Part shown: in pieces, positions 1 to 64,000 of the stretch
Layout: each line of letters opens with the position of its first letter
Position numbering within the stretch: position 1 is the stretch's first letter
Source of the DNA: an uncultured Eubacteriales bacterium
Lineage (GTDB): Bacteria; Bacillota; Clostridia; Christensenellales; CAG-138
Direction of reading: 5' to 3'
DNA: 64,000 nucleotides
Assembly: GCA_902768795.1 (NCBI GenBank)
Contig: CACXMS010000006.1
Coordinates: forward strand, 64,654-128,653
Program-made: the position numbers and the translations under genes
Notes under the pieces: generated by a model
Seen by the model: only the letters and a program-made list of their open reading frames with translations
The model's database searches: none
Told to the model about the DNA's origin: nothing

Positions 1-1
1 C

Positions 2-844
2 AAGCGGGATTCTTCGGCAAGCCTGAACGGGGAAGGCGGGCGATCTTTGGAGGCCTATATTCCGCTCATTCAGCAGAAAGCGCTGGAAAGAGCCAGGTTT
101 TCGCATAAAGCAGTTTCGATTCGGGCGTTTGATGGGATCCTGCTTCGCGCCAATCTTTATCCGAACCGTTATTCGGACCGTTTTGTGATTCTTGTGCACG
201 GGTATCACAGCAGCGCAGCATGGGATTTTGCTTCGAGCTTTGAAATGTATTACCGCGCAGGGTATTCGATCCTCGCGCTGGAGAATCGCGGACACGGGAG
301 CGAGGGCAGATATATCGGATACGGCGCGCTCGATCAAAAGGATGTTCGAAGCTGGATGGACTGGCTCGTTGCCGGGAACGGAGAGGCGATCCGGATCGCT
401 TTGGCCGGCGTTTCGATGGGCGCCGCAACCGTAATGATGGCGGGCAGCAACTATGCGATTCCCCAGTTGAAATGCGTCATCGAGGATTGCGGCTATTCCA
501 ATCTGGTCGAACTTGTTCATTATCTGGTTCACAACAGAAAAGTGCCCGCATTTCTGCTGACGGCTTTTGCATCGCTTTGGTGCAAATTGCTTGCAGGGTA
601 CTTTTTCTCCGATGCGATCCCGGAACGTGATCTCAAAAAATGCTCCATCCCGATGCTGTTTATTCACGGAACTGCCGATACGCTTGTTCCGTATCGGATG
701 CATAAGCGCGTCTATGAAGCATGCGCTGCGCCGAAGGAAATTGCAATTTTTGAGGGTTCGATCCACGGTGAATCAAGTTTTCGGGAGCCGGAACGGTATG
801 AGAAACTGGCGGTTGGCTTTCTCGAAAAATACATGAACGGCTGA
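2..844 (+). CDS. Alpha/beta hydrolase (YqkD-like), 5' end outside window
   Basis: Serine hydrolase of the alpha/beta fold, resembling the Bacillus YqkD group; substrate unknown. The reading frame is open to the left edge, so the true N-terminus is missing; the TTG at 47 is only the first internal start codon. Counting from that TTG, an oxyanion segment HGYHSS lies near residue 51, the nucleophile elbow GVSMGA puts Ser at 123, and Asp211 (HGTADTLVP) and His240 (GSIHGES) complete a triad. The catalytic core is therefore complete. It converges on the pseudouridine synthase remnant, with stop codons 13 nt apart. No membrane segment is visible in the part present. Confidence 0.85.
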   Translation, partial: KRDSSASLNGEGGRSLEAYIPLIQQKALERARFSHKAVSIRAFDGILLRANLYPNRYSDRFVILVHGYHSSAAWDFASSFEMYYRAGYSILALENRGHGSEGRYIGYGALDQKDVRSWMDWLVAGNGEAIRIALAGVSMGAATVMMAGSNYAIPQLKCVIEDCGYSNLVELVHYLVHNRKVPAFLLTAFASLWCKLLAGYFFSDAIPERDLKKCSIPMLFIHGTADTLVPYRMHKRVYEACAAPKEIAIFEGSIHGESSFREPERYEKLAVGFLEKYMNG

Positions 845-857
845 CGGAAAGCGGTTT

Positions 858-1603
858 TCAAAGCATGCTCTGCATATCTTCCGGAAGCGGAGCAAAAACG
901 CGGATCGCTTGTTTTAAGAACGGGTGGCTGTTTTCGGTTGCAGCCGCACGAGCGTCAGACCGTTCTTCTCCTGCAGAACTTCATATTCCGTTACAGACGG
1001 AAGACCGTCCGGGCGAACTTCCATGCGATATCGGGATCCTTCGGCAAACCCGATCGGCGCGTCGATAATGCCGCGCGAGGGAGACGGGGCGCCGATGCAG
1101 AGGGCGAGATAGGTTTTGCGAAAGTCGCCTGTGTTTTGCAGCGTTTTCATCCAGCTGTGCGCCCAGCCGGATTTTGCAACGGTCATCAATCCGCTCGTTC
1201 CTTTGTCAAGCCGGCTGACCGGGTGCGGATTCTCATCGGGACCGAGATAAGCCGCAAGCGCGTTTTCAAGCGTTATTTCTTCCGGATCGCGGGCTGGGTG
1301 CACCGCGATTCCGCTCGGCTTATTGACAATCAGCAGGTCTTCGTCTTCGTAAACGACGGAAACGGGGAGGGGGATCGGCCTGATTTTCGGATCCTTCACC
1401 ATATCGTTTACAACTGCGGTGATCCGATCGCCTGTTTTTACGGGAACGGTCACATAGGCGGGAGAACCGTTCAACAGGATCGATCCGGACCGTCGTTTCA
1501 GCTTGGAACAAAGCGTATCGGAAATGAAAAGACGCTTTGATAAGACGTCTTTTACCTTTCCGCCGTCATAATCCGATGCAATTACAATGGATAGGATCCG
1601 CAT
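858..1603 (-). pseudogene. RluD/RluA-family pseudouridine synthase with internal deletion
   Basis: Would isomerise uridines in rRNA or tRNA. The N-terminal 220 residues look normal: an S4-like start, the VNKPSGIAVHP segment near residue 95 and the catalytic motif HPVSRLDKGTSGL with Asp133. The frame then runs LVRLQPKT and, where the family has GRTHQIRVH, goes to ATRS and stops at 914. In the next frame the bases from about 929 down to 858 encode SHPFLKQAIRVFAPLPEDM plus a short tail and stop, which is the usual C-terminus of this family. An out-of-frame deletion of roughly 45-50 codons is the simplest reading (inference). No clear ribosome site precedes the start, 12 nt after the upstream membrane gene. 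A short product may still be made but would lack the GRTHQIR segment. Confidence 0.75.
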
Positions 1604-1614
1604 AAATCAGAGCA

Positions 1615-2043
1615 TTACAGAAGCGTAAAAAGATATCCGATGATCGGTCCTAAAAAGATTGCACAGTAAATCAGAGAAATCCAGGGCTGATAGTCGATAT
1701 AGAATTCCCGGAACGTCAGACTCCACGGATGCTTGATCAGCACCCATCCGAATACGTCAAAGACAATGCAAATCCCGGCCCAGATCGCGCCGGTCAGGAT
1801 TGCGTCCATAGCAGTCGGATCGGTCAGTCCGTTCAGATAGAGCCATCCGAAGAACGTGAACAGAAGGATGTTGTACAGCGGATGCCAGGGCTTTGTTTTT
1901 TCATATGCTTCGCCCATGGAATTCTCATCCATCGGCTGCATATGCAGGACGTAAATGTTGAATACCGTATGAAGGATCCCGACAGCGGTTACAAGCAGAT
2001 AGCAGACCCAAAACCAAAGCATCGACATTCCAAAAGAACGCAT
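1615..2043 (-). CDS. Small four-helix membrane protein, unknown function
   Basis: I do not recognise the family. The 142-residue product has four hydrophobic stretches (about 5-32, 57-72, 83-104 and 118-141), with charged loops between, so it is an inner-membrane protein without a cleavable signal. The start is supported by AAGGAG 7 nt upstream of the ATG. It is followed after 12 nt by the damaged pseudouridine synthase on the same strand and may be cotranscribed with it. Nothing in the sequence indicates a transported substrate or catalytic residues. Confidence 0.65.
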   Translation of the reverse strand: MRSFGMSMLWFWVCYLLVTAVGILHTVFNIYVLHMQPMDENSMGEAYEKTKPWHPLYNILLFTFFGWLYLNGLTDPTAMDAILTGAIWAGICIVFDVFGWVLIKHPWSLTFREFYIDYQPWISLIYCAIFLGPIIGYLFTLL

Positions 2044-2183
2044 AAGAACTTCTCCTTATCAATATAAACGATTCAGTTTTCAAATCCCATCGGATTATGA
2101 ATTACGAAAGTATTATATCGAACAGCAATCCGATTTTCAAACATTTTTCTCCCGGAAAAATGAATCGCCTGAGCGTTCCCGCT

Positions 2184-2390
2184 TCAGAAATAGAACAGCT
2201 CTTCAAACTTCTTATCCAATGCGATGCAGAGGATCAGTGCCAGCTTTGCCGTGGGGCTGAATTGTCCGGTTTCAATGGAGCTGATCGTATTTCTGGATAC
2301 GCCGACCAGCTTTGCCAACTCAGCCTGGGACAGCCCTTTTTCTTTTCTTGCAAGCGCAAGATTGTTGTGCAGGATTAGCTCATCTTCCAT
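2184..2390 (-). CDS. Xre-family transcriptional regulator (68 aa)
   Basis: A minimal helix-turn-helix protein: residues about 8-62 match the Xre/Cro fold, with KGLSQAELAKLVGVSRNTIS as helices 2-3 and the typical tail FEELFYF. ATG at 2390 is chosen because it overlaps the stop of the upstream membrane gene as ATGA, the usual translational coupling; the longer frame to 2420 would lie inside that gene. Regulators of this compact type paired with a small membrane protein generally repress their own promoter. The palindromes at 2737-2813 upstream of the pair fit that role. Signal sensed: unknown. Confidence 0.88.
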   Translation of the reverse strand: MEDELILHNNLALARKEKGLSQAELAKLVGVSRNTISSIETGQFSPTAKLALILCIALDKKFEELFYF

Positions 2391-2716
2391 CAGAGCACCC
2401 CCGTCAACTGCAAGACCCATACGACAAGCATGGACAGTGCCAGCGCCCCCCAGAAGATGGTCATGACCAGCTCATGCTTCTTCCGTAGCCGAAGATACTT
2501 TGTCAGAAACATTACAAAAGCCATCGAAAACAGCGCAAAGTCTGCTCCGCGGTTCAAATTGTGCAGCACAAAACCGTTGACGGTATCCACAAGGATCAGC
2601 AGCACCACGCCGAGGATATACGCCACCCATGCGCCGCTTCGCTGCGCTTCACGATCAGGCAGATCCTGCTCCCGTCCTTCACTCTGCGCTTTTGCCAGTA
2701 TTTCTTCCCGATTCAT
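2390..2716 (-). CDS. DUF6442-like small membrane protein, partner of Xre regulator
   Basis: A 108-residue protein with a charged N-terminal 35 residues (REEILAKAQSEG) and three hydrophobic segments (about 36-54, 58-76 and 83-105). From memory this matches the DUF6442 family, usually encoded next to an Xre regulator; function unknown. The start at 2716 has GGGAGG at good spacing; an in-frame start at 2740 falls inside an operator and is rejected. First gene of a two-gene operon, with the downstream regulator overlapping by one base. Confidence 0.7.
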   Translation of the reverse strand: MNREEILAKAQSEGREQDLPDREAQRSGAWVAYILGVVLLILVDTVNGFVLHNLNRGADFALFSMAFVMFLTKYLRLRKKHELVMTIFWGALALSMLVVWVLQLTGVL

Positions 2717-2736
2717 TTGTTGAAACCTCCCTTTTT

Positions 2737-2813
2737 GCAAAGTTTACTTGGCACATCGTCAGTATAACGCTGACAAGTAAACTTGTCAAGATGCTTTGCA
2801 AAGTTTTCTTTGC
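2737..2813 (-). promoter_or_regulatory. Promoter and three operators of the Xre pair
   Basis: On the minus strand, TTGACA (2784-2789), a 17-bp spacer and TATACT (2761-2766) form a near-consensus promoter. The palindrome TGACAAGTAAACTTGTCA (2771-2788) covers the -35 and spacer. A second palindrome, GCAAAGTTTTCTTTGC (2798-2813), lies upstream, and a related element GCAAAGTTTACTTGGC (2737-2752) lies between the -10 and the gene. Three related sites around one promoter indicate cooperative autorepression by the Xre protein (inference). Confidence 0.75.
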
Positions 2814-2833
2814 TTTTTTGAACCGGAACGGAG

Positions 2834-3120
2834 TTGGTGGCTTTCGGAATATCATGTAAGGAGATAGGAGCGTTTTTTGCGTTTGAAGGCATTTCAAAAG
2901 CCGAAAGAGCATTTCACAAATCCACGCAAGTGGATTTATCAGACTGTCGAAAAAGGGGTCAGACCATTTTCAGCAGATTTGGGAAAAGAATACTTGCAAA
3001 AGGAAAAGACGGAAAAACCGTCTTTTCTTTGATCATGCGCCGAAAATTAGCCGATTTTTCTGTCTCGGTGTACCTCTCGGAATAATATAGGGAAATCATA
3101 TCATTCTTATCTTGTAAACG
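2834..3120. other. Gene-free stretch with two hairpins
   Basis: No convincing gene. Two perfect hairpins are present: AAATCCAC/GTGGATTT around GCAA (2918-2937), and AAAAGACGG/CCGTCTTTT around AAAAA (3004-3026), the latter ending in a T-run and shaped like a rho-independent terminator. No ribosome site or conserved protein frame accompanies them. Confidence 0.5.
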
Positions 3121-3121
3121 C

Positions 3122-3155
3122 AACAAAAACCTCTCTTGCCTTGGTAGACAAAAGA
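3122..3155. repeat. Diverged copy of the ssrA terminator stem
   Basis: AACCTCTCTTG (3128-3138) and GGTAGACAAAAGA (3143-3155) are identical, in order and with the same 4-nt gap, to 6174-6184 and 6189-6201 downstream of tmRNA. The right arm that completes the ssrA hairpin is missing here, so it is a remnant rather than a working terminator. Confidence 0.6.
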
Positions 3156-3340
3156 TATTAACAATGATGCTGCTCCATTTGGTCGCAATGATGCTTCTCC
3201 GCTTCGCTCCGAAATGATATAGATCGCTGCGCGATCAATGATGCGATGTTTGTCCTAATGTGCCCGCAGGCGCACATCATACGCGCAACGCGCATCATTT
3301 GCGAAACAAGCATCATTTACCTGCAAGGGCAAACATCAAT
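3156..3340. repeat. Array of short palindromes separated by ATGAT/ATCAT
   Basis: Successive units are joined by AATGATG or ATGAT in the left half and by ATCAT or CATCATT in the right half, so the array is roughly mirror-symmetric. Units are small palindromes: CTCCGCTTCGCTCCG, GATCGCTGCGCGATC (perfect), GTGCCCGCAGGCGCAC, GCGCAACGCGC. There is no ORF with a ribosome site. It resembles a REP or MITE-like noncoding element; mobility is inference. Confidence 0.55.
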
Positions 3341-3341
3341 G

Positions 3342-3373
3342 AAAAAAGGACTTGCGAAAGCAAGTCCTTTTTT
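3342..3373. terminator. Bidirectional rho-independent terminator
   Basis: Perfect 14-bp stem, AAAAAAGGACTTGC and its complement around a GAAA loop, with A and T runs on both sides. It can end leftward transcription of the acetyltransferase at 3458-3886. Confidence 0.8.
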
Positions 3374-3415
3374 CTTGTCTATGGGGCACGTAAAAGATGA
3401 ATTTGCGTTTTGATA

Positions 3416-3441
3416 GATGGATTCGAACCCTCGAAGGAACC
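3416..3441 (-). other. tRNA T-arm-like remnant
   Basis: On the minus strand this reads like a tRNA 3' segment: GAGGG, TTCGAAT, CCATC, i.e. a T-stem with one mismatch around a canonical T-loop. No acceptor stem, anticodon arm or CCA can be built around it. It may be an old attachment-site scar or chance; not a functional tRNA. Confidence 0.25.
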
Positions 3442-3457
3442 AAATGACAAGGCGCAT

Positions 3458-3886
3458 TCAAAGCATTTTCTTATAGCAAACGATCCTGTTTTCCTCTTGA
3501 AATCCTATGCTTTCATGAAAGCTCTGTGATGCGGTGTTTGTCAGTTCACAGTCGCTGGCAAATTCCGTGCAGCCCTTTCCTCTTGCCCATCCTTCGCATT
3601 CCGATACCAGCTTTTTTGCGATTCCCTGATGACGGAATCCATCGGTCACAAAGACGCCTTCCAGGTAACCGACCGGACTGGTGTCACATCCTTCCACATA
3701 ATCCGTCCTGATAGAGCAAAGAGCAACTCCAACGAGAGAGCCTTTCATTTCTTCCGCAAACACGGCGGACTGTTCAGATTGTATATACTCCAAAGCCATT
3801 TCTGTCAGTTCATGTTCTGTATGCTTCGACCATAATAATCCGAGTAATGCAGCCAATTGACTTGCTTGAAATGCTTCTGCTTTCAT
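3458..3886 (-). CDS. AAC(6')-I-like GNAT N-acetyltransferase
   Basis: GNAT-fold enzyme transferring acetyl from acetyl-CoA. The layout matches the AAC(6')-Iaa/Iy type of aminoglycoside 6'-acetyltransferase: IRTDYVEGCDTSPVGYLEG in the central strand, the acetyl-CoA loop FRHQGIAKKL, then KGCTEFASDCELTNT and a late ESIGFQEENRIVCY. At 142 residues it has the normal family length. The start is backed by AGGAGAA upstream. It sits alone in the accessory segment beside repeats. Whether aminoglycosides are the real substrate cannot be told from sequence. Confidence 0.75.
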   Translation of the reverse strand: MKAEAFQASQLAALLGLLWSKHTEHELTEMALEYIQSEQSAVFAEEMKGSLVGVALCSIRTDYVEGCDTSPVGYLEGVFVTDGFRHQGIAKKLVSECEGWARGKGCTEFASDCELTNTASQSFHESIGFQEENRIVCYKKML

Positions 3887-3919
3887 GTCATCTTTTCTCC
3901 TGAACCAGAATACATAATG

Positions 3920-4231
3920 CTATTTGCTCTCGTTATTCTGTTTTGCCGTATTGATGGATACAATCAGGATTCTCTTGATTTCCAGACAATCGCTCAATAA
4001 AGAGGAAGCCATATTGTCATCCAAATAGTCAGATTTTTGCAATATGTGCAGCCAGAACTCCGTTTCCGCTGTTTCCTTTAGCGCGATATGAAGCTTGGCA
4101 ATAAAGTCGGCTTTGCTGTTTCCGTACTGCGCTTCGTTGACGTTAGCGCCGATAGAAGTGCCGCTGCGTAGGATTTGTTTAGAAAGCACGGCTTCGTGCT
4201 TCATTTTCATAAGATAACGGTGTAACTTCAC
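3920..4231 (-). CDS. Four-helix-bundle (S23 / 23S rRNA IVS family) protein, start unclear
   Basis: Matches the four-helix-bundle family found in rRNA intervening sequences and related to the Avd fold: LSKQILRSGTSIGANVNEAQ, SKADFIAKLHIALKE, then AETEFWLHIL. No nucleic-acid function is assigned to most members. The GTG at 4231 is inside the conserved N-terminus: in-frame codons upstream to about 4282 read VIKENILIDKTIDFGARIV, which is the expected family start, but no ATG, GTG or TTG occurs there. Either a non-standard start such as ATT at 4282 is used, or the 5' end has decayed. It is flanked by repeats. Confidence 0.6.
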   Translation of the reverse strand: MKLHRYLMKMKHEAVLSKQILRSGTSIGANVNEAQYGNSKADFIAKLHIALKETAETEFWLHILQKSDYLDDNMASSLLSDCLEIKRILIVSINTAKQNNESK

Positions 4232-4340
4232 GATTCGAGCACCGAAATCTATGGTTTTGTCAATTAATATGTTTTCTTTAATAACATCACCAACTATATT
4301 ATATCGGAAAATGTCCGTTTTCGCAACAATTATTCATTTT

Positions 4341-4532
4341 TCAGTCTTAAGTCTTCAGTATTCATTTCGAAAATCCTGTCGCTGCTCAATGAATACTGAA
4401 TACTGAAAACTGAAGAATGAAGAATACAAAGCGAAAATCCCGCCGACTTCGTCGACAGGATTTTCGCTTTGTGTAAGGGCGCCAGAATGATACATAACCC
4501 ATAGATAAAGCGCCAAAATGATACGTGCCTCT
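4341..4532. repeat. Noncoding repeat cluster upstream of the four-helix gene
   Basis: Contains a perfect 15-bp inverted repeat, ACAAAGCGAAAATCC (4426-4440) with its complement at 4458-4472, forming a strong hairpin without a T-run. CGAAAATCCTGTCG (4367-4380) is repeated inverted at 4453-4466. Short runs of AATACTGA and GAAGAATGAA lie between. GCGCCAGAATGATAC (4479-4493) recurs as GCGCCAAAATGATAC (4510-4524), 31 nt apart. No gene between 4285 and 4732 is supported. Confidence 0.55.
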
Positions 4533-4661
4533 CATTTCTGCAAGCCGGAATTTGAGATCCGCGAAATCACAGGAATTTGTCAGCGAATGTAGGGCTTTCA
4601 TGAAATCCTCTGAAACTGCACCAGACAAAGGATTTTTCGCAGTCCGTTCTCCGATTCAGGC

Positions 4662-4711
4662 TTGACATTCTAACGATTGTTAGATATAATGTGTCTAACA
4701 ATTGTTAGACA
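4662..4711 (+). promoter_or_regulatory. Consensus promoter with twin TetR-type operators
   Basis: TTGACA (4662-4667), 17 bp, TATAAT (4685-4690): a perfect consensus. TCTAACGATTGTTAGA fills the spacer (4669-4684) and the 20-bp palindrome TGTCTAACAATTGTTAGACA follows the -10 (4692-4711). Both share the TCTAAC/GTTAGA arms, so the regulator encoded next probably binds both and represses itself. Confidence 0.85.
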
Positions 4712-4731
4712 CACAAAGGAGGCAGGCAATC

Positions 4732-5331
4732 GTGAACACAAAAGACAGAATTCTGGAAACAGCGCTTTCGATGTTCTCGGAGCACGGGTACGATCCGGTT
4801 TCCATCCGCGATATCTGCGGAGCTGTTGGGATTAAGGAAAGTACTGTTTACTATCATTTCAAAAACAAACAGGATATTCTGGATTCTCTTTTTATCCGCT
4901 TTGAGGAACACGTCGATTCGCTGTTGAAGGTATTACATTCACCGGATGCCTGGAATCACAGCCAAAGCCCGTCCTTCGGATGGATTGATACCTATTTTTT
5001 TGATCAGTATCTGCTGGATCCTTTCTGCAACAGGATGATGCGGCTGATGCTGATCGAGCAACTGCATAACAAAGAGATTCAGCAGAAATACAGCAGGTGG
5101 TTATTTGAAGAGCCCTATAGGATTGAGATGTCTGTGTTTGAAACCCTTTCACAACTCGGGATCATGAGCAAGGAGTCATCTGAACAAACCGGAAAAGGCT
5201 TCTACGCTTATATCACAATGCTTGTATTTAAGTATCTGTTGAACGGAAAATTAACGGCTCGGAAGAAAAATGCTTTTCGCGAAGAAGCGCATTCCTATAT
5301 TACGTCCAGTTTGGGTTTTTTGGAGGGATAA
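4732..5331 (+). CDS. TetR/AcrR-family transcriptional regulator
   Basis: Ligand-responsive repressor. Residues 1-50 form the TetR DNA-binding head: RILETALSMFSEHGYDPVS, then IRDICGAVGIKESTVYYHFK with the family's YYHF signature; the remaining 150 residues are the helical ligand-binding part, with no family-specific motif seen. The GTG at 4732 is chosen: AAAGGAGG precedes it by 8 nt, whereas the TTG at 4702 lies inside the operator. The SDR gene starts 2 nt after the stop and its ribosome site overlaps the end of this gene, so the two are cotranscribed from the twin-operator promoter. Confidence 0.9.
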   Translation: MNTKDRILETALSMFSEHGYDPVSIRDICGAVGIKESTVYYHFKNKQDILDSLFIRFEEHVDSLLKVLHSPDAWNHSQSPSFGWIDTYFFDQYLLDPFCNRMMRLMLIEQLHNKEIQQKYSRWLFEEPYRIEMSVFETLSQLGIMSKESSEQTGKGFYAYITMLVFKYLLNGKLTARKKNAFREEAHSYITSSLGFLEG

Positions 5332-5333
5332 TC

Positions 5334-6104
5334 ATGGCTGATATTCTTATCATAGGCGCTGATCAGGGAATCGGATATTATCTGACTGAGAGCCTGCTTG
5401 AAAGCGGCAACAGGGTTGCTGTTCTGGATATCCAGACCGGCCATATCGCGGAATTGCAGCCGAAGTACGGGAATCATCTCCTTGTGATCAGCGCCGACGC
5501 GGCGGATAGTCTTTCAGTACAGGAAGGGGTTCAGAAAGCTTTTGACTGCTTCGGTGCAATCGATATTGCAATTCATAATGCGTGCATATGCACGTTTAAC
5601 AGTGAGCCGGAGACAGATCTGGAAGTATATCGTCAGGTGATGAACGTAAATTATTATGGGGCGTTGCGGCTTGCAAAAGCAGTGCTTCCACATATGCGTG
5701 AGGCAAGGAAAGGCAGACTGATCTTCACCAGTTCTGCCGTTGGCGTGACCGGGTTTAAGAACATTTCCCCTTACGCGTCATCCAAAGGCGCGATTGAATC
5801 ATTGGCGAAATGTCTGGAAATAGAAAACAGTCAATACGGGATTTCCGTTCATTTATTTCATCCGCCGCTGACAAACACGAAATCCGCATCAGGTCTGATG
5901 ATTCCGAAGGAGTTTAAGGCTGATCCCCGTGAAGTTGGAACAGGCTTTGCAAAGCACATATGGTCCAGGAAATTCATTATCTATCCTTCGCTCTCCACAG
6001 CGGTATCTTTGCGCTTCAGCTACAGACATCCGCTCTTCTTCGGAAGAATGCTGACGAAGATGACTGACAAGGCAGAACAGGAATTGGAAAGCAAGCAACA
6101 ATAA
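5334..6104 (+). CDS. Short-chain dehydrogenase/reductase (SDR)
   Basis: Classical SDR oxidoreductase of 256 residues. The cofactor loop GADQGIG is at 8-14; Asp32 (LDIQ) after the second strand suggests NAD(H) preference. HNAC (81-84) replaces the usual NAG, and the catalytic set is Ser134, Tyr147 (YASSK) and Lys151. The C-terminal tail RHPLFFGRML is more hydrophobic and basic than the core and could contact membrane. Substrate unknown. Its tight coupling to the TetR gene suggests it acts on, or is induced by, the same ligand (inference). Confidence 0.88.
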   Translation: MADILIIGADQGIGYYLTESLLESGNRVAVLDIQTGHIAELQPKYGNHLLVISADAADSLSVQEGVQKAFDCFGAIDIAIHNACICTFNSEPETDLEVYRQVMNVNYYGALRLAKAVLPHMREARKGRLIFTSSAVGVTGFKNISPYASSKGAIESLAKCLEIENSQYGISVHLFHPPLTNTKSASGLMIPKEFKADPREVGTGFAKHIWSRKFIIYPSLSTAVSLRFSYRHPLFFGRMLTKMTDKAEQELESKQQ

Positions 6105-6164
6105 GAAGCAAAACTCGAAGGCGCTGTATCCAGCAAATACGGTTCCATATCCTGGTTTATGAAA

Positions 6165-6214
6165 CATCAAAGAAACCTCTCTTGTCCCGGTAGACAAAAG
6201 AGGTTTCTTTGATG
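6165..6214 (-). terminator. Long hairpin at the 3' end of tmRNA
   Basis: Left arm 6165-6185 and right arm 6194-6214 form a 21-bp stem with one mismatch; the right arm takes in the last bases of the tmRNA CCA end. A partial, diverged copy lies at 3122-3155. There is no long T-run after it. Confidence 0.7.
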
Positions 6215-6568
6215 GTGGAGGCGGCGAGAGTCGAACTCGCGTCCGAAAACCCGATCACACAATTTTCTCCGAGCGCAGTCAATGGTTTCAAATTCCCATC
6301 CGCGGACTCCCATTGACAGGATTCCGGTTCCGGTAGTTTCATAAAGTCCGGCCTGCGGCAAAACTTACGCAGGTTCGTTCCCTACCCTGATGACGCCCGA
6401 TTCCGCATCGGTAGGTTTATGCGGGCGGACGTCGCTACTGCTTATGCAGCGGCGAGTGCGTAGTTATTGTTGTCAGTTATTTTAGACAATTTCCCGTTTT
6501 TAACGAAGCACGGGGCTTCGGCTCGCTTATTCTGTTCTCGCGATCCCCGTCGAAACCATTTCGCCCCC
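6213..6568 (-). ncRNA. ssrA: tmRNA (ssrA)
   Basis: Rescues stalled ribosomes together with SmpB, encoded 0.9 kb upstream. The 5' end GGGGGCGAAATGGTTTCGAC and the 3' end GACGCGAGTTCGACTCTCGC, with an encoded CCA, are diagnostic, and GGGGGC pairs with GCCTCC as the acceptor stem. The tag frame ends DNNNYALAAA followed by TAA (6442-6474). The 356-nt span is normal for the one-piece form. It starts 18 nt after the esterase stop, so it may be cotranscribed and then processed; a weak -10, CATAAT, lies at 6585-6590. Confidence 0.97.
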
Positions 6569-6585
6569 ATGGGGAACAACTGTTA

Positions 6586-7434
6586 TTATGTGCGTTCGGC
6601 AAAGATGAAGCGAATCGCATCGTGCATCCATGTCGGAACGCTTTGCCGAATGAACGGATCGGAGGAAAACCGACCGGGTGTCAGAACATCGTATCGTGCG
6701 GTGGATAGTCCGTGCTCGCCGAGCGGATAGATGTGCACTTCCGTTTCAACCCCGTGACGGATCAGCGCATCGGCAAGAAACAGGGAGTTTTGTACCGGCA
6801 CACTTTGATCGGCTGCCGTGTGCCAGAGGAATGTCGGCGGCACATCCCCGGTGACTTGTCGTTCCAGGGAATTCAGAGCAAGCGTTTCCTCGTTTGCGGA
6901 TTCCCCGAGCAGATTTCGGATGGATTCACGGTGCGAAAACGTGCCGCTTGTTATCACCGGATATCCGAGGATCATTCCGTCCGGCCTGTGCTTTCCATCC
7001 GGAAAACCGAGCCCGCGGACGAACGGATGATTCCAAAGAATGCCTGCGGAAGCAGCCAGATGTCCTCCGGCCGAAAAGCCGCAGATCCAGATGCGGTTCG
7101 GATCGGAATGACTATCCGACGCATTTTCCCGAATCAATCGGATCGCTTCAAACGCTTCGATGAGGGCGCAGGGGAAGCGCCCGCTTTCCGCGACCGTATA
7201 GGATAAAACGTACGCGTTGCAGCCGGCGGCAAGAAACGAAGCGGCAACCGGCTCGGCTTCCCGCTCGGAAATCCATGCATACGCTCCGCCGGGGCAGATG
7301 AGAACGGCAGGGCGGAGGACGTTCACTGTGCCGTAAACCGGCAGCTCATAGACGGTCAGGGTCGCCTGCTTGCTCGGCGGCGTAGCACCTTTAGAGGCAT
7401 AGTCGATTGCAAGAGGAACGGTTCGGATCTGCAT
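6586..7434 (-). CDS. Alpha/beta hydrolase, acetylesterase-like
   Basis: Cytoplasmic esterase of the BD-FAE/xylan-esterase-like branch; no signal peptide. An HGG-type oxyanion segment appears as CPGGAYAWIS near residue 47, the nucleophile elbow as GFSAGGH in the middle, and DQSVPV and GEHGLS near the end supply the acid and histidine. Its 282 residues are typical. It sits between smpB and ssrA, with the smpB stop 5 nt upstream of its start, so the three genes are read together; an involvement in ribosome rescue is not suggested by its motifs. Natural substrate unknown. Confidence 0.85.
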   Translation of the reverse strand: MQIRTVPLAIDYASKGATPPSKQATLTVYELPVYGTVNVLRPAVLICPGGAYAWISEREAEPVAASFLAAGCNAYVLSYTVAESGRFPCALIEAFEAIRLIRENASDSHSDPNRIWICGFSAGGHLAASAGILWNHPFVRGLGFPDGKHRPDGMILGYPVITSGTFSHRESIRNLLGESANEETLALNSLERQVTGDVPPTFLWHTAADQSVPVQNSLFLADALIRHGVETEVHIYPLGEHGLSTARYDVLTPGRFSSDPFIRQSVPTWMHDAIRFIFAERT

Positions 7435-7439
7435 GAAAA

Positions 7440-7907
7440 CTACCTCGAAAGAGATTTCCAGTTACGTTCGACATCGCGCTCGGCGTCCCGCTCCGCAATG
7501 CTGGCGCGCTTGTCATACAGCTTCTTACCCTTTGCGACGGCCAGCTCGATCTTGACGCGCCCGTTTTTGAAGTATGCCTGCAAAGGAATAAGACTGTATC
7601 CGGAGACCTGCTGCAACGATGCAAGCTTTCGGATTTCCCGCTTGTGAACCAGAAGCCGCCGCGTGCGGAACGGATCATGATTGAAGATGTTTCCCTGTTC
7701 ATAGGGACTGACATGCATCCCATACAGGAACAGCTCTTCGTTCTTGACCTGTGCATAGCTGTCTTTGAGATTCATTTGCCCGCCGCGGATCGATTTCACT
7801 TCGGTTCCGACAAGCTCAATTCCGCATTCGTACGTATCCTCAATGAAATAGTCGTGACGCGCTTTTCGATTGACGGAAACAACTTTAATTCCTTTATGGA
7901 CCGGCAT
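7440..7907 (-). CDS. smpB: SsrA-binding protein SmpB
   Basis: Binds tmRNA and delivers it to stalled ribosomes. Typical length of 155 residues with the family order: [48 protein letters not shown], then [10 protein letters not shown]-like [10 protein letters not shown] and [13 protein letters not shown] near the C-terminus. Located downstream of secG, as in many Bacillota, though the usual rnr gene is absent here. The tmRNA gene lies just beyond the following esterase. Confidence 0.97.
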
Positions 7908-8014
7908 ATCGCGTCACTCCTTTCTTTTGCGATAGAAAGGGCCGTGAAAACACCCCGGCATGCCGGATGGATGCTCTCATAGCCCCGTTTCAACTGTTCC
8001 GGTTTTCGTCTGAC

Positions 8015-8263
8015 TTATCTGAAAATCGAAATGACAGGCAGAGAAATTGCCAAAACCGCAATCACGATTGCAAGAATAACCGTAATCTTCTGCAGCTTTG
8101 CCTCTTTGCTCGCCGCTTTACCGCGCTGCGAGAAAGTCTTCGTCTCGCTGCCGTAAGCTGCGCCGAGACCTGCCGACTTGCTCTTCTGCAGCAGAACAAC
8201 GACGCAAATCAAAACGGATGCAACCACCAGTAACCCCAAAATAATACCGTAAAGAATATCCAT
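8015..8263 (-). CDS. secG: Preprotein translocase subunit SecG
   Basis: Auxiliary subunit of the SecYEG channel. The 82 residues have the SecG layout: first membrane helix (ILYGIILGLLVVASVLICVV), the signature loop LLQKSKSAGLGAAYG, a basic stretch, and a second helix ending at the C-terminus. The start at 8263 has GGAGG 8 nt upstream; the longer frame to 8308 has no ribosome site and would start at the promoter. First gene of the leftward secG-smpB run. Confidence 0.93.
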   Translation of the reverse strand: MDILYGIILGLLVVASVLICVVVLLQKSKSAGLGAAYGSETKTFSQRGKAASKEAKLQKITVILAIVIAVLAISLPVISIFR

Positions 8264-8294
8264 TTGTTTTCCTCCACATATAACTGCGACGATG

Positions 8295-8323
8295 ATTATA
8301 CCACGCAATTACCGCGATTGCAA
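8295..8323 (-). promoter_or_regulatory. Promoter of secG
   Basis: TTGCAA (8318-8323), 17 bp, TATAAT (8295-8300) on the minus strand, 32 nt before the secG start. Confidence 0.7.
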
Positions 8324-8383
8324 GCAAAACATTCCGAAAATGCCCGGCGTTTTTCAGAATCTTTCGAAAAGAAGACCGTAAAA

Positions 8384-8454
8384 TTGCATCTTACCCGCCG
8401 GTTTTGCATGTTACCGTGAAAAGGATTGACAGCTGCGGCAAATGAGATTATACT
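8384..8454 (+). promoter_or_regulatory. LytTR-type direct repeats and promoter of the hydrolase operon
   Basis: TTGCATCTTACC (8384-8395) is repeated as TTGCATGTTACC (8404-8415), 20 bp apart, on one DNA face. TTGACA (8426-8431), 17 bp and TATACT (8449-8454) follow directly. Paired direct repeats just upstream of a -35 are typical of LytTR regulators, and a LytTR gene is second in this operon. Confidence 0.75.
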
Positions 8455-8485
8455 GTGCCTGCAAAAATCGAAAGGATGATTGATT

Positions 8486-9838
8486 ATGAGTTGCTTGTTT
8501 CTTGCCTTGTTCGCAATTGCAGAGATTGCACTGGTCATTTTAACCTTCACAAAATTTCCGGAAAAAGCAGCGTGGCGGAAAAACCGCGCATTCATCAGAG
8601 CCGCGGAAACCGTTTTGCTGCTCGGAATGATTCTTCTCCCGACGGTCCATTTGAAGTGGCGTTTTCTTTTCGCGTTGATCGTTTTGATCATGCGTCTTTT
8701 GATTGCCGGAATTGTCTGGCTGGTCAATCGCAAAAAGACCGACGGACTCCGGCAGAAGCCGAGAACGGTGATCAGCTGCGTTTTTTCGGTGATTCTGATC
8801 TCCTTTGCGCTCATTCCCTCGTTTCTGTTTACCAATTATAACGGACTGAAGACGACGGGCGCATACCGGGTAAACGAGGTCAGCGCTATTCTGATCGACG
8901 AAGGCAGAACAGATCCGTTTGAGAACGACGGATTGTACAGAGAGATTCCCGTACATTTTTACTATCCGGAAAACGGCGACGGAGAATACCCGTTGGTGGT
9001 CTTTTCCCACGGTGCGTTCGGGTATTACCAGAGCAACTTTTCCACTTATGCCGAACTTGCGAGCAACGGATATGTTGTTGCGGCGCTGGACCATCCGCAT
9101 CATTCGTTTTTCACGAAAGATTCGAGCGGCAAGACCGTGATCGTTGACCGCGGATTCATTGCGGACGTTATGACGATCAATGAAACGACAAGCGATGAGA
9201 TGGTTTTCGAGCTTTCTCAAAGCTGGCTGAAACTCCGGGTGGATGACTTCAATTGCGTGCTTGATGCCGTGGAAGAGGCAGCAAAGACACATGCGCTCGG
9301 AAACAACTGGCTTACCGAGGATCGGGATACGGTTCTTTCTGTCCTGAATCACACCGATACCGATCGCATCGGATTGATGGGACACTCGCTCGGCGGCGCC
9401 GCGTCGGTAGCGGTAGGCAGAGAACGTACGGACGTTGCTGCGGTGATCGATCTCGACGGTACGATGCTCGGTGAAACAAAGGGCGTTGAAAACGGCAGGA
9501 ATGTGTATTACGACGAACCTTATCCCGTACCTGTCCTTGATTTTAACAAGGAACGCGATTATAATGACAGGGAACAGTATAAAAGCGAAAAAGGGTATCC
9601 TTATGTCAATGAATATGTCGTTGAGAACGCGAAGGACGGAAGAACCGTAACCTTCTCCGGCGTAGAGCATATGGACTTTACCGATCTTCCGCTGATTTCA
9701 CCGTTTCTTGCGAAAATGCTCGGAAGCGGCGACGTGGATCACGAATCAACGCTGAATACGGTGAACGGAATCGTTCTGAACTGGTTCGATTATTATCTGA
9801 AAGGCGAGGGAACGCTTGATATTCAAGCCGGATACTGA
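8486..9838 (+). CDS. Membrane-anchored alpha/beta hydrolase (PAF-acetylhydrolase-like)
   Basis: The first 115 residues hold about four hydrophobic helices (1-22, 38-54, 60-80, 95-115); the hydrolase domain follows, probably outside the cell. It shows VVFSHGAFGYY (oxyanion), LDHPHHS, and the nucleophile elbow GHSLGG with Ser301; a late histidine in GVEHMDF is the likely base. The fold resembles platelet-activating-factor acetylhydrolases and related lipases. ATG at 8486 is chosen, with AAAGGA 9 nt upstream. Operon with LytTR and DUF3021-like genes; the LytTR start lies 2 nt after this stop. Confidence 0.82.
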   Translation: MSCLFLALFAIAEIALVILTFTKFPEKAAWRKNRAFIRAAETVLLLGMILLPTVHLKWRFLFALIVLIMRLLIAGIVWLVNRKKTDGLRQKPRTVISCVFSVILISFALIPSFLFTNYNGLKTTGAYRVNEVSAILIDEGRTDPFENDGLYREIPVHFYYPENGDGEYPLVVFSHGAFGYYQSNFSTYAELASNGYVVAALDHPHHSFFTKDSSGKTVIVDRGFIADVMTINETTSDEMVFELSQSWLKLRVDDFNCVLDAVEEAAKTHALGNNWLTEDRDTVLSVLNHTDTDRIGLMGHSLGGAASVAVGRERTDVAAVIDLDGTMLGETKGVENGRNVYYDEPYPVPVLDFNKERDYNDREQYKSEKGYPYVNEYVVENAKDGRTVTFSGVEHMDFTDLPLISPFLAKMLGSGDVDHESTLNTVNGIVLNWFDYYLKGEGTLDIQAGY

Positions 9839-9840
9839 AC

Positions 9841-10284
9841 ATGCAGACTAAAATCACCGTCGTTAAACCCGAAATTCCGGAAGTTCTTGAGATCCGATGC
9901 CATCGGATCGGCGACGAGGTGCGCGAAATAATCGCTTTCGTGAAGTCGCGGCAGGGACAGTTTACCGGATATTCAGACGATGCACAGTACGAAATTGCGG
10001 TCGGCGATATCTTCTATTTTGAGTCCGTAGACAACAAAACGTTTTTGTATACCGAAAGCAACGTATATGAAATCAAGCAAAAACTGTATGAATTGGAGGA
10101 AATGCTGGCGGAAAAGCATTTCCTCCGCGTATCAAAATCCGCCCTGCTGAACCTGATGAAAGTCAGCGCGATCAGGCCGGCGTTCAACAGTCGCTTCATC
10201 GCTGTCCTGTTCTCGGGGGAGCAGGTCGTGATTACCCGAAAATATGTGCCAGCCTTGAAACAAGCGCTGAAAGGAGATAAGTGA
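9841..10284 (+). CDS. LytTR-family DNA-binding regulator
   Basis: A stand-alone LytTR protein without receiver domain, 147 residues. The C-terminal LytTR domain (about 45-145) shows VGDIFYFESVDNKTFLYT, ELEEMLAEKHFLRVSKSALLN and ITRKYVPALK. Such proteins paired with DUF3021 membrane proteins are common in Bacillota, where the partner restrains the regulator. It likely binds the TTGCATSTTACC repeats in front of its own operon (inference). The DUF3021-like gene starts 1 nt after its stop. Confidence 0.9.
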   Translation: MQTKITVVKPEIPEVLEIRCHRIGDEVREIIAFVKSRQGQFTGYSDDAQYEIAVGDIFYFESVDNKTFLYTESNVYEIKQKLYELEEMLAEKHFLRVSKSALLNLMKVSAIRPAFNSRFIAVLFSGEQVVITRKYVPALKQALKGDK

Positions 10285-10285
10285 G

Positions 10286-10717
10286 ATGACGTTCAAAGAG
10301 TTTTTGATTTCACGCGTTCAGCTGTTTTTCTTTCTGGTCACGTTGATTTTTGCGGTCAGCATGATACTCGGATTGATCTTTACTCCCGAACAGGAATTAC
10401 ACTATTATCAGCTTATCGGACCCTTTTTGATTGCGGCGCTGTGCGTACTTACCACGTTCGTATCGTATTTCAGAAAGGAACCGTCCGTCTGGCAGCTGGT
10501 GCTGAGACATTCGATTCAGCTGATCCTGATTGAGCTCGTTGTAGTGACGCAGATCACGCCGCCTGTTGACGGGAACCCTATGGTATTCCGTATCATTCTC
10601 GGAGCAGTCGTATTCGCCGTCTATCTGCTTGCATCTTTGATGCTGTGGCTGCAAAAGTATATTCAATCCAAAAAACTGACGGAGCAGCTGAAAAAACTGC
10701 AGCAAAGCAATTCATAA
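10286..10717 (+). CDS. DUF3021-like membrane protein
   Basis: A 143-residue protein with four hydrophobic helices (about 14-34, 44-62, 72-92 and 98-122) and a charged coiled tail ending KLTEQLKKLQQ. Position directly after a LytTR gene and the overall layout match DUF3021 proteins, which act as membrane partners of LytTR regulators. The ribosome site GGAGAT overlaps the LytTR end. Last gene of the operon, followed by a terminator. Confidence 0.8.
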   Translation: MTFKEFLISRVQLFFFLVTLIFAVSMILGLIFTPEQELHYYQLIGPFLIAALCVLTTFVSYFRKEPSVWQLVLRHSIQLILIELVVVTQITPPVDGNPMVFRIILGAVVFAVYLLASLMLWLQKYIQSKKLTEQLKKLQQSNS

Positions 10718-10723
10718 TCGAAG

Positions 10724-10762
10724 AACCGCCGGGCATGCACGCCTGACGGTTTTCCTTTTTTT
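10724..10762 (+). terminator. Terminator of the hydrolase-LytTR operon
   Basis: AACCGCCGGGC and GCCTGACGGTT form a stem with one mismatch and one wobble around ATGCAC, followed by a T-rich run. Confidence 0.75.
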
Positions 10763-10781
10763 GCGATCCGTGAGGAACGCG

Positions 10782-10815
10782 AAAAAAACAAGGCTTTCCG
10801 CTTTGGAAAGCCTTG
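10782..10815 (-). terminator. Terminator of rplM-rpsI
   Basis: AAGGCTTTCC / GGAAAGCCTT stem (10790-10814) with an eight-base T-run on the minus strand after it. Confidence 0.85.
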
Positions 10816-10834
10816 AGGTGTGATGACTGTACGA

Positions 10835-11227
10835 TCAGCGCTTGCTGAACTGGGGCGCTCTGCGGGCTGCATGCAGACCGTACTTTTTGCGCTCTTTCAT
10901 TCTCGGATCGCGGGTCAAAAAGCCCGCTTTCTTCAAAACCGCACGGTAATCGGGATCCACGGTGAGCAGCGCACGGGAGATGCCGTGACGAATTGCACCG
11001 GCCTGACCGGTCGTGCCGCCGCCGAACACGTTCACGTTTACATCGAACTTCTCGAGCGTGTTGGTCAGAACGAGGGGGGAACGAACGATCATTTTCAGGG
11101 TTTCAAGACCGAAATACTCTTCAACGTCACGCTTGTTGACCGTGATATTGCCGGAGCCGGGGAGGAGACGAACGCGGGCAACGGACTTTTTCCGTCTGCC
11201 GGTACCGATATAAGCTGTCTTTGCCAT
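10835..11227 (-). CDS. rpsI: 30S ribosomal protein S9
   Basis: Small-subunit protein whose C-terminal arm reaches the P-site tRNA. Full length at 130 residues: [16 protein letters not shown] at the N-terminus, [20 protein letters not shown] in the middle and the basic tail [19 protein letters not shown], ending in the invariant SKR. Follows rplM after 15 nt with AGGAGG, the universal L13-S9 order. Confidence 0.98.
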
Positions 11228-11242
11228 ATTAATTCTTCCTCC

Positions 11243-11674
11243 TTATTTGAGCTCGAGCGCCTGCGGCTGCTGCGCCTCATGGTTGTGATCCGGGCCTGCA
11301 TAGACGCGGAGCTTCTTCAGCATCTGGCGTCCGAGGGGTCCCTTCGGCATCATGCGGCGAATGGATTCGTAAACCGCAAATTCGGGCTTTTCCGCGAGGA
11401 GGTGACGGTAGGATACCTCTTTCAGTCCGCCCGGATAGCTGGTGTGGTGAACATACTTTTTCTCATCGAGTTTCTTGCCGGTCAGACGAACCTTATCGGC
11501 GTTGACGATGATGACGTGGTCTCCGCAATCGACATGCGGGGTGAACGTGGGCTTATGCTTTCCGCGGAGGATGGCTGCTACCTGGGACGAGAGACGACCG
11601 AGGACCATATCGGTCGCGTCCACAACATACCAGCTGCGCTCAACGGTTTCGCCCTTTGCCATATAGGATTTCAT
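11243..11674 (-). CDS. rplM: 50S ribosomal protein L13
   Basis: Large-subunit assembly protein of 143 residues. It shows the family hallmarks [52 protein letters not shown] and [23 protein letters not shown] at 11674 follows GGAGGGATCGCC; the longer frame to 11806 starts at the promoter -35 and is rejected. First gene of the rplM-rpsI operon. Confidence 0.98.
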
Positions 11675-11679
11675 GGCGA

Positions 11680-11806
11680 TCCCTCCATAAATCATGAAAT
11701 TATTGTTTTGAAAAATGCAGTCATTGAGGATCCGTTTGTCGGGGCTGTGACAGACTTCGCCCAATGGCACACCGAATATATTAGCAAAACAAGGCAAGCG
11801 TGTCAA
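11680..11806 (-). promoter_or_regulatory. rplM promoter and leader
   Basis: TTGACA (11801-11806), 17 bp, TAATAT (11778-11783). The roughly 95-nt leader between the start site and the ribosome site could hold an L13 autoregulatory leader as known in Bacillota; I did not confirm its fold. Confidence 0.6.
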
Positions 11807-11886
11807 GCATAATTTCAGGGTTTTCGTGAATTTTTCTTAAAAAATCGGGCATACTTTCCGTATCAAAAACCGATGGGAGACATTTG

Positions 11887-12003
11887 ATGCAGACACCGAA
11901 GCAAATTGATTCGATCGACCTGCACGGCTGCGGCGGAACAAACCTGCCGGGCGACCGTGAAATCCGGCAAAAACCGCAAAAATACACGGAGGAACGCGCA
12001 TGA
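11887..12003 (+). CDS. 38-aa peptide overlapping spoVAC start
   Basis: Short frame beginning MQTPKQIDSIDLHGCGG and ending in YTEERA. It has GGGAGA about 8 nt upstream, and its TGA overlaps the spoVAC ATG as ATGA. Its last codons also carry the spoVAC ribosome site (GGAGGAA). It may be a real small protein or simply a translated leader that couples translation; no family recognised and no membrane segment. Confidence 0.45.
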   Translation: MQTPKQIDSIDLHGCGGTNLPGDREIRQKPQKYTEERA

Positions 12004-12446
12004 GAACAACGGCAACGCAGTATCGGCAGCTTTTAAAAGAGCGTGCGCCGAAAAGCAAAACATTGGCGCAGTGCATAAAAGCGTTTGCGGTCGGCGGAAT
12101 CATCTGTTGCGTTGGGCAGGGTATTCACGACCTGTTTGCGCTTGTCTTGCACGTTCCTTCCGAAACAGCCGGAACCTGGACGTCAATTCTGCTGATCGGG
12201 CTGTCCGCATTGCTGACCGGCCTCGGCCTGTATGACCGGATCGGTTCGTTTGCCGGAGCGGGCAGCGTCGTTCCGATCACCGGGTTTGCGAACTCAATCG
12301 TCTCTCCGGCGATGGAATTCAAGGCGGAAGGTCTGATCTTGGGGAGCGGAGCAAAAATGTTCACGATCGCGGGACCGGTGCTTGTTTACGGAATCGGAGC
12401 AAGCGTCCTGTGCGGCTTACTCTTCTGGCTGATCGGCCTGTTCTGA
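12000..12446 (+). CDS. spoVAC: Stage V sporulation protein AC
   Basis: Subunit of the SpoVA channel that moves dipicolinic acid across the inner spore membrane. Matches SpoVAC rather than the shorter SpoVAEb: LAQCIKAFAVGGIICCVGQ, the SETAGTW segment, ALLTGLGLYDRIGSFAGAGS, VPITGFANSIVSPAMEFK and EGLILGSGAKMFTIAG. At 148 residues it is full length with about four helices. No spoVAD or spoVAE gene adjoins it in this window, so it stands alone apart from the small frame upstream. Its last 30 bp overlap the convergent lipoprotein gene. Confidence 0.9.
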   Translation: MRTTATQYRQLLKERAPKSKTLAQCIKAFAVGGIICCVGQGIHDLFALVLHVPSETAGTWTSILLIGLSALLTGLGLYDRIGSFAGAGSVVPITGFANSIVSPAMEFKAEGLILGSGAKMFTIAGPVLVYGIGASVLCGLLFWLIGLF

Positions 12447-13508
12447 GGGAATGTCTTCCTCGCCGATGTACACGATATCCCGAATCGAACGGAAAGATTT
12501 CGGCGAGTTGATCAGATTGTGATGCCACGTCATCTGCGACGAGATTCCTCCATCGAGATTGTAAGCCGCTTTGCAGCCGAGATCGGACATCAGCTTAGCA
12601 AGCTCCGGAATCGAAAGTCCCATGGAATATCCGTTTTGCCTTCCGTCCACCAGAATAAAGCAGTAGTGACCCGGCTCATAGTATCCGAGAACGGACCGTG
12701 GATTGCGATCCTTGATGGTGTCCGGGTAGTTGAAGTCCGAAAGCGGTTGGCCGTTGCCGTCAAGGAGCATCGGTCCGAAATTCCAACTGATCCAGGGGTC
12801 GCGCGCTTCGATAAATTCCGCGGAAATATCCTTCGGAGAATAGGTCTCCATTACGCCGTTTCGATATAAAACACACAGATCACGATTATAGCGTCCGCTG
12901 TCCATTACGGTTTCCCCGTTGATGACGACGTACGCTTTGTCGTTTCTCATGCAATAATCCCCGGACATCGCCAGTATCGCGCCATTATCCTTGGATAGGG
13001 TTTTGATCGGCGCCGTTTGGTTGAGGCGGAACAGCGAACCGGCTTCTGCGCGCCGGATGCTTTCCGGATTCTGAACCCAGATGTCCGCGATAAAATAGAC
13101 AAGCGTTTTTCCGGTGCGTTCCACGCCCTCATATCTGGTTACGGTTATGCTTCGTGTCGCGTCGCGATAGGAATCGTCCGTATCGACCGTTTCCCCGTTT
13201 GAAAACAGGTCGGCATGCGTATAATCCAACACGCCGAGAGGAGCGGGCGTCGGCGTATCGGTCGGAACGGGCGTCGGCGTCGGAGTCGGCGTAGGTGTCG
13301 GAGAGGGCGTCGGGGAGGGCGTCGGCGTATCGGTCGGAACAGGCGTCGGCGCAAGCGTGATCTCCACGGCCTGTGCGGCAATCGGCGTTCGTGTCGGAAC
13401 GACCGGATCGACGTCCGGTGAATTCGCTGCGTTAGTGCAGCCGATATATCCCATCAAAAAAATCAATATTGTAAAAAGCTTCCCCAAAAGAATCGAATTT
13501 CGGCCCAT
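12417..13508 (-). CDS. Secreted phosphodiester-glycosidase-domain (NAGPA-like) protein with PT linker
   Basis: Exported protein: basic start, hydrophobic segment (LLGKLFTILIFLMGYIG) with a possible lipid-attachment Cys, then a threonine/proline linker of about 45 residues, then a domain of about 250 residues resembling NAGPA (PF09992). Domain signs are ILAMSGDYC, SWNFGPMLLDG, PRSVLGYYEPGHYCFILVDG and AAYNLDGGISSQMTW. Members cleave sugar phosphodiesters or act on cell-wall polymers; substrate unknown. ATG at 13508 fits the AAGGA site better than the one at 13520. The linker DNA (13240-13370) is highly repetitive. Confidence 0.82.
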   Translation of the reverse strand: MGRNSILLGKLFTILIFLMGYIGCTNAANSPDVDPVVPTRTPIAAQAVEITLAPTPVPTDTPTPSPTPSPTPTPTPTPTPVPTDTPTPAPLGVLDYTHADLFSNGETVDTDDSYRDATRSITVTRYEGVERTGKTLVYFIADIWVQNPESIRRAEAGSLFRLNQTAPIKTLSKDNGAILAMSGDYCMRNDKAYVVINGETVMDSGRYNRDLCVLYRNGVMETYSPKDISAEFIEARDPWISWNFGPMLLDGNGQPLSDFNYPDTIKDRNPRSVLGYYEPGHYCFILVDGRQNGYSMGLSIPELAKLMSDLGCKAAYNLDGGISSQMTWHHNLINSPKSFRSIRDIVYIGEEDIPSEQADQPEE

Positions 13509-13538
13509 TCGGTTTCCCATCCTTCATATTTGCTTCGA

Positions 13539-13567
13539 ATTATACCATCCTTTTCGGCGTCTGTCCA
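13539..13567 (-). promoter_or_regulatory. Promoter of the NAGPA-like gene
   Basis: TGGACA (13562-13567), 17 bp, TATAAT (13539-13544) on the minus strand. Confidence 0.65.
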
Positions 13568-13645
13568 GTTCCGATGTCTGGAATTCTTTCCGCAATCAAA
13601 CAGACGGTTTTTGACAGGAGTTTGCCGCGCGATTTCGTAAGAATC

Positions 13646-13674
13646 TTGCATTCGACGCGAAGGCGTGCTATAAT
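13646..13674 (+). promoter_or_regulatory. Promoter of plsC-nfo-DUF362
   Basis: TTGCAT (13646-13651), 17 bp, TATAAT (13669-13674), 35 nt before the plsC start. Confidence 0.7.
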
Positions 13675-13708
13675 CATAAAAAAGATTGAAATGGGAAAGG
13701 ATGTCCCA

Positions 13709-14485
13709 ATGGAAATGAAATTTTCTTTTTTTCAGACGATTCATCCGAAGTACTGGCTGTACGATTTTGTGAAATTCACCTGGATTCCGGCGCTGCATGT
13801 TCTTCAGCCGCCTAAAATCCTGTACTGCAACAGTGAAAAACGAATGCCGCGAATTGCCGGACGAGCCATCCTTGTGGCAAACCATACATGGTGGATGGAT
13901 CCGGTTACGCTGATTCTGACTTTTTGGCGGCGTCGACTGTATGCGCTTGCCGCGGTTGAGGTATTGGGCCCGGGAAAACTGGCGCGGTGGATCCGAAAAC
14001 GGATGCTGTTTGTGGATGTTGACCGGAGCAAACTGGATATCCGGAGCTTTAATCGCTGTTTGGAACTGCTGCGTGAGGAAAAATGTCTTTTGGTATTCCC
14101 GGAAGGAAGATTCGTTTTTGAAGACGAAATTCAGCCGTTTAAAGGCGGAACCGCATTGATGGCGCTGCAGACCGGCGCGCCGATTTACCCCGTTTATATT
14201 CACGGATACTATCGTTTTTTCCATCCGATCTATATGGCGGTCGGGGATCCGATCGATGTTCGAGCCATGATCGACGGCGCGCCGGATTCCGAAAAAATAC
14301 AGAAATTGAACGACCTGATGCGCGATCGCGTCGAAGAACTTCGGCTGAAACTCGAAGCATCGATTCCCGAAAAGGAAGTTTTGTTGCTTCGCGCGTATAA
14401 GGCCTCCAACCGTGCTGCGCTCGCCGCAAAAGCTGAGGCGCGTGCGCGCGCCTGGCGGGAGTCGCAGGAAAAGAAACCGCAATGA
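13709..14485 (+). CDS. plsC: 1-acyl-glycerol-3-phosphate acyltransferase-like (PlsC family)
   Basis: Acyltransferase of phospholipid synthesis at the membrane. The HX4D catalytic motif is NHTWWMD (His59, Asp64) and the glycerol-phosphate motif is FPEGRF (130-135); GGTALMALQTGAPIYPVYIHG is the usual third block. A basic alanine-rich tail, AAKAEARARAWRE, follows. The start at 13709 has AAAGGA upstream; the frame extends further but overlaps the promoter. Its stop overlaps the nfo start as ATGA. Exact acyl donor and acceptor unproven. Confidence 0.85.
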   Translation: MEMKFSFFQTIHPKYWLYDFVKFTWIPALHVLQPPKILYCNSEKRMPRIAGRAILVANHTWWMDPVTLILTFWRRRLYALAAVEVLGPGKLARWIRKRMLFVDVDRSKLDIRSFNRCLELLREEKCLLVFPEGRFVFEDEIQPFKGGTALMALQTGAPIYPVYIHGYYRFFHPIYMAVGDPIDVRAMIDGAPDSEKIQKLNDLMRDRVEELRLKLEASIPEKEVLLLRAYKASNRAALAAKAEARARAWRESQEKKPQ

Positions 14486-15327
14486 GTATGCTGCGAATCG
14501 GATGTCATCTTTCTCCGGGCAAAGGACTTTGCCGGATGGCGCAAACGGCCGTTTCCATTGATGCGAACACCTTCCAGTTTTTCGCACGGAATCCGCGCGG
14601 CTCAAAAGCCAGGCCGCTTGAGATGGAGGATGTCGCCGCGTTCATTTCGTTTTGCGGAAGCAACGATCTTTCTCCGCTTTTGGTTCACGCACCGTATACG
14701 CTGAACCCCTGCGCTGAGCGGCAGGAAGTTGCGGAGTTTGCGCGGATTGCAATGCAGGATGACCTTGCTCGGCTCGGGAAGATGGGTGTTTCGCTTTACA
14801 ATCTTCATCCCGGCAGTCATGTCGGACAGGGAAAAGAGATCGGCATCGAAAAAACGGCAGCGATGCTGAATGAATTGCTGGACGGTTCCTTTGCCGGAAC
14901 GGTTCTTTTGGAAACGATGTCCGGACAGGGAAGCGAGATCGGCGGAACGTTTGAAGAGATTCGCGAGATCATTGATCTCGTTGAGAAAAAAGAATCCGTC
15001 GGCGTTTGTCTCGATACGTGTCACGTGTTTGCGGCAGGATATGATATCGCATCCGATCCCGACGCGGTTTTGACGGAATTCGATCGGGTGATCGGCCTTG
15101 ACCGACTTTGCTACGTTCATTTGAACGACAGCATGTTCGGCTGCGGGGAGCATCGGGACCGACATGCTGCGATCGGTGCGGGCAGGATCGGGCTTGAAGG
15201 CGTTCAACGCATTGTCAGTCATCCGGTCCTGCGAACGCTTCCGTTTTGCCTTGAAACGCCGCATGAGTCGATGCAGGAGTATGCCGATGAAATTATGTTG
15301 GTACGGGAGTTAACCGATGCGGGATGA
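14482..15327 (+). CDS. nfo: Endonuclease IV (deoxyribonuclease IV)
   Basis: AP endonuclease of base-excision repair with a three-zinc centre in a TIM barrel. The 281-residue length is normal. Ligand motifs are visible: HAPYTLNPC, YNLHPGSHVGQG, LLETMSGQGSEIG, GVCLDTCHVFAAGYD, HLNDSMFGCGEHRDRHAAIG and PFCLETPHES. Coupled to plsC by ATGA and overlapping the next gene by 11 bp. Confidence 0.95.
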   Translation: MSMLRIGCHLSPGKGLCRMAQTAVSIDANTFQFFARNPRGSKARPLEMEDVAAFISFCGSNDLSPLLVHAPYTLNPCAERQEVAEFARIAMQDDLARLGKMGVSLYNLHPGSHVGQGKEIGIEKTAAMLNELLDGSFAGTVLLETMSGQGSEIGGTFEEIREIIDLVEKKESVGVCLDTCHVFAAGYDIASDPDAVLTEFDRVIGLDRLCYVHLNDSMFGCGEHRDRHAAIGAGRIGLEGVQRIVSHPVLRTLPFCLETPHESMQEYADEIMLVRELTDAG

Positions 15328-16468
15328 TACGGTTGTGATTGCGCCGTGCGGCAATTATGAAATCGCGGCGGTAAAGGAAGCGCTTCGGTCCGCAATCGGT
15401 TCTCTGAACGGATTCGATTCGATTCGCCGCGGCATGCGGATCGGAATCAAAGCGAATCTGGTGGCTGCGGGCGCGCCGAACACCGCAATGACAACGCATC
15501 CGGTCGTCGTTACAGCGCTGACCGAGCTTTTGATCGAGCGCGGCGCATCCGTTGTCGTCGGCGACAGCGCGGGCGGCCCGTGGACGCTGCCGTATATGAA
15601 CCGGATCTATTCTGTCAGCGGAATGCAAAGCGCAGAAGCCGCCGGCGGCGAGTTGAATCGGGACTTTGCCGAAGGGGACGCTTCCTTTCCGGAGGCAGTA
15701 AAGGCCAGATCCTTCCGGTATACCGCCTGGCTTGACGGATGCGATGCGATTATCAATGTCTGCAAGCTGAAATCCCACGGCATGATGGGCCTTTCCAATG
15801 CCGTCAAGAACATGTTCGGAACGGTTCCGGGGCTTCTGAAACCGGAATATCATTACCGCTATCCGAATCCGAACGATTTTGCGGACATGATCGTCGATCT
15901 GTGCGAGTACTGGAAGCCGGTATTGCATATCTGCGATGCAATCGTTGCGATGGAGGGGAACGGGCCGACGCGCGGAACGCCTTATCCGCTGAATCTGCTG
16001 CTGGTTTCGCACAATCCGTATTTTCTGGATTGGACAGCGGCGAAGATTGTCGGATTGGATGTCGACGATGTACCGACGCTGCAGGCAGCAAAACGCCGCG
16101 GGTATCTGCCGGATCGTTTTGAGAACGTTCCGATTTCCGGAAACTGGAAAGAATACGCAGCTCCGGATTTTGAACGGATTTTGAATCGCAACAGTACGCT
16201 GTTTTCGGAGACGGATACTTTGATTGGCCGAATGACGCGGGGGTTCATGACCGCTGCGCTCGGAGCAAAGCCCGCGGTTCGGAAAAAACAATGTGTCGGC
16301 TGTCGGCATTGCGCCGATATTTGTCCTGCAAAGGCGATCAGAATGGAGAATCGCTTGCCGATCATTGACCGGAAAGCTTGCATTCGCTGCTTTTGCTGTC
16401 AGGAGTTTTGTCCGGTCGGGGCAATGCAGGTGCATCGGTCTCCGATCGCAAAATGGATCAATCGTTAG
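15317..16468 (+). CDS. DUF362 protein with two 4Fe-4S clusters
   Basis: A 383-residue protein: DUF362 domain (about 5-250), with KANLVAAGAPNTAMTTHP and NVCKLKSHGMMGLSNAVKN, and a C-terminal ferredoxin domain with CVGCRHCADICP and CIRCFCCQEFCP, giving two 4Fe-4S clusters. Such proteins are widespread in anaerobes and presumed electron carriers or oxidoreductases; no reaction is established. Starts inside the end of nfo, so it is read from the same transcript. Confidence 0.9.
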   Translation: MRDDTVVIAPCGNYEIAAVKEALRSAIGSLNGFDSIRRGMRIGIKANLVAAGAPNTAMTTHPVVVTALTELLIERGASVVVGDSAGGPWTLPYMNRIYSVSGMQSAEAAGGELNRDFAEGDASFPEAVKARSFRYTAWLDGCDAIINVCKLKSHGMMGLSNAVKNMFGTVPGLLKPEYHYRYPNPNDFADMIVDLCEYWKPVLHICDAIVAMEGNGPTRGTPYPLNLLLVSHNPYFLDWTAAKIVGLDVDDVPTLQAAKRRGYLPDRFENVPISGNWKEYAAPDFERILNRNSTLFSETDTLIGRMTRGFMTAALGAKPAVRKKQCVGCRHCADICPAKAIRMENRLPIIDRKACIRCFCCQEFCPVGAMQVHRSPIAKWINR

Positions 16469-16523
16469 GATGAAACGGCGTTCTGCCGAAATAATGAAAG
16501 GAAAATGAAAGGAAGTCAAAAAA

Positions 16524-17000
16524 ATGAAGAAACTCTGGAATGAATTCAAGACTTTTGCGTTCAAAGGAAATGTCCTGGACATGGCCATCGGCGTTATCAT
16601 CGGCGGCGCGTTCGGGGCAATCGTAACCTCCTTGATCAACGATGTTCTGATGCCGTTGATCGGGCTGATCGTCCATGCCGACTTTTCGAAGTGGTTCGTC
16701 GTACTGGGAGAAGGCGAGTTTGCAAGCGTTCAGGAAGCAACCGAAGCCGGCGTAGCGGTGCTGAATTACGGCAGCTTCATTGCGGCGATCATTTACTTCC
16801 TGCTCGTTGCGATCTGCATCTTCCTTGTTGTAAAGGGTATTGCGACCGCGCGCAAGAAGATGGAGGAAATGAAGAAGAAGGAAGAGCCGGCGCCCGAGCC
16901 CGCGAAGACGCCGCGTCTTTGCCCGTACTGCTTCGGCGAGATTCATGACGAAGCGACGCGCTGCCCGCATTGCACCAGCGAGCTTCCCAAGGAAGAATGA
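16524..17000 (+). CDS. mscL: MscL mechanosensitive channel with C-terminal zinc ribbon
   Basis: Channel that opens at high membrane tension to release solutes. Residues 1-105 are classical MscL: the N-terminal amphipathic part, FKGNVLDMAIGVIIGGAFGA leading TM1, NDVLMPLIG, a periplasmic loop and TM2 (84-104). The usual cytoplasmic helix is replaced by a Lys/Glu-rich coil and a zinc ribbon with CPYC (133-136) and CPHC (147-150), making it 158 residues. What the ribbon binds is unknown. Ribosome site AAAGGAAG; a HerA-like gene follows after 38 nt. Confidence 0.92.
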   Translation: MKKLWNEFKTFAFKGNVLDMAIGVIIGGAFGAIVTSLINDVLMPLIGLIVHADFSKWFVVLGEGEFASVQEATEAGVAVLNYGSFIAAIIYFLLVAICIFLVVKGIATARKKMEEMKKKEEPAPEPAKTPRLCPYCFGEIHDEATRCPHCTSELPKEE

Positions 17001-17038
17001 CCGTATAACCGCTTGATACATCGAAAGGAACGGACAGT

Positions 17039-18562
17039 ATGCTGCAAGATGGAAAGATCCTCGTCGGCAAAGGGGAAAAAGAGGCGTATATTCTGCCGAA
17101 GATGGCCAACCGTCACGGATTGATCTCCGGCGCAACGGGAACCGGCAAAACGATTACCCTGAAGGTCATGGCGGAATCCTTCTCGTCCCTTGGCGTGCCG
17201 GTATTTCTTGCCGATATCAAAGGCGACCTTTCGGGATGCTGCAAGCCGGGGACGGGCGGCGAATCGCTCGACAAACGGCTGAGAAAACTCGACATCGATC
17301 CCGAATCGTTTCCTTATACGCGGTTTCCTGTCCGTTTCTGGGATGTTTTCGGGGAAAAGGGGCATCCGGTCCGAACGACGGTCAGCGACATGGGCGCTTC
17401 GCTGCTCTCGCGCCTCCTTGGATTGACGGAGGCGCAGAGCGGCGTGCTTTCGATCGTTTTCCGCGTCGCGGATGACAAGGGCTGGCTGTTGGTCGACCTG
17501 AAGGATCTTCGGGCAATGGTCGCCTACGTATCCGAGCATTCAGCAGAACTGCTGAACGAGTACGGAAACATTTCCCGACAATCCGCGGGAGCGATCCAGC
17601 GCGCGCTTCTTCAGCTGGAGGACGCAGGCGGAACGCTGTTTTTCGGCGAGCCGGCGATTCAATTGGACGACTGGATGAAATGCGATGAAGACGGCCGCGG
17701 TTTCATCAACATTCTGCATTGTGAGCGGCTGTATCGCTCGCCGCTTCTGTATTCGACATTCCTGCTGTGGCTGCTTGCGGAGCTGTTTGAAGAACTGCCG
17801 GAAGTCGGCGATCCCGAAAAACCGAAGCTTGTATTCTTTTTCGATGAGGCGCACCTTCTGTTTCGCGACGCTTCGAAAGCGTTGAACGATAAGATCGAAC
17901 AAGTCGTAAAATTGATCCGATCAAAAGGCGTCGGCGTTTATTTCATCTCGCAGCAGCCGTCAGATCTGACGGAAGCCGTTCTTGCTCAGCTTGGAAACCG
18001 CGTTCAGCACGCCTTGCGCGCCTATACGCCTTCCGAACAGAAAGCCATTCGCGCCGCGGCAAATTCCTTCCGCACCAATCCATCCTTTAACACGGAGGAA
18101 GTTTTGCAGGCGCTCGGGACCGGGGAAGCGCTCGTCAGCTTTTTGGACGAAAAAGGCGTTCCGGGGATCGTGGAACGGGCGACAATTTTACCGCCGCAAT
18201 CCATGATGGGCGTCGTTGACGAAGACCGTCGCCGCGCCGAAATCGAAGCGGACGATCTGTTCGGCGTTTATGAAAATGCTGTCGACAACGAATCGGCTTA
18301 CGAAATCCTGAAAGGTCAAAAGGAGAAAGAGGATCAGGAGGAAGCTGAACGAAAACAGAAAGAAGCCGAGGAAGCGGAAAAAGAAGCGGAAGAAAAGAAA
18401 AAACAGAAGGAAGAAAAGCAAAAAAGCACTTCCTCAAAAACCAGGAAGAAGTCCAAAAGCGCGCTCTCCAAGGCCGCATCCTCAACGATGAACACAATCG
18501 GCCGCGAACTCGGGAAGTCCGTTGCGAGAGGATTGCTCGGGACAATCAAAAAATGGTTTTAA
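17039..18562 (+). CDS. HerA/DUF853-like P-loop ATPase
   Basis: A 507-residue ATPase of the HerA/FtsK superfamily (DUF853 group). Walker A GATGTGKT at 31-38, Walker [12 protein letters not shown] near 262-272, then [16 protein letters not shown] with the sensor Gln and [12 protein letters not shown] with the arginine-finger region. The last 110 residues are a highly charged Glu/Lys coil followed by a basic Ser-rich tail. These proteins are predicted hexameric DNA translocases or pili-type ATPases; the role is not established. No nuclease partner (NurA, SIR2) is adjacent. AAAGGAA precedes the ATG. Confidence 0.85.
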
Positions 18563-18617
18563 TTGCGAAGCAATTTGAAACCATTTTGAACGGAGCGTGA
18601 AGTTTATCGCATGTCTC

Positions 18618-18646
18618 TTGAAGAACGTTTTTTCGCTCGGTATAAT
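18618..18646 (+). promoter_or_regulatory. Promoter of the 103-aa membrane protein gene
   Basis: TTGAAG (18618-18623), 17 bp, TATAAT (18641-18646). Confidence 0.65.
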
Positions 18647-18683
18647 ATGTATACAGTAAAGAAATGATGCGGGAGGGAGCAAT

Positions 18684-18995
18684 ATGATTTTTGCGGGGAT
18701 TCTTTTAGTGATGCTGGGACTTGCGCTCGGCGTATTGGGCTATTTGATTGCATTTCGCGGAAAATATGCTTTAATCAGCAATTTTGTGGATCAGCGGATC
18801 CGCGGCACTTTTGACAATGCGTTTGCCGTACGAACGGGTTTGATCGCGCTGTTTTGCGGTTCGATATCGTTCCTCTTGGGAATTCTTGTACTGTGCATCC
18901 GTTCTGTGCCGTTCACATGGATCGCTCTTGCAATCGCGCTGCTCGGAAGCGCTGCTGCGCTTGCCGTCCACACCCTTGTATCCGCGAAGAAATAA
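18684..18995 (+). CDS. Small membrane protein, unknown function
   Basis: A 103-residue protein with three hydrophobic helices (about 2-24, 50-74 and 77-99) separated by a polar stretch GKYALISNFVDQRIRGTFDN. It resembles DUF3784-type proteins only loosely; I do not assign a family. The ATG has GGGAGGGAG upstream and its own promoter. Followed by a bidirectional terminator. Confidence 0.65.
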   Translation: MIFAGILLVMLGLALGVLGYLIAFRGKYALISNFVDQRIRGTFDNAFAVRTGLIALFCGSISFLLGILVLCIRSVPFTWIALAIALLGSAAALAVHTLVSAKK

Positions 18996-19016
18996 AGCTG
19001 TACACAGGAGAATTGA

Positions 19017-19055
19017 AAACGTCCGCTTGCAGGATTTTGCAAGCGGACGTTTTTG
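19017..19055. terminator. Bidirectional terminator
   Basis: AAAACGTCCGCTTGC and GCAAGCGGACGTTTTT form a long perfect stem between convergent genes. Confidence 0.88.
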
Positions 19056-19078
19056 CACGGCGGTATTGTGCGATGGGA

Positions 19079-20065
19079 TCAGTTTTCCATTGCGGCATTT
19101 GCAGTCGCGTTGTCAACAAGTTCTGTAAAGGCAGGACGACCGGTCAGGACGCCGTTAAACTCCATGATGTCGAGCAGACGGAGATAATCCGCTTCACCCA
19201 TGGTCAGTTCCGTCTTCCAGGAATCTGTTTCACGGTACGATTTTGCAACGATCATCAGACTTTCCAGCGAAGTATCCGGGAAATACGGCTGCATCGCTTC
19301 CGCAATTTCACGGTCGCTTGCGGATTGGATCCACTTTTGTGCGCGATGGATTGCCCGCAAAAATGCGTGCACGGTTTCGGATTTGCTTCCGGCTGCAGTT
19401 GCAAAGTAGCAGGTATACGGCACCTCACCGGATTCCAGACCGATGTTTGCAACGATGTACCCTTTGCCGGCGTTCTGAAATTCGGTTGCGGTCGGCTCAA
19501 AGAGCGTTACATAATCGCCTTCGCCGCCCTCGAAAGCGCCGGCCATCAGGTTAAACTGAATGGAGTCGATGATCGTACAGTTATCGCCGTCATTCAACCC
19601 GTTTTTGGCCATTACATATCGCAGCGTCATGATCGGCATTCCGCCGGAACGCCCTCCGATCACGGATTTCCCGATCAGGTCATCCCAGGAAAACGAATCA
19701 GTCGGCGTGCGAGAGATCAGAAACGAACCGTCACGCTTGGTCAACTGCCCGACGATGACGGGATGGTCGCTTTTTCCTTCATTCATGATGTAGACGCCCG
19801 TTTCCGGACCGGCCAGGCAGATATCCGCTTCACCGGCAAGCAAAGCCGTCATCGCTTTTTCACTTCCGCCGGAAGTAGTGATTTCAACGCAAATTCCTTC
19901 GTCGGCGAAGAAGCCGAGCGCATCAGCAACATATTGCGGCGCATAAAAGACCGATCGCGTTACTTCGTGCAAACGTACGACGGGAAGATTGGTGTTTTGG
20001 GGTGCGGTGCATGCAAAAACCGGCAAAAGCAGAATGCAGCAGAGCAAGGATACGATTTTTTTCAT
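19079..20065 (-). CDS. ABC transporter substrate-binding lipoprotein (NMT1/THI5-like)
   Basis: Exported solute-binding protein of the NMT1/SsuA/ThiY type: signal peptide MKKIVSLLCCILLLPVFAC with a lipid-attachment Cys at 19, then VRLHEVTRSVFYAPQYVADA, LGFFADEGICVEITTSGGSE and GEADICLAGPETGV, typical of this fold. The 328-residue length is normal. ATG at 20065 follows GGAGG; the longer frame reaches into the ireB promoter. No permease or ATPase gene lies nearby, so its transporter is elsewhere or the gene is an orphan. No riboswitch is seen in the short leader, so a thiamine-precursor or sulfonate ligand is open. Confidence 0.85.
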   Translation of the reverse strand: MKKIVSLLCCILLLPVFACTAPQNTNLPVVRLHEVTRSVFYAPQYVADALGFFADEGICVEITTSGGSEKAMTALLAGEADICLAGPETGVYIMNEGKSDHPVIVGQLTKRDGSFLISRTPTDSFSWDDLIGKSVIGGRSGGMPIMTLRYVMAKNGLNDGDNCTIIDSIQFNLMAGAFEGGEGDYVTLFEPTATEFQNAGKGYIVANIGLESGEVPYTCYFATAAGSKSETVHAFLRAIHRAQKWIQSASDREIAEAMQPYFPDTSLESLMIVAKSYRETDSWKTELTMGEADYLRLLDIMEFNGVLTGRPAFTELVDNATANAAMEN

Positions 20066-20123
20066 AAGTCCCTCCGTTTCTTTTTCTGTATTGTATGATG
20101 CCGGGGAAAAATGCGTGCAATAC

Positions 20124-20152
20124 TTGAAAAACAGGATCGGATGCGTTATACT
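20124..20152 (+). promoter_or_regulatory. Promoter of ireB-ruvX-DUF1292
   Basis: TTGAAA (20124-20129), 17 bp, TATACT (20147-20152), 20 nt before the ireB ATG. Confidence 0.7.
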
Positions 20153-20171
20153 GATATTGGAGGGTACTGTT

Positions 20172-20429
20172 ATGGATAACAATATGGACACCACAAGAAA
20201 ATTCCGCGTTGCGAAAGACATCCGGACACCGGAAGAAGTTCTGATGACGGTTTATCACGCTATGCGGGAGAAGGGATATGATCCCGTCAATCAGGTTGTC
20301 GGGTATTTGCTTTCCGGCGATCCGACGTATATTACGAGCCACAACAATGCGCGTTATCTTGTTCTGCGGATGGAGAGAGACGATCTTCTGGAAGAACTCG
20401 TCCGCTTTTATGTCGAGAATCACGAATGA
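20172..20429 (+). CDS. ireB: IreB-family regulatory phosphoprotein
   Basis: Small protein (85 residues) phosphorylated by PASTA-type Ser/Thr kinases; in Listeria (ReoM) it controls MurA breakdown. The family pattern is clear: MDTTRKFRV, AYHAMREKGYDPVNQ-type VYHAMREKGYDPVNQVVGYL, LSGDPTYITSHNNAR and ERDDLLEELVRFYV. The threonine in MDTTRKF is the known phospho-site region. The start at 20172 has GGAGGG 8 nt upstream. First of three coupled genes in the standard Clostridia order. Confidence 0.93.
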   Translation: MDNNMDTTRKFRVAKDIRTPEEVLMTVYHAMREKGYDPVNQVVGYLLSGDPTYITSHNNARYLVLRMERDDLLEELVRFYVENHE

Positions 20430-20842
20430 GAACGCTTTGTCTGGATGTCGGTGACCGTCGCATCGGGATTGCGGTTTCGGATGCGCTCGGCATTACGGCG
20501 CAGGGGCTTGAAACGTATTGGCGAACGGAAAGCACGAAAAAGGATGTTGCATACATCCTTGGTTTGCTGCGGGAGTATGCGCCGTGCCGATTGCTTTGCG
20601 GCCTTCCGATGAACATGAACGGTACGATCGGGGAGCAGGGGGAAAAGGTACAGCGCTTTGCCGACGCGATCCGTAAAGAATGGGATGGCGAGATCGTATT
20701 CTTTGACGAGCGGCTCACGACGATGACGGCCCGCAGAGTGCTGCTCGACGCGGATGTGTCGCGCGGAAAGCAGAAAAAAGTGATCGATAAACTTGCAGCC
20801 GTCGTGATCCTGCAAGGGTATATGGAATCACATCATGAATGA
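20426..20842 (+). CDS. ruvX: Holliday junction resolvase-like RuvX (YqgF)
   Basis: RNase H-fold nuclease implicated in pre-16S rRNA processing. RTLCLDVGDRRIGIAVSDA holds the first catalytic Asp; LLCGLPMNMNG and VFFDERLTTMTARR hold the other motifs, and DKLAAVVILQGYM is the usual end. Length 138, normal. Overlaps ireB by ATGA. Confidence 0.95.
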   Translation: MRTLCLDVGDRRIGIAVSDALGITAQGLETYWRTESTKKDVAYILGLLREYAPCRLLCGLPMNMNGTIGEQGEKVQRFADAIRKEWDGEIVFFDERLTTMTARRVLLDADVSRGKQKKVIDKLAAVVILQGYMESHHE

Positions 20843-20869
20843 ACCGTTACGGGACAGAAAGGAATTGCT

Positions 20870-21154
20870 ATGGAAGAGAAAAACAGCATTATTACACTGA
20901 CGGATGAAAACGGCGTTGAGGCCGACTTCGATTTGGTCTGTACGTTCGATTATGAAAATCGCAAATTTGCTGCGATGTTCCCGCTCGGAGAAGTCGAAGG
21001 GGTTGCGGATGACGAGGTGGTTCTTCTCGAGATCGTGAAAGACGGAGAGGAAGAAACGCTTGTTCCGATCGAGAATGAGGTCCTGTTGGATGAAGTCTTC
21101 AATGAGTTTATGGAGATTTTTGAAGACATGGCAGACGGAGAGGAAGAAGAATAA
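20870..21154 (+). CDS. DUF1292 protein (YrzB-like)
   Basis: Acidic 94-residue cytoplasmic protein of the DUF1292 family: ITLTDENGVEADFDLVCTF, YENRKFAAMFPLGE, DDEVVLLEI and DEVFNEFMEIFEDM. Function unknown, but it follows ireB and ruvX in most Bacillota and does so here. GGAAAGGAA-type ribosome site in the 27-nt gap. Confidence 0.92.
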   Translation: MEEKNSIITLTDENGVEADFDLVCTFDYENRKFAAMFPLGEVEGVADDEVVLLEIVKDGEEETLVPIENEVLLDEVFNEFMEIFEDMADGEEEE

Positions 21155-21197
21155 AACCCGGTTGTTATCGAATAGCGGCATTTGAACGCATACCTTT

Positions 21198-21226
21198 GGG
21201 ATCGCTTCGGAGGGCGGTCCTTTTTT
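21198..21226 (+). terminator. Terminator after the ireB operon
   Basis: GGGATCGC and GCGGTCC pair around TTCGGAGG, followed by six T. Confidence 0.7.
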
Positions 21227-21254
21227 GATTCGTTCACCCTTACGGTTTTTTTGC

Positions 21255-21282
21255 TTGCATTTTCCGAAAGTCGTCCTATAAT
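21255..21282 (+). promoter_or_regulatory. Promoter of the antiporter gene
   Basis: TTGCAT (21255-21260), 16 bp, TATAAT (21277-21282), 32 nt before the ATG. Confidence 0.6.
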
Positions 21283-21314
21283 GAAGTCGGATAAAAACGA
21301 AGGGGTTTTGTCGC

Positions 21315-22643
21315 ATGACTGCGTTGTTGAATGTAGCGATTGCACTTTTGGCGGGACTTTTGATGACTCGTCTGTTTCATAAAGGACATCTGCCGGACGT
21401 AACCGCTTTTTTGGTTGCGGGCGTTTTGATTGGTCCGTTTGTCCTCGGTCGGCTCGGAATTCCGGGCCTCGGCTTCGCTACCTATGATGAGGTGGCGAAT
21501 CTTGGCGCAATTTCAAACGTTGCGATGGGATTCATCGCTTTTTCAATCGGAAGCGAATTTCGAATGGAAAACCTGAAAAAGACCGGACGGCAGGCGCTGA
21601 TCATCGGAATAATGCAGGCGCTTATCGCTGCGCTGCTTGTGGATGCTGCGCTGCTGGCGTTTCATTGGATCGCGCCGGATATTCTTTCTGCGCCGGCTGC
21701 GATCACGCTCGGTGCGATTGCAACCGCAACGGCGCCGGCGGCAACGCTCATGGTCGTCCGTCAGTATAAAGCAAAGGGCGAAGTTACGCGGCTGCTGCTT
21801 CCGATTGTAGCGCTTGACGACGCCGTGGGGCTGATCGTATTTGCCGTATCTTTCGGCATCGCAAAAGCCATAATTTCGGGAAGCGTCAGCATTGTCTCCA
21901 TTCTGGTCAATCCGCTGCTGGAGATTGTTCTGTCGCTCTTGCTCGGCGGCGCCGCTGGATATGGCTTGACGCTGATTGAACGTCTGTTTCATTCCAACAC
22001 GAACCGCAATTCCCTTGTGATCGGATTTGTGTTTCTGATGGTTGGCATTTCAACGCTTTCCTGGCAGATCGGAGATCTTGTGATCGGTTTATCTCCCTTG
22101 CTTGTCTGTATGATGCTCGGTACGGTTTTCTGCAACATATGCCCGTTGTCTGAAGACCTGATGGAGCGGTCGGACAAATGGTCGCAGGCATTGTTGGCTG
22201 TATTTTTTGTGATTTCCGGCGCAGAGCTTCAGCTTGAGGTGTTCTCTCAGCCGATCCTTATCCTGATCGGAATCGTCTATATTCTGTTTCGCTCTGCGGG
22301 AAAGTATCTCGGCGCACGCAGCTCCGCGAAAGCGGTCGGCTGCAGTCGGACGGTGCAGAAATATCTTGGCATTACGCTTCTTCCGCAAGCAGGCGTTGCG
22401 CTCGGCATGTGCGTAACAGCCGGACAGCTCGGCGAGGATGGCGTGCTGATTCGCAATATTATTCTCTTTTCCGTTTTGATTTATGAACTGATCGGTCCGC
22501 TTCTTACGAAAAAAGCGCTGGAGGCATCCGGCGATATCATCGAAAAGCCGTCGAGCTACCGGGAGCGCCGGCAGAAGAAGTATGATGAAATCATTCAAAG
22601 GCGTATCGAGGAACATGGCGATGCCAGATGGGAAAAGAAATAA
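21315..22643 (+). CDS. Cation:proton antiporter, CPA2/Kef type
   Basis: Integral membrane antiporter of 442 residues with about twelve helices. Helix 1-2 shows LFHKGHLPDVTAFLVAGVLI; GAIATATAPAATLMVVRQY and PIVALDDAVGLIVFAVSFG carry the conserved Asp pair of the ion site (LDDAVG). No TrkA-N domain is attached; the charged tail ends at YDEIIQRRIEEHG. Ion specificity unknown. Its last 16 bases overlap an in-frame extension of the next gene, which however starts later. Confidence 0.9.
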   Translation: MTALLNVAIALLAGLLMTRLFHKGHLPDVTAFLVAGVLIGPFVLGRLGIPGLGFATYDEVANLGAISNVAMGFIAFSIGSEFRMENLKKTGRQALIIGIMQALIAALLVDAALLAFHWIAPDILSAPAAITLGAIATATAPAATLMVVRQYKAKGEVTRLLLPIVALDDAVGLIVFAVSFGIAKAIISGSVSIVSILVNPLLEIVLSLLLGGAAGYGLTLIERLFHSNTNRNSLVIGFVFLMVGISTLSWQIGDLVIGLSPLLVCMMLGTVFCNICPLSEDLMERSDKWSQALLAVFFVISGAELQLEVFSQPILILIGIVYILFRSAGKYLGARSSAKAVGCSRTVQKYLGITLLPQAGVALGMCVTAGQLGEDGVLIRNIILFSVLIYELIGPLLTKKALEASGDIIEKPSSYRERRQKKYDEIIQRRIEEHGDARWEKK

Positions 22644-22678
22644 AAGAAACGCCGGATAAACACAGCGGGAGGAAGCGC

Positions 22679-23599
22679 ATGAACGCAGGAAAACGATTCT
22701 TATTGCTTCTGCTTTGCTGTGCTTTTTTACTCGGATGTGCGGCGCCGAGCGGCGAATCGCTGCAAAATGAGCCGATCGAAACGGCTGCCGCGTCGGCGGT
22801 TCCGATCGAATTAGCGCTTCTGTCGACAATCCGGCCGACGCCGATTCCAACGCCGAGTCCAACGCCGACTCCTGCGCCCACGCCAAGCCCGACGCCGACG
22901 CCGACTCCTGCGCCCACGCCGATTCCGGTGACGGAGGAGATGCTGGATTCCGGGGAGTTCGACAGCTATTTCGACGGAGCGGTATTTGTCGGAGACTCCC
23001 TGACCTGGATTCAGGATAAGTTCGTGCGGGATCTGCGAAAAGAAACGCCGGATCTGCTCGGAAAGTCGAATTTTATGGGCGCAGTCAGCATGAGCGCTAA
23101 AAAGGCGAGTCTTGATAAAGCCGATCCGAACGACGTTTCATTCCACTATCGCGGCAAAGCGGTTTCGTTGACCGAGGGGCTCAATCTCCATGAGGCCACG
23201 CAGACGTATATTATGCTTGGGTTGAATGATCTGTGCGTACGCGATTGGGACGTGGTTGCCGATTGCTTCGCAACGATCATCGAAAACATTCACGAAAAGT
23301 GTCCGAACGTTCGCGTCGTTATTTTGGGCGTTTTGCCTACGACAAAGAAGTTCTACAGACGCGAACCCAAATGGTGCTCCTTCAATGAAAAACTGATGGA
23401 AGTCTGCGATAAAAACGACGCCGATTTCTATTCCTTTGCGGAGGAATTGATGGATCAGGACGGTTTTCTTGCAAAGGAATACTGTAATGACGGAAAGTGT
23501 CACCTGACGTCGAAAGCAAAGAATGTTTGGATCCGTGCGCTGAGAAAATACGCCGCGCAGCAGATGCTGGGCGACGTTATCTTCGAAAATCCGCAGTAA
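22679..23599 (+). CDS. SGNH/GDSL-hydrolase lipoprotein with PT linker
   Basis: Cell-surface lipoprotein: signal with lipobox AFLLGC at about 18-23, a Pro/Thr linker of about 40 residues (22835-22930), then an SGNH domain. Block I is VFVGDSLTWIQ with Ser near 105; block III is IMLGLNDLC with the Asn, and a late DGKCHLTSKA gives the Asp-x-x-His pair. Such domains deacetylate or de-esterify wall glycans. The start at 22679 has GGGAGGAAG. Converges on the lipid kinase gene with only 12 nt between. Confidence 0.87.
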   Translation: MNAGKRFLLLLLCCAFLLGCAAPSGESLQNEPIETAAASAVPIELALLSTIRPTPIPTPSPTPTPAPTPSPTPTPTPAPTPIPVTEEMLDSGEFDSYFDGAVFVGDSLTWIQDKFVRDLRKETPDLLGKSNFMGAVSMSAKKASLDKADPNDVSFHYRGKAVSLTEGLNLHEATQTYIMLGLNDLCVRDWDVVADCFATIIENIHEKCPNVRVVILGVLPTTKKFYRREPKWCSFNEKLMEVCDKNDADFYSFAEELMDQDGFLAKEYCNDGKCHLTSKAKNVWIRALRKYAAQQMLGDVIFENPQ

Positions 23600-23611
23600 A
23601 CGGGGGCAGGA

Positions 23612-24502
23612 TTATAAACAGAGCTTTAAAAAGCCGGGCAGCACGCCGATATGAACCGATTCGTATGTACCGCCTGCTTCGCCGTCGAGCGCCCAGTCCA
23701 GAGGAACGGGAGAGACAGCCGTAATTTCTTTTGCGTGGATCAGCTCCAGAAGCGGGGAGGAGTAATCCTGCTCAACAAGTCCGTGGACGATTTCATCCAG
23801 CTCGATCAAATCCTCGGGCATTCGGACGAGCAGCAGATCCATCAGACCGTCCGACATGTCTACAATTTCATAAGGCAGGGAAAGCGAGCCGCCGATCGAA
23901 AGCGTGTTGCAAACGGCGCCGAAGATGAAATCCCCTTCGTAGGGAATATCGTCAACCGTAAGCTGCAGCCGGATCGGTTTGATCTGGGAAAGCTCTTTCA
24001 GTCCGCCGAGAAGATATGCCGCGTGCCCCATCAGATTTTTTAACGTCTGATCGGTGTTGTAGGACAGCGCGGAAAACGCGCCGAATGCAGCAACATAAGA
24101 AAAGCAGCGATTCTGAAACAGGCCGACGTCGATCGGGCTCGGCCGTCCCTTTGCAATCTGGCGTGCCGCTCCTTCAATATCAAGCGTTAAGTCATGAGAA
24201 CTTGCAAAATCGTTTGTGCTGCCGCAGGGAATATAACCGACAGGAACGGCAAGACCGGCGCGCATCAGCCCCGTGATCGTTTCGTTCAGCGTTCCGTCGC
24301 CGCCGGCGCAGACGATCCGGTCGAACGATTTCCCGTACTGCTCCACGAAAGCCGTTGCGTCGCCCTGCTCCGCGGTAACCATCGTTGTCACAAGATAACC
24401 GGCGTTCATAAAAATCCGAACGACTTGCGGCAGAACGCGCACGATCGCTTTTTTTCCGGAAACGGGATTGATAATCAGTAAGAGCTTTCGATCGAATTGC
24501 AT
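23612..24502 (-). CDS. Diacylglycerol/lipid kinase (YegS/BmrU family)
   Basis: Soluble lipid kinase with the DAGK catalytic fold. LLIINPVSGKKAI opens the domain; the nucleotide motif VCAGGDGTLNETITGLM is near residue 60; GYIPCGSTNDFASS and IDVGLFQNRCFSYVAAFGAF follow, and a C-terminal beta domain holds DGLMDLLLVR. Full length at 296 residues. ATG at 24502 follows GGAGG; the longer frame lacks a ribosome site. Likely recycles diacylglycerol; lipid specificity unproven. Confidence 0.9.
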   Translation of the reverse strand: MQFDRKLLLIINPVSGKKAIVRVLPQVVRIFMNAGYLVTTMVTAEQGDATAFVEQYGKSFDRIVCAGGDGTLNETITGLMRAGLAVPVGYIPCGSTNDFASSHDLTLDIEGAARQIAKGRPSPIDVGLFQNRCFSYVAAFGAFSALSYNTDQTLKNLMGHAAYLLGGLKELSQIKPIRLQLTVDDIPYEGDFIFGAVCNTLSIGGSLSLPYEIVDMSDGLMDLLLVRMPEDLIELDEIVHGLVEQDYSSPLLELIHAKEITAVSPVPLDWALDGEAGGTYESVHIGVLPGFLKLCL

Positions 24503-24625
24503 CTTTGCTTGCCTCCGATATAATGTAATATTATACTGTATTCCGTGGCGCGTTGCAAGCCGAAACTGTGAAGACACTGTGAAACAAAATAGCCGGAATC
24601 TTCCGGAAAGAATTCCTGCGGAGGA

Positions 24626-24799
24626 TCATTTTTGACTGTGACATCCGCCCTTCCTATAACAGATCTTGCAATTTGATCCGCAGGCACATTTTCTTCTCCC
24701 TTTTTCGCGCCAAAACGAAAAGACCGTAATGCATAGAATCGCTGCGACAGCGGCGCCTGCGATTGCTGTCGGAAGGTATTCTTTGATCCGGTCAAGCAA
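24626..24799 (-). CDS. FeoB-associated-type Cys-rich membrane protein (57 aa)
   Basis: Short gene starting at a TTG (24799) with AAAGGAG and a 9-nt spacing. Residues 10-30 form a membrane helix (TAIAGAAVAAILCITVF), followed by basic residues and the Cys-rich tail CACGSNCKICYRKGGCH. This matches the small FeoB-associated Cys-rich proteins (PF12669 type), thought to help ferrous-iron uptake. No feoA or feoB is present in the window. A longer frame in another phase covers the same bases but has no recognisable content. Confidence 0.7.
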   Translation of the reverse strand: MLDRIKEYLPTAIAGAAVAAILCITVFSFWREKGRRKCACGSNCKICYRKGGCHSQK

Positions 24800-24992
24800 G
24801 CAGCTTCACTCCTTTCCGGATCAAACGCAGGAACCGAACTATCATTTTTTCTCTATTTAAAATATAAGCCGACTTCAGAATAAGACGTAGCGCTGCGCTG
24901 CTTTTTGCGGGGAATCGCGAAGAAAAACGGATCGGTAATGTGAACAATAAGGAAAAAATACGGTGGGATTTTCCGTAAGCGAATTCATCGGG

Positions 24993-25021
24993 TTGCATTT
25001 CAGCTGAAAAAGATGTATACT
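24993..25021 (+). promoter_or_regulatory. Promoter of the LCP gene
   Basis: TTGCAT (24993-24998), 17 bp, TATACT (25016-25021). Because the -10 covers the ATG at 25013, translation must start at 25046. Confidence 0.65.
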
Positions 25022-25045
25022 GCAAAAAAACATCAGGAACAAAAA

Positions 25046-26566
25046 ATGAGAACGAAAAACATCAGGGTTAAGCATATCATTCTTTTCAGCATTCTCGGCG
25101 TTTTGCTGATCGGGCTCGCTATTTTGGGTTGGTATATTTATCGGATTTTCAATCAACCGAGGTCGTTTTTTAACGATACGGACGCCATCGCCACCGCAAA
25201 ACCGGACGCAACGGCGCTGGCTCCGCTCTTTCCGATTTCGACCGAAAAGGAACCGGAGCCCGAAACGGAAGTTACTTCTGCTCCGACAGGTACCGAACAA
25301 CCGACTGCTGCCCCGACGGATCCGCCTGTGGATCCCGAAGAAAAGCTGGGACGGCTGAATGTGATACTAATGGGCATCGACGCTTATGAGGACGGAAGCT
25401 CTACAAGCGGAACAATGCCGCATACAGATGCCATGATGGTGATTGCAATCAACTTTGATGAGGACAGAGTGGATCTGATCTCGCTTCCGCGCGATACGTT
25501 TACGACGGCTCCCGGGTATCGCGGATACTACAAGTTCAACGGCGTATTTAACGTTGGCGGCGGCATGGACGATCCGGAAGGAGGATTCGATCTTGTTCGC
25601 CATACTGCGGAGCTATGGCTCGGAGGCATTTCCATTCCGTATTATTACGGCCTTGATTTCCAGGCGGTTATTGATATTGTGGATAAAATCGGCGGGATCG
25701 ATTACGATGTGGATCAGGGCTTTTGGGCGCAGAGCATGAAGAAGCATTACAGCGTCGGAAAGCAGCATCTGGATGGCGATGCGGTCATGGGCTACATTCG
25801 AATCCGAAGGGGCGCCGACGGACTGGACAGCTCCCGAACCGCGCGTCAGCGGCGCATGATGGTCGCGATTTTCAAAAAGTTAAAAGAAGAAAATCTTCTG
25901 ACGACCATTCCGGCGTTGATCAATGCGGCAAGCAGCGGCATATACACCAATACGACGCTTGCTCAAACGACGGCGCTCGCAAACTATGCGATGAATCTCC
26001 CTTCGGAGAATATTCATACGCATTCCATGGGCGGGAAGATGCGGCTTGCGTTTGACTGGTCGTTCTGTTTCGTGGATCAACAAAACCGGATCAGGATCAT
26101 TCACGATATTTTCGGGATCGACGCGGAACCGGTTTCCGTCTGTACGCCCCGATATGAGCGTTGGCTGCACAATACCGGTTTTTCGGCGTTGAAGCATTTG
26201 CGGCAAGCCGAAAAGGTTCTGCAATTTGTTGCGGATCAGAAAGCAGCGGGCGCTTCCTTCGACGAGGAACAGATTTCCCTGTATACGGAAGCATACACGG
26301 CGTATTCCAAACTGCATGAGCTGTTTGATACCGCGACGGAAGAACTTGGCAACATGTATGTCGGCGAGGAAAAAACGCTGGCAGAGTATCAGAGTGTTGA
26401 AAAAGCATGGGATGCGAAGTTTAAGGAACAGGAAAACACTGTGGAAAGCACAACGGCTGCGCTTGCAAATTCGATCGGATATTCCGAACGCCTGAAATGG
26501 AAACTCCAGTATGTCGAATGGTATGACGACGCGGATATCAATGAAATCCGTGTGGATTTCCGCTGA
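25046..26566 (+). CDS. LytR-CpsA-Psr (LCP) family protein
   Basis: Membrane-anchored transferase that attaches teichoic acids or capsule to peptidoglycan. Basic N-terminus, one TM (about 10-32), a Thr/Pro/Glu linker, then the LCP domain (about 105-300): NVILMGIDAYE, HTDAMMVIAINFDEDRVDLI, SLPRDTFTTAPG, the DIVDKIGGIDYDVDQ segment and the conserved IRRGADGLDSSRTARQRRMM. After it comes a roughly 130-residue helical tail not typical of the family. ATG at 25046 is dictated by the promoter position and an AGGA site. Confidence 0.92.
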   Translation: MRTKNIRVKHIILFSILGVLLIGLAILGWYIYRIFNQPRSFFNDTDAIATAKPDATALAPLFPISTEKEPEPETEVTSAPTGTEQPTAAPTDPPVDPEEKLGRLNVILMGIDAYEDGSSTSGTMPHTDAMMVIAINFDEDRVDLISLPRDTFTTAPGYRGYYKFNGVFNVGGGMDDPEGGFDLVRHTAELWLGGISIPYYYGLDFQAVIDIVDKIGGIDYDVDQGFWAQSMKKHYSVGKQHLDGDAVMGYIRIRRGADGLDSSRTARQRRMMVAIFKKLKEENLLTTIPALINAASSGIYTNTTLAQTTALANYAMNLPSENIHTHSMGGKMRLAFDWSFCFVDQQNRIRIIHDIFGIDAEPVSVCTPRYERWLHNTGFSALKHLRQAEKVLQFVADQKAAGASFDEEQISLYTEAYTAYSKLHELFDTATEELGNMYVGEEKTLAEYQSVEKAWDAKFKEQENTVESTTAALANSIGYSERLKWKLQYVEWYDDADINEIRVDFR

Positions 26567-26578
26567 TCGCAAAAAAGA

Positions 26579-26607
26579 TTGACAGAGCGTTCTAAAACCA
26601 ATAAAAT
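26579..26607 (+). promoter_or_regulatory. Promoter of nagB
   Basis: TTGACA (26579-26584), 17 bp, TAAAAT (26602-26607). Confidence 0.7.
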
Positions 26608-26676
26608 ATAAATTAAATCGAGAGTTTCAGCTTGCACTGAACACAGCATAAATTGATTGGAAAAAGGAGAGAAAAC

Positions 26677-27411
26677 ATGTTTCACGTAACCGTCAAAGAC
26701 ACGTATGAAGAAGTATCCCATGAAGCGTTCCGGGTTATGAAGGGCGTCCTTTCGGGAGATCACACGCCGGTTCTCGGCCTGGCGACCGGATCCAGCCCCG
26801 TCGGATTGTATCAGGAAATGATCCGGGATCATCAGGAAAACGGAACGGATTACAGCGATATCATCACGTTCAATCTTGACGAATATATCGGACTTCCGCG
26901 TAACCACCGTGAAAGCTATTGGACGTTCATGCATGTCAATCTGTTTGATCATATTGATATTCCGGATAAGAATGTTCACGTACCGCTCGGCTGCGGTGCG
27001 GATCCGGAAGCGGACTGTGCGGCGTATGAAGCGGAGCTTTCCAAGTATACGGTCGACGTACAGGTTCTCGGAATCGGGAGCGACGGACACATTGCGTTTA
27101 ACGAGCCCGGCTGCCCGTTCGACAGCGTAACGCATCTGATGGATCTGACGGAGCAGACGCGGCGCGACAATGCCAGATTCTTTGACGGCGACATCAATCA
27201 GGTTCCGAAAAAGGCCGCTACGATGGGTCTTGCAAGCATCATGCGAGCCAAAAAGATTATCATGATCGCAACGGGAGAGAACAAGGCCGATGCCGTTAAG
27301 GGCATGATGGAAGGGCCTAAGACCGTGGACTGCCCGGCAAGCATCTTGCAGGACCATCCCGAGGTCTATGTTTTCCTTGATCGCGCGGCTGCATCCAAAC
27401 TGAACCGGTAA
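26677..27411 (+). CDS. nagB: Glucosamine-6-phosphate deaminase
   Basis: Converts glucosamine-6-phosphate to fructose-6-phosphate and ammonia in amino-sugar catabolism. LATGSSPVGLYQEM is the phosphate loop, FNLDEYIGLPRNHRESY the catalytic Asp region, and LGIGSDGHIAFNEPG the Asp/His catalytic block; a 244-residue length is normal for Bacillota NagB. AAAAAGGAG precedes ATG at 26677. No nagA is adjacent. Followed by its own terminator, so it is monocistronic. Confidence 0.96.
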   Translation: MFHVTVKDTYEEVSHEAFRVMKGVLSGDHTPVLGLATGSSPVGLYQEMIRDHQENGTDYSDIITFNLDEYIGLPRNHRESYWTFMHVNLFDHIDIPDKNVHVPLGCGADPEADCAAYEAELSKYTVDVQVLGIGSDGHIAFNEPGCPFDSVTHLMDLTEQTRRDNARFFDGDINQVPKKAATMGLASIMRAKKIIMIATGENKADAVKGMMEGPKTVDCPASILQDHPEVYVFLDRAAASKLNR

Positions 27412-27424
27412 TTATTTGCGTCAT

Positions 27425-27463
27425 AGCTGTCGGAGCCCGAATCGGTTTCCCGACAGCTTTTTT
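27425..27463 (+). terminator. Terminator of nagB
   Basis: AGCTGTCGG / CCGACAGCT stem followed by six T. Confidence 0.85.
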
Positions 27464-27522
27464 ATAGAGAATGCAACCGAAGACATTCTTTTTCGCAGAT
27501 TTTAGCTAAAAGGGGGCTTTGC

Positions 27523-28623
27523 ATGCCATATCAGATTATCCGAAACGATATTACGGCGATGCACGTTGACGCGATCGTCAATCCGACGGACTGGATCTAT
27601 TCGGGAAGCGGCGGAACGGATGAAAAAATCCATTTGGCAGCGGGGGAAGATCTTCGCCGCGCGTGCGACGTTTTGCCTCCGCTTGAGACAGGCGAGGCGA
27701 TCGTTACAGACGGTTTTCGCCTTCCGTGCCGCTATGTAATTCATACGATCGGGCCGATTTGGACCGGCGGCGATCAAAACGAGCGCGAAACGCTGATCGC
27801 CTGTTACCGTAACTGCCTGCGCGCGGCTTTCAATCTTGCCTGCGAAACCGTTGCGTTTCCGTTGATCGCATCGGGTACTTTCGGATATCCGAAGGATCAG
27901 GTGCTGAGAGTTGCGCTTGAAACGATTGCAGAATTCCTGATGGCGCATGAAATGACGGTATATATCGTTGTATATGACAAAGAATCGTATGCGATCAGCA
28001 AAAAACTGCATGCTGAAATCGAATCTTATATCGACGAGAACTATATCGAAAATGAGGAATCCTCTCTTTCTGACCGGATTCTGTCAGGAAAAGAACATAG
28101 CGGTTTTCTTCTGAACGCGGCGCTTCCGCCGGAAACATGCTTGCATGCGGCAGCGGCGGAGGAAGTATGTGCGCCGGAACCGAAAAGAAAAGCGAAACGG
28201 ACCGCTGCTTCGCTGTCAGAGAAAAAAAGCATCAATCAATACGAGAAGGCAAGCCTGGATTCCATGCTCGCTTCGATGGACGAAGGATTCAGCAGCGCGC
28301 TTTTCCGGTGGATCGACGCGAAAGGGATGACGGATGTGGAATGCTATAAAAAAGCGAATATTGATAAAAAACTGTTTTCCAAAATCCGCAATCCGTCCTA
28401 CCGACCATCCAAACCGACAATTCTGGCATTTGCCGTTGCGCTGGAACTGACGTTGGAAGAAACAAAAGCGTTGCTGGAAACGGCCGGCCTGGCGCTTTCC
28501 CGCAGCAGCCGGTTTGATGTGATCGTATCGTTTTTTATTTCAAACGGGAAATATGACCTCTGGGAAATCAACGAAACCCTGTATCAGTACGACCTGCCCT
28601 GTCTCGGCAATGTTATCGCGTAG
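27523..28623 (+). CDS. Macro-domain protein with C-terminal HTH-like domain
   Basis: Residues 1-165 are a macro (ADP-ribose-binding) domain: IRNDITAMHVDAIVNPTDW, the SGSGGTDEKIHLAAG loop, YVIHTIGPIW and FPLIASGTFGYP. After a Glu/Ala linker with KRKAKRT, residues about 240-366 form a helical domain in which MTDVECYKKANIDKKLFSKI, SKPTILAFAVALELTLEETK resemble an Xre helix-turn-helix. It could therefore sense or remove ADP-ribose and bind nucleic acid or protein through the tail (inference). Same-strand neighbours are a vWA protein and an ADP-ribosylglycohydrolase. GGGGG ribosome site; no clear promoter found. Confidence 0.88.
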   Translation: MPYQIIRNDITAMHVDAIVNPTDWIYSGSGGTDEKIHLAAGEDLRRACDVLPPLETGEAIVTDGFRLPCRYVIHTIGPIWTGGDQNERETLIACYRNCLRAAFNLACETVAFPLIASGTFGYPKDQVLRVALETIAEFLMAHEMTVYIVVYDKESYAISKKLHAEIESYIDENYIENEESSLSDRILSGKEHSGFLLNAALPPETCLHAAAAEEVCAPEPKRKAKRTAASLSEKKSINQYEKASLDSMLASMDEGFSSALFRWIDAKGMTDVECYKKANIDKKLFSKIRNPSYRPSKPTILAFAVALELTLEETKALLETAGLALSRSSRFDVIVSFFISNGKYDLWEINETLYQYDLPCLGNVIA

Positions 28624-28717
28624 CCGATATTGCCTGAAAGAGTCGCTTACCGGGCGACCGCATGCAACGTTTCATGTGTTATACTGACGCCGAAAACAAA
28701 AACAGGAGGGCAGACAC

Positions 28718-29368
28718 ATGAAAAAAGACACAATGGAATTGGTCATGATCCTTGATCGCAGCGGATCCATGGCGGGACTGGTAAGCGACACGGTCGGAGG
28801 TTTCAACGCGATGATTGAGCGGCAGCGTAAGCTGCCGGGGGAAGTATATGTTTCCACGGTGCTGTTCAATTCCTGTTCCACCGTGCTTCACGATCGTGTT
28901 CCGATCGAAAAGATCGAACCGCTGACGGAGAATGAATATCAGCCCGCGGGCTGCACGGCTTTGATCGACGCGCTCGGTGATGCGATCCATCATATCGGTC
29001 TTGTTCATAAGTACGCGAGGCCGGAAGATGTTCCCGAAAAGACCTTGTTTGTGATCACGACCGACGGGATGGAGAATGCGAGCCGAAAATATGACGCCGA
29101 CGAGGTGCGCGCAAAGATCCGGCGACAGCAGGAACGGTACGGTTGGGAATTTCTGTTTCTCGGCGCCAACATCGATGCGGTTGAAACGGCGCGGCGCTAT
29201 GGAATCCGCGAGGATCGTGCGGTCAACTTTCATGCCGATCGCCTCGGCGTGCGGAAGTCCATGGAGTCGGTTTCCGAGGCGGCGGTCATTTTGCGAACCC
29301 GGCCGACGCTGAGCGAAGATTGGAAAGCAGAAGTCGAAAAAGACTATAACGATCGAAAAAACGGATAA
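28718..29368 (+). CDS. von Willebrand factor A (vWA) domain protein
   Basis: A cytoplasmic 216-residue protein that is essentially one vWA domain with an intact metal site: Asp13-Ser15-Ser17 (DRSGSM), Thr80 (GCTALIDAL) and Asp116 (TTDGMEN). It looks like the TerY-like or stand-alone vWA proteins that act as metal-dependent protein-binding scaffolds. No signal or membrane segment. GGAGGG precedes ATG. A TATACT element at about 28680 may give it its own promoter. The ADP-ribosylglycohydrolase starts 22 nt later, so the two are cotranscribed. Confidence 0.88.
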   Translation: MKKDTMELVMILDRSGSMAGLVSDTVGGFNAMIERQRKLPGEVYVSTVLFNSCSTVLHDRVPIEKIEPLTENEYQPAGCTALIDALGDAIHHIGLVHKYARPEDVPEKTLFVITTDGMENASRKYDADEVRAKIRRQQERYGWEFLFLGANIDAVETARRYGIREDRAVNFHADRLGVRKSMESVSEAAVILRTRPTLSEDWKAEVEKDYNDRKNG

Positions 29369-29390
29369 AACCGAACGGAGGAGAATTGAG

Positions 29391-30185
29391 ATGATCGGTG
29401 CAATGATCGGAGATATCGTCGGCTCGCGATTCGAGTGGCACAATATCAAGTCAAAACAGTTCCAATTTTTTCATGAACGCTGCAAGTTCACGGATGATAC
29501 GGTTATGACGCTTGCAATCGCAAAGGCGGTTCTTTTGTCGGGAGGCAATGTCTCGCTTTTGTCCGATCAGGCAGTTAAGTGCATGCAGACGGTCGGGCGG
29601 CCGTACCCGGATTGCGGTTGGGGCGGACACTTCCGGCATTGGATCTATTCGGATGATCCCAAACCGTACAACAGTTGGGGAAACGGTTCCGCGATGCGCG
29701 TCAGCGCTGTTGCGTGGGCGGCAAAGGATCTTGCAACCTGCATCGCCATGAGCGAGGCAGTCACGGCCGTTACGCACAACCATCCAGAGGGGATCAAGGG
29801 CGCGAATGCAATCGCCGCAGCGACTTTTCTCGCCCTGCACGGCGCGTCGAAGGACGAGATCAAAACGCATATTGAAACAACATACGGCTATGATCTTAAC
29901 TTTTCCCTCGATTCCATCCGCGAATCCTATTCCTTTGACGTTTCCTGCATGGGGACCGTTCCGCCTGCGATCGCGGCATTCCTGGAATCGACAGACTTTG
30001 AGGACGCGATCCGAAATGCAATCAGCATCGGCGGGGACAGCGATACGCTCGCGGCCTGTACCGGCGCGATCGCAGAGGCGTTTTACGGGGTTCCGGCCCG
30101 GATCCGGGATGCTGCAAAATTGCATCTTGACAGCAGACTGGACGCGATTCTGACCGAGTTTGAAGAGGTTTATCCCGGAAAGTGA
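29391..30185 (+). CDS. ADP-ribosylglycohydrolase family protein
   Basis: Hydrolase removing ADP-ribose from proteins or small molecules through a binuclear Mg site. GAMIGDIVGSRFEWH opens the fold, KFTDDTVMT (32-40) supplies the first Thr/Asp/Asp metal ligands, GGWGGHFRHW-type GWGGHFRHWIY lies centrally, TAVTHNHPEG follows, and IGGDSDTLAACTGAIAEA gives the second metal ligands. The 264-residue length is normal. Third gene of the macro-vWA-ARH cluster; followed by a strong terminator. Target unknown. Confidence 0.92.
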   Translation: MIGAMIGDIVGSRFEWHNIKSKQFQFFHERCKFTDDTVMTLAIAKAVLLSGGNVSLLSDQAVKCMQTVGRPYPDCGWGGHFRHWIYSDDPKPYNSWGNGSAMRVSAVAWAAKDLATCIAMSEAVTAVTHNHPEGIKGANAIAAATFLALHGASKDEIKTHIETTYGYDLNFSLDSIRESYSFDVSCMGTVPPAIAAFLESTDFEDAIRNAISIGGDSDTLAACTGAIAEAFYGVPARIRDAAKLHLDSRLDAILTEFEEVYPGK

Positions 30186-30212
30186 TCTGAACGAAAAACA
30201 ATTGAAGATACG

Positions 30213-30248
30213 CAGCGATCCGATCTCAAATCGGATCGCTGTCTTTTA
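30213..30248 (+). terminator. Terminator of the vWA-ARH operon
   Basis: CAGCGATCCGAT / ATCGGATCGCTG perfect 12-bp stem with CTCAA loop, then CTTTTATTTT-like T-rich run. Confidence 0.9.
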
Positions 30249-30316
30249 TTTTCCTTTTCTTTCAATCGGAAGCCTGGTTTACCGCGAAATGTTTTCCCGC
30301 GCCTTGCGGCAAAAAA

Positions 30317-30358
30317 TTACATTTTGGTGACATTTTTGCATTTTTGGCATGGTATCAT
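30317..30358 (+). promoter_or_regulatory. Response-regulator boxes and promoter of first two-component operon
   Basis: TTACA (30317) and TGACA (30328) are 11 bp apart; 20 bp separate the end of TGACA from the -10 TATCAT (30353-30358). The same element with the same spacing stands before the lipoprotein gene at 32512. There is no good -35, so transcription probably needs the activator. Confidence 0.65.
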
Positions 30359-30391
30359 AGTCTTGTCAGGAAACAAGCAAGGAGGAGCCAT

Positions 30392-31045
30392 GTGAAAAAT
30401 CGGATTTTGATTGTGGAGGATGATCGGGACATCCGCGAAAGTCTTGCCTTGAATCTGGATTTGTCCGGGTATGCGTATGTCGCGTTGGAGGACGGCGCAG
30501 AGGTCGTTCGCTACCTGGAAAACGATCATCGCTTCGATCTTGCGCTGCTTGACGTCATGCTGCCGGGATTGGACGGGTTTTCGTTGATGGAAGAAATGAA
30601 GCGGTACGAGATCGCCGTCATCTACCTGACCGCAAAAACCGACGTGAAATCCCGTGTGTACGGGCTGCGGGAAGGCGCGGAAGATTATATCGTGAAACCG
30701 TTTGAAATGCTGGAGCTTTTGGTTCGCATTGAAAAAATACTCGAGCGAACCGGTCGAAGCCGCAAAACGCTGGAATACCGCGATCTGACGGTCGACACTG
30801 TCATGCATGCCGTTTGGCGCGGCGGCGAGATTCTGCATCTGCAGCCGTTGGAGTACGAATTGCTTGTAAAGTTTATCCGATTCAAAAACTGTACGCTTTC
30901 GCGGGAACGGCTTCTTTCCGAGGTCTGGGGGTACAGCTATTTCGGCAGTACACGCACGGTCGATACGCACGTCTCCCGGATTCGCCGGGATCTGAATCTC
31001 AATATCGTAACAGTACCGAAATGCGGCTACCGATTGGAGGATTGA
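30392..31045 (+). CDS. OmpR/PhoB-family response regulator
   Basis: Receiver domain (1-118) with acidic pocket EDD at 9-11, phospho-acceptor Asp54 (LLDVMLPG), YLTAKTD and the conserved Lys in VKPFE; then a winged-helix domain (about 125-217) with LQPLEYELLVKF, WGYSYFGSTRTVDTHVSRIR and CGYRLED. GTG at 30392 is preferred: GGAGG lies 6 nt upstream, and the longer frame overlaps the operator. The kinase gene starts 1 nt after its stop. Likely binds the TTACA/TGACA repeats before its own operon and before the lipoprotein gene. Confidence 0.93.
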   Translation: MKNRILIVEDDRDIRESLALNLDLSGYAYVALEDGAEVVRYLENDHRFDLALLDVMLPGLDGFSLMEEMKRYEIAVIYLTAKTDVKSRVYGLREGAEDYIVKPFEMLELLVRIEKILERTGRSRKTLEYRDLTVDTVMHAVWRGGEILHLQPLEYELLVKFIRFKNCTLSRERLLSEVWGYSYFGSTRTVDTHVSRIRRDLNLNIVTVPKCGYRLED

Positions 31046-31046
31046 C

Positions 31047-32429
31047 GTGAAGATCCGTACCCGAATCGTATTGTTTTCGATCGCAGTAACGACGGCTGCA
31101 TTGGCTGTTACGGCGACACTGCTGATACTCTTTGTGCAAAAAACGACCGTCGATGCGATCCGGACCACCGCGATTGCCGACACGAAAAATTTTGCGGTCT
31201 TTTTTATGCGGACAAAAGCGGAGGAGCGGGAAACGAGTAAATTGCTCGGAAGAACGTACGGCCTGTACCGTTTTCGAATGCTTGCAATGCACGAGGAATT
31301 CACACTTCACAACGGCGAGGAGTACCTATATAACGCCTTCGGATTTGCGCCGGAGTCCGTTTTGAAAACGGAAGAGAACGGCATGGAAACGGAATACGAA
31401 CCGAAATGTCACTTTCTGGAATACGGCGGCGCGCGATATGCGATCGTGATCGACAGAGCGCGTCTCGACGGGCATTCCTATACGCTTTCGCTGGTGCGGG
31501 ATGTTACCGAAACATTCGCACGTATGCGCCGGATTCAATGGTATTGCGCCGGATTGACAGCTGCAGTCGCATTGCTGGCGGCCGCAGTTGTCTGGATTGT
31601 CGCGCGAAACATGCTCCGCCCGATAGAATCGCTTCGCCGCAGCGCAGCAGACATAGCTTCCGGCAATTATCGGAATCGGATCGCCGTTCGCGGAAGGGAC
31701 GAGCTTGCGGCGCTCGCAAACGATTTCAACACGATGGCAGACGCCGTCGAACAGCATACCGAGGCGCTGCGGGAACGAAACGAACGGCAGCAGATGTTTA
31801 TCAACGATTTATCCCATGAACTGAAAACACCGGTTACCTCAATCCTTTTGAACTCGGAAACGCTTTTGAAACGCCGCGTTTCCGAGGAGGAACAGATGAA
31901 TGCGCTGGCAAGAATTTACGATCAGGGCACATGGCTGGAAAGACTGTCTCAAAAACTGATGACGCTGGTTATGCTGCAGGGGGAAATCGATCGAATGCCT
32001 TATGCTGTTTCCGATCTGATCGAAGCGGTCGAAGCTACGGTGCGCGCAGGAATCGAGGAGCAGGGAATGCGGCTGTTGACAGAGTCGGATGACAGTGTGC
32101 TGGAAATGGATTTTGACTTGCTTCGTTCTGCGGTTGTGAACCTTGTTGAAAATGCGCGAAAGGCAAGCGAGCCGGGGCAGACCATCCGACTTTTTGCCAA
32201 AAAACAAACGATCGTTGTCCGGGATGAGGGCAAGGGGATTCCCGCGTCCGAACTGGACCGTATCATGGAACCGTTTTATATGGTGGATCGCTCCCGCAGC
32301 AGAAAGAAAGGAGGATCCGGACTCGGGCTTGCGCTTGTTCGGGAGATTGTCGAAGCGCATCGCGGTCGGATGTGGATCGAAAGCACGGTCGGAGCAGGGA
32401 CGACCGTCACATTGTATTTCGAAAAATGA
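31047..32429 (+). CDS. Membrane sensor histidine kinase
   Basis: Partner of the preceding regulator. TM1 (about 6-30), an extracellular sensor of about 135 residues, TM2 (about 170-192), a HAMP linker, then HisKA with FINDLSHELKTPVTS (His257) and the ATP domain with VNLVENARKA, RDEGKGIP and GGSGLGLALVREIV. The GTG start follows GGAGG inside the end of the regulator gene. The sensor part has no recognisable fold. The target lipoprotein gene begins 83 nt downstream. Confidence 0.93.
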   Translation: MKIRTRIVLFSIAVTTAALAVTATLLILFVQKTTVDAIRTTAIADTKNFAVFFMRTKAEERETSKLLGRTYGLYRFRMLAMHEEFTLHNGEEYLYNAFGFAPESVLKTEENGMETEYEPKCHFLEYGGARYAIVIDRARLDGHSYTLSLVRDVTETFARMRRIQWYCAGLTAAVALLAAAVVWIVARNMLRPIESLRRSAADIASGNYRNRIAVRGRDELAALANDFNTMADAVEQHTEALRERNERQQMFINDLSHELKTPVTSILLNSETLLKRRVSEEEQMNALARIYDQGTWLERLSQKLMTLVMLQGEIDRMPYAVSDLIEAVEATVRAGIEEQGMRLLTESDDSVLEMDFDLLRSAVVNLVENARKASEPGQTIRLFAKKQTIVVRDEGKGIPASELDRIMEPFYMVDRSRSRKKGGSGLGLALVREIVEAHRGRMWIESTVGAGTTVTLYFEK

Positions 32430-32482
32430 TTACAAATTGATTACAGTTCGATGACAACTCTGCAAATCGGATTCGTTATCAT
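32430..32482 (+). promoter_or_regulatory. Three 11-bp response-regulator boxes and promoter of the lipoprotein gene
   Basis: GATTACA, GATTACA and GATGACA occur at exact 11-bp steps (TTACA at 32430 and 32441, TGACA at 32452). After TGACA come 20 bp and TATCAT (32477-32482), as before the regulator operon. Confidence 0.75.
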
Positions 32483-32511
32483 AAAGACAGAACATCCAAG
32501 GAGGTTTGTTT

Positions 32512-33869
32512 ATGAAACGAATCATGATCATTACTGTTGCGGCGCTGCTTTTGCTGTCGCTTGCCTGCCAAAGGACGCCGAAGATTCCGACCGTCGTACC
32601 GAAGGATCAGGAAGCGATGATGCCGATGTGCTTGCCAAACGGACCGATCTGCCGGTCGTTCGCGTTGCGGCGGAGGGCTTTTCGCAGGAGACGGCAAAGA
32701 ACATGTTCGACTACTGGTTTGCGGGCGAGCCGGCGTACCAGAATCCGCGCTATCAGGAGCAGACGAAATCCGAAATCGAACCGATGCTGCAGCGCGCTTA
32801 TGAGATGACCGAGACAAAGGAATATCTGGAATACGATTGGGAAGAGGAAGAGTGGAAGGAGCATATTGCGATGATAGAAGAGGAATATCGCAACGCGCCG
32901 GAAGTACATTCCTCCGAACCGAGACAGGAGGACGGAACCCTGCATGAGATAACGTCGGGAAAATCGGACGGAACGATCTGGGAGCTTGACGCAAGTTCGG
33001 ATACCGGCCGCTGGCTTTCTCTTCATTCCGATCCCTCCGCAAAGAACGAATGGCTGACGAGCTCGGCATGGTTTGTTAGTGGAAACGCGCATTATCCGTC
33101 CTATAACGAAATCAATCTGAAGCGTGTCGATGAGAACACCGAGCTTCCGAAGGAATTGACGCTGACCTATGCGGAAGCGGTGGCAAAGGGAGATGCAATC
33201 GTTCAGGCGTTTGGCGAGCCGATGCAGCTTCACAGCGTGTTCCTCGTAGACGACGAGCAGGACGGGCATCAGGACGATCTGGTGCAGCCGGCCGAATCCT
33301 ACGCGCTCCAGCTGTATTATACGCGTACATACAACGGGATTCCGCTCGCGTTGGAAACCAGCTCGAGCGCAGAGAATGATCAGGTGTTCTCCCTGTACTG
33401 GCAGCATGAATTCCTCCTGATCGTGCTGGATAACAACGGTATTGACGAGATCCGCTGGCAGGAACCGCTGACATTCCGCGACGTAGTGGTGGAACACAGC
33501 AATCTGCTTCCGTTTGAACAGATCCGCGAGCTGTCGGAGCAAATGTACCCGATCATCTATAAAACCAGGGCGACCCAGAGCGAGCAGAACGGGAACCCGT
33601 GCAAAATTGAGGTCAATGTTGACCGGATCGACCTTGAGCTGATGCGGATTCGTGAGCAGAACGTCACCGACGCGCGCATCGGTCTTGCAGTTCCGACCTG
33701 GGTGTTTTACGGAACGGTCAAAATGATCGAAAACCCCGGAACTCCGGAAGAATATGTCATGTATCAGTCATTCAGTACGGGCGGCGGCAGCGACTGGCCG
33801 GAAGAAGTGGCCGTACTTGCCATCAACGCGGTCGACGGATCGCTGATCAATCCGATTCTCGGGTATTGA
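32512..33869 (+). pseudogene. DUF6034-like secreted lipoprotein gene with a frameshift
   Basis: The start is clear: AAGGAGG (32498-32504), ATG at 32512, and a lipoprotein signal MKRIMIITVAALLLLSLAC. This frame then continues TPKIPTVVPKDQEA and loses sense. From about 32616 the neighbouring frame carries a coherent protein, ADVLAKRTDLPVVRVAAEGF and on to the stop at 33869 (about 415 residues), which resembles the DUF6034 family (from memory). One base seems missing between about 32608 and 32625, near GCGATGATGCC. Either a real frameshift or a sequencing indel. Function unknown; regulated by the adjacent two-component system by its promoter boxes. Confidence 0.7.
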
Positions 33870-33879
33870 AACCAAAAGA

Positions 33880-33909
33880 GCGGCTGTGCAGCATTGGCTG
33901 CACAGCCGC
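33880..33909. terminator. Strong hairpin between convergent genes
   Basis: GCGGCTGTGCAGC / GCTGCACAGCCGC, a perfect 13-bp stem with ATTG loop. A T-rich stretch follows on the minus strand only, so it may end the DUF1858 transcript. Confidence 0.7.
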
Positions 33910-33992
33910 CCGGACTGTCAATAAAGGGCTTAGAAGCCGGTTTTCAGCGTGTCAAAAACCTGCAAGTTTATTTCAAAACCTGTCAACAAATC

Positions 33993-34190
33993 TTATTTAT
34001 TTTCCAGATAGCCGTTCAACACGTCGACCAGTTCGTCGGCGTCGATGCCGTGGACGGCACAGGCCTGCTCCAGATTCTCGGTGTGCGCCATAATGCAGCC
34101 GAGACAATGCATGCCACTCGCCATCAGAATGGTTGCAAGATCCGGATCAACCGCCAGAATGCTTTGGATCGTCATATCTTTTGTAATCAT
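33993..34190 (-). CDS. DUF1858 protein
   Basis: A 65-residue soluble protein of the DUF1858 type (hybrid-cluster-protein-associated TIGR03980 group): MTIQSILAVDPDLATILMAS then GMHCLGCIMA with a CxxC, and ETLEQA-like ENLEQACAVHGID. The CxxC suggests redox or metal binding; no reaction is known. AAAGGAG ribosome site and its own promoter. Confidence 0.88.
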   Translation of the reverse strand: MITKDMTIQSILAVDPDLATILMASGMHCLGCIMAHTENLEQACAVHGIDADELVDVLNGYLENK

Positions 34191-34220
34191 GATTTTTACT
34201 CCTTTGCTTTGTTCGTTGTC

Positions 34221-34249
34221 AGTATATCGCGCTCCGTTTCGGAAAACAA
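34221..34249 (-). promoter_or_regulatory. Promoter of the DUF1858 gene
   Basis: TTGTTT (34244-34249), 17 bp, TATACT (34221-34226) on the minus strand. Confidence 0.6.
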
Positions 34250-34303
34250 GAGCAATGCACGGAAATTCACGGAATTGTCAAAATCCGAGTAATTCGCTCG
34301 GGA

Positions 34304-36223
34304 TTAGACGTTATCCTTGCAGAGCAGCCGGTATCCGCAGGGAGGAATGGATACGCGGATTGTTGCGTCGGCCGGGATCTGCTCGCCGTTTTCGGCAAAA
34401 TAGATCCCGGAGAACGGGACGGGCGTATCGCCGTCGGCGCCTTCAAACAGCATGGTTGGATAAAGAACGGCGTTTTGCGGCTGATCGGAGCGATTTGTAA
34501 GCAGAATGACGGTTTCGTCACCGCTGTAACGAATGACCGCAAACAGGTCACGGCCGATCGCGCCCATGCGCAGATGCCCGTTTTTTAAGGCGGGATGCCA
34601 ATGCCGCAAGTTGGTGAGCTTGGAGACAGCGGCGATCAGCCCCGTATCCTCATGTCCCCATGGATATGTCTTGCGGTTCATCGGATCCCTTAAGCCCGTC
34701 TGCCCGGCTTCGTCGCCATAGTAGAGGCAGGGGACGCCGGGAAGCACGACCGCAATCGCAACGGCGGTCACGTAAAGGCGCTTTGCTCGTTCGATCGCTT
34801 TTTCATCCGGCCGAAAAGCGTTCTGCACTTCACGAGGCGCGGATTCGGAGTCCGGAGCGCCGGCAAATGCGGAAATCGCACGTCCGATGTCGTGCGAACC
34901 GAGCAGGTTCAGACATGCCTCATAAAACGGTTTCGGATAATTCTCCCGAACGCGCTGCAGCCGTTCATTGAGTGCATAAGCGTCGAAATCGCCGCAGAGG
35001 AACCCACGAACGCCGCGCAAAAACGGATAGTCCATCGGCGCGTCAAGCTCATCTCCGTTGCAATACCCACGCCGTCCTTCGGGACCCATCTTTGTGGAAC
35101 AGTCCTCCCAGACCTCACCGAGCAGAACCGAGTCGGGATTTTCGTATTTTATTGCGCGACGTGTTCCGCGGATAAACTCGTCGGGCAGCTCGTCGGCAAC
35201 GTCCAGACGCCAACCGCTTGCGCCGCGCCGCAGCCAGGTACGCAGCACACCGTTTTCACCCTGAATAAAATCCTGGTAGCTCGGCGTCAGCTCCTCGACG
35301 TTCGGGAGCGACTGGAAATTCCACCAGCATTCGTAATCGTCTGGGTAACGGCGGAACCGATACCATTCCTTATAGACCGAGTCCGGGTTGCTGCATGCGC
35401 CGTTTCCGTAGCGATGAAATCGGTCAAAATAGATGCTGTCGTCGCCGGTATGTGAGAATACGCCGTCCAGAATGATGCGAATGCCGTAATTTTTTGCTTC
35501 GGACGCAAGACGAATAAAATCTACGTTTGAACCGAGGATCGGATCCACAGTCAGATAATCCGCCGTATTGTAACGATGGTTGCTGTGCGCCTCGAAGATT
35601 GGGTTCAAATAGATACAGGTAATGCCGAGACCGGAAAGATACGGGAGTTTTTCCCGGATTCCTTCGAGATCTCCCCCGAAATAATCGTCCGGCTGATAGA
35701 CGCGCGCTCCGCCGTGCGGCAGATACAGGGGATTGTCGTCCCAGTTTTCGTGAACGGTAATCGAACGTCCGGTTTTGCGGTACGCCTGGACGCGCCTGTG
35801 AAATTTCGCTTTGTCGGAACAGTAGAACCGGTCGGGGAAGATCTGATAGGCGACGCCGTTCCGAAACCATTCGGGCGTCTGGAAATTCCCGTCGTAAATG
35901 GTAACGCCGTAAAGGTGCGGCGCTTCGCAAAAGTGTCCTTCCCCGGAGTCGCCGCCGTAAAAAAACGTGCGTCCGTCGCGAAACCGGCAGAAACAATAGC
36001 CGGCGCGCTGCGGAACATACGGTACGGTAAACGTTACGGTCGCTCTGGAGCCGATATGCTGCATCGGAAGAACGCGGATTCCGCCGAGGTCGCTCCAGTA
36101 AAGATGCAGCGGCTCTTCGCCGTCCGGAACGTAGTCACAGGAGATGGTAAGAGAGGACCCGCATGGCAGAGCGCCCTGCGGATTGCGGTCATGAATGTTT
36201 CTGGAATGGTGATACAGTCTCAT
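34304..36223 (-). CDS. GH13 alpha-amylase-family glycosidase (neopullulanase/maltogenic type)
   Basis: Cytoplasmic glycosidase of 639 residues. An N-terminal beta domain (about 1-120) is followed by the (beta/alpha)8 barrel: YLNPIFEAHSNHRYNTADY, IILDGVFSHTG, the nucleophile Asp in WRLDVADELP, the acid Glu in VLLGEVWED, and the third carboxylate in LLGSHDIGR. GVPCLYYGDEAGQ and a C-terminal beta domain close it. No signal peptide, so it acts on imported maltodextrin. ATG at 36223 has no ribosome site, and the -10 ends 7 nt upstream of it, so the message is probably leaderless. Confidence 0.93.
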   Translation of the reverse strand: MRLYHHSRNIHDRNPQGALPCGSSLTISCDYVPDGEEPLHLYWSDLGGIRVLPMQHIGSRATVTFTVPYVPQRAGYCFCRFRDGRTFFYGGDSGEGHFCEAPHLYGVTIYDGNFQTPEWFRNGVAYQIFPDRFYCSDKAKFHRRVQAYRKTGRSITVHENWDDNPLYLPHGGARVYQPDDYFGGDLEGIREKLPYLSGLGITCIYLNPIFEAHSNHRYNTADYLTVDPILGSNVDFIRLASEAKNYGIRIILDGVFSHTGDDSIYFDRFHRYGNGACSNPDSVYKEWYRFRRYPDDYECWWNFQSLPNVEELTPSYQDFIQGENGVLRTWLRRGASGWRLDVADELPDEFIRGTRRAIKYENPDSVLLGEVWEDCSTKMGPEGRRGYCNGDELDAPMDYPFLRGVRGFLCGDFDAYALNERLQRVRENYPKPFYEACLNLLGSHDIGRAISAFAGAPDSESAPREVQNAFRPDEKAIERAKRLYVTAVAIAVVLPGVPCLYYGDEAGQTGLRDPMNRKTYPWGHEDTGLIAAVSKLTNLRHWHPALKNGHLRMGAIGRDLFAVIRYSGDETVILLTNRSDQPQNAVLYPTMLFEGADGDTPVPFSGIYFAENGEQIPADATIRVSIPPCGYRLLCKDNV

Positions 36224-36230
36224 ACAACGT

Positions 36231-36259
36231 ATTATACACGATGTTTTTTCGTTTGTCGA
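36231..36259 (-). promoter_or_regulatory. Promoter of the GH13 gene, leaderless type
   Basis: TCGACA (36254-36259), 17 bp, TATAAT (36231-36236) on the minus strand; the ATG begins 7 nt after the -10. Confidence 0.65.
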
Positions 36260-36269
36260 GAAGAATCCT

Positions 36270-36298
36270 TTGACGCGCCGGTAAAAATATGCTATAGT
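36270..36298 (+). promoter_or_regulatory. Promoter of the AI-2E transporter gene, leaderless type
   Basis: TTGACG (36270-36275), 17 bp, TATAGT (36293-36298); ATGs follow at 36299 and 36305. Confidence 0.6.
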
Positions 36299-36304
36299 AT
36301 GAAC

Positions 36305-37429
36305 ATGGAAACGGATAAAAAACAACAGTTCATTCAGACCGTTCTGTTTGCGGTCTGCATCGGCTTGATCATTTATGTCGCCTTTCGGTATGCTTTACCG
36401 ATTTTAAGCCCGTTTTTGATTGCTTTTATTGTAACGGCGCTGGTCACTCCGGCCGTGGACTTTTTCCATCGAAAACTGCATATTCCGAAAAAACTCAGCG
36501 CGATCGTTCTCGTTACGCTGGCATATTTGGTTTTGGCCGGGATTTTCATACTGGTCGGCATCGGCGTATACCGCTGGGCAATGAATGCGGACGGTTGGGT
36601 TCAGACTGTTTTCATTCCGGAAGCGCTCAGCATTTTTGAGCGCCTTTCGACGTTGCTGGATGAGTTCGCGTCGGACCTTGTTCCGTTCCTTGCTTCCGTG
36701 CGGGACAACCTGATCACGGTGATCGGGTCAAAGGTTTCGACGGTCTCCGCAGAACTGATCTCCGGCGCCGCGTCCTCCTTGCCGGGATTTGCGATCGGCA
36801 TCATTTTCGCGGTTGTAGCGACTTATTTTATGGCGACGGATACGGACAGAATCCGTCATTTCATCGCAACCAGACAGACGGAGTCCTTTTATACCAAAGT
36901 CTCTGCAGCATATCTCAGTCTGAAAAAGACCGTCGGAAAGTATCTTCGCGCGTACTTTTTCATTTTTCTGATTACGTTTGCCGAGCTTACGGTTGGCTTT
37001 CTGTGCGCGGGAGTTTCAAACTTCGCTTTGATCGCGCTGCTTGTGGCTGTATTTGACATTTTGCCGATTCTCGGCAGCAGCATGATCCTGCTCCCCTGGT
37101 CGGTCATTCTGCTCCTGACCGGCGATTATCGGCGCGGAGCGGTCATGTTTGCCGTATATCTGATCGTGGTGATTGTCCGCCAGTTTATCGAGCCGAAAAT
37201 CGTCGGCGAGCATGTCGGCCTGCATCCGCTGATTACGCTGATCGCCATGTATGTCGGCGGCAAGCTGTTCGGCGGCGTCGGGATTCTGGGGTTCCCGATC
37301 TGCTGCGCCGTCATTGTTCAACTCCAAAATGCCGGTTTTCTCAATCTTTTTCCGCAGCGCCGCGGGCCGGTCATTGTTCAGACACCGAAGCAATCTGAAA
37401 ATATATTTTCAAAAACTGTCAAAAAATAG
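36305..37429 (+). CDS. AI-2E family transporter
   Basis: Membrane protein of the AI-2E/PerM family, about 374 residues, with paired N-terminal helices (ALPILSPFLIAFIVTALVTP), a helix at about 57-77, an amphipathic middle region and a C-terminal block including FDILPILGSSMILLPW and QFIEPKIVGEHVGLHPLITL, the family signature. Members export or import small molecules or act as Na/H antiporters; substrate unknown. No ribosome site is visible; the ATG at 36305 sits where transcription should start. A regulator/kinase operon follows after 80 nt. Confidence 0.9.
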   Translation: METDKKQQFIQTVLFAVCIGLIIYVAFRYALPILSPFLIAFIVTALVTPAVDFFHRKLHIPKKLSAIVLVTLAYLVLAGIFILVGIGVYRWAMNADGWVQTVFIPEALSIFERLSTLLDEFASDLVPFLASVRDNLITVIGSKVSTVSAELISGAASSLPGFAIGIIFAVVATYFMATDTDRIRHFIATRQTESFYTKVSAAYLSLKKTVGKYLRAYFFIFLITFAELTVGFLCAGVSNFALIALLVAVFDILPILGSSMILLPWSVILLLTGDYRRGAVMFAVYLIVVIVRQFIEPKIVGEHVGLHPLITLIAMYVGGKLFGGVGILGFPICCAVIVQLQNAGFLNLFPQRRGPVIVQTPKQSENIFSKTVKK

Positions 37430-37432
37430 GGT

Positions 37433-37478
37433 TTGGACATACTTTTGACGCATTTTGGACGAATTTCCCTGTTATAAT
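37433..37478 (+). promoter_or_regulatory. Three 11-bp repeats and -10 of second two-component operon
   Basis: TTGGACATACT, TTTGACGCATT and TTGGACGAATT follow each other without gap (37433-37465), then TATAAT at 37473-37478. No -35 is spaced properly, so an activator, probably the encoded regulator, is expected to bind the repeats. Confidence 0.65.
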
Positions 37479-37510
37479 GATTATGTACGAAAAGAGGAGG
37501 GGAATTTATC

Positions 37511-38203
37511 ATGATTCGTATTCTCGTCGTTGACGATGAACAGCCGATCGCAAATCTGATTCGCATGAATCTTTCCCGGATGGGATATGCCTGCACTTGT
37601 GCATACGACGGGCAGGAAGCCGCAGACCTGCTGGAAAAAAACATGTTTGATCTTGTTTTGCTGGATATCATGCTTCCGAAATACAACGGATACGATCTTC
37701 TGGCGTTCATTCGTCCGATGAACATTCCTGTGATCTTTCTGACGGCTAAAAGCGATGTCAACGACCGTGTCAAGGGCCTGCGCCTCGGGGCGGAGGATTA
37801 TATTGTCAAGCCGTTTGAACTGATGGAACTCGTTGCCCGGATCGAGGTCGTTTTGCGCCGATACAACAAGAGCAGGAAGTATCTTGCTATTTTGGATATT
37901 GTGATCGACTATGAGGGGCGTGCGGTGCTGCGAAACGGTGAAAAGATTGATCTTACGCGCAAGGAGTTTGACCTGCTTGTCGTGCTTTGTCAGAATCCGA
38001 ATACCGCCTTGTTCCGGGAAGCGTTGTTTGAACGAATCTGGGAAACGGACTATATGGGGGAAACCAGGACGCTCGACAGCCACATTCAGCGTCTTCGCCG
38101 AAAGCTTGGATGGCAGGACCGCATCAAGACCGTCCATAAAGTCGGTTATCGACTGGAAGTCCCGGCGGAGGAAGCGCCGAGGGAAATCACCGAGGCGTTC
38201 TGA
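37511..38203 (+). CDS. OmpR/PhoB-family response regulator
   Basis: Receiver domain with DDE at 8-10, Asp52 (LLDIMLPKYNG), FLTAKSD and VKPFE, followed by a winged-helix domain with LTRKEFDLLVVL, WETDYMGETRTLDSHIQRLR and VGYRLEV. GAGGAGGGG lies upstream of ATG. The kinase starts 6 nt after the stop. Distinct from the first system (about the same length but different helix sequences), and its upstream repeats differ as well. Confidence 0.94.
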   Translation: MIRILVVDDEQPIANLIRMNLSRMGYACTCAYDGQEAADLLEKNMFDLVLLDIMLPKYNGYDLLAFIRPMNIPVIFLTAKSDVNDRVKGLRLGAEDYIVKPFELMELVARIEVVLRRYNKSRKYLAILDIVIDYEGRAVLRNGEKIDLTRKEFDLLVVLCQNPNTALFREALFERIWETDYMGETRTLDSHIQRLRRKLGWQDRIKTVHKVGYRLEVPAEEAPREITEAF

Positions 38204-38209
38204 TCCGGT

Positions 38210-39640
38210 ATGAAATTCGCCCTGAAAATCTGCTTGTGTACCGTTTTGATCGTAGCTCTGCTCTTTGGAATCGCAGGGCAGATTTTGGTTGCAAGAAGCT
38301 TTGACGCCGCATTGGAATTCCGTGTCCGCATGGCGGAGGCGGAATTTTCCGCGCTGGCTTCCGCGCTGGAAGCGGAGATCTACGGAATTCGGCTGTATTA
38401 CAGCGCAGTTTCCCGACAGATGTATGAGGAACTTCTGACACGTGCGAGCCGAAATCAGGGCACGGACGCACCGTGTGCGCTGTACTCCGAGGACGGCGTG
38501 CTTATTTCCTCATTTGGCGGAGATTTTTCCGGGACGATCGCCTTTTCCGAAATCGGACCGCGACGTTTCGCCTATCGGCTTTCCCGCGAAGACAATGCTG
38601 TAATCCTGCATACGGCGGGAGGCGTTGTGATCGGCGGAAACAATTATTATCTTTCCGTTCAGTACCGGGCCGACGATCTGATGCAGCTTCGGGACGATCA
38701 GATCCGATCGATCATTCTGCTGCATTGCATTACGGTCGCCGTCTGCACTGCCGTTATGCTGATCGTTGCGTGGGCGATTTCCAAGCCGCTTGTTCGGCTG
38801 AAGCGGTTTACGGGCATAATCGGAAAGGGCAATTACTCTCGCAGGGCGAAGGTAACGACGCTGGATGAAATCGGCGATCTGACGGTCGCCTTCAACAATA
38901 TGACCGGTGCGATCGAACAAAAGGTGACGGAACTCGAAAACAACGCAAAGCAGCAAAAGGATTTTGTCGCAAGCTTTTCCCATGAACTGAAAACGCCGAT
39001 GACGTCGATCATCGGCTATGCCGATATGCTTCGGAGCTCCGAGCTTGATGAAGAGGATGCGTTCATGGCCGCCAATTTTATCCACAGCGAGGGCAAGCGC
39101 CTGGAAGCGCTGTCGTTGAAGCTGATGGATCTTGTCGTGCTCGATAAAACCGATTTCAAACTGATGCGAGGTTATGCGAAAAAAGCGCTCGGGCACGTTG
39201 TCGCGGTTGTTACCCCGATGTTGCAGAATGCGGATCTGACGTTTTATTACGATATTGAACAGAGGATCATTTTGTATGAAAAGGATCTCTTTCTGACGCT
39301 GGTGACAAATATTGTGGACAATGCGCGAAAAGCGTCGTCGCCGGGGAAAAGAATTTGGTTGACCGGCAAAAAGAGCGCAGACCGGTATCGCATCGAAGTG
39401 CGTGATGAAGGCATTGGAATTCCAAAGGAAGAGCTTTCCCGCATCACGGAAGCGTTTTATATGGTCGATAAATCACGCGCGAGAGCGCAGCATGGCGCAG
39501 GACTCGGGCTTGCGATTGCAAATCGCATCGCGATGCTGCACGGAAGCACGCTGCACTTTGAAAGCGAGCAGGGAAAGGGAACGACCGTTTGGTTCGACGT
39601 TGCGATCGCGCCGCGGGAGAGGAGGCCGGACGATGAATAA
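38210..39640 (+). CDS. Membrane sensor histidine kinase
   Basis: TM1 (about 4-26), an extracellular part of about 135 residues rich in aromatic and charged residues, TM2 (about 168-190), HAMP (FTGIIGKGNYSRRAKV onward), HisKA with VASFSHELKTPMTSIIGYA (His258), and the ATP domain with VTNIVDNARKAS, VRDEGIGIPKEEL and HGAGLGLAIANRIA. VanS/BaeS-like overall. Weak ribosome site. Its last codons overlap the start of the accessory gene. Confidence 0.94.
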   Translation: MKFALKICLCTVLIVALLFGIAGQILVARSFDAALEFRVRMAEAEFSALASALEAEIYGIRLYYSAVSRQMYEELLTRASRNQGTDAPCALYSEDGVLISSFGGDFSGTIAFSEIGPRRFAYRLSREDNAVILHTAGGVVIGGNNYYLSVQYRADDLMQLRDDQIRSIILLHCITVAVCTAVMLIVAWAISKPLVRLKRFTGIIGKGNYSRRAKVTTLDEIGDLTVAFNNMTGAIEQKVTELENNAKQQKDFVASFSHELKTPMTSIIGYADMLRSSELDEEDAFMAANFIHSEGKRLEALSLKLMDLVVLDKTDFKLMRGYAKKALGHVVAVVTPMLQNADLTFYYDIEQRIILYEKDLFLTLVTNIVDNARKASSPGKRIWLTGKKSADRYRIEVRDEGIGIPKEELSRITEAFYMVDKSRARAQHGAGLGLAIANRIAMLHGSTLHFESEQGKGTTVWFDVAIAPRERRPDDE

Positions 39641-40454
39641 AGGGTTCTCCGCTTGGCTCCGGAAAGCGCGGCGCAGCCGCAAAAAAGCAATGCAAACGGT
39701 TCGCGGATCGGAAACCGGAAACCGCACGCGCCATACGCGCCTCGTTTATACGGCGCTCTCGGTCGGCACGGTTCTGGTCGCTTACCTGCTGGTGCTTGCA
39801 AACATCGGCGTATTCTCGCTGATGGAGCGCGGTCTGTACGACCGGGAAACCTATTTGGCCGTGAACATTGTCAGCGCCGGCGGCATCACGGATCCGCTTT
39901 CGCGTTCGGCCCGTGTCGAACTGTATCGCTCCTGCACGATGCAGGGGAAGGACCGCTCGCCGCTGCCGGAGGAACGCACCCGTTCGGACGCGATTGAGCA
40001 AATCAAAACGCTTTGGGAGCAGACGCTTCAGAATACGGTGGGGCAAAGGCCGAGCGGAACGTTGACCGGCGGAGAAAGCATAGACCGAATCCTTCGCAAC
40101 AGCCGCTATACGGCTACGCTGCACGATTTCTACAACGAAGAAACGAATGCAAGAATTGCGATTTGGGGCGCACAGGCATATTATACTGCGTCGGATAAAC
40201 GCGTTTATTGCCTGTCCGCGGAACTGGACAGCCGTACAAGCGACGTTTATTCGATGACCGTTGCGCTGTTCGATGTCATTGAATCCGACGCGGATCTCGA
40301 TTTTTACCCGATGCTGGATGCGCTCGGCGAGCCGCACAGCGTTACGTCGACCGGCGTTTCCGCCGGAACTGCTACGACGCTGACCTTGTCCGACGGAACG
40401 CGCCTGATTCGTGAAACCCAGCCCGGTGTTCAGCGATATCTGACGCTGCAATAA
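39633..40454 (+). CDS. Membrane-anchored two-component accessory protein, unknown
   Basis: A 273-residue protein with a very basic N-terminus (WLRKARRSRKKAM), one TM (about 44-64) and an extracytoplasmic region without recognised domain. The ATG overlaps the kinase stop by 8 bp and GGAGG lies 8 nt upstream, so it is translated from the regulator/kinase message. By position it may modulate the sensor, or be a wall-associated output; no motif decides this. Followed by a terminator. Confidence 0.75.
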   Translation: MNKGFSAWLRKARRSRKKAMQTVRGSETGNRTRHTRLVYTALSVGTVLVAYLLVLANIGVFSLMERGLYDRETYLAVNIVSAGGITDPLSRSARVELYRSCTMQGKDRSPLPEERTRSDAIEQIKTLWEQTLQNTVGQRPSGTLTGGESIDRILRNSRYTATLHDFYNEETNARIAIWGAQAYYTASDKRVYCLSAELDSRTSDVYSMTVALFDVIESDADLDFYPMLDALGEPHSVTSTGVSAGTATTLTLSDGTRLIRETQPGVQRYLTLQ

Positions 40455-40493
40455 AAAACGGACTGTGAAGAGCGCATCTTCTCAGTCCGTTTT
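40453..40493. terminator. Bidirectional terminator
   Basis: AAAACGGACTG / CAGTCCGTTTT with a 17-nt loop between convergent genes. Confidence 0.85.
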
Positions 40494-40496
40494 CTG

Positions 40497-40634
40497 TCAG
40501 AATCTGTACCGGTCGGAGAAATCATTTCTTGCATCTTCCGCGGTCCGGTTATTCCGGTTGTCGGGATGATCCTTGCCTCTGCGGCGCTGCGTTTCGCTCG
40601 GCCGTTCCGGACGGCCATGTTCTTGATCGGTCAT
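40497..40634 (-). CDS. Small hydrophilic protein (45 aa)
   Basis: Begins MTDQEHGRPERPSETQRRRG and ends with DRYRF; rich in Arg, Asp and Asn, no hydrophobic stretch. Ribosome site AAAGGAG 6 nt before the ATG is excellent, and a terminator follows the stop at once, which supports a real gene. No family recognised. It may be a nucleic-acid-binding or stress peptide (speculative). A different frame in the same place is longer but lacks a ribosome site. Confidence 0.55.
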   Translation of the reverse strand: MTDQEHGRPERPSETQRRRGKDHPDNRNNRTAEDARNDFSDRYRF

Positions 40635-40733
40635 AGTAAACTCCTTTTCTTTTTGTTTCGACGGTCAAAGTGCCGTCGCTCTTATTTTGTGTAAAGTTTC
40701 GGTGCTTATTCCGGAAAAAGTCAGGAACGCATC

Positions 40734-40762
40734 TTGTGAAATAAAAATCGTTTTGCTATAAT
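40734..40762 (+). promoter_or_regulatory. Promoter of glnS
   Basis: TTGTGA (40734-40739), 17 bp, TATAAT (40757-40762). Confidence 0.7.
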
Positions 40763-40814
40763 AAAGAAGTTAATCTGGGGTTATGGACAAGATGTCCATC
40801 GGAAAGGAACCGCA

Positions 40815-42455
40815 ATGGAAGAAAGAAGCAGGAATTTCATCGAGGAAGCGATCGAAGAGGATCTCAGGACGAAGGAACCGCGCGTCAAGACCCGTTTCCC
40901 GCCCGAGCCGAACGGCTATCTGCACATCGGTCATGCCAAGGCGCTGACGGTCGATTTCGGAATGGCGCAGCAGTACGGCGGCACCTGCAATCTTCGGTTT
41001 GACGATACGAATCCGACCAGGGAGGACGTCGAATATGTCGAAGCCATCAAGGAGGATATCCGGTGGCTCGGATTCGAGTGGGATCAGCTTTTGTTTGGGT
41101 CTTCCTATTTCGATCAATGCTATGCGCTTGCGATCAAGCTGATCAAAAAAGGTCTCGCTTATGTCGACGATCTGACGAAGGACGAAATGCGTGAATATCG
41201 CGGAACATTGACGGAGCCCGGCAAAAACAGTCCGTATCGCGATCGCAGCGTGGAGGAAAACCTCGACCTGTTTGAACGCATGAAAAACGGGGAGTTCCCG
41301 GACGGCGCAAAAACATTGCGCGCCAAGATCGACATGGCTTCTCCGAACATCAACATGCGCGATCCGGCGATGTACCGTATCAAGCATATTTCGCATCATC
41401 AGACCGGCGACAAATGGTGCATCTATCCGATGTACGATTTTGCCCATCCGATCCAGGATGCGATCGAGGGCGTCACGCATTCGCTTTGCTCGCTTGAATA
41501 TGAAGCGCACCGCCCGCTGTATGATTGGGTTGTGAATGCCTGTGAGTTTGAACACAAGCCGCGTCAGATCGAATTTGCGCGGTTGAACCTTACAAACACG
41601 ATCATGTCCAAGCGCTATCTGCGCCGCCTTGTGGAAGAACATTTCGTTTCCGGGTGGGACGATCCGCGGATGCCGACGCTTTGCGCGATGCGTCGCCGCG
41701 GATATCCGGCGGCTGCAATCCGTGATTTCTTGTCGCGGATCGGTGTTGCTAAGGCCGATTCGGTCGTCGATTATGCGATGCTTGAGCATTGTGTTCGGGA
41801 GAATCTGAACACAAACGCTCCGCGGTATATGGCCGTTGTCGAGCCGCTTCGCCTGGTGATTGACAACTGGGACGCGAATAAAACGGAACAGGTCGTCCTG
41901 GAAAACATGCCCGGTGATGAAAGCTTCGGAACCAGAACGCTTGATTTCGGTAAAGAACTGTTTATCGAACGGAGCGATTTTATGACCGAACCGGTCAAAA
42001 AATTCTTCCGTCTGAAGCCGGACGGCGAAGTGCGACTCAAAGGCGCTTATATCGTAAAGTGCGTTTCCTGGGAAACCGACGAAAACGGAGAGGTCACCTG
42101 CGTTCATTGCACATATGATCCCGATACCAGGAGCGGAGAATGTGAGCGCAAGGTCAAGGGGACGCTGCATTGGCTGAACGTCGCGTCTGCCGTAAGGGCG
42201 GAATTCAGGCATTATGACGTGCTGATGCGCGATGCGCTCGAGGGGGAGGAGCCGGATGATTTCACACAGCTTCTGAACCCGGATTCCCTTGAAGTGAAAA
42301 TGGGCTTTGTCGAACCTTCGCTCGCCGAAGCAAAAACAGGCGATACTTTCCAGTTCATTCGGATGGGCTATTATTGCGCCGATCCGGACGGATCGAAAGA
42401 ACTGCCGGTATTCAATCGCGTAGTCGGTTTGAAGGATTCCTTCAGGATTTCATAA
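40815..42455 (+). CDS. glnS: Glutaminyl-tRNA synthetase
   Basis: Class I synthetase charging tRNA-Gln. [18 protein letters not shown] contains the HIGH motif, FDDTNP follows, and the KMSKS-type loop is NTIMSKRYL near residue 260; the C-terminal beta-barrel anticodon domain runs to [10 protein letters not shown]. At 546 residues it has standard bacterial length and no extra YqeY tail. It lies 12 nt upstream of gltX, so both glutamate-family synthetases are made together. No T-box leader is seen. Confidence 0.96.
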
Positions 42456-42467
42456 AAGGAGAGGAGT

Positions 42468-43907
42468 ATGGTCAGAACCAGATTTGCCCCGAGCCCGACG
42501 GGTTTTATGCATTTGGGCAATCTCAGAAGCGCACTTTACACGTTTCTGTTCGCACGGCACAACGGCGGCCGCTTCATCCTTCGCATTGAAGATACCGATC
42601 TCGGACGGTATGTGGAAGGCGCGGTGGATGTGATTTATCGGACGCTGAAAAGCGTTGGCATGAATTGGGACGAGGGCCCGGATGTCGGCGGCGATTTCGG
42701 ACCGTATGTGCAGAGCGAACGGAAGGGACTGTATCTGCCGTACGCAAAGGAACTGATCAAAAAACGCAAGGCATATTATTGCTTCTGCACCGAGGAGGAG
42801 TTGTCCGGGCGGCGCGAGGCGGCGGCTGCGCGCGGCGAGACGTTCAAGTATGACAAGCATTGTCTGCATTTGCCCGAGGAGGAAGTGCAGCGTCGGCTCG
42901 ACGCCGGAATGCCGTATGTGATCCGGCAGAATGTTCCCGAGCACGGCGAGGCGTCGTTTGACGATTTGATTTACGGGCACATTGCGGTGGATTGCGCCGA
43001 TCTGGACGATATGATCCTGATCAAAGCAGATGGAATGCCGACGTACAATTTCGCGAACGTCATTGACGATCACACGATGGGCATTACGCATGTCATGCGC
43101 GGCAACGAGTATCTTTCGAGCACGCCCAAGTACAATCTTCTGTATGATGCGTTCGGGTGGGAAAAACCGACGTATATTCACATGACGCCAATCATGCGCG
43201 ACGCGACGCATAAGCTCAGCAAACGCGACGGCGATGCATATTTTGAAGATTACGTCGGAAAAGGGTATCTGAAAGAGGCGATCATCAATTATGTCGCGCT
43301 GCTCGGCTGGAATCCCGGCGACGAGCGCGAGTTCTTCACGATGGATGAACTGATCGAAGCGTTTTCTATCGAAGGAATGTCCAAGTCGCCGGCGATTTTT
43401 GACGTGAACAAACTGACCTGGATGAACGCCGAATATATCCGCAGGTTATCGACGGAACAGTTCACCGAATATGCGATGCCGTATTATCAGCAGGCAGGGA
43501 TCGGAACGGAACATGCGGATGTTCTTGCGCGCATTCTGCAGCCGCGCACTGAGGTGTTCACGCAGATTCCGGACATGGTGGACTTTCTGGCAAAGCTTCC
43601 CGATTACGATGCGGAGCTTTTCACCAACAAAAAATCCAAAACGAATTCTGAAGTTGCCGGGAACGTACTCGATATGGCCATACCGGCTCTCAAGGCGCTG
43701 CCGGCATGGGAAGAGCAGGCGATTCACGATACGCTGCTCGGCCTTGCAGAGCAGAACGGACTGAAAAACGGAACGATACTGTGGCCGGTGCGTATTGCGC
43801 TCGCGGGCAAACAGGTCACGCCGGGCGGCGCAATAGAGATTGCGGTACTGCTCGGCCGCGAGGAATCGCTGCGGCGGCTGAACCTTGGACGTGAGAAACT
43901 GCAGTAA
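42468..43907 (+). CDS. gltX: Glutamyl-tRNA synthetase
   Basis: Class I synthetase charging tRNA-Glu. RFAPSPTGFMHLGNLRSALY carries the HIGH-type motif (HLGN), RIEDTDLGRYVEG follows, VMRGNEYLSSTPKYNLLY is mid-protein and HKLSKRDGD is the KMSKS loop; a C-terminal helical anticodon domain ends the 479 residues. AAAGGAGAGG precedes ATG. Second gene of glnS-gltX-ychF. Confidence 0.97.
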   Translation: MVRTRFAPSPTGFMHLGNLRSALYTFLFARHNGGRFILRIEDTDLGRYVEGAVDVIYRTLKSVGMNWDEGPDVGGDFGPYVQSERKGLYLPYAKELIKKRKAYYCFCTEEELSGRREAAAARGETFKYDKHCLHLPEEEVQRRLDAGMPYVIRQNVPEHGEASFDDLIYGHIAVDCADLDDMILIKADGMPTYNFANVIDDHTMGITHVMRGNEYLSSTPKYNLLYDAFGWEKPTYIHMTPIMRDATHKLSKRDGDAYFEDYVGKGYLKEAIINYVALLGWNPGDEREFFTMDELIEAFSIEGMSKSPAIFDVNKLTWMNAEYIRRLSTEQFTEYAMPYYQQAGIGTEHADVLARILQPRTEVFTQIPDMVDFLAKLPDYDAELFTNKKSKTNSEVAGNVLDMAIPALKALPAWEEQAIHDTLLGLAEQNGLKNGTILWPVRIALAGKQVTPGGAIEIAVLLGREESLRRLNLGREKLQ

Positions 43908-43919
43908 AGGAGAAACGAA

Positions 43920-45008
43920 ATGAAGCTCGGTGTCATCGGTTTGCCGAATGTCGGCAAGAGCACGCTGTTCAACGCCATTACGCAGGCGGGCGCCCAGGCG
44001 GCCAATTATCCGTTCTGCACGATCGAGCCGAATGTCGGTGTCGTTGCCGTACCGGATACACGGCTGGACGAGCTTGCGAAGATGTACCATCCGGAAAAGT
44101 ATACGCCCGCGACGATTGAGTTTGTCGATATCGCGGGACTCGTTCGCGGCGCATCCAGGGGAGAAGGGCTCGGCAATAAATTCCTGTCGCATATCCGCGA
44201 GGTGGACGCGGTCGTTCATGTCGTTCGCTGCTTTGACGACGACAATGTCGTGCATGTGGACGGCAGCGTCGATCCGGTGCGCGACGCGGAAACGATCAAC
44301 CTTGAGCTGATCTTTGCCGATATGGAAACGATCGAAAAGCGGATCGACCGTACGCAGCGGCTTGCCAAGGGCGATAAATCGCTGCTTGCGGAGATTGAAC
44401 TGCTGAAGCGGATCTACGCGCATCTGGAGAGCGGACAGCCCGTTCGCACGTTTACGGCGGACAAGGATGAGCAGGAAACGATCCGAACGCTCTTTTTACT
44501 CACGTCCAAACCGGTCATCTACGTCGCAAATATCTCGGAAGACGATCTGGGCGGAGAGCCGAATGAGTACGTCAAGGCGCTTTACGAAGTTGCGGAAAAG
44601 GAAGGCGCAAAAGCGCTGACCATCTCGGCAAAGGTGGAGGAGGAGATTTCCGAACTGGAACCGGATGAAAAGAAAGCGTTTCTGGAGGAGATGGGAATCG
44701 GACAATCGGGTCTTGATCAACTCGTACAGGCCTGCTATTCTCTGCTCGGCCTGATCAGTTTTTTGACCGCCGGGCCGAAGGAAGTTCGCGCCTGGACGAT
44801 TGTGAAAGGCACCAAAGCGCCGCAGGCGGCGGGGAAGATCCATTCTGACTTTGAACGCGGCTTCATTCGCGCGGCTGTGGTTCCGTACGATACTTTGATG
44901 GAAAACGGTACGATGGCTTCCTGCAAAGAGAAGGGACTTGTTCGTTCGGAGGGCAAGGAGTATGTGATGCAGGACGGCGATATCGTCGAGTTTTTCTTCA
45001 ACGTCTGA
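43920..45008 (+). CDS. ychF: Redox-regulated ATPase/GTPase YchF
   Basis: OBG-family P-loop protein associated with ribosomes. GLPNVGKSTLFNAIT is the P-loop near residue 7-21, ANYPFCTIEPNVGVV the switch region, FVDIAGLVRGASRGEGLGN the G3 region, and a TGS-like C-terminus with RGFIRAAVVPYDTL ends at DIVEFFFNV. Full length (362). AAAGGAG before ATG, 12 nt after gltX. Confidence 0.97.
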   Translation: MKLGVIGLPNVGKSTLFNAITQAGAQAANYPFCTIEPNVGVVAVPDTRLDELAKMYHPEKYTPATIEFVDIAGLVRGASRGEGLGNKFLSHIREVDAVVHVVRCFDDDNVVHVDGSVDPVRDAETINLELIFADMETIEKRIDRTQRLAKGDKSLLAEIELLKRIYAHLESGQPVRTFTADKDEQETIRTLFLLTSKPVIYVANISEDDLGGEPNEYVKALYEVAEKEGAKALTISAKVEEEISELEPDEKKAFLEEMGIGQSGLDQLVQACYSLLGLISFLTAGPKEVRAWTIVKGTKAPQAAGKIHSDFERGFIRAAVVPYDTLMENGTMASCKEKGLVRSEGKEYVMQDGDIVEFFFNV

Positions 45009-45029
45009 TTTTTCAGCTTGATTTTCCTG

Positions 45030-45058
45030 TTGCAATCTGTGAGAATTTGGAGTAAAAT
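45030..45058 (+). promoter_or_regulatory. Promoter of gpmA
   Basis: TTGCAA (45030-45035), 17 bp, TAAAAT (45053-45058). Confidence 0.65.
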
Positions 45059-45104
45059 ACCATTGTAAAATAATGTGCCCGCAAGGGCGATAGGGAGGAA
45101 CGAT

Positions 45105-45848
45105 ATGAAACTGGTTTTGCTGCGCCACGGCGAGAGCGAATGGAACAAACTGAACCTGTTCACTGGCTGGACAGATGTAGAACTCAGCGAAAAGGGAATG
45201 CAGGAAGCAAAGCAGGCCGGCGTCGTGCTGAAGGACGAAGGATATGACTTTGATGTTTGCTATACCTCATACCTGAAGCGCGCAATTCATACGCTGCAGT
45301 TCGCGCTCGACTCGATGGATCGCGCATGGCTGCCGGTCGTGAAGAGCTGGAAACTGAATGAGCGTCATTACGGCGCCCTGCAGGGACTGAACAAGGCCGA
45401 AACAGCAGCCAAGTACGGCGAAGACCAGGTCAAGATCTGGCGTCGTTCGTTCGATGTGAAGCCGCCGGCGCTTGAGCCGGACGATGAGCGCAGCGCCGCA
45501 AAGCAGGCGGCCTATCGCGATGTGGACCCCAAACTCCTGCCCGCACACGAGAGCCTTGAGACCACGATTGAGCGCGTTGTTCCGTACTTTGAAGAAGTGA
45601 TCAAGAAGGACATGCTTGCCGGCAAGCGCGTTATCATCGCCGCGCACGGCAACTCGCTCCGCGCTCTTGTCAAGTACTTCGACGGACTCTCCAACGATGA
45701 GATCATCGGCGTCAATATTCCGACCGGCGTCCCGCTCGTGTATGAATTCGATGAGAATTTCAATACGATCCGCCACTATTATCTCGGCGACCAGGAAGCG
45801 ATCGCGGCGAAGATGCAGGCGGTTGCCAATCAGGGCAAAAAACAGTAA
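45105..45848 (+). CDS. gpmA: 2,3-bisphosphoglycerate-dependent phosphoglycerate mutase
   Basis: Glycolytic enzyme converting 3- to 2-phosphoglycerate. [18 protein letters not shown] holds the phospho-His (His8), [11 protein letters not shown] and [16 protein letters not shown] the substrate site, and [15 protein letters not shown] the second catalytic His. Length 247, as in the dPGM family. GGGAGGAACG precedes ATG. Monocistronic, with a strong terminator after it. Confidence 0.97.
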
Positions 45849-45857
45849 TTGCATATC

Positions 45858-45897
45858 AAAAGGGCTTTCCGGAAGTGAAATCCGGAAAGCCCTTTTT
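45858..45897. terminator. Bidirectional terminator between gpmA and typA
   Basis: AAAAGGGCTTTCCGG and CCGGAAAGCCCTTTTT form a 15-bp stem. Confidence 0.9.
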
Positions 45898-45909
45898 GTG
45901 TGTCGTCGA

Positions 45910-47736
45910 TCAATAATCTTCCTTGATTTTCTTTGCGGCAAGCTTCATACGCTGCTCTTTCGAAAGCATCCGTTTGCGCATGCGGATGTTTTTCGGCGTG
46001 ATTTCAACAAGCTCATCGTCCGCAATGAATTCGAGACACTGTTCCAGTGTGAAATACGTCGGCGGCGTCAACCGCAGCGCTTCGTCGCTGCCCGCGGCAC
46101 GCATGTTCGTAACGTGCTTTTTCTTGCATACGTTGACGACAATGTCTTCGGCGCGCGCGTTCTCGCCGACGATCTGCCCTTCGTAAACCGGGACGCCGGG
46201 TCCGACAAAAAGACGGCCGCGGTCCTGTGCGTAAAACAGACCGTATGAGGAGGTATCGCCGGTTTCATGCGCCACAAGACTGCCGGTTTTGCGCTCGGAG
46301 ATTTCCCCCTTGAACGGTTCGTAACCCGCGAAAATATGGTTCATGACGCCGTTTCCGCGCGTATCGGTCATCAGTTCCGAACGGTATCCCATCAGACCGC
46401 GCGCCGGGATGATGAATTTCAATCGCGTTCCGGTATCGCCGATTGCGGTCATATCGGTCATTTCCGCTTTGCGCTGACCGAGCTTTTCCATGACAGCACC
46501 GACGTATTCCTGCGGGACGTCGATCGTCAGTTCTTCCATCGGTTCGGTAATGCGACCCTGCTCGTCACGGCGAAGGATGACTTTCGGGCGGGAAACCGCA
46601 AATTCGTATCCCTGCCGCCGCATCTGCTCGATCAGAATCGAAAGATGCAGTTCGCCTCTGCCCGAAACGCGGAACGTATCGGTTGTATCGGTTTCTTCAA
46701 CGCGCATGCTGACATTGGTCTTAACCTCGGTAAACAGACGGTCTCGCAGATTCCGGCTCGTCACATATTTGCCTTCTTTCCCCGCAAAAGGACTGTCGTT
46801 GACCAAAAACAGCATGCTGACGGTCGGTTCATCAATCTTGACAAACGGCATCGGTTCGATGCAGACCGGATCGCACGCCGTTTCGCCGACGTTCAGATCT
46901 TCGACGCCGGCGACGCAGACGATGTCTCCCGCATACGCCGTTTCGACTTCCACACGCTGCAGACCTTCAAAGTTATATAGCCGCGTGATCTTCGTTTCGC
47001 GTGTCCGGTTTTCCTGACCGCCGCAAAGAACGATCGGCTGTCCGCGCTTTGCGGTGCCGCGTTCGATGCGCCCGATGCCGATTTTACCGACGTATTCATC
47101 GTAGTCGATCGTGGAAAACAGAATCTGAAGCGGAGCGTCAACGTCCTGCTGCGGCGCGGGGATTTCTTTCAGAATCGTATCGAAGACCGCCTGCATATTG
47201 TTTTCCAGCTCGTCGGGCTCGTAACCGGACTGTCCGTTGCGCGCCGATGCGTAAACGATCGGAAAATCCAACTGCTCATCGCTTGCACCGAGTTCAATGA
47301 AAAGCTCCAGCGCTTCATCAACAACTTCATACGGTCTTGCTTCGGGACGGTCCACCTTGTTGACCACGACAACGCACTTTTTATTGAGTTCCAGCGCTTT
47401 CCGAAGAACAAATCTGGTCTGCGGCATGCAGCCCTCGAAAGCGTCGATCAGAAGCAGAACGCCGTCCACCATCTGCAAAATGCGCTCTACTTCGCCGCCG
47501 AAATCCGCGTGACCCGGCGTGTCAACGATATTGATGCGCGTATCGCCGTATAGGACAGCCGTATTTTTGGAGAGTATCGTGATGCCGCGCTCGCGTTCGA
47601 GATCGCCCGAGTCCATGATGCGATCGGTGCCCTGCTCGCTTCTGCGAAGCGCGCCGGCGTCTTTCAGAAGCTGATCGACAAGCGTGGTCTTGCCGTGGTC
47701 GACGTGCGCGATAATCGCTACGTTACGAATGTTCAT
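45910..47736 (-). CDS. typA: Translational GTPase TypA/BipA
   Basis: Ribosome-binding GTPase for growth under stress and 50S assembly. IAHVDHGKTTLVDQLLK is G1, RERGITILSKNTAV G2, NIVDTPGHADFGGEVER G3, VVNKVDRPEARP G4 and SARNGQ near G5; domains III, V and the TypA-specific C-terminus (ARAEDIVVNVCKKKH, IRMRKRMLSKEQR) follow. Length 608. ATG at 47736 is chosen with AGAGGT upstream; the longer frame overlaps the promoter. Confidence 0.97.
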   Translation of the reverse strand: MNIRNVAIIAHVDHGKTTLVDQLLKDAGALRRSEQGTDRIMDSGDLERERGITILSKNTAVLYGDTRINIVDTPGHADFGGEVERILQMVDGVLLLIDAFEGCMPQTRFVLRKALELNKKCVVVVNKVDRPEARPYEVVDEALELFIELGASDEQLDFPIVYASARNGQSGYEPDELENNMQAVFDTILKEIPAPQQDVDAPLQILFSTIDYDEYVGKIGIGRIERGTAKRGQPIVLCGGQENRTRETKITRLYNFEGLQRVEVETAYAGDIVCVAGVEDLNVGETACDPVCIEPMPFVKIDEPTVSMLFLVNDSPFAGKEGKYVTSRNLRDRLFTEVKTNVSMRVEETDTTDTFRVSGRGELHLSILIEQMRRQGYEFAVSRPKVILRRDEQGRITEPMEELTIDVPQEYVGAVMEKLGQRKAEMTDMTAIGDTGTRLKFIIPARGLMGYRSELMTDTRGNGVMNHIFAGYEPFKGEISERKTGSLVAHETGDTSSYGLFYAQDRGRLFVGPGVPVYEGQIVGENARAEDIVVNVCKKKHVTNMRAAGSDEALRLTPPTYFTLEQCLEFIADDELVEITPKNIRMRKRMLSKEQRMKLAAKKIKEDY

Positions 47737-47769
47737 AGAAAACCTCTTTGTTACAAATTTAGCATCGGT

Positions 47770-47798
47770 ATTATACATCGCGGCAAATGCCGTTGCAA
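47770..47798 (-). promoter_or_regulatory. Promoter of typA
   Basis: TTGCAA (47793-47798), 17 bp, TATAAT (47770-47775) on the minus strand. Confidence 0.75.
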
Positions 47799-47800
47799 GC

Positions 47801-47822
47801 AAAACGCCCCGGAATCGGGGCG
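47801..47822 (-). terminator. Terminator of folT
   Basis: CGCCCC / GGGGCG stem around GATT-C, followed by TTTT on the minus strand. Confidence 0.75.
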
Positions 47823-47850
47823 AATTTCCGCGCTTTTTACAAGGATCGGT

Positions 47851-48582
47851 TCACTGCGCTTTCGGCTGATAGACGAAGACGTAATAGAGAACAACGACAG
47901 CAGCCGAGAACAGCGTCAGCAAAATCAGCACAATTATGTCGCGTTTGGTAAAATGCAGATTGGTTTCCCCGGTATAGGTCAGTTTCATTCGGTTCGTAAT
48001 CGGAAGCAGCAATCGGAACAGCAGAACGAGCATAACAGTCTGCAGCGGGAACAGAACGATGTTCTTTGCCAGCCGCGGCCAGGTCATAAACGTGTATACC
48101 TTTCCGTTGACCAGATACATCTGCCACATGTAGAACAGCCGATCCAGGACCAGATTGCAGACGACCGTTACGGAGAACCTTCCGAGCATGACGCGCGGTA
48201 CGGACAGCTTAGCGCGATAATAAAACAGGGCAAAGAGCAGCCCGCCCGCAATTTCGGAGAAGATGTAGGGGAAGAAATAAGCGCCGCTCGGAAACAGAAT
48301 CGCTCCGACTGTATCGCTGACGGCTGATGCAGCGATTGCAACAAGCGGCCCATAGATCATGGATCCGACGGCATTGAATAAAAAGCCGAACGTAATGTTC
48401 AGATCGGGACCGATCGGAATTCGGACAGACTTAATCGCAATCCGGAGCGCCGTCATCATGGCGGCGAGGATCAATACGCGCAGCGAAGTGAACTCCCGTG
48501 CAGCAAGTTTCCAATAAGCGCGGTGGAACGGGGTGGAGAAGAGCTGCGTTGTATCAGAAGACGCAATCGATTTGCCGGACAT
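47851..48582 (-). CDS. folT: Folate-specific ECF transporter S component FolT
   Basis: Substrate-binding subunit of an energy-coupling-factor importer. 243 residues with about six helices; LRVLILAAMMTALRIAIKS, PDLNITFGFLFNAVGSMIYG and GPLVAIAASAVSDTVGAIL match the folate S-component family. The AAAGGAGG site fixes ATG at 48582. A tetrahydrofolate riboswitch precedes it, which supports folate as the ligand. EcfA/EcfT genes are not in the window. Confidence 0.92.
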   Translation of the reverse strand: MSGKSIASSDTTQLFSTPFHRAYWKLAAREFTSLRVLILAAMMTALRIAIKSVRIPIGPDLNITFGFLFNAVGSMIYGPLVAIAASAVSDTVGAILFPSGAYFFPYIFSEIAGGLLFALFYYRAKLSVPRVMLGRFSVTVVCNLVLDRLFYMWQMYLVNGKVYTFMTWPRLAKNIVLFPLQTVMLVLLFRLLLPITNRMKLTYTGETNLHFTKRDIIVLILLTLFSAAVVVLYYVFVYQPKAQ

Positions 48583-48644
48583 AAAAACAACCTCCTTTGT
48601 ATGCCGGCTATGGCAGCACAAGGAAGCGTGGCTCCGTATGATGT

Positions 48645-48756
48645 CACAGCGGGATGCGGCAGGCGAACCGCAAGGATGCTCCTTTTCGTCCGCACGGCAA
48701 CTCCCCGTCCGCACGGCACTGCGGCCAATGGCCAACGCACGCCTGCCTACTCTGTT
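48645..48756 (-). ncRNA. Tetrahydrofolate (THF) riboswitch
   Basis: Leader of folT. It begins ACAGAGTAGG, contains the conserved GGACGGGGAGTTGCCG (minus strand) and ends GCCGCATCCCGCTGT, so the outer stem pairs ACAG/CTGT and GGCAGGCG pairs perfectly with CGCCTGCC. These are the conserved parts of RF01831. The aptamer ends about 60 nt before the ATG, so control may act on the ribosome site. Confidence 0.85.
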
Positions 48757-48763
48757 TTTTCGT

Positions 48764-48792
48764 ATTATATAAAAAAATGTTGTATAAGTAAA
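48764..48792 (-). promoter_or_regulatory. Promoter of folT
   Basis: TTTACT (48787-48792), 17 bp, TATAAT (48764-48769) on the minus strand, just before the riboswitch. Confidence 0.65.
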
Positions 48793-48932
48793 TAGTGCGG
48801 AACGCATTTTTGCAAAATCATTTCTTTCGAAAGCGATTGCACAAATGCCCGAAAAGCGGCGTTCGGCTAAAGAAACCATCGATCAGAAGTCAAACCGTAA
48901 AAAACAATGAAATGCAAACGCAAAGAAAAAGA

Positions 48933-48957
48933 AAAAAGCCCAAAAACTGGGCTTTTT
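48933..48957 (-). terminator. Terminator of tRNA-Pro
   Basis: AAAAAGCCC / GGGCTTTTT stem immediately after the tRNA CCA end. Confidence 0.85.
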
Positions 48958-48958
48958 A

Positions 48959-49035
48959 TGGTCTGGGTGAGAAGATTTGAACTTCCGGCCTCTTGAACCC
49001 CATTCAAGCACGCTACCAAACTGCGCTACACCCAG
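48959..49035 (-). tRNA. tRNA-Pro (anticodon GGG)
   Basis: Full cloverleaf of 77 nt: acceptor CTGGGTG/CACCCAG, D-arm GCGC/GCGT, anticodon stem CTTGA/TCAAG with loop ATGGGGT (anticodon GGG), T-arm GGAAG/CTTCT with loop TTCAAAT, discriminator A and encoded CCA. Own promoter upstream and terminator downstream. Confidence 0.95.
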
Positions 49036-49055
49036 ATATCCGGAAACCGAGTGAT

Positions 49056-49084
49056 ATGATACCATTCGGTTTACAAATTGTCAA
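49056..49084 (-). promoter_or_regulatory. Promoter of tRNA-Pro
   Basis: TTGACA (49079-49084), 17 bp, TATCAT (49056-49061) on the minus strand. Confidence 0.75.
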
Positions 49085-49092
49085 GCAAAAAA

Positions 49093-49398
49093 TCAAGGCT
49101 CTGTAAACGAGATTGCAGGGGCGGGCGTCTCAATGGTCGACGGCTCTTCCTGGACTGCGGGCGCCTGCGTCTGTGCCGGCACGGGAGTACGCACCGTGAT
49201 CGAAATCGGAATCAGATCCTGGTTTTCCAGAAAATCCTTGGTATCGTTAACGGTAGCTTGGCAGTGATTGGAAATATCATTGATCCATTTGGAAAGCGGG
49301 CCTTTGAGATATCCAAAGCTGTTCAGCGTATAAAGCGCAAGCGCCGCAATAACCATAACAACCACCAAGAAACCAATCACCCGGAATACATATTTCAT
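49093..49398 (-). CDS. Membrane-anchored small protein, unknown function
   Basis: A 101-residue protein with an N-terminal membrane helix (VFRVIGFLVVVMVIAALALY), a polar middle (WINDISNHCQATVNDTKDF) and a Pro/Thr/Glu-rich tail, PAQTQAPAVQEEPSTIETP. No family recognised; probably exposed outside the cell. AAAGGAG 10 nt upstream of ATG. Its end lies 9 nt beyond the tRNA promoter. Confidence 0.65.
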   Translation of the reverse strand: MKYVFRVIGFLVVVMVIAALALYTLNSFGYLKGPLSKWINDISNHCQATVNDTKDFLENQDLIPISITVRTPVPAQTQAPAVQEEPSTIETPAPAISFTEP

Positions 49399-49469
49399 GC
49401 GGCGGACACTCCTTTCCTAAAAAATAGTTTATTACCTTTATACATACAGTATAGCATAACTTGTCGAAA

Positions 49470-50648
49470 TCAATCCAAAACAAACTGTGAAATTTTCAAA
49501 CACTCTGCAGACGCAATCGCTCGCTCCATCATCGGTTCGAAATCAACAAGCGCTTCGCTTGCCCGCAGCTGCTCCACCTTCGGGCGGGTTACGGGATGCT
49601 GCGGAACGAATACCGTGCAGCAATCCTCATACGGCTGGATCGACGTTTCAAACGTCCCGATTTTTTGTGCGCGCTCAATGATCTCTTCTTTGTCAAATCC
49701 AATCAGCGGGCGAAAGACGGGGAGCGTAACCGCGTCGTCCGTACAGGCGAGACTGTCCATCGTCTGACTGGCAACTTGTCCGATCGCTTCACCGGTGATC
49801 AGCGCCTGTGCTCTGCAATTGAAAGCGATTCGCTCGGCGATCTTCATCATCAATCGACGCATCAGAACCGTCGTTTCAGAGGACGGGCATTGGTCGTAGA
49901 TCGCAAGCTGGATCTCGGTAAACGGAACAAGATACAGTTCAATTTCCCCTGCGAATTTCGCAACGATTTTCGTCAATTCAACGACTTTGTCGCGCGCGCG
50001 CTCGCTTGTATAAGGGTAACTGTAGAAATGCACTGCCGAAAGCGTGACGCCGCGCTTAGCAATCATGTACCCTGCGACCGGGCTGTCGATCCCGCCGGAA
50101 ATCAGGAGCATTGCTTTTCCGTTTGTGCCGACCGGCATGCCGCCGACGCCCCTCTGCTCTTTTGTAAAGACGAATGCTCTTTGCTGGCGCACTTCGACGG
50201 TCACCTTCAAAACCGGATGATGTACGTCGACCGAAAGGGAAGGGAAGGCGTTCAGAAGTTCATGGCCAAGTTCACGGCAGATCTGCTCCGACGTCATCGG
50301 AAACCGCTTGTCCGAACGTTTCGCAAAGCATTTGAACGTAGTCGGCTTGTCCGCGTCCGGCGCGACAAGCTCAATCGCCGCGTTCCGGATCGCGTCCCAG
50401 CTTTTTTCAACACATAGCGTGGGACTGACCGAATGTACGCCGAAAACGCCGCAGATTTTCTCCGACGCTTCCGAAATTTTCTCCGCCGGGATGCCGTAAA
50501 CGAAAACGCGGCCTTGTTCCCGCTCGATTTTTGCATCGATCGGCCGCAGCGCATCGCGCATGCGATCGACGAGCATCCGTTCGAAATACGGACGATTCAG
50601 CCCCTTCAAATGGATTTCCGCATACCGGACCAAAAGAACCTGTTCCAC
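49470..50648 (-). CDS. thiI: tRNA 4-thiouridine synthase ThiI
   Basis: Thiolates U8 of tRNA and feeds thiazole synthesis. EIHLKGLNRPYFERML opens the ferredoxin-like/THUMP region, the PP-loop is LLISGGIDSPVAGYM near residue 185, and TGEAIGQVASQT and EDCCTVF follow. 392 residues and no rhodanese domain, the Bacillota form. GTG start with AAGGAGA. It follows the cysteine desulfurase by 3 nt, which supplies its sulfur. Confidence 0.96.
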   Translation of the reverse strand: MEQVLLVRYAEIHLKGLNRPYFERMLVDRMRDALRPIDAKIEREQGRVFVYGIPAEKISEASEKICGVFGVHSVSPTLCVEKSWDAIRNAAIELVAPDADKPTTFKCFAKRSDKRFPMTSEQICRELGHELLNAFPSLSVDVHHPVLKVTVEVRQQRAFVFTKEQRGVGGMPVGTNGKAMLLISGGIDSPVAGYMIAKRGVTLSAVHFYSYPYTSERARDKVVELTKIVAKFAGEIELYLVPFTEIQLAIYDQCPSSETTVLMRRLMMKIAERIAFNCRAQALITGEAIGQVASQTMDSLACTDDAVTLPVFRPLIGFDKEEIIERAQKIGTFETSIQPYEDCCTVFVPQHPVTRPKVEQLRASEALVDFEPMMERAIASAECLKISQFVLD

Positions 50649-50651
50649 TGT

Positions 50652-51797
50652 TTATCTCCTTCTGTATTTGCGTAGCAACTGCACCTGTTCGGCGATGACT
50701 TCTGAAGCGAGGTCAGCTTCCGCTGCCGTGTTGAACGGACAGAAGCTGAACCGAATTGCGCCTTCCTGCCGTGCTCCGTCAATGCCGACAGCATGAAGAA
50801 CGCGATTTTTTCCGATCTTTTTTGCGGAGCAGGCGGAACCGGTCGATACAAAAATTTGCTTCTGCTCAAGCGCATGGAGCAAAACTTCTCCGCGTACACC
50901 GACAAACGACAGATTCAGGATGTGCGCCGCTCCGGCCTCAACCGAAGGCCCGTTCAAAACGACGTCGGGAAGCTGCATCATGTTTTCGTACATTCGCTGC
51001 TTAACGGCGAGCATATTCGCGTGCCATTCGCTCTGATTTGCGGCATAAAGACGCATTGCCGTATCCATGCCAAGGATTGCAGGCGTATTGCTCGTTCCGG
51101 ATCGGAATCCCTTTTCCTGCCCGCCGCCGATTTGTCCGCCTGCGTTTTTGACGCCGCTGCGAAGATAGAGCAGTCCGACGCCTTTCGGCGCATGAAACTT
51201 ATGCGCGGAAACGGAGTAAAGATCACAGGGCATCCGGTTCGTGCGAACTTTCAGAAACGCCTGCACGCCGTCGGAATGAAAGACCGCGCCGGGAGCGTAT
51301 GTCCGTACCTTTGCGACGATCGCTTCCAGATCGTTGACACTTCCGAGTTCGTTGTTGACATGCATAATACTGACAAGCACGGTATCCGGCGTCAGAACCT
51401 CATGCAAACGTCCGATGTTGACCGTTCCGTCCTCATTGAGCGGAGCGTAAGCAACCTCGGCGTCAAAGAGCTTGGCAGCCGTCAGAACCGTTTCAAAAAC
51501 GGAGGCGTGTTCCGCCGCAGTCGTAACGATGCGCTTTTTGCCGCGAGCGGAGCGAAGCGTTCCGAAAACCGCGATGTTGTTTGATTCGGTACCTCCTGAG
51601 GTGAAAAAGACCTCTTCACTATGCACATGAAGCAGCGAAGCGGCAAACGCTCTTGCTGCGTTCATTTCCTTTTCAACGCCAAACGCCGCGCCGTAAGCGG
51701 CGGCGGGATTAAAAAAGGACTCCGTCATAACCGATGCGGCACGTTCGGCTGCAAGGGGAAGCACCCGGGTTGTTGCGCTGTTGTCAAAATAAATCAT
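50652..51797 (-). CDS. Cysteine desulfurase (NifS/IscS-like)
   Basis: PLP enzyme releasing sulfur from cysteine. YFDNSATTRVLP at the N-terminus, FFTSGGTESNNIA, the PLP Lys in SVSAHKFHAPKG, GGQEKGFRSGT and the active Cys in STGSACSAKK. 381 residues. Paired with thiI in the manner of NifZ-ThiI of Bacillus, so tRNA thiolation is its probable main role. Promoter at 51865-51893. Confidence 0.95.
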   Translation of the reverse strand: MIYFDNSATTRVLPLAAERAASVMTESFFNPAAAYGAAFGVEKEMNAARAFAASLLHVHSEEVFFTSGGTESNNIAVFGTLRSARGKKRIVTTAAEHASVFETVLTAAKLFDAEVAYAPLNEDGTVNIGRLHEVLTPDTVLVSIMHVNNELGSVNDLEAIVAKVRTYAPGAVFHSDGVQAFLKVRTNRMPCDLYSVSAHKFHAPKGVGLLYLRSGVKNAGGQIGGGQEKGFRSGTSNTPAILGMDTAMRLYAANQSEWHANMLAVKQRMYENMMQLPDVVLNGPSVEAGAAHILNLSFVGVRGEVLLHALEQKQIFVSTGSACSAKKIGKNRVLHAVGIDGARQEGAIRFSFCPFNTAAEADLASEVIAEQVQLLRKYRRR

Positions 51798-51864
51798 GTC
51801 GATTCCGTCCTGTGTTCATTCAGTATTACTATACTCTATGCAAGCGGCGCTGAATCTGCATCCC

Positions 51865-51893
51865 GTTATAACACACTTTCCAACCTTTGACAA
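51865..51893 (-). promoter_or_regulatory. Promoter of the desulfurase-thiI operon
   Basis: TTGTCA (51888-51893), 17 bp, TATAAC (51865-51870) on the minus strand. Confidence 0.65.
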
Positions 51894-52004
51894 GGAATAG
51901 TAACAGAATTCATGCAAAATGTTTACACATTCGTCACGCATCGGCGAAAAAAATGCTGTATAATGTATGCGTCTGTTCAGAAACATACTTAGGAGGTAAA
52001 CTCT

Positions 52005-54230
52005 ATGATTTGTAAAGAATGCGGTGCCTACAATCCGGATCATGCGACGTATTGTAAGGTCTGTGCCGCGAATTTGAAAGAGGATTCCGCACCGGCGGGA
52101 GCAAAGGACGGGGAATCCCGTGCAACGCGCACGTTTGTTCGTCCTTCCTGGACGGTGCCGACGTATCAGAAATCCTCTCGCGCAGCGGAGGAAGAGCAGG
52201 TTCATGTTTCGGAGCCGGAGGACGAGCCGGAAGAAGTAATTGAAATGGAGCCGGAACCTGCGGAAGAAGAACCGGTTGAGGAAAAGGATGCATCCGTCGA
52301 CTTTTTCGATGAGGAAGAAGACGAAGAGCCGGCCCCCCCCAAGCCCGTTCGCCGCGCAGCAAAGCCCGTCGTAATCGAAGAGGAAGACGAAGACGACGAA
52401 GACGACGAGGAAGAGGAAGAAGTCCGCGTCGCGCCGAAATTCGGCCGCCGTGCGCCGAAAGCATCTGCACGCAAGATGGATTTCGAAGACGACGATGACG
52501 ACGAAGAGGACGATGACGACGAGGAAGAGGAAGAAGTCCGCGTCGCGCCGAAAATTGGACGTCATGCGGCGAAAAAGCCGGCGCATAAATCCGAACCGGA
52601 AGAAGACGATGACGACGATGAGGAGGAAGAGGACGTTCCTGCTTATCATCGTTCCGAGCGTCGTACAAAGCGTCAGCCGGTCCGTCTTGAGCATGAAGAC
52701 GAGGATGATGAGGATGAATTCAACTCCGATCAGGACGAGGATGACGACTCCTATGAGTATGAGCCGACGCCGCCGAAGCGTAAAAAGAACGGCAAAGGCA
52801 ACGGTCCGCTGTTCTGGATTTTGCTGGTTGCGATCATTGTTGTGATTATTTGCATCATCGTTGCCGGCGTAATGCTGCTTACGAAAGGCGAAAACGGCCT
52901 CTCCTGCGGCGCGGCGGAAACAACCGTTCAGCAGAATGACAACCGGCAGCCCGGTCTTGATACGAAACAGGGTTCGAACGATCAGAACCAACAGAACGGA
53001 AACGATCTGAACACCGTTACCGTCGAGAACACGACAAACGATAAGGGACAGGAATGTTTCACGATGACGATTCCGGCGACGGCGCACAGTATTGTGACAA
53101 TCCAGTTCCCGTCGATGGACGATCAGGTGAACCCGAACGATTCGGATAACGCGATCTTCTTCAAACTGACGGTGCCGAAGGCGATTTATTATCCGGACGC
53201 GCCGGTCGATAATCCGCAGTATTCGTTCACTCCGCAGATCTTCCGCACCGAATCGGACGGAACGACGCATCAGTTGATCGTTCCGCAGCAGACTGTCACG
53301 CTCCCGACGCTTACGATCGATCTTGAGCAGCCGACGCCGAACGAGGAAGGCATCATCATGGCGGATAAGAACAACAATGTTCATATTTCCGGTCATGTCA
53401 ACGATGACAGCCCCTATATCAAGCTGACGATCGACGGACAGGAATCGCTCGTTTATACCGGCGGATTCTTTGAAACGGATTATACGATGACGTCCGCAAC
53501 CCCGGTTTCCGTTACGATTTCGGTCGAAGAAAAGAACTGGGCGTCCGCAACAAAGGAAATCACCATCAATCCTTATGTGTTTACACCGGAAAAGATGGTT
53601 CTGACCGTTGACAACGATCGCATGACCGAGCTCAAAGCGGGTAAGGCCGGAACGATCACCGTGCGCGGCAAGACGCTCCCGGGCGCAACGCTGACCGCTG
53701 TAAGCGACGATACGACGCAGGTCGTATGTTCCTCGGTAACGGTTGACGGAGAAGGCAATTACACCTTCGGCATTACAATGGACGTCAAGTTCTACGGAAC
53801 GGCAATGATTACGCTGAACGCCGAGAAGGAAGACGCGGAATCCGGATCGACGCAGTTCTATGTATACCGGATGTATGATGACCGTAAAGCTTTCAACAAG
53901 GGATACGGCTCGAACTATAAGGAAGTCGGGACGGGCAGCAAGAATCTGACGATTTCGGCCATGCTTGCACAGCAGTCCACTTACGCCACGAATAATTACG
54001 GGTTCCGCATTACCGCAAAAGTCGATTCTGTCACGAAGGGTGAGGACGGTTACACCTATGTGCAGATGACGCTTGTCAGCGGAGAAACGGTCTATGTAAT
54101 CAATTTCAGCGACAAGTGGGATCCTGCGACGAATGTCGGCAGCAAATACAATATCTACGGCAACTTCCTCGGCACCTATACCGACGGGACGACGCCGCTG
54201 TTTGCCGGATTCTTCGCCATGAAGAAATAA
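52005..54230 (+). CDS. Zinc-ribbon, acidic-repeat, membrane-anchored protein with beta-rich exodomain
   Basis: A 741-residue protein in clear segments. An N-terminal zinc ribbon (Cys3, 6, 17, 20) is followed by a long Asp/Glu-rich region (about 65-255) interrupted by basic patches such as VRVAPKFGRRAPK, then one TM near 269-292. The C-terminal 440 residues are Thr/Asp-rich and probably outside the cell, including an Ig-like stretch around ITVRGKTLPGATLTAVSDDT. DNA of 39 nt at 52401-52439 recurs exactly at 52515-52553, a 38-residue period. AGGAGGT precedes ATG. Function unknown; it may link cytoplasmic binding to a surface domain. Confidence 0.85.
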   Translation: MICKECGAYNPDHATYCKVCAANLKEDSAPAGAKDGESRATRTFVRPSWTVPTYQKSSRAAEEEQVHVSEPEDEPEEVIEMEPEPAEEEPVEEKDASVDFFDEEEDEEPAPPKPVRRAAKPVVIEEEDEDDEDDEEEEEVRVAPKFGRRAPKASARKMDFEDDDDDEEDDDDEEEEEVRVAPKIGRHAAKKPAHKSEPEEDDDDDEEEEDVPAYHRSERRTKRQPVRLEHEDEDDEDEFNSDQDEDDDSYEYEPTPPKRKKNGKGNGPLFWILLVAIIVVIICIIVAGVMLLTKGENGLSCGAAETTVQQNDNRQPGLDTKQGSNDQNQQNGNDLNTVTVENTTNDKGQECFTMTIPATAHSIVTIQFPSMDDQVNPNDSDNAIFFKLTVPKAIYYPDAPVDNPQYSFTPQIFRTESDGTTHQLIVPQQTVTLPTLTIDLEQPTPNEEGIIMADKNNNVHISGHVNDDSPYIKLTIDGQESLVYTGGFFETDYTMTSATPVSVTISVEEKNWASATKEITINPYVFTPEKMVLTVDNDRMTELKAGKAGTITVRGKTLPGATLTAVSDDTTQVVCSSVTVDGEGNYTFGITMDVKFYGTAMITLNAEKEDAESGSTQFYVYRMYDDRKAFNKGYGSNYKEVGTGSKNLTISAMLAQQSTYATNNYGFRITAKVDSVTKGEDGYTYVQMTLVSGETVYVINFSDKWDPATNVGSKYNIYGNFLGTYTDGTTPLFAGFFAMKK

Positions 54231-54232
54231 AC

Positions 54233-54532
54233 ATGACGATCTGGGCAAAACTGTTAAAAGACCATAAGATTCAGTCGGATGTCGTGCATGAGTTCGCTCT
54301 TGCACGACCCGCTGATTTTAACGGCTGGATGCCTGTGATCGGGGAACTGTGCCGTCTGCTTGATGTGGAACGTCCCGTTGTTTTGAACAAACACATTCAT
54401 GACCTTAGCACCTTCAACCGCACAATTTTCAGGGCGTCGGATTTCATGGATTCGATCGCATTCGACAGATTGGAAATAGAAATTTTTCCCGAAAAAAAGA
54501 AGAATGATCCTTTCGATTCGGTTGCATACTAA
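54233..54532 (+). CDS. Hypothetical protein (99 aa)
   Basis: Begins MTIWAKLLKDHKIQSDVV and starts 2 nt after the zinc-ribbon protein stop. Soluble, with no hydrophobic segment; the pattern WAKLLKDHKI, FNGWMPVIGELCRLLDVERP and FDRLEIEIFPEKK is seen in uncharacterised Clostridia proteins of this size (from memory, family name not known). The ribosome site is weak, so coupling to the upstream gene is likely. The DUF378 gene follows 22 nt later. Confidence 0.7.
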   Translation: MTIWAKLLKDHKIQSDVVHEFALARPADFNGWMPVIGELCRLLDVERPVVLNKHIHDLSTFNRTIFRASDFMDSIAFDRLEIEIFPEKKKNDPFDSVAY

Positions 54533-54554
54533 TGCCGACGAAAGGAGTGATCGC

Positions 54555-54770
54555 ATGAATATCGTTGCATTGATTCTGATGATCGTCGGCGCTTTGAACT
54601 GGCTGTTGGTCGGATTATTTCAATTCAACCTCGTCGCATGGATTTTCGGCGCGGGTACGGTAGTTTCGAGAATCATCTATTCCGTAGTCGGGCTTGCCGC
54701 GATCTGGGGTATCGCAATGTTGTTCCAGCGCAACGTCCGCCATACGGCGGTCGGTGCTATGGAAGATTGA
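54555..54770 (+). CDS. DUF378 membrane protein
   Basis: A 71-residue protein of two helices: IVALILMIVGALNWLLVGLF at the N-terminus, the hallmark of DUF378 (PF04070), and IIYSVVGLAAIWGIAMLF. Function unknown. AAAGGAG 7 nt before ATG at 54555. Followed by a terminator. Confidence 0.9.
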   Translation: MNIVALILMIVGALNWLLVGLFQFNLVAWIFGAGTVVSRIIYSVVGLAAIWGIAMLFQRNVRHTAVGAMED

Positions 54771-54782
54771 TTGAATCGACAG

Positions 54783-54822
54783 AAACGCATTCGTCGAATG
54801 AATTCGGCGGATGCGTTTTTTG
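54783..54822 (+). terminator. Terminator after DUF378 gene
   Basis: AAACGCAT / ATGCGTTTTTT with inner pairing CGAATGAATTCG, then T-run. Confidence 0.85.
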
Positions 54823-54912
54823 CTGTACAAAAAAACATGCCGTATATTGAACCAAAGAAAAATGTATGGTAAAATACAATCAAAATTCAAGGGAAGAAGA
54901 ACGGAGAAAAGA

Positions 54913-55245
54913 ATGACCGGATCCGAATACCAGGCGCTTGCAATGAAAACGCTGAATCCGGCGCTGAATCAAAAAGAAATTCTGATCAACGGCGTCATGG
55001 GACTTTGCGGCGAAGCAGGCGAGGCGATTGACATTGTAAAAAAGCATCTCGCGCAGGGTCACACGCTTGATACGGAGCATTTGGCAGGGGAGCTTGGCGA
55101 CGTCGCGTGGTATCTTGCGGAAACTGCAACTGCAATCGGCTACGACCTTGACGATATTTTCAGATTGAATATTGAAAAATTGCAGAAGCGATACCCGGAT
55201 GGATTCCAAACGGAAAAATCCGTCCATCGGATCGACGCTGAATAA
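54913..55245 (+). CDS. MazG-like nucleotide pyrophosphohydrolase
   Basis: All-alpha NTP pyrophosphatase domain of 110 residues: YQALAMKTLNP, then the metal motif GLCGEAGEAIDIVKKHL and ELGDVAWYLAETATAIGYDL with the second acidic pair. Such proteins clean damaged or non-canonical nucleotides; substrate not predictable. Ribosome site GGAGAA before ATG at 54913. Starts a rightward run of small genes. Confidence 0.88.
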   Translation: MTGSEYQALAMKTLNPALNQKEILINGVMGLCGEAGEAIDIVKKHLAQGHTLDTEHLAGELGDVAWYLAETATAIGYDLDDIFRLNIEKLQKRYPDGFQTEKSVHRIDAE

Positions 55246-55266
55246 ACGGAACAGGAGGAACTGCCT

Positions 55267-55614
55267 ATGGCTTCGAGCAGAGAATACCTTGATTTCATTT
55301 TGGAGCAGCTTTCTGCTTTGGAGGATATCACCTGGCGACCGATGATGGGAGAGTATCTCATCTATTACCGCGACAAACTGGTCGGCGGGATTTATGACGA
55401 TCGATTTTTGTTGAAGCCGACTCCTTCGGCGGTTTCCCTGCTGCCGGATGCGCGCATGGAAACACCGTATGAGGGCGCAAAGGAAATGCTGCTTGCGGAC
55501 TGTATTGAGAATCCTGCACGGCTTCGGGACGTTTTGGAAGCCATGGCTGCGGAGCTTCCCGCGGCAAAGAAGAAAGTCCGTCACCCCAATGAAAAAGCGA
55601 TCCGCAGCAGATAG
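55267..55614 (+). CDS. TfoX N-terminal-domain protein
   Basis: A 115-residue protein like the TfoX_N family: LEDITWRPMMGEYLIYYRDK, GGIYDDRFLLKPTP, YEGAKEMLLAD and a basic C-terminus. In Proteobacteria TfoX regulates competence; small stand-alone copies in Bacillota are common and their role is unknown. AGGAGG precedes ATG; 21 nt after the MazG-like gene. Confidence 0.85.
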   Translation: MASSREYLDFILEQLSALEDITWRPMMGEYLIYYRDKLVGGIYDDRFLLKPTPSAVSLLPDARMETPYEGAKEMLLADCIENPARLRDVLEAMAAELPAAKKKVRHPNEKAIRSR

Positions 55615-55640
55615 ATTTGGATTGCTTCAGGAGATAAAAT

Positions 55641-56231
55641 ATGCAATTTGAAAAATCGGTTGTGCTGAAAAACAGGATGGTCTGCCTGCTTCGGAACGCG
55701 GTTCCTGATGACGCCGATGATGTGGCTGCAATATATCTCCTGACGCACATGGAAACGGATTATTTGTTGAGCTATCCGGAGGAAAGTCCGTCCGAAGAAA
55801 AAGAGCGCGTTTTTCTTACCGCGTTGGAAAACAGCGGGAATGCCTTGGAGATTCTTGCGTATATAGACGGCAGAATTGTCGGCGAGGCCGGCATTCATCC
55901 GATCGGTTCGAAAGGAAAGATCTGTCATCGCGCCTCGTTCGGCGTCAGCGTTGCAAAGGAATACTGGGGACTCGGGATAGGCCGCGCGCTGACGGAAGCC
56001 TGTCTGGAATGTGCAAAAAAGGCAGGGTATTTGCAGATCGAACTGGAAGTCGTCGCGGAAAACCGTGCTGCCTTGGCGCTGTACCAAAGCGTCGGCTTTG
56101 TGGAATACGGTCGGAATCCGAAGGGCTTTTTGTCACGGCAAAACGGCTGGCAGACGCTGATTCTGATGCGTCTGGAACTGACTGAGACGGCCCCTGCAGA
56201 GAAGACGGTCGAACCGGGCGAGGAGAATTGA
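55641..56231 (+). CDS. GNAT N-acetyltransferase
   Basis: Acetyl-CoA-dependent transferase of 196 residues: strand block RIVGEAGIHPIGSKGKICHR, ASFGVSVAKEYWGLGIGRAL (acetyl-CoA loop), IELEVVAENRAALALYQSVG and a late hydrophobic strand. Substrate unknown. Stop and next start are separated by 1 nt, so the two GNAT genes are coupled. Confidence 0.88.
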   Translation: MQFEKSVVLKNRMVCLLRNAVPDDADDVAAIYLLTHMETDYLLSYPEESPSEEKERVFLTALENSGNALEILAYIDGRIVGEAGIHPIGSKGKICHRASFGVSVAKEYWGLGIGRALTEACLECAKKAGYLQIELEVVAENRAALALYQSVGFVEYGRNPKGFLSRQNGWQTLILMRLELTETAPAEKTVEPGEEN

Positions 56232-56232
56232 A

Positions 56233-56664
56233 ATGATTACGATTCGGGAAGAACGCATTTCGGCGGAAGAATATATCGATTTTTTGAAGCGAACGGATCT
56301 CGGGTCGCAGTATCCGAAGGAACGTTTTCACGGGCGCATTCAAAAGCTTGTTCAAAATGCCGATATCAGTCTTGTCGCGAGAAATGAGGATGGGCTGACC
56401 GTCGGAATTCTGTTCGGGCTGACGGATTTTGCGTATTGGCTGTTCGTTACGGATCTCGGCGTAGACAGAGCGTATGAAAGGCAGGGGATCGGAAAGCGGC
56501 TGATGCAAACCGCGCTGGATCTCGCAGGAGGCGAAAAGGACGTTGCGATGTACTTGGTGGCCAACGAAAACGCGATTCCGTTTTACGAGAAGTTCGGTAT
56601 GAAGAAGGCGGACGATGTTATGCAGTACTTTCATATCGATTGGACTGATTTTACGGTATCATAA
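56233..56664 (+). CDS. GNAT N-acetyltransferase
   Basis: A 143-residue acetyltransferase: LTVGILFGLTDFAYWLFVTD, LGVDRAYERQGIGKRLMQ with the acetyl-CoA loop, and VANENAIPFYEKFGMKK. GGAGAA upstream of ATG lies in the end of the previous gene. Followed by a flavodoxin-like gene after 11 nt. Confidence 0.88.
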   Translation: MITIREERISAEEYIDFLKRTDLGSQYPKERFHGRIQKLVQNADISLVARNEDGLTVGILFGLTDFAYWLFVTDLGVDRAYERQGIGKRLMQTALDLAGGEKDVAMYLVANENAIPFYEKFGMKKADDVMQYFHIDWTDFTVS

Positions 56665-56675
56665 AGAGGTTGTGT

Positions 56676-57371
56676 ATGAACATTTTGGTTTTGAACGGAA
56701 GTCCAAAGGGCGAGAAGAGCGACACCATGCACATTACCCGCGCTTTTTTGGATGGGATGGAAGCGTATGCTTCCCAGAACGTAAAGATTATTCACGCCAT
56801 TGATCGTCACATCGATTATTGCAGGGGCTGCTTTGCGTGCAAACGAAACGGCGGAACCTGCCTTATAGAGGACGATATGCAGGAGATCCTGGAAGATATT
56901 TTGAAGAGCGATCTTTTGCTTTTCAATTTCCCGCTGTATTGCTACGGCATGCCCGCTCCGTTAAAGGTGATTCTCGACCGCACAATGCCGCTTTCCTCCA
57001 TGGCAATGCAGAAAGTCGGGGAACGGTACGAGCATGTCTGCCAGGCGGATTTCTCCGCCTTGCGTTATGTAATGATCTGCGGCTGCGGATTCCCGAACAG
57101 CAAGCATAATTTCGAGCCGGCAATCGAACAGTTTAAGCTGTGCTTTCCCGAGCGTCATACGATTCTGACGGTTCCGGAGAGTCCGATGTTCAATGCGCCG
57201 CAAGCGAAAATAGTGACAGAACCAAAGTTGGAGCTTGTCAAAAGGGCAGGAAAAGAGTATGCCGAAACGGGCATGATCGAACCGTCGCTGCTTGCCCAAA
57301 TCGCTTTGCCGATGATTCCGGAGGAGGTTTACGCCTCGATTGTAAATGGCGATGCCGCGGCAGCAAGATGA
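56676..57371 (+). CDS. NAD(P)H-dependent oxidoreductase, flavodoxin-like
   Basis: FMN-reductase/flavodoxin-like fold: MNILVLNGSPKGEKSDTMH is the FMN phosphate loop, CRGCFACKRNGGTC a Cys-rich segment as in iron-sulfur flavoproteins and related reductases, and LLLFNFPLYCYGMPAPLKVI the second FMN region. 231 residues. ATG at 56676 follows AGAGG. Electron partner unknown. Confidence 0.87.
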   Translation: MNILVLNGSPKGEKSDTMHITRAFLDGMEAYASQNVKIIHAIDRHIDYCRGCFACKRNGGTCLIEDDMQEILEDILKSDLLLFNFPLYCYGMPAPLKVILDRTMPLSSMAMQKVGERYEHVCQADFSALRYVMICGCGFPNSKHNFEPAIEQFKLCFPERHTILTVPESPMFNAPQAKIVTEPKLELVKRAGKEYAETGMIEPSLLAQIALPMIPEEVYASIVNGDAAAAR

Positions 57372-57410
57372 GCGCAGAAACGGAATTCGGAGGACTTGAG
57401 AGAAACAAAG

Positions 57411-58034
57411 ATGATTACCATTCGAAGAGAAGAAGAAAAAGAATACCGCGCAGTTGAGGAATTGGTCCGGGAGTCCTTTTGGAATGTGTATCGCCCCGGC
57501 TGTCTGGAGCACTTTGTGCTGCATCAGCTGCGAAACGATCCGGCATTCGTTCCGGAGCTCGATCTGGTTATGGAAAAGGACGGCGTTCTCATCGGTCAGA
57601 ACATGTTTATGCGCGCGGCGATCCATGCCGATGACGGCAGGAGGATCCCGATCCTGACGATGGGGCCGATTTGCATCGCGCCGGAATGGAAGCGGAAGGG
57701 CTACGGAAAGCTCCTGTTGGACGAATCCCTCAAAAGGGCGGCCGAGCTTGGCTGCGGCGCAGTGTGCTTTGAAGGGAACATCGCTTTTTACGGAAAGAGC
57801 GGTTTTTCCTATGCATCCCGCTTCGGAATCCGTTATCACGGCTTGCCGGAGGGTGCGGACGCCTCGTTTTTTCTTTGCAGGGAACTGATCCCGGGATATC
57901 TTGACGGAATTACCGGGGAATACGCGACGCCTGAGGGATATTTTGCGGCAGAGCAGGATCCGGAGGCGTTCGAGCGCTTTGACGCGCAGTTCCCGAAAAA
58001 AGAAAAACAGAAGCTTCCGGGACAGTTGTTTTAA
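57411..58034 (+). CDS. GNAT N-acetyltransferase (YhbS-like)
   Basis: A 207-residue acetyltransferase: IRREEEKEYRAVEELVRESF, TMGPICIAPEWKRKGYGKLL with the acetyl-CoA loop, and GNIAFYGKSGFSYASRFGI, as in the YhbS group, followed by a tail of about 55 residues. ATG at 57411 is the first Met with homology; its ribosome site is weak. Substrate unknown. Confidence 0.85.
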   Translation: MITIRREEEKEYRAVEELVRESFWNVYRPGCLEHFVLHQLRNDPAFVPELDLVMEKDGVLIGQNMFMRAAIHADDGRRIPILTMGPICIAPEWKRKGYGKLLLDESLKRAAELGCGAVCFEGNIAFYGKSGFSYASRFGIRYHGLPEGADASFFLCRELIPGYLDGITGEYATPEGYFAAEQDPEAFERFDAQFPKKEKQKLPGQLF

Positions 58035-58126
58035 CGGATTCGCTTGAGGCTTTTGAATTCGGAAATTTGAAAAACGTGGAACTGGATGTACAGAGTATCC
58101 TTTATCCGCCTTCAGGGAGCAGCGTT

Positions 58127-58816
58127 ATGGCGTCGTGGATGGTTCATTTAAGAATTGCAGATGTGCTTCTGCAGCATCTGAAAAGAATAGAGAAAACGGA
58201 ATTCGTCATGGGCAGCATGGCGCCTGACAGCGGCGTTCCGAATGAAGATTGGTCAGAATATCATCCGCCCAAATCGGTATCGCATTTTCAGACAAAAACC
58301 GGCGGCGGGAGCGTCATTGATCCGGAGCGGTTTTGCGACAGATATTTCAATGAAAGAATCATCAGCGGGTACAACCGGAGGGAATTCTCTTTTTTCTTCG
58401 GATACTACGCTCATCTTCTGACCGACGTCCGGTGGATCAACACGATCTGTGCTTCGCTGAAACAGGATCACCGGGCCGAATATGCATGTGATAAGGACAA
58501 GCTTTACCGGGCCGCAAAAGAGGATTGGTACGATCTTGATTTTCTGTATCTGAAGCAGCATCCGGATTTTTGCGCGTTTTCCATTTATGAAAACGCCGTC
58601 GGCTTTGACAACGAATACATGGATCTGTTCAGCAGAGACGCATTTGAGAACAGACGGCGATATATCTGCGCTTTCTACCGCAGCGGGGAACACGGAAACC
58701 TTGCAAGAGACTACCGCTATTTAACGCCGGAACGGGCAGAGACCTTCGTGAAGGAAACATCGGAATGGATTGCGAAACTCACGGATCAGTTTTTCAAATT
58801 GCGGAGAGAGGATTGA
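58127..58816 (+). CDS. Zinc-dependent phospholipase C-like hydrolase
   Basis: A 229-residue protein: MVHLRIADVLL at the N-terminus, FVMGSMAPDSG, then KSVSHFQTK and FFFGYYAHLLTDVRW. These His/Asp blocks match the PF00882 zinc-dependent phospholipase C fold; all likely metal ligands are present. No signal peptide. ATG at 58127 follows AGGGAG; the frame extends 20 codons upstream to a TTG with a poorer site. The next GNAT starts 3 nt later. Confidence 0.78.
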   Translation: MASWMVHLRIADVLLQHLKRIEKTEFVMGSMAPDSGVPNEDWSEYHPPKSVSHFQTKTGGGSVIDPERFCDRYFNERIISGYNRREFSFFFGYYAHLLTDVRWINTICASLKQDHRAEYACDKDKLYRAAKEDWYDLDFLYLKQHPDFCAFSIYENAVGFDNEYMDLFSRDAFENRRRYICAFYRSGEHGNLARDYRYLTPERAETFVKETSEWIAKLTDQFFKLRRED

Positions 58817-58819
58817 AAA

Positions 58820-59266
58820 ATGAATATGTTCTATGACGTTTCGGATCTGAAAACGGATGACATCTTTCTCCGACTCGTTCGGACCTGCGAAGCACAGCCC
58901 GAAAAAAGATGGCTCCCGGCCTACTATTTTGATATCTGCCTTCCTGACGGAACAAAGATAGGATATTGCGATTTGAGAATCGGACACAATGATAAGACGT
59001 ATATCGGCGGGAATATTGGATACGGGATAGAGGAACCATATCGGGGACACCGTTATGCCGCGAAGGCATGCTCTTTGCTGTTTCACCAGGCAAGAAAGCA
59101 TAAACTGGATTATCTGACGATCTCCTGCGTCCCGACCAATACGACATCTTCGAGAACCTGCGAAATTGCCGGCGGGGTATACCTTGAAACCGCGGATATT
59201 CCGGAGGACAACGAAATGTATGCGGAAGGGAAGAGACAGGTAATGATCTATCGCTTTGCGCTGTAA
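58820..59266 (+). CDS. GNAT N-acetyltransferase
   Basis: A 148-residue acetyltransferase: YCDLRIGHNDKTYIGGNIGY, GIEEPYRGHRYAAKACSLL (acetyl-CoA loop) and ISCVPTNTTSSRTCEIAG. Last gene of the small-gene run; GAGAGAGG before ATG. Substrate unknown. Confidence 0.87.
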   Translation: MNMFYDVSDLKTDDIFLRLVRTCEAQPEKRWLPAYYFDICLPDGTKIGYCDLRIGHNDKTYIGGNIGYGIEEPYRGHRYAAKACSLLFHQARKHKLDYLTISCVPTNTTSSRTCEIAGGVYLETADIPEDNEMYAEGKRQVMIYRFAL

Positions 59267-59289
59267 AAGCGCCGCGGAACAAATGAAAC

Positions 59290-59313
59290 ACCGGGCTGCA
59301 AAAACAGTCCGGT
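59290..59313. terminator. Hairpin between convergent genes
   Basis: ACCGGGCTG / CAGTCCGGT with a six-base loop. Only a short T-rich run follows. Confidence 0.5.
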
Positions 59314-59348
59314 ATTCTTCATATTGTCTTTTGTTCTGCTTTCGAATT

Positions 59349-60608
59349 TTATTCCGCTTCCAGAATGATCGGCTTGCCGGAGCAGGATACCATTCCGTAT
59401 TCAACGGAAACCTTTTGTCCGTCCAGGAGATTGCGGTAGCACCCATCTTCCAGCGGTACATGCACGACGGCACTTTTGCCTTTCATAGAGAAAATACCGA
59501 CGGATTTGCGACCTTGATAGGTCCAGGTCGCAAGGATCACGTCGCACGGCCGTGCTTCAAGGGAATAGACGCCGTCCGAGTACAGCGGATCCTTCTTCAT
59601 GGCGATCAGCGCTTTCAAAATCGCTTCGTGCATCGGCGCTCCGCTTCTGAAAACGGGATCCGGATCAAAGAGCGTCGGACAGCGAACGGGCGCCCATTCC
59701 TGCCCGCTGTACAGCATCGGCATGCCTTTCTGGAAGAAGGTCCAGGCCATCCAGTTTTCCCGAACGGTCGGATCAGGGAACAGAAACGCCGTGCGGACGC
59801 GATCGTGATTCTCCGTAAAGCGCAGCTTCACATAATTTGCGGGGAAAACCGCTTCCTGCCGTTCAAGCGCAGCGAGGTAATCGGCAAGCGTGGTTTTCCC
59901 CTCCGCGTATGCCGCAAAATCGGAATAGATATCGTAGTCATAACAGATATCGAACGCCTGATAAAGCTCGGAATCCGACAATGCAATGAGCCCCTGATCG
60001 CGGTTATAACGAATGAATCCGTATTCAACCGATTCCGCGAGCCAGATGCAGTCCGGACGAACGGCGGCAACGCGCCTGCGTGCTTCTTTCCAAAATTCAA
60101 GCGGAACAAGCGGCGCAACATCACAGCGGAACCCATCCACATATTGCGCCCAATAGCAAAGCGTATCGATCAGCTCGTCCCAAAGCGCAGGCACATCAAA
60201 ATCAAGATCGATGATATCCGTCCAGTCGCCGACGTGGTTGCCGAACGATCCGTCCGGCTTGCGATAGAAGTATTCCGGGTGCGTTTGCACAAGAACGGAA
60301 TCCGGCGAGGTGTGATGGTAAACAACGTCGATCAGAATCTTCATTCCGTTTTTGTGAACGGTATCGCAAAGTGCGATAAAGTCTTCAAGCGTTCCGAGCT
60401 CCGGATTCACCGCGCGGTAATCCGAGATCGCATAAGGCGAACCAAGCGACCCTTTGCGCTTTTCCTTACCGATCGGATGAATCGGAAGCAGCCATACGGC
60501 GTCGATGCCGAGCGACTTCAGCCGTGGAATTTCGCGTTCTACGGCGGAGAAAGATCCTCCGAAATTTCGGACGAAGATGGAGTAGAGCGTCATGTTCCGT
60601 AATGCCAT
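59349..60608 (-). CDS. GH13 alpha-amylase-family glycosidase
   Basis: Cytoplasmic glycosidase of 419 residues, shorter than the enzyme at 34304 and without the N-terminal beta domain. LLPIHPIGKEKRKGSLGSPY, ILIDVVYHHTSPDSV, the nucleophile in GFRCDVAPLV, the acid Glu in WLAESVEYG and FTENHDRVR mark the barrel. The pattern recalls maltogenic or sucrose-phosphorylase-like GH13 members; product unknown. Third gene after ddl-murF and an alcohol dehydrogenase, 18 nt after the latter's stop in transcription order. Confidence 0.92.
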   Translation of the reverse strand: MALRNMTLYSIFVRNFGGSFSAVEREIPRLKSLGIDAVWLLPIHPIGKEKRKGSLGSPYAISDYRAVNPELGTLEDFIALCDTVHKNGMKILIDVVYHHTSPDSVLVQTHPEYFYRKPDGSFGNHVGDWTDIIDLDFDVPALWDELIDTLCYWAQYVDGFRCDVAPLVPLEFWKEARRRVAAVRPDCIWLAESVEYGFIRYNRDQGLIALSDSELYQAFDICYDYDIYSDFAAYAEGKTTLADYLAALERQEAVFPANYVKLRFTENHDRVRTAFLFPDPTVRENWMAWTFFQKGMPMLYSGQEWAPVRCPTLFDPDPVFRSGAPMHEAILKALIAMKKDPLYSDGVYSLEARPCDVILATWTYQGRKSVGIFSMKGKSAVVHVPLEDGCYRNLLDGQKVSVEYGMVSCSGKPIILEAE

Positions 60609-60626
60609 AAAAACCTCCTGCAGGAA

Positions 60627-61733
60627 TTATTGTTCAGAGAATACGCTTCTCAGGAATTTTCGAACGACAGAGCGATCAAATTCGCCGGGCGTCTTTAACA
60701 TGTTTTTATTCGGCGGAACCCATCGCAGCGACGTTTCCTCCATCTGCGCGTCGGTCATGCGAAGATCATACTTCGGCAGGATGGCGTCCTTCAGGGCAAG
60801 CAATCTTTCCGTGGATACACCGGTTTGCAGACAAAGCGCACGGACCGTTTCGGGGGCGAAGTCCTGTGCCTGCTCCAAAAGCGGCGGCAGAAAACAGGCG
60901 CATGCGAACCCGTGCGGAATGTCATACTGTTCCGAAAGCAGATACCCGAAGGAATGCGGCGCAAGCGTGCCTGTAACGGAGATTGCAAGTCCGCCGAGGA
61001 TAGACGCTTCGTAGAGCGCCTTCCGTTCCTTGAAAGCAGGCGTATTTTTGGCGGCAACGGATTCCAGAAGCGGAACCAGTGTTCGGATGCCTGCTGCGGC
61101 AGCGGCACGGGAAATCGTGTCGGCCGTTTTGCTGAGAAAGCTTTCGATGCAATGACAAAGCGCATCCATCCCGGTAGATGCGGTAACCGGAAGAGGAGCC
61201 GTTTCCGTATAGCGCGGATCGCCGATGGATAACGCGGCGAAAAGCTCCGGCCCGCTGATACTCGTTTTTCGACCGGTTCTGTCGGTAATCACGGCAGTCG
61301 GCGTAACCTCGCTGCCCGTTCCCGCAGTCGTACCGATCAGAACGATTGGCGCCGGCTTTTTCTGCCATTGCATCGCGTAAAGCGCTTCCGCTGTAATGGA
61401 AGGATTGGAAACAGCAGCGGCGATCACTTTGGCAGCGTCGAGCGGTGAGCCGCCGCCGATGCCGAGTACAAATTCAGCGCCGAATTTGGTGCCAAACCGT
61501 CCCGCTTCAAGACATGCGTCGATCGACGGGTTCGGACGGATCGTATCGCAAATTGCATAAGCGACTCCCATTGCATTAAGTGCTTCGACTGCGTCGTCAA
61601 GCGCGCCGCTTATCTTTGCGGCGGTTTTGCTTGTTACGATCAGGCATTTTTGCCCAAAAGACGCAATGCGATCCGCATTTTCGATTACGGCCCGTTGCCC
61701 GCTCAGAAACCGTGTCGGCATGTAAAGGTTCAT
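60627..61733 (-). CDS. Iron-containing alcohol dehydrogenase
   Basis: Group III metal-dependent dehydrogenase, 368 residues. NAD-binding GIGGGSPLDAAKVIAAA, then GTTAGTGSEVTPTAVITD, and the iron ligands in TGMDALCHCIESFLS and LAPHSFGYLLSEQYDIPHGF. Substrate class (aldehyde/alcohol) cannot be narrowed. It lies between murF and the GH13 gene on the leftward strand, 24 nt after murF. Confidence 0.93.
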   Translation of the reverse strand: MNLYMPTRFLSGQRAVIENADRIASFGQKCLIVTSKTAAKISGALDDAVEALNAMGVAYAICDTIRPNPSIDACLEAGRFGTKFGAEFVLGIGGGSPLDAAKVIAAAVSNPSITAEALYAMQWQKKPAPIVLIGTTAGTGSEVTPTAVITDRTGRKTSISGPELFAALSIGDPRYTETAPLPVTASTGMDALCHCIESFLSKTADTISRAAAAAGIRTLVPLLESVAAKNTPAFKERKALYEASILGGLAISVTGTLAPHSFGYLLSEQYDIPHGFACACFLPPLLEQAQDFAPETVRALCLQTGVSTERLLALKDAILPKYDLRMTDAQMEETSLRWVPPNKNMLKTPGEFDRSVVRKFLRSVFSEQ

Positions 61734-61757
61734 GGAAACACCCCGAGTGGAAAATCG

Positions 61758-63083
61758 TTATAACGTGAGAAGATAAGAAAGCGTTTCTTTCAGTTTCATA
61801 CCCTGCGATGCTTTCAAAAGAACGGTATCTCCGTCTTTCAGATAGAATGGCAGCGCTGCATGCAGTTCGTTTTTGTTCTGAAACCAGTGTGCATTTTTAC
61901 CGATTGCAGCATATTTGGCGAGCGGCCCTGTACAAAGCATGCATTCAATGCCGAGCGCTTCGGCAAGTTCGCCGATCCGTCTGTGGTATGCCGGCGCATC
62001 GGGACCGAGCTCGAGCATATCGGAAAAGATACAAACGCGGCGCGATTTGGCGTCGGCCAGCAGCCGAAGCGCCGCTTCCATTGAGGTCGGGTTGGCGTTG
62101 TATGTTCCGTCGATCAGCGTGAACCGATCGGTGTGCAGAATATCCGCGCGCCCCGCAGCCGGGCGAAAGGCGCGAAGTCCTTTTTGAAGCTCTTCATCGG
62201 TCATTCCAAGCAGATATCCGACAGCAATCGCAGAGAGCGCGTTGCGAACCATGTGATCGCCCGAAACGAAAATCTCCGCATCAAAAGAACGGCCGAAAAA
62301 CGATGCGCGAAACGTCGTGTGTTCCAATCCGTCGGGAACGATGTCCGTAGCGCGAACCTCGCATTCGGGACCGAATCCGTAGCGGATCGCTCCCGGGATC
62401 CGGCAAAGCAGATCGTCGTCGCCGTTTGCAATGATTTTCGCCCCCGGACGCGCATGGGCGAGCATCTCGGTTTTCCCGCGAAAGATGCCTTCCCTGGAAG
62501 CGAAAAATTCGATGTGCGCCTCTCCGATATTCGTAAACAAACAGATCGTCGGCTGCGCCACGCGCGCGATCCGGTCGATCTCTCCGAAGTGATTTGTGCC
62601 GAGTTCCATCACGGACACCTCGTACGACGGGTCAAGTCTTAAAACCGTCGTCGGAACGCCGGTCTGATTGTTGAGGTTACCGACTGTCGCGTGCGTGCGA
62701 AACCGCTGGGAAACGACGGTTTTCACCATGTCCTTGGTTGTCGTTTTTCCGACGCTGCCCGTGATACAGACGACGGGAATGGAGAAGCGATTACGGTGGA
62801 GCCGAGCGATATTCTGATAGGCCAGCACGCAGTCTTTCACGCGAATGTGAGGCGCATCGGTTTCGATCTCCGAAAGAACAAGCGCTGCGCCGTTTTCCAT
62901 CGCCTGCGGAATAAACCGATGCCCGTCAAACACTTCGCCGCGGATCGGAACGTAAAGCTCGCCGGGCCTCAGCGTACGCGTATCGATCGTTGCGCCGGCA
63001 ACGACGGTATCAGGCGAGAGAGCGGGCGCACAGAGCGTTCCGCCTGTGGCCCTGGTGAGTTCCCGAACGGTAAATTCAGCCAT
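61758..63083 (-). CDS. murF: UDP-N-acetylmuramoyl-tripeptide--D-Ala-D-Ala ligase
   Basis: Adds D-Ala-D-Ala to the peptidoglycan precursor. ITGSVGKTTTKDMV is the ATP loop, GNLNNQTGVPTT the next block, MELGTNHFGEID, TNIGEAHIEFFAS and LIDGTYNANPTSMEAALRLL follow; 441 residues. ATG at 63083 overlaps the ddl end by 8 bp, so the product of Ddl passes to an enzyme made from the same message. Confidence 0.96.
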   Translation of the reverse strand: MAEFTVRELTRATGGTLCAPALSPDTVVAGATIDTRTLRPGELYVPIRGEVFDGHRFIPQAMENGAALVLSEIETDAPHIRVKDCVLAYQNIARLHRNRFSIPVVCITGSVGKTTTKDMVKTVVSQRFRTHATVGNLNNQTGVPTTVLRLDPSYEVSVMELGTNHFGEIDRIARVAQPTICLFTNIGEAHIEFFASREGIFRGKTEMLAHARPGAKIIANGDDDLLCRIPGAIRYGFGPECEVRATDIVPDGLEHTTFRASFFGRSFDAEIFVSGDHMVRNALSAIAVGYLLGMTDEELQKGLRAFRPAAGRADILHTDRFTLIDGTYNANPTSMEAALRLLADAKSRRVCIFSDMLELGPDAPAYHRRIGELAEALGIECMLCTGPLAKYAAIGKNAHWFQNKNELHAALPFYLKDGDTVLLKASQGMKLKETLSYLLTL

Positions 63084-64000
63084 TGTATTTCTCCATAGAC
63101 AAGGCGGCAATTCGAGCGCAAAGCTCCTCATACGATATTCCGACGGCAGCCGCTTCCTGCGGCATCAGGGAGGTTGGGGTCAGCCCGGGCAGCGTGTTTG
63201 CTTCGAGACAGTACGCCTCGCCGCTTTCCGTCAAAAGGAAATCCAGCCGTCCGTAAACCGAAAGACCGAGCGCCGAAAACCCGCGCATCGTCAGATCCTG
63301 GATCCGTTTTGTCGTTTCGGGATCGATTTCGGCGGGCGTGATCTCCCTGGTGGATCCGGCCTGATACTTGTTTTTATAATCGTAGAACCCTTCGTTCGGA
63401 ATAATCTCGATCAGCGGCAGGACCTGGTCCCCAAGTACGGCGCAGGACAGCTCGCGTCCCTTGATATAGGATTCGATCAGAACGACAGATTCCACCGCAA
63501 ATGCCGCCGTGAGCGCAGCCGGAAGCTCGTTCGCATCGTGAACGATCGATACGCCGATCGAAGAGCCGCCGCAGCACGGCTTGACAACACAGGGAAGCGG
63601 AATCGAATCAAAATCGACCGTTTCACCGGCTTTCAAAAGCATGCCGGAGGGACACGGCACGCCGGCGGCTGTAAAAATCTCTTTGGAAATCCATTTATCC
63701 ATTGCGTCGGCGCAGGCCTTTGCCCCAGAGCCCGTATAGCGTATTCCGAGCGAATCGAAAAGGGCCTGAAGCTTTCCGTTTTCACCGTCCTCTCCGTGCA
63801 GAGCCAGATAAACCAGATCCGCTTTTTTGCATAGCTCCAGAACGTTCAGCCCGATGAAATCGTTATATCCGAATGCACGCTGCTGGCGGATCGCGTTCAG
63901 ATCGGGTTCGGTATCCGTAATGGCATACGGTTCCAGAGGCGCGGCGTGTTGAAAAATGTCGTCGCCGCCGTCCCAATCAGGCATGCCGAAAAACAAATCG
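63076..64000 (-). CDS. ddl: D-alanine--D-alanine ligase, N-terminus outside window
   Basis: ATP-grasp ligase making D-Ala-D-Ala. The frame runs through the right edge, so the first residues (including the start codon) are missing; TTG at 63994-63996 is internal. Visible parts: YLALHGEDGENGKLQALFD, YTGSGAKACADAMDKW, VVKPCCGGSSIGVSIV (ATP-grasp loop), EIIPNEGFYDYKNKYQAG, GRLDFLLTESGEAYCLEANT and LPGLTPTSLMPQ. Precedes murF on the same message. Confidence 0.95.
   Translation of the reverse strand, partial: DLFFGMPDWDGGDDIFQHAAPLEPYAITDTEPDLNAIRQQRAFGYNDFIGLNVLELCKKADLVYLALHGEDGENGKLQALFDSLGIRYTGSGAKACADAMDKWISKEIFTAAGVPCPSGMLLKAGETVDFDSIPLPCVVKPCCGGSSIGVSIVHDANELPAALTAAFAVESVVLIESYIKGRELSCAVLGDQVLPLIEIIPNEGFYDYKNKYQAGSTREITPAEIDPETTKRIQDLTMRGFSALGLSVYGRLDFLLTESGEAYCLEANTLPGLTPTSLMPQEAAAVGISYEELCARIAALSMEKYNG

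Follow-up and report, generated by a model that had tools for sequence, protein, structure and literature searches.

An 11-bp direct-repeat element, probably a PhoB-type operator, before a two-component operon and a DUF6034 lipoprotein gene in an uncultured Clostridia bacterium

In the window (the whole 64,000-nucleotide stretch of DNA analysed here), an OmpR/PhoB-family response regulator gene starting at 30392, its sensor histidine kinase gene and a DUF6034 lipoprotein gene follow one another on the plus strand. Short repeats precede the first and the third of these genes, which raises the question of whether they form one operator and which protein reads it. The first-pass annotation had described both promoters as identical, with TTACA and TGACA boxes at an 11-bp step, exactly 20 bp from TGACA to TATCAT and no −35. 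Direct reading of the sequence confirmed the step and the 20-bp spacer at both promoters, and no sigma-70-type −35/−10 pair was found on the plus strand at either (Table 1). The identity extends to the step and the spacer, but not further. The promoters differ because promoter 2 has three boxes, the additional TTACA lying immediately 3' of the kinase stop codon. The boxes end 31 and 20 bp before the −10 in promoter 1, and 42, 31 and 20 bp before it in promoter 2; the −10 is extended in the former and plain in the latter. Promoter 1 is set apart from upstream transcription by an intrinsic terminator. Just upstream lie two genes close together on one strand (27523-30182), the first for a macrodomain protein (27523) and the second for an ADP-ribosylglycohydrolase (29391), with another ORF between them.

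Table 1. Features of the two promoters and of both two-component systems, in window coordinates.
Feature	Position	Strand	Basis or detail
Intrinsic terminator of preceding gene	30212..30242	+	13-bp stem, 5-nt loop, T-rich tail
Promoter 1 box, 31 bp from −10, TTACA	30317..30321	+	sequence; kept in 89%-identical orthologous locus (L033/L123)
Promoter 1 box, 20 bp from −10, TGACA, at −35 position	30328..30332	+	sequence; kept in L033/L123
Promoter 1 −10, TATCAT, extended by TGG (30350-30352)	30353..30358	+	register agrees with relatives
OmpR/PhoB-family response regulator	30392..31045	+	Response_reg PF00072, Trans_reg_C PF00486
Sensor histidine kinase (HAMP, HisKA, HATPase_c)	31047..32429	+	Pfam
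Promoter 2 box, 42 bp from −10, TTACA	32430..32434	+	sequence; kept in L033/L123
Promoter 2 box, 31 bp from −10, TTACA	32441..32445	+	with 42-bp box forms the N31 pair seen across Clostridia
Promoter 2 box, 20 bp from −10, TGACA	32452..32456	+	position-specific conservation
Promoter 2 −10, TATCAT	32477..32482	+	sequence
DUF6034 lipoprotein gene, broken	32512..33869	+	PF19499; alignment with intact orthologue (L123)
Second array: GGACA, 33 bp from −10 of second system	37435..37439	+	sequence
Second array: TGACG, 22 bp from −10	37446..37450	+	sequence
Second array: TTTTGGACGAAT-N8-TATAAT, GGACG 11 bp from −10	37453..37478	+	recurrence in family genomes
Second OmpR/PhoB-family response regulator	37511..38203	+	Pfam; PhoB model 194 bits, cut-off 296
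Second sensor histidine kinase	38210..39640	+	Pfam

The frequency of this arrangement was assessed by pattern searches, with reversed patterns as controls for genome-wide counts and shuffles for counts within the window. The exact pattern TTACA-N6-TGACA-N20-TATCAT occurs in the 1.9-Mb genome at promoters 1 and 2 only (reversed control 0), and the looser TKACA-N6-TKACA-N18-22-TANNAT returned the same two sites. The element is thus not scattered at random over the genome. Within the window, a relaxed form with one mismatch matched twice, again at promoters 1 and 2, where shuffles gave 0.04; without the −10, three box pairs were found and shuffles gave 0.17. Over the whole genome, box pairs without a −10 gave 13 matches against 9 for the reversed control, which is near background. 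As box pairs by themselves are not unusual in the genome, the rarity lies in their combination with the −10, and the case rests on this together with conservation.

Conservation was examined in orthologous and paralogous loci gathered by protein similarity, without use of the motif. The 143 dereplicated upstream regions (69 of regulator genes and 74 of DUF6034 genes) contain 72 T(T/G)ACA pairs at the 11-bp step against 0.13 expected. Both classes contribute, with 38 pairs before regulators (shuffle mean 0.06) and 34 before DUF6034 genes (0.07). Every other step from 6 to 20 yielded at most one pair, and the pairs lie almost only on the sense strand, a single region having one on the opposite strand. 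Across genera of Clostridia, the regulator gene, the DUF6034 gene or both are preceded by a box pair in fixed register with a −10; in some homologous loci the TKACA pair is absent at one or both promoters. The gene order regulator, kinase, boxes and DUF6034 gene recurs in Blautia luti, B. schinkii, Clostridium symbiosum, Eubacterium sp. 14-2, Parablautia and many uncultured Clostridia. The closest relative (isolate RUG416, contig ONLX01000128.1), with a regulator 89% identical, has the same layout at both promoters. These homology-chosen loci lend strong comparative support to the earlier proposal of a cis-element for regulator 30392, which would be the protein that binds it.

The position of the −10 in relatives shows that the 20-bp distance is one of two registers rather than the general rule. 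Among the 38 pair-bearing regulator promoters, TANNNT stands at N20/21 in 8 and at N31/32 in 26; in pair-bearing DUF6034 promoters it stands at N31/32 in 29 of 30. Thus, there are two registers, one 11-bp unit apart, and in most relatives the pair and the −10 are separated by 31/32 bp. By this comparison, promoter 2 is a regular N31 promoter with a well-kept third unit, its 20-bp box being usually degenerate (TGANG) in relatives, and promoter 1 belongs to the rarer N20 class. In 101 genomes of the family, TTACA-N6-TTACA-N31/32-TANNNT gave 178 sites against 11 for the summed reversed control; in the genus of the window the corresponding counts were 62 and 1. The genes downstream of the located sites are mostly DUF6034 or response-regulator genes, and other such sites precede a large permease-like protein and further lipoproteins. 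Arrays of at least four 11-bp units of the TTACAACTCTA type were also seen before other DUF6034 genes (L080 1711-1733, L081 7998-8020, L084 14685-14707).

The lipoprotein gene that had been proposed as a member of the regulon is itself broken in the window. Compared with the intact orthologue, a 97-bp deletion after about 32617 shifts its frame. The ribosome-binding site lies at about 32498-32504, and the reading frame at 32619-33866 encodes the C-terminal part. The window copy matches PF19499 with 211 bits over profile positions 82-481, the lipobox part being in another frame; the orthologue has a full-length match of 261 bits. Compared with the orthologue, the remainder of the gene shows a dN/dS of about 0.09, that is, strong constraint, so the break should be either recent or an assembly fault. 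Promoter 2 is intact despite the broken gene. Gut and rumen Clostridia of this kind have DUF6034 lipoproteins in many copies, and the family has no known function. The structure of the intact orthologue as modelled by AlphaFold (pLDDT 81) had 5COZ as its sole match (Foldseek E 3e-12, TM 0.45/0.59). This entry, EUBREC_2869, supplies one distant solved fold for the family; it is uncharacterised and gives no function, and in the literature searched no relevant mention of DUF6034 or 5COZ was found.

A third full site is present in the same genome on the minus strand of contig C3 (22149-22201), at the head of a one-strand operon running from 22201 to 12184 (loci L117 and L065). This operon encodes a 579-aa permease-like protein without a Pfam match, five DUF6034 lipoproteins and an ABC ATPase. 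The genome thus has three full sites, one each before the regulator operon, the DUF6034 gene of promoter 2 and this permease operon. The permease was found in 16 of 23 congeneric genomes. Among those with a readable upstream region, five congeners besides the own genome have the element directly before the permease, and the remaining ones lack it there. In several congeners without the element, a DUF6034 gene ends upstream of the permease, which is therefore internal to an operon. Allowing one mismatch, the N31 form gave 7 matches in the own genome against 3 in the control, which is too noisy to extend the regulon.

Regulator 30392 has a GTG start, a ribosome-binding site at 30380-30385 and a phospho-acceptor Asp54. 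It falls under all NCBIfam equivalog cut-offs among the matches listed, including those of PhoB (TIGR02154, 167 bits against 296.2), YycF (136 against 340) and MtrA (168 against 300). The kinase, in which Pfam found no PAS domain, scores below the cut-offs of PhoR (150 against 334.2), PnpS (177 against 400) and WalK (180 against 725). Identities as PhoB, PhoR or PnpS, and as WalRK or MtrAB, were accordingly rejected. A Pho system was likewise discarded on these cut-offs and on the genes under the element: none of the three full sites in the own genome precedes phosphate genes, degenerate sites being possible besides. In other genera, the N31/32 architecture stands before Na/Pi cotransporter-like genes identified by eye (L207, L208, L210, L211), which are perhaps part of a Pho regulon there.

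The OmpR/PhoB family binds tandem 11-bp repeats (PMC4832192, PMC4415409). PhoB and PhoP bind 11-bp direct repeats in tandem with strict spacing, forming trimers or tetramers on longer arrays (PMC4832192), and their sites overlap the −35 (PMC3348028). Three of the features expected of such an operator are found here: a regulator with a receiver and a winged-helix Trans_reg_C domain, 11-bp repeats in the same orientation, and a fixed position replacing the −35. The element resembles the Pho boxes of E. coli PhoB and B. subtilis PhoP, in which 11-bp direct repeats are bound head-to-tail, overlap the −35 and keep a strict distance from the core promoter (PMC4415409, PMC3348028, PMC10294691). However, its box is TTACA and that of E. 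coli is CTGTCAT, its predicted targets are its own system and DUF6034 lipoproteins instead of phosphate genes, and neither the regulator nor the kinase reaches the respective cut-off, PhoB or PhoR. The Mycobacterium tuberculosis PhoP repeat (TCACAGC-N4-TCACAGC) has the same step and a similar core (TCACA against TTACA). This PhoP binds as a cooperative tandem dimer, and more tightly where there are three or four repeats (PMC4832192); a sequence comparison of regulator 30392 with the PDB placed it among the best matches. The organism, targets and kinase are nevertheless different, and nothing indicates orthology. The element is a known kind of operator in a newly found instance; no description of its regulon was found.

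On the comparative evidence, the element is probably a PhoB-type activator operator of regulator 30392 that controls its own operon and a DUF6034 lipoprotein/ABC regulon. We infer that this regulator binds the element, that it activates and does not repress, that it depends on phosphorylation and that the system functions at the cell envelope. Phosphorylated regulator molecules would line up head-to-tail along one helix face, each on one 11-bp unit at a distance of 20, 31 or 42 bp from the −10; in this position they would make up for the lack of a −35 and make contact with RNA polymerase. The system would activate its own operon via the two units of promoter 1 and the adjacent DUF6034 gene via the three units of promoter 2. 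It would also activate the operon for the permease, the five DUF6034 lipoproteins and the ABC ATPase. With such an operator, the DUF6034 family would gain a candidate regulator, together with a regulon and an input that can be tested. The rule that boxes stand 20, 31 or 42 bp from the −10 can be used to find more members in culturable species such as Blautia. Furthermore, the locus and its relatives offer a natural promoter set in which a PhoB-type activator site is moved by exactly one helical turn.

The indirect grounds for taking regulator 30392 as the probable binder are its family, the boxes at its own promoter and beside its kinase across genera, and the way in which box variants track the subclade of its recognition helix. 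The window regulator and its orthologue, with the helix VDTHVSRIR, go with TTACA/TGACA boxes, and close regulators (64-66% identity) with the helix VDIHxAHLR mostly with TAACA boxes. The loci of the closest regulator orthologues (L068-L074) have TAACA/ATAACA boxes at the same 11-bp step. Few independent changes lie behind this pattern, and paralogues with other recognition helices likewise use TTACA. The box alone cannot name its regulator, since paralogues have similar TTACA boxes and in other genera Na/Pi cotransporter-like genes have the same architecture. On contig C7 of the own genome (L064), a paralogous regulator, followed by a kinase and then a DUF6034 gene, has by eye the degenerate promoter element AGACA-N6-TTACA-N32-TATAAT.

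The boxes might be read mainly by another PhoB-family paralogue, for example that at 37511 or on contig C7, regulator 30392 being a target of the network and not its controller. Similar 11-bp arrays in paralogous systems and hybrid promoters of relatives, in which TTACA boxes stand with the TTTTGGACGAAT element, are in keeping with this. The explanation is unlikely, since boxes at a regulator's own promoter and beside its kinase across genera usually point to autoregulation, the array of the second system is a distinct one of its own, and the box variants follow the helix subclades of regulator 30392. If that regulator is the binder, it could still act as a repressor which, seated on the −35 region, silences both promoters until dephosphorylated. 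PhoB activates or represses according to site position (PMC10294691), and a protein on the unit at 20 bp, which covers the −35 position, could exclude RNA polymerase. The missing −35 at both promoters, the fixed −10 register and the whole-turn shifts suit activation better, because a repressor would need no fixed register, and repression is accordingly considered quite improbable. Chance, or ordinary −35 variants with long spacers, would be suggested by the nearness of TGACA to the −35 consensus and by box pairs being fairly common in the genome when taken alone. Against this stand the shuffle and reversed-pattern controls, the conservation across genera and the choice of promoters by homology; no ordinary −35 was found at either promoter, and such an origin has hardly any likelihood. 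An activator site of regulator 30392 therefore remains the preferred reading.

The second two-component system of the window has a triple 11-bp array on the plus strand (37432-37478), GGACA/TGACG/GGACG, before TATAAT. It is kept in the closest relative except for a base change in the first unit. The core of this array, TTTTGGACGMAT-N8-TANNNT, was found at 56 sites in 22 of the 101 family genomes (reversed control 0), in two genera only. These sites lie mostly before DUF6034 or other lipoprotein-like genes, DUF6034 being downstream at 23 of 37 examined. TTACA-type pairs stand just upstream in the same promoter at 19 of these 37. Their position before DUF6034 genes, often together with TTACA pairs, suggests that the two systems control the lipoprotein regulon jointly. 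It is conceivable, and offered here tentatively, that the two adjacent two-component systems form one network for a large and so far undescribed lipoprotein/ABC regulon of this Clostridia lineage, acting through TTACA units at 20/31/42 bp, TGACG/GGACG units at 11/22/33 bp and hybrid promoters. Each DUF6034 or other lipoprotein gene would then be wired to one input, to the other, or to both.
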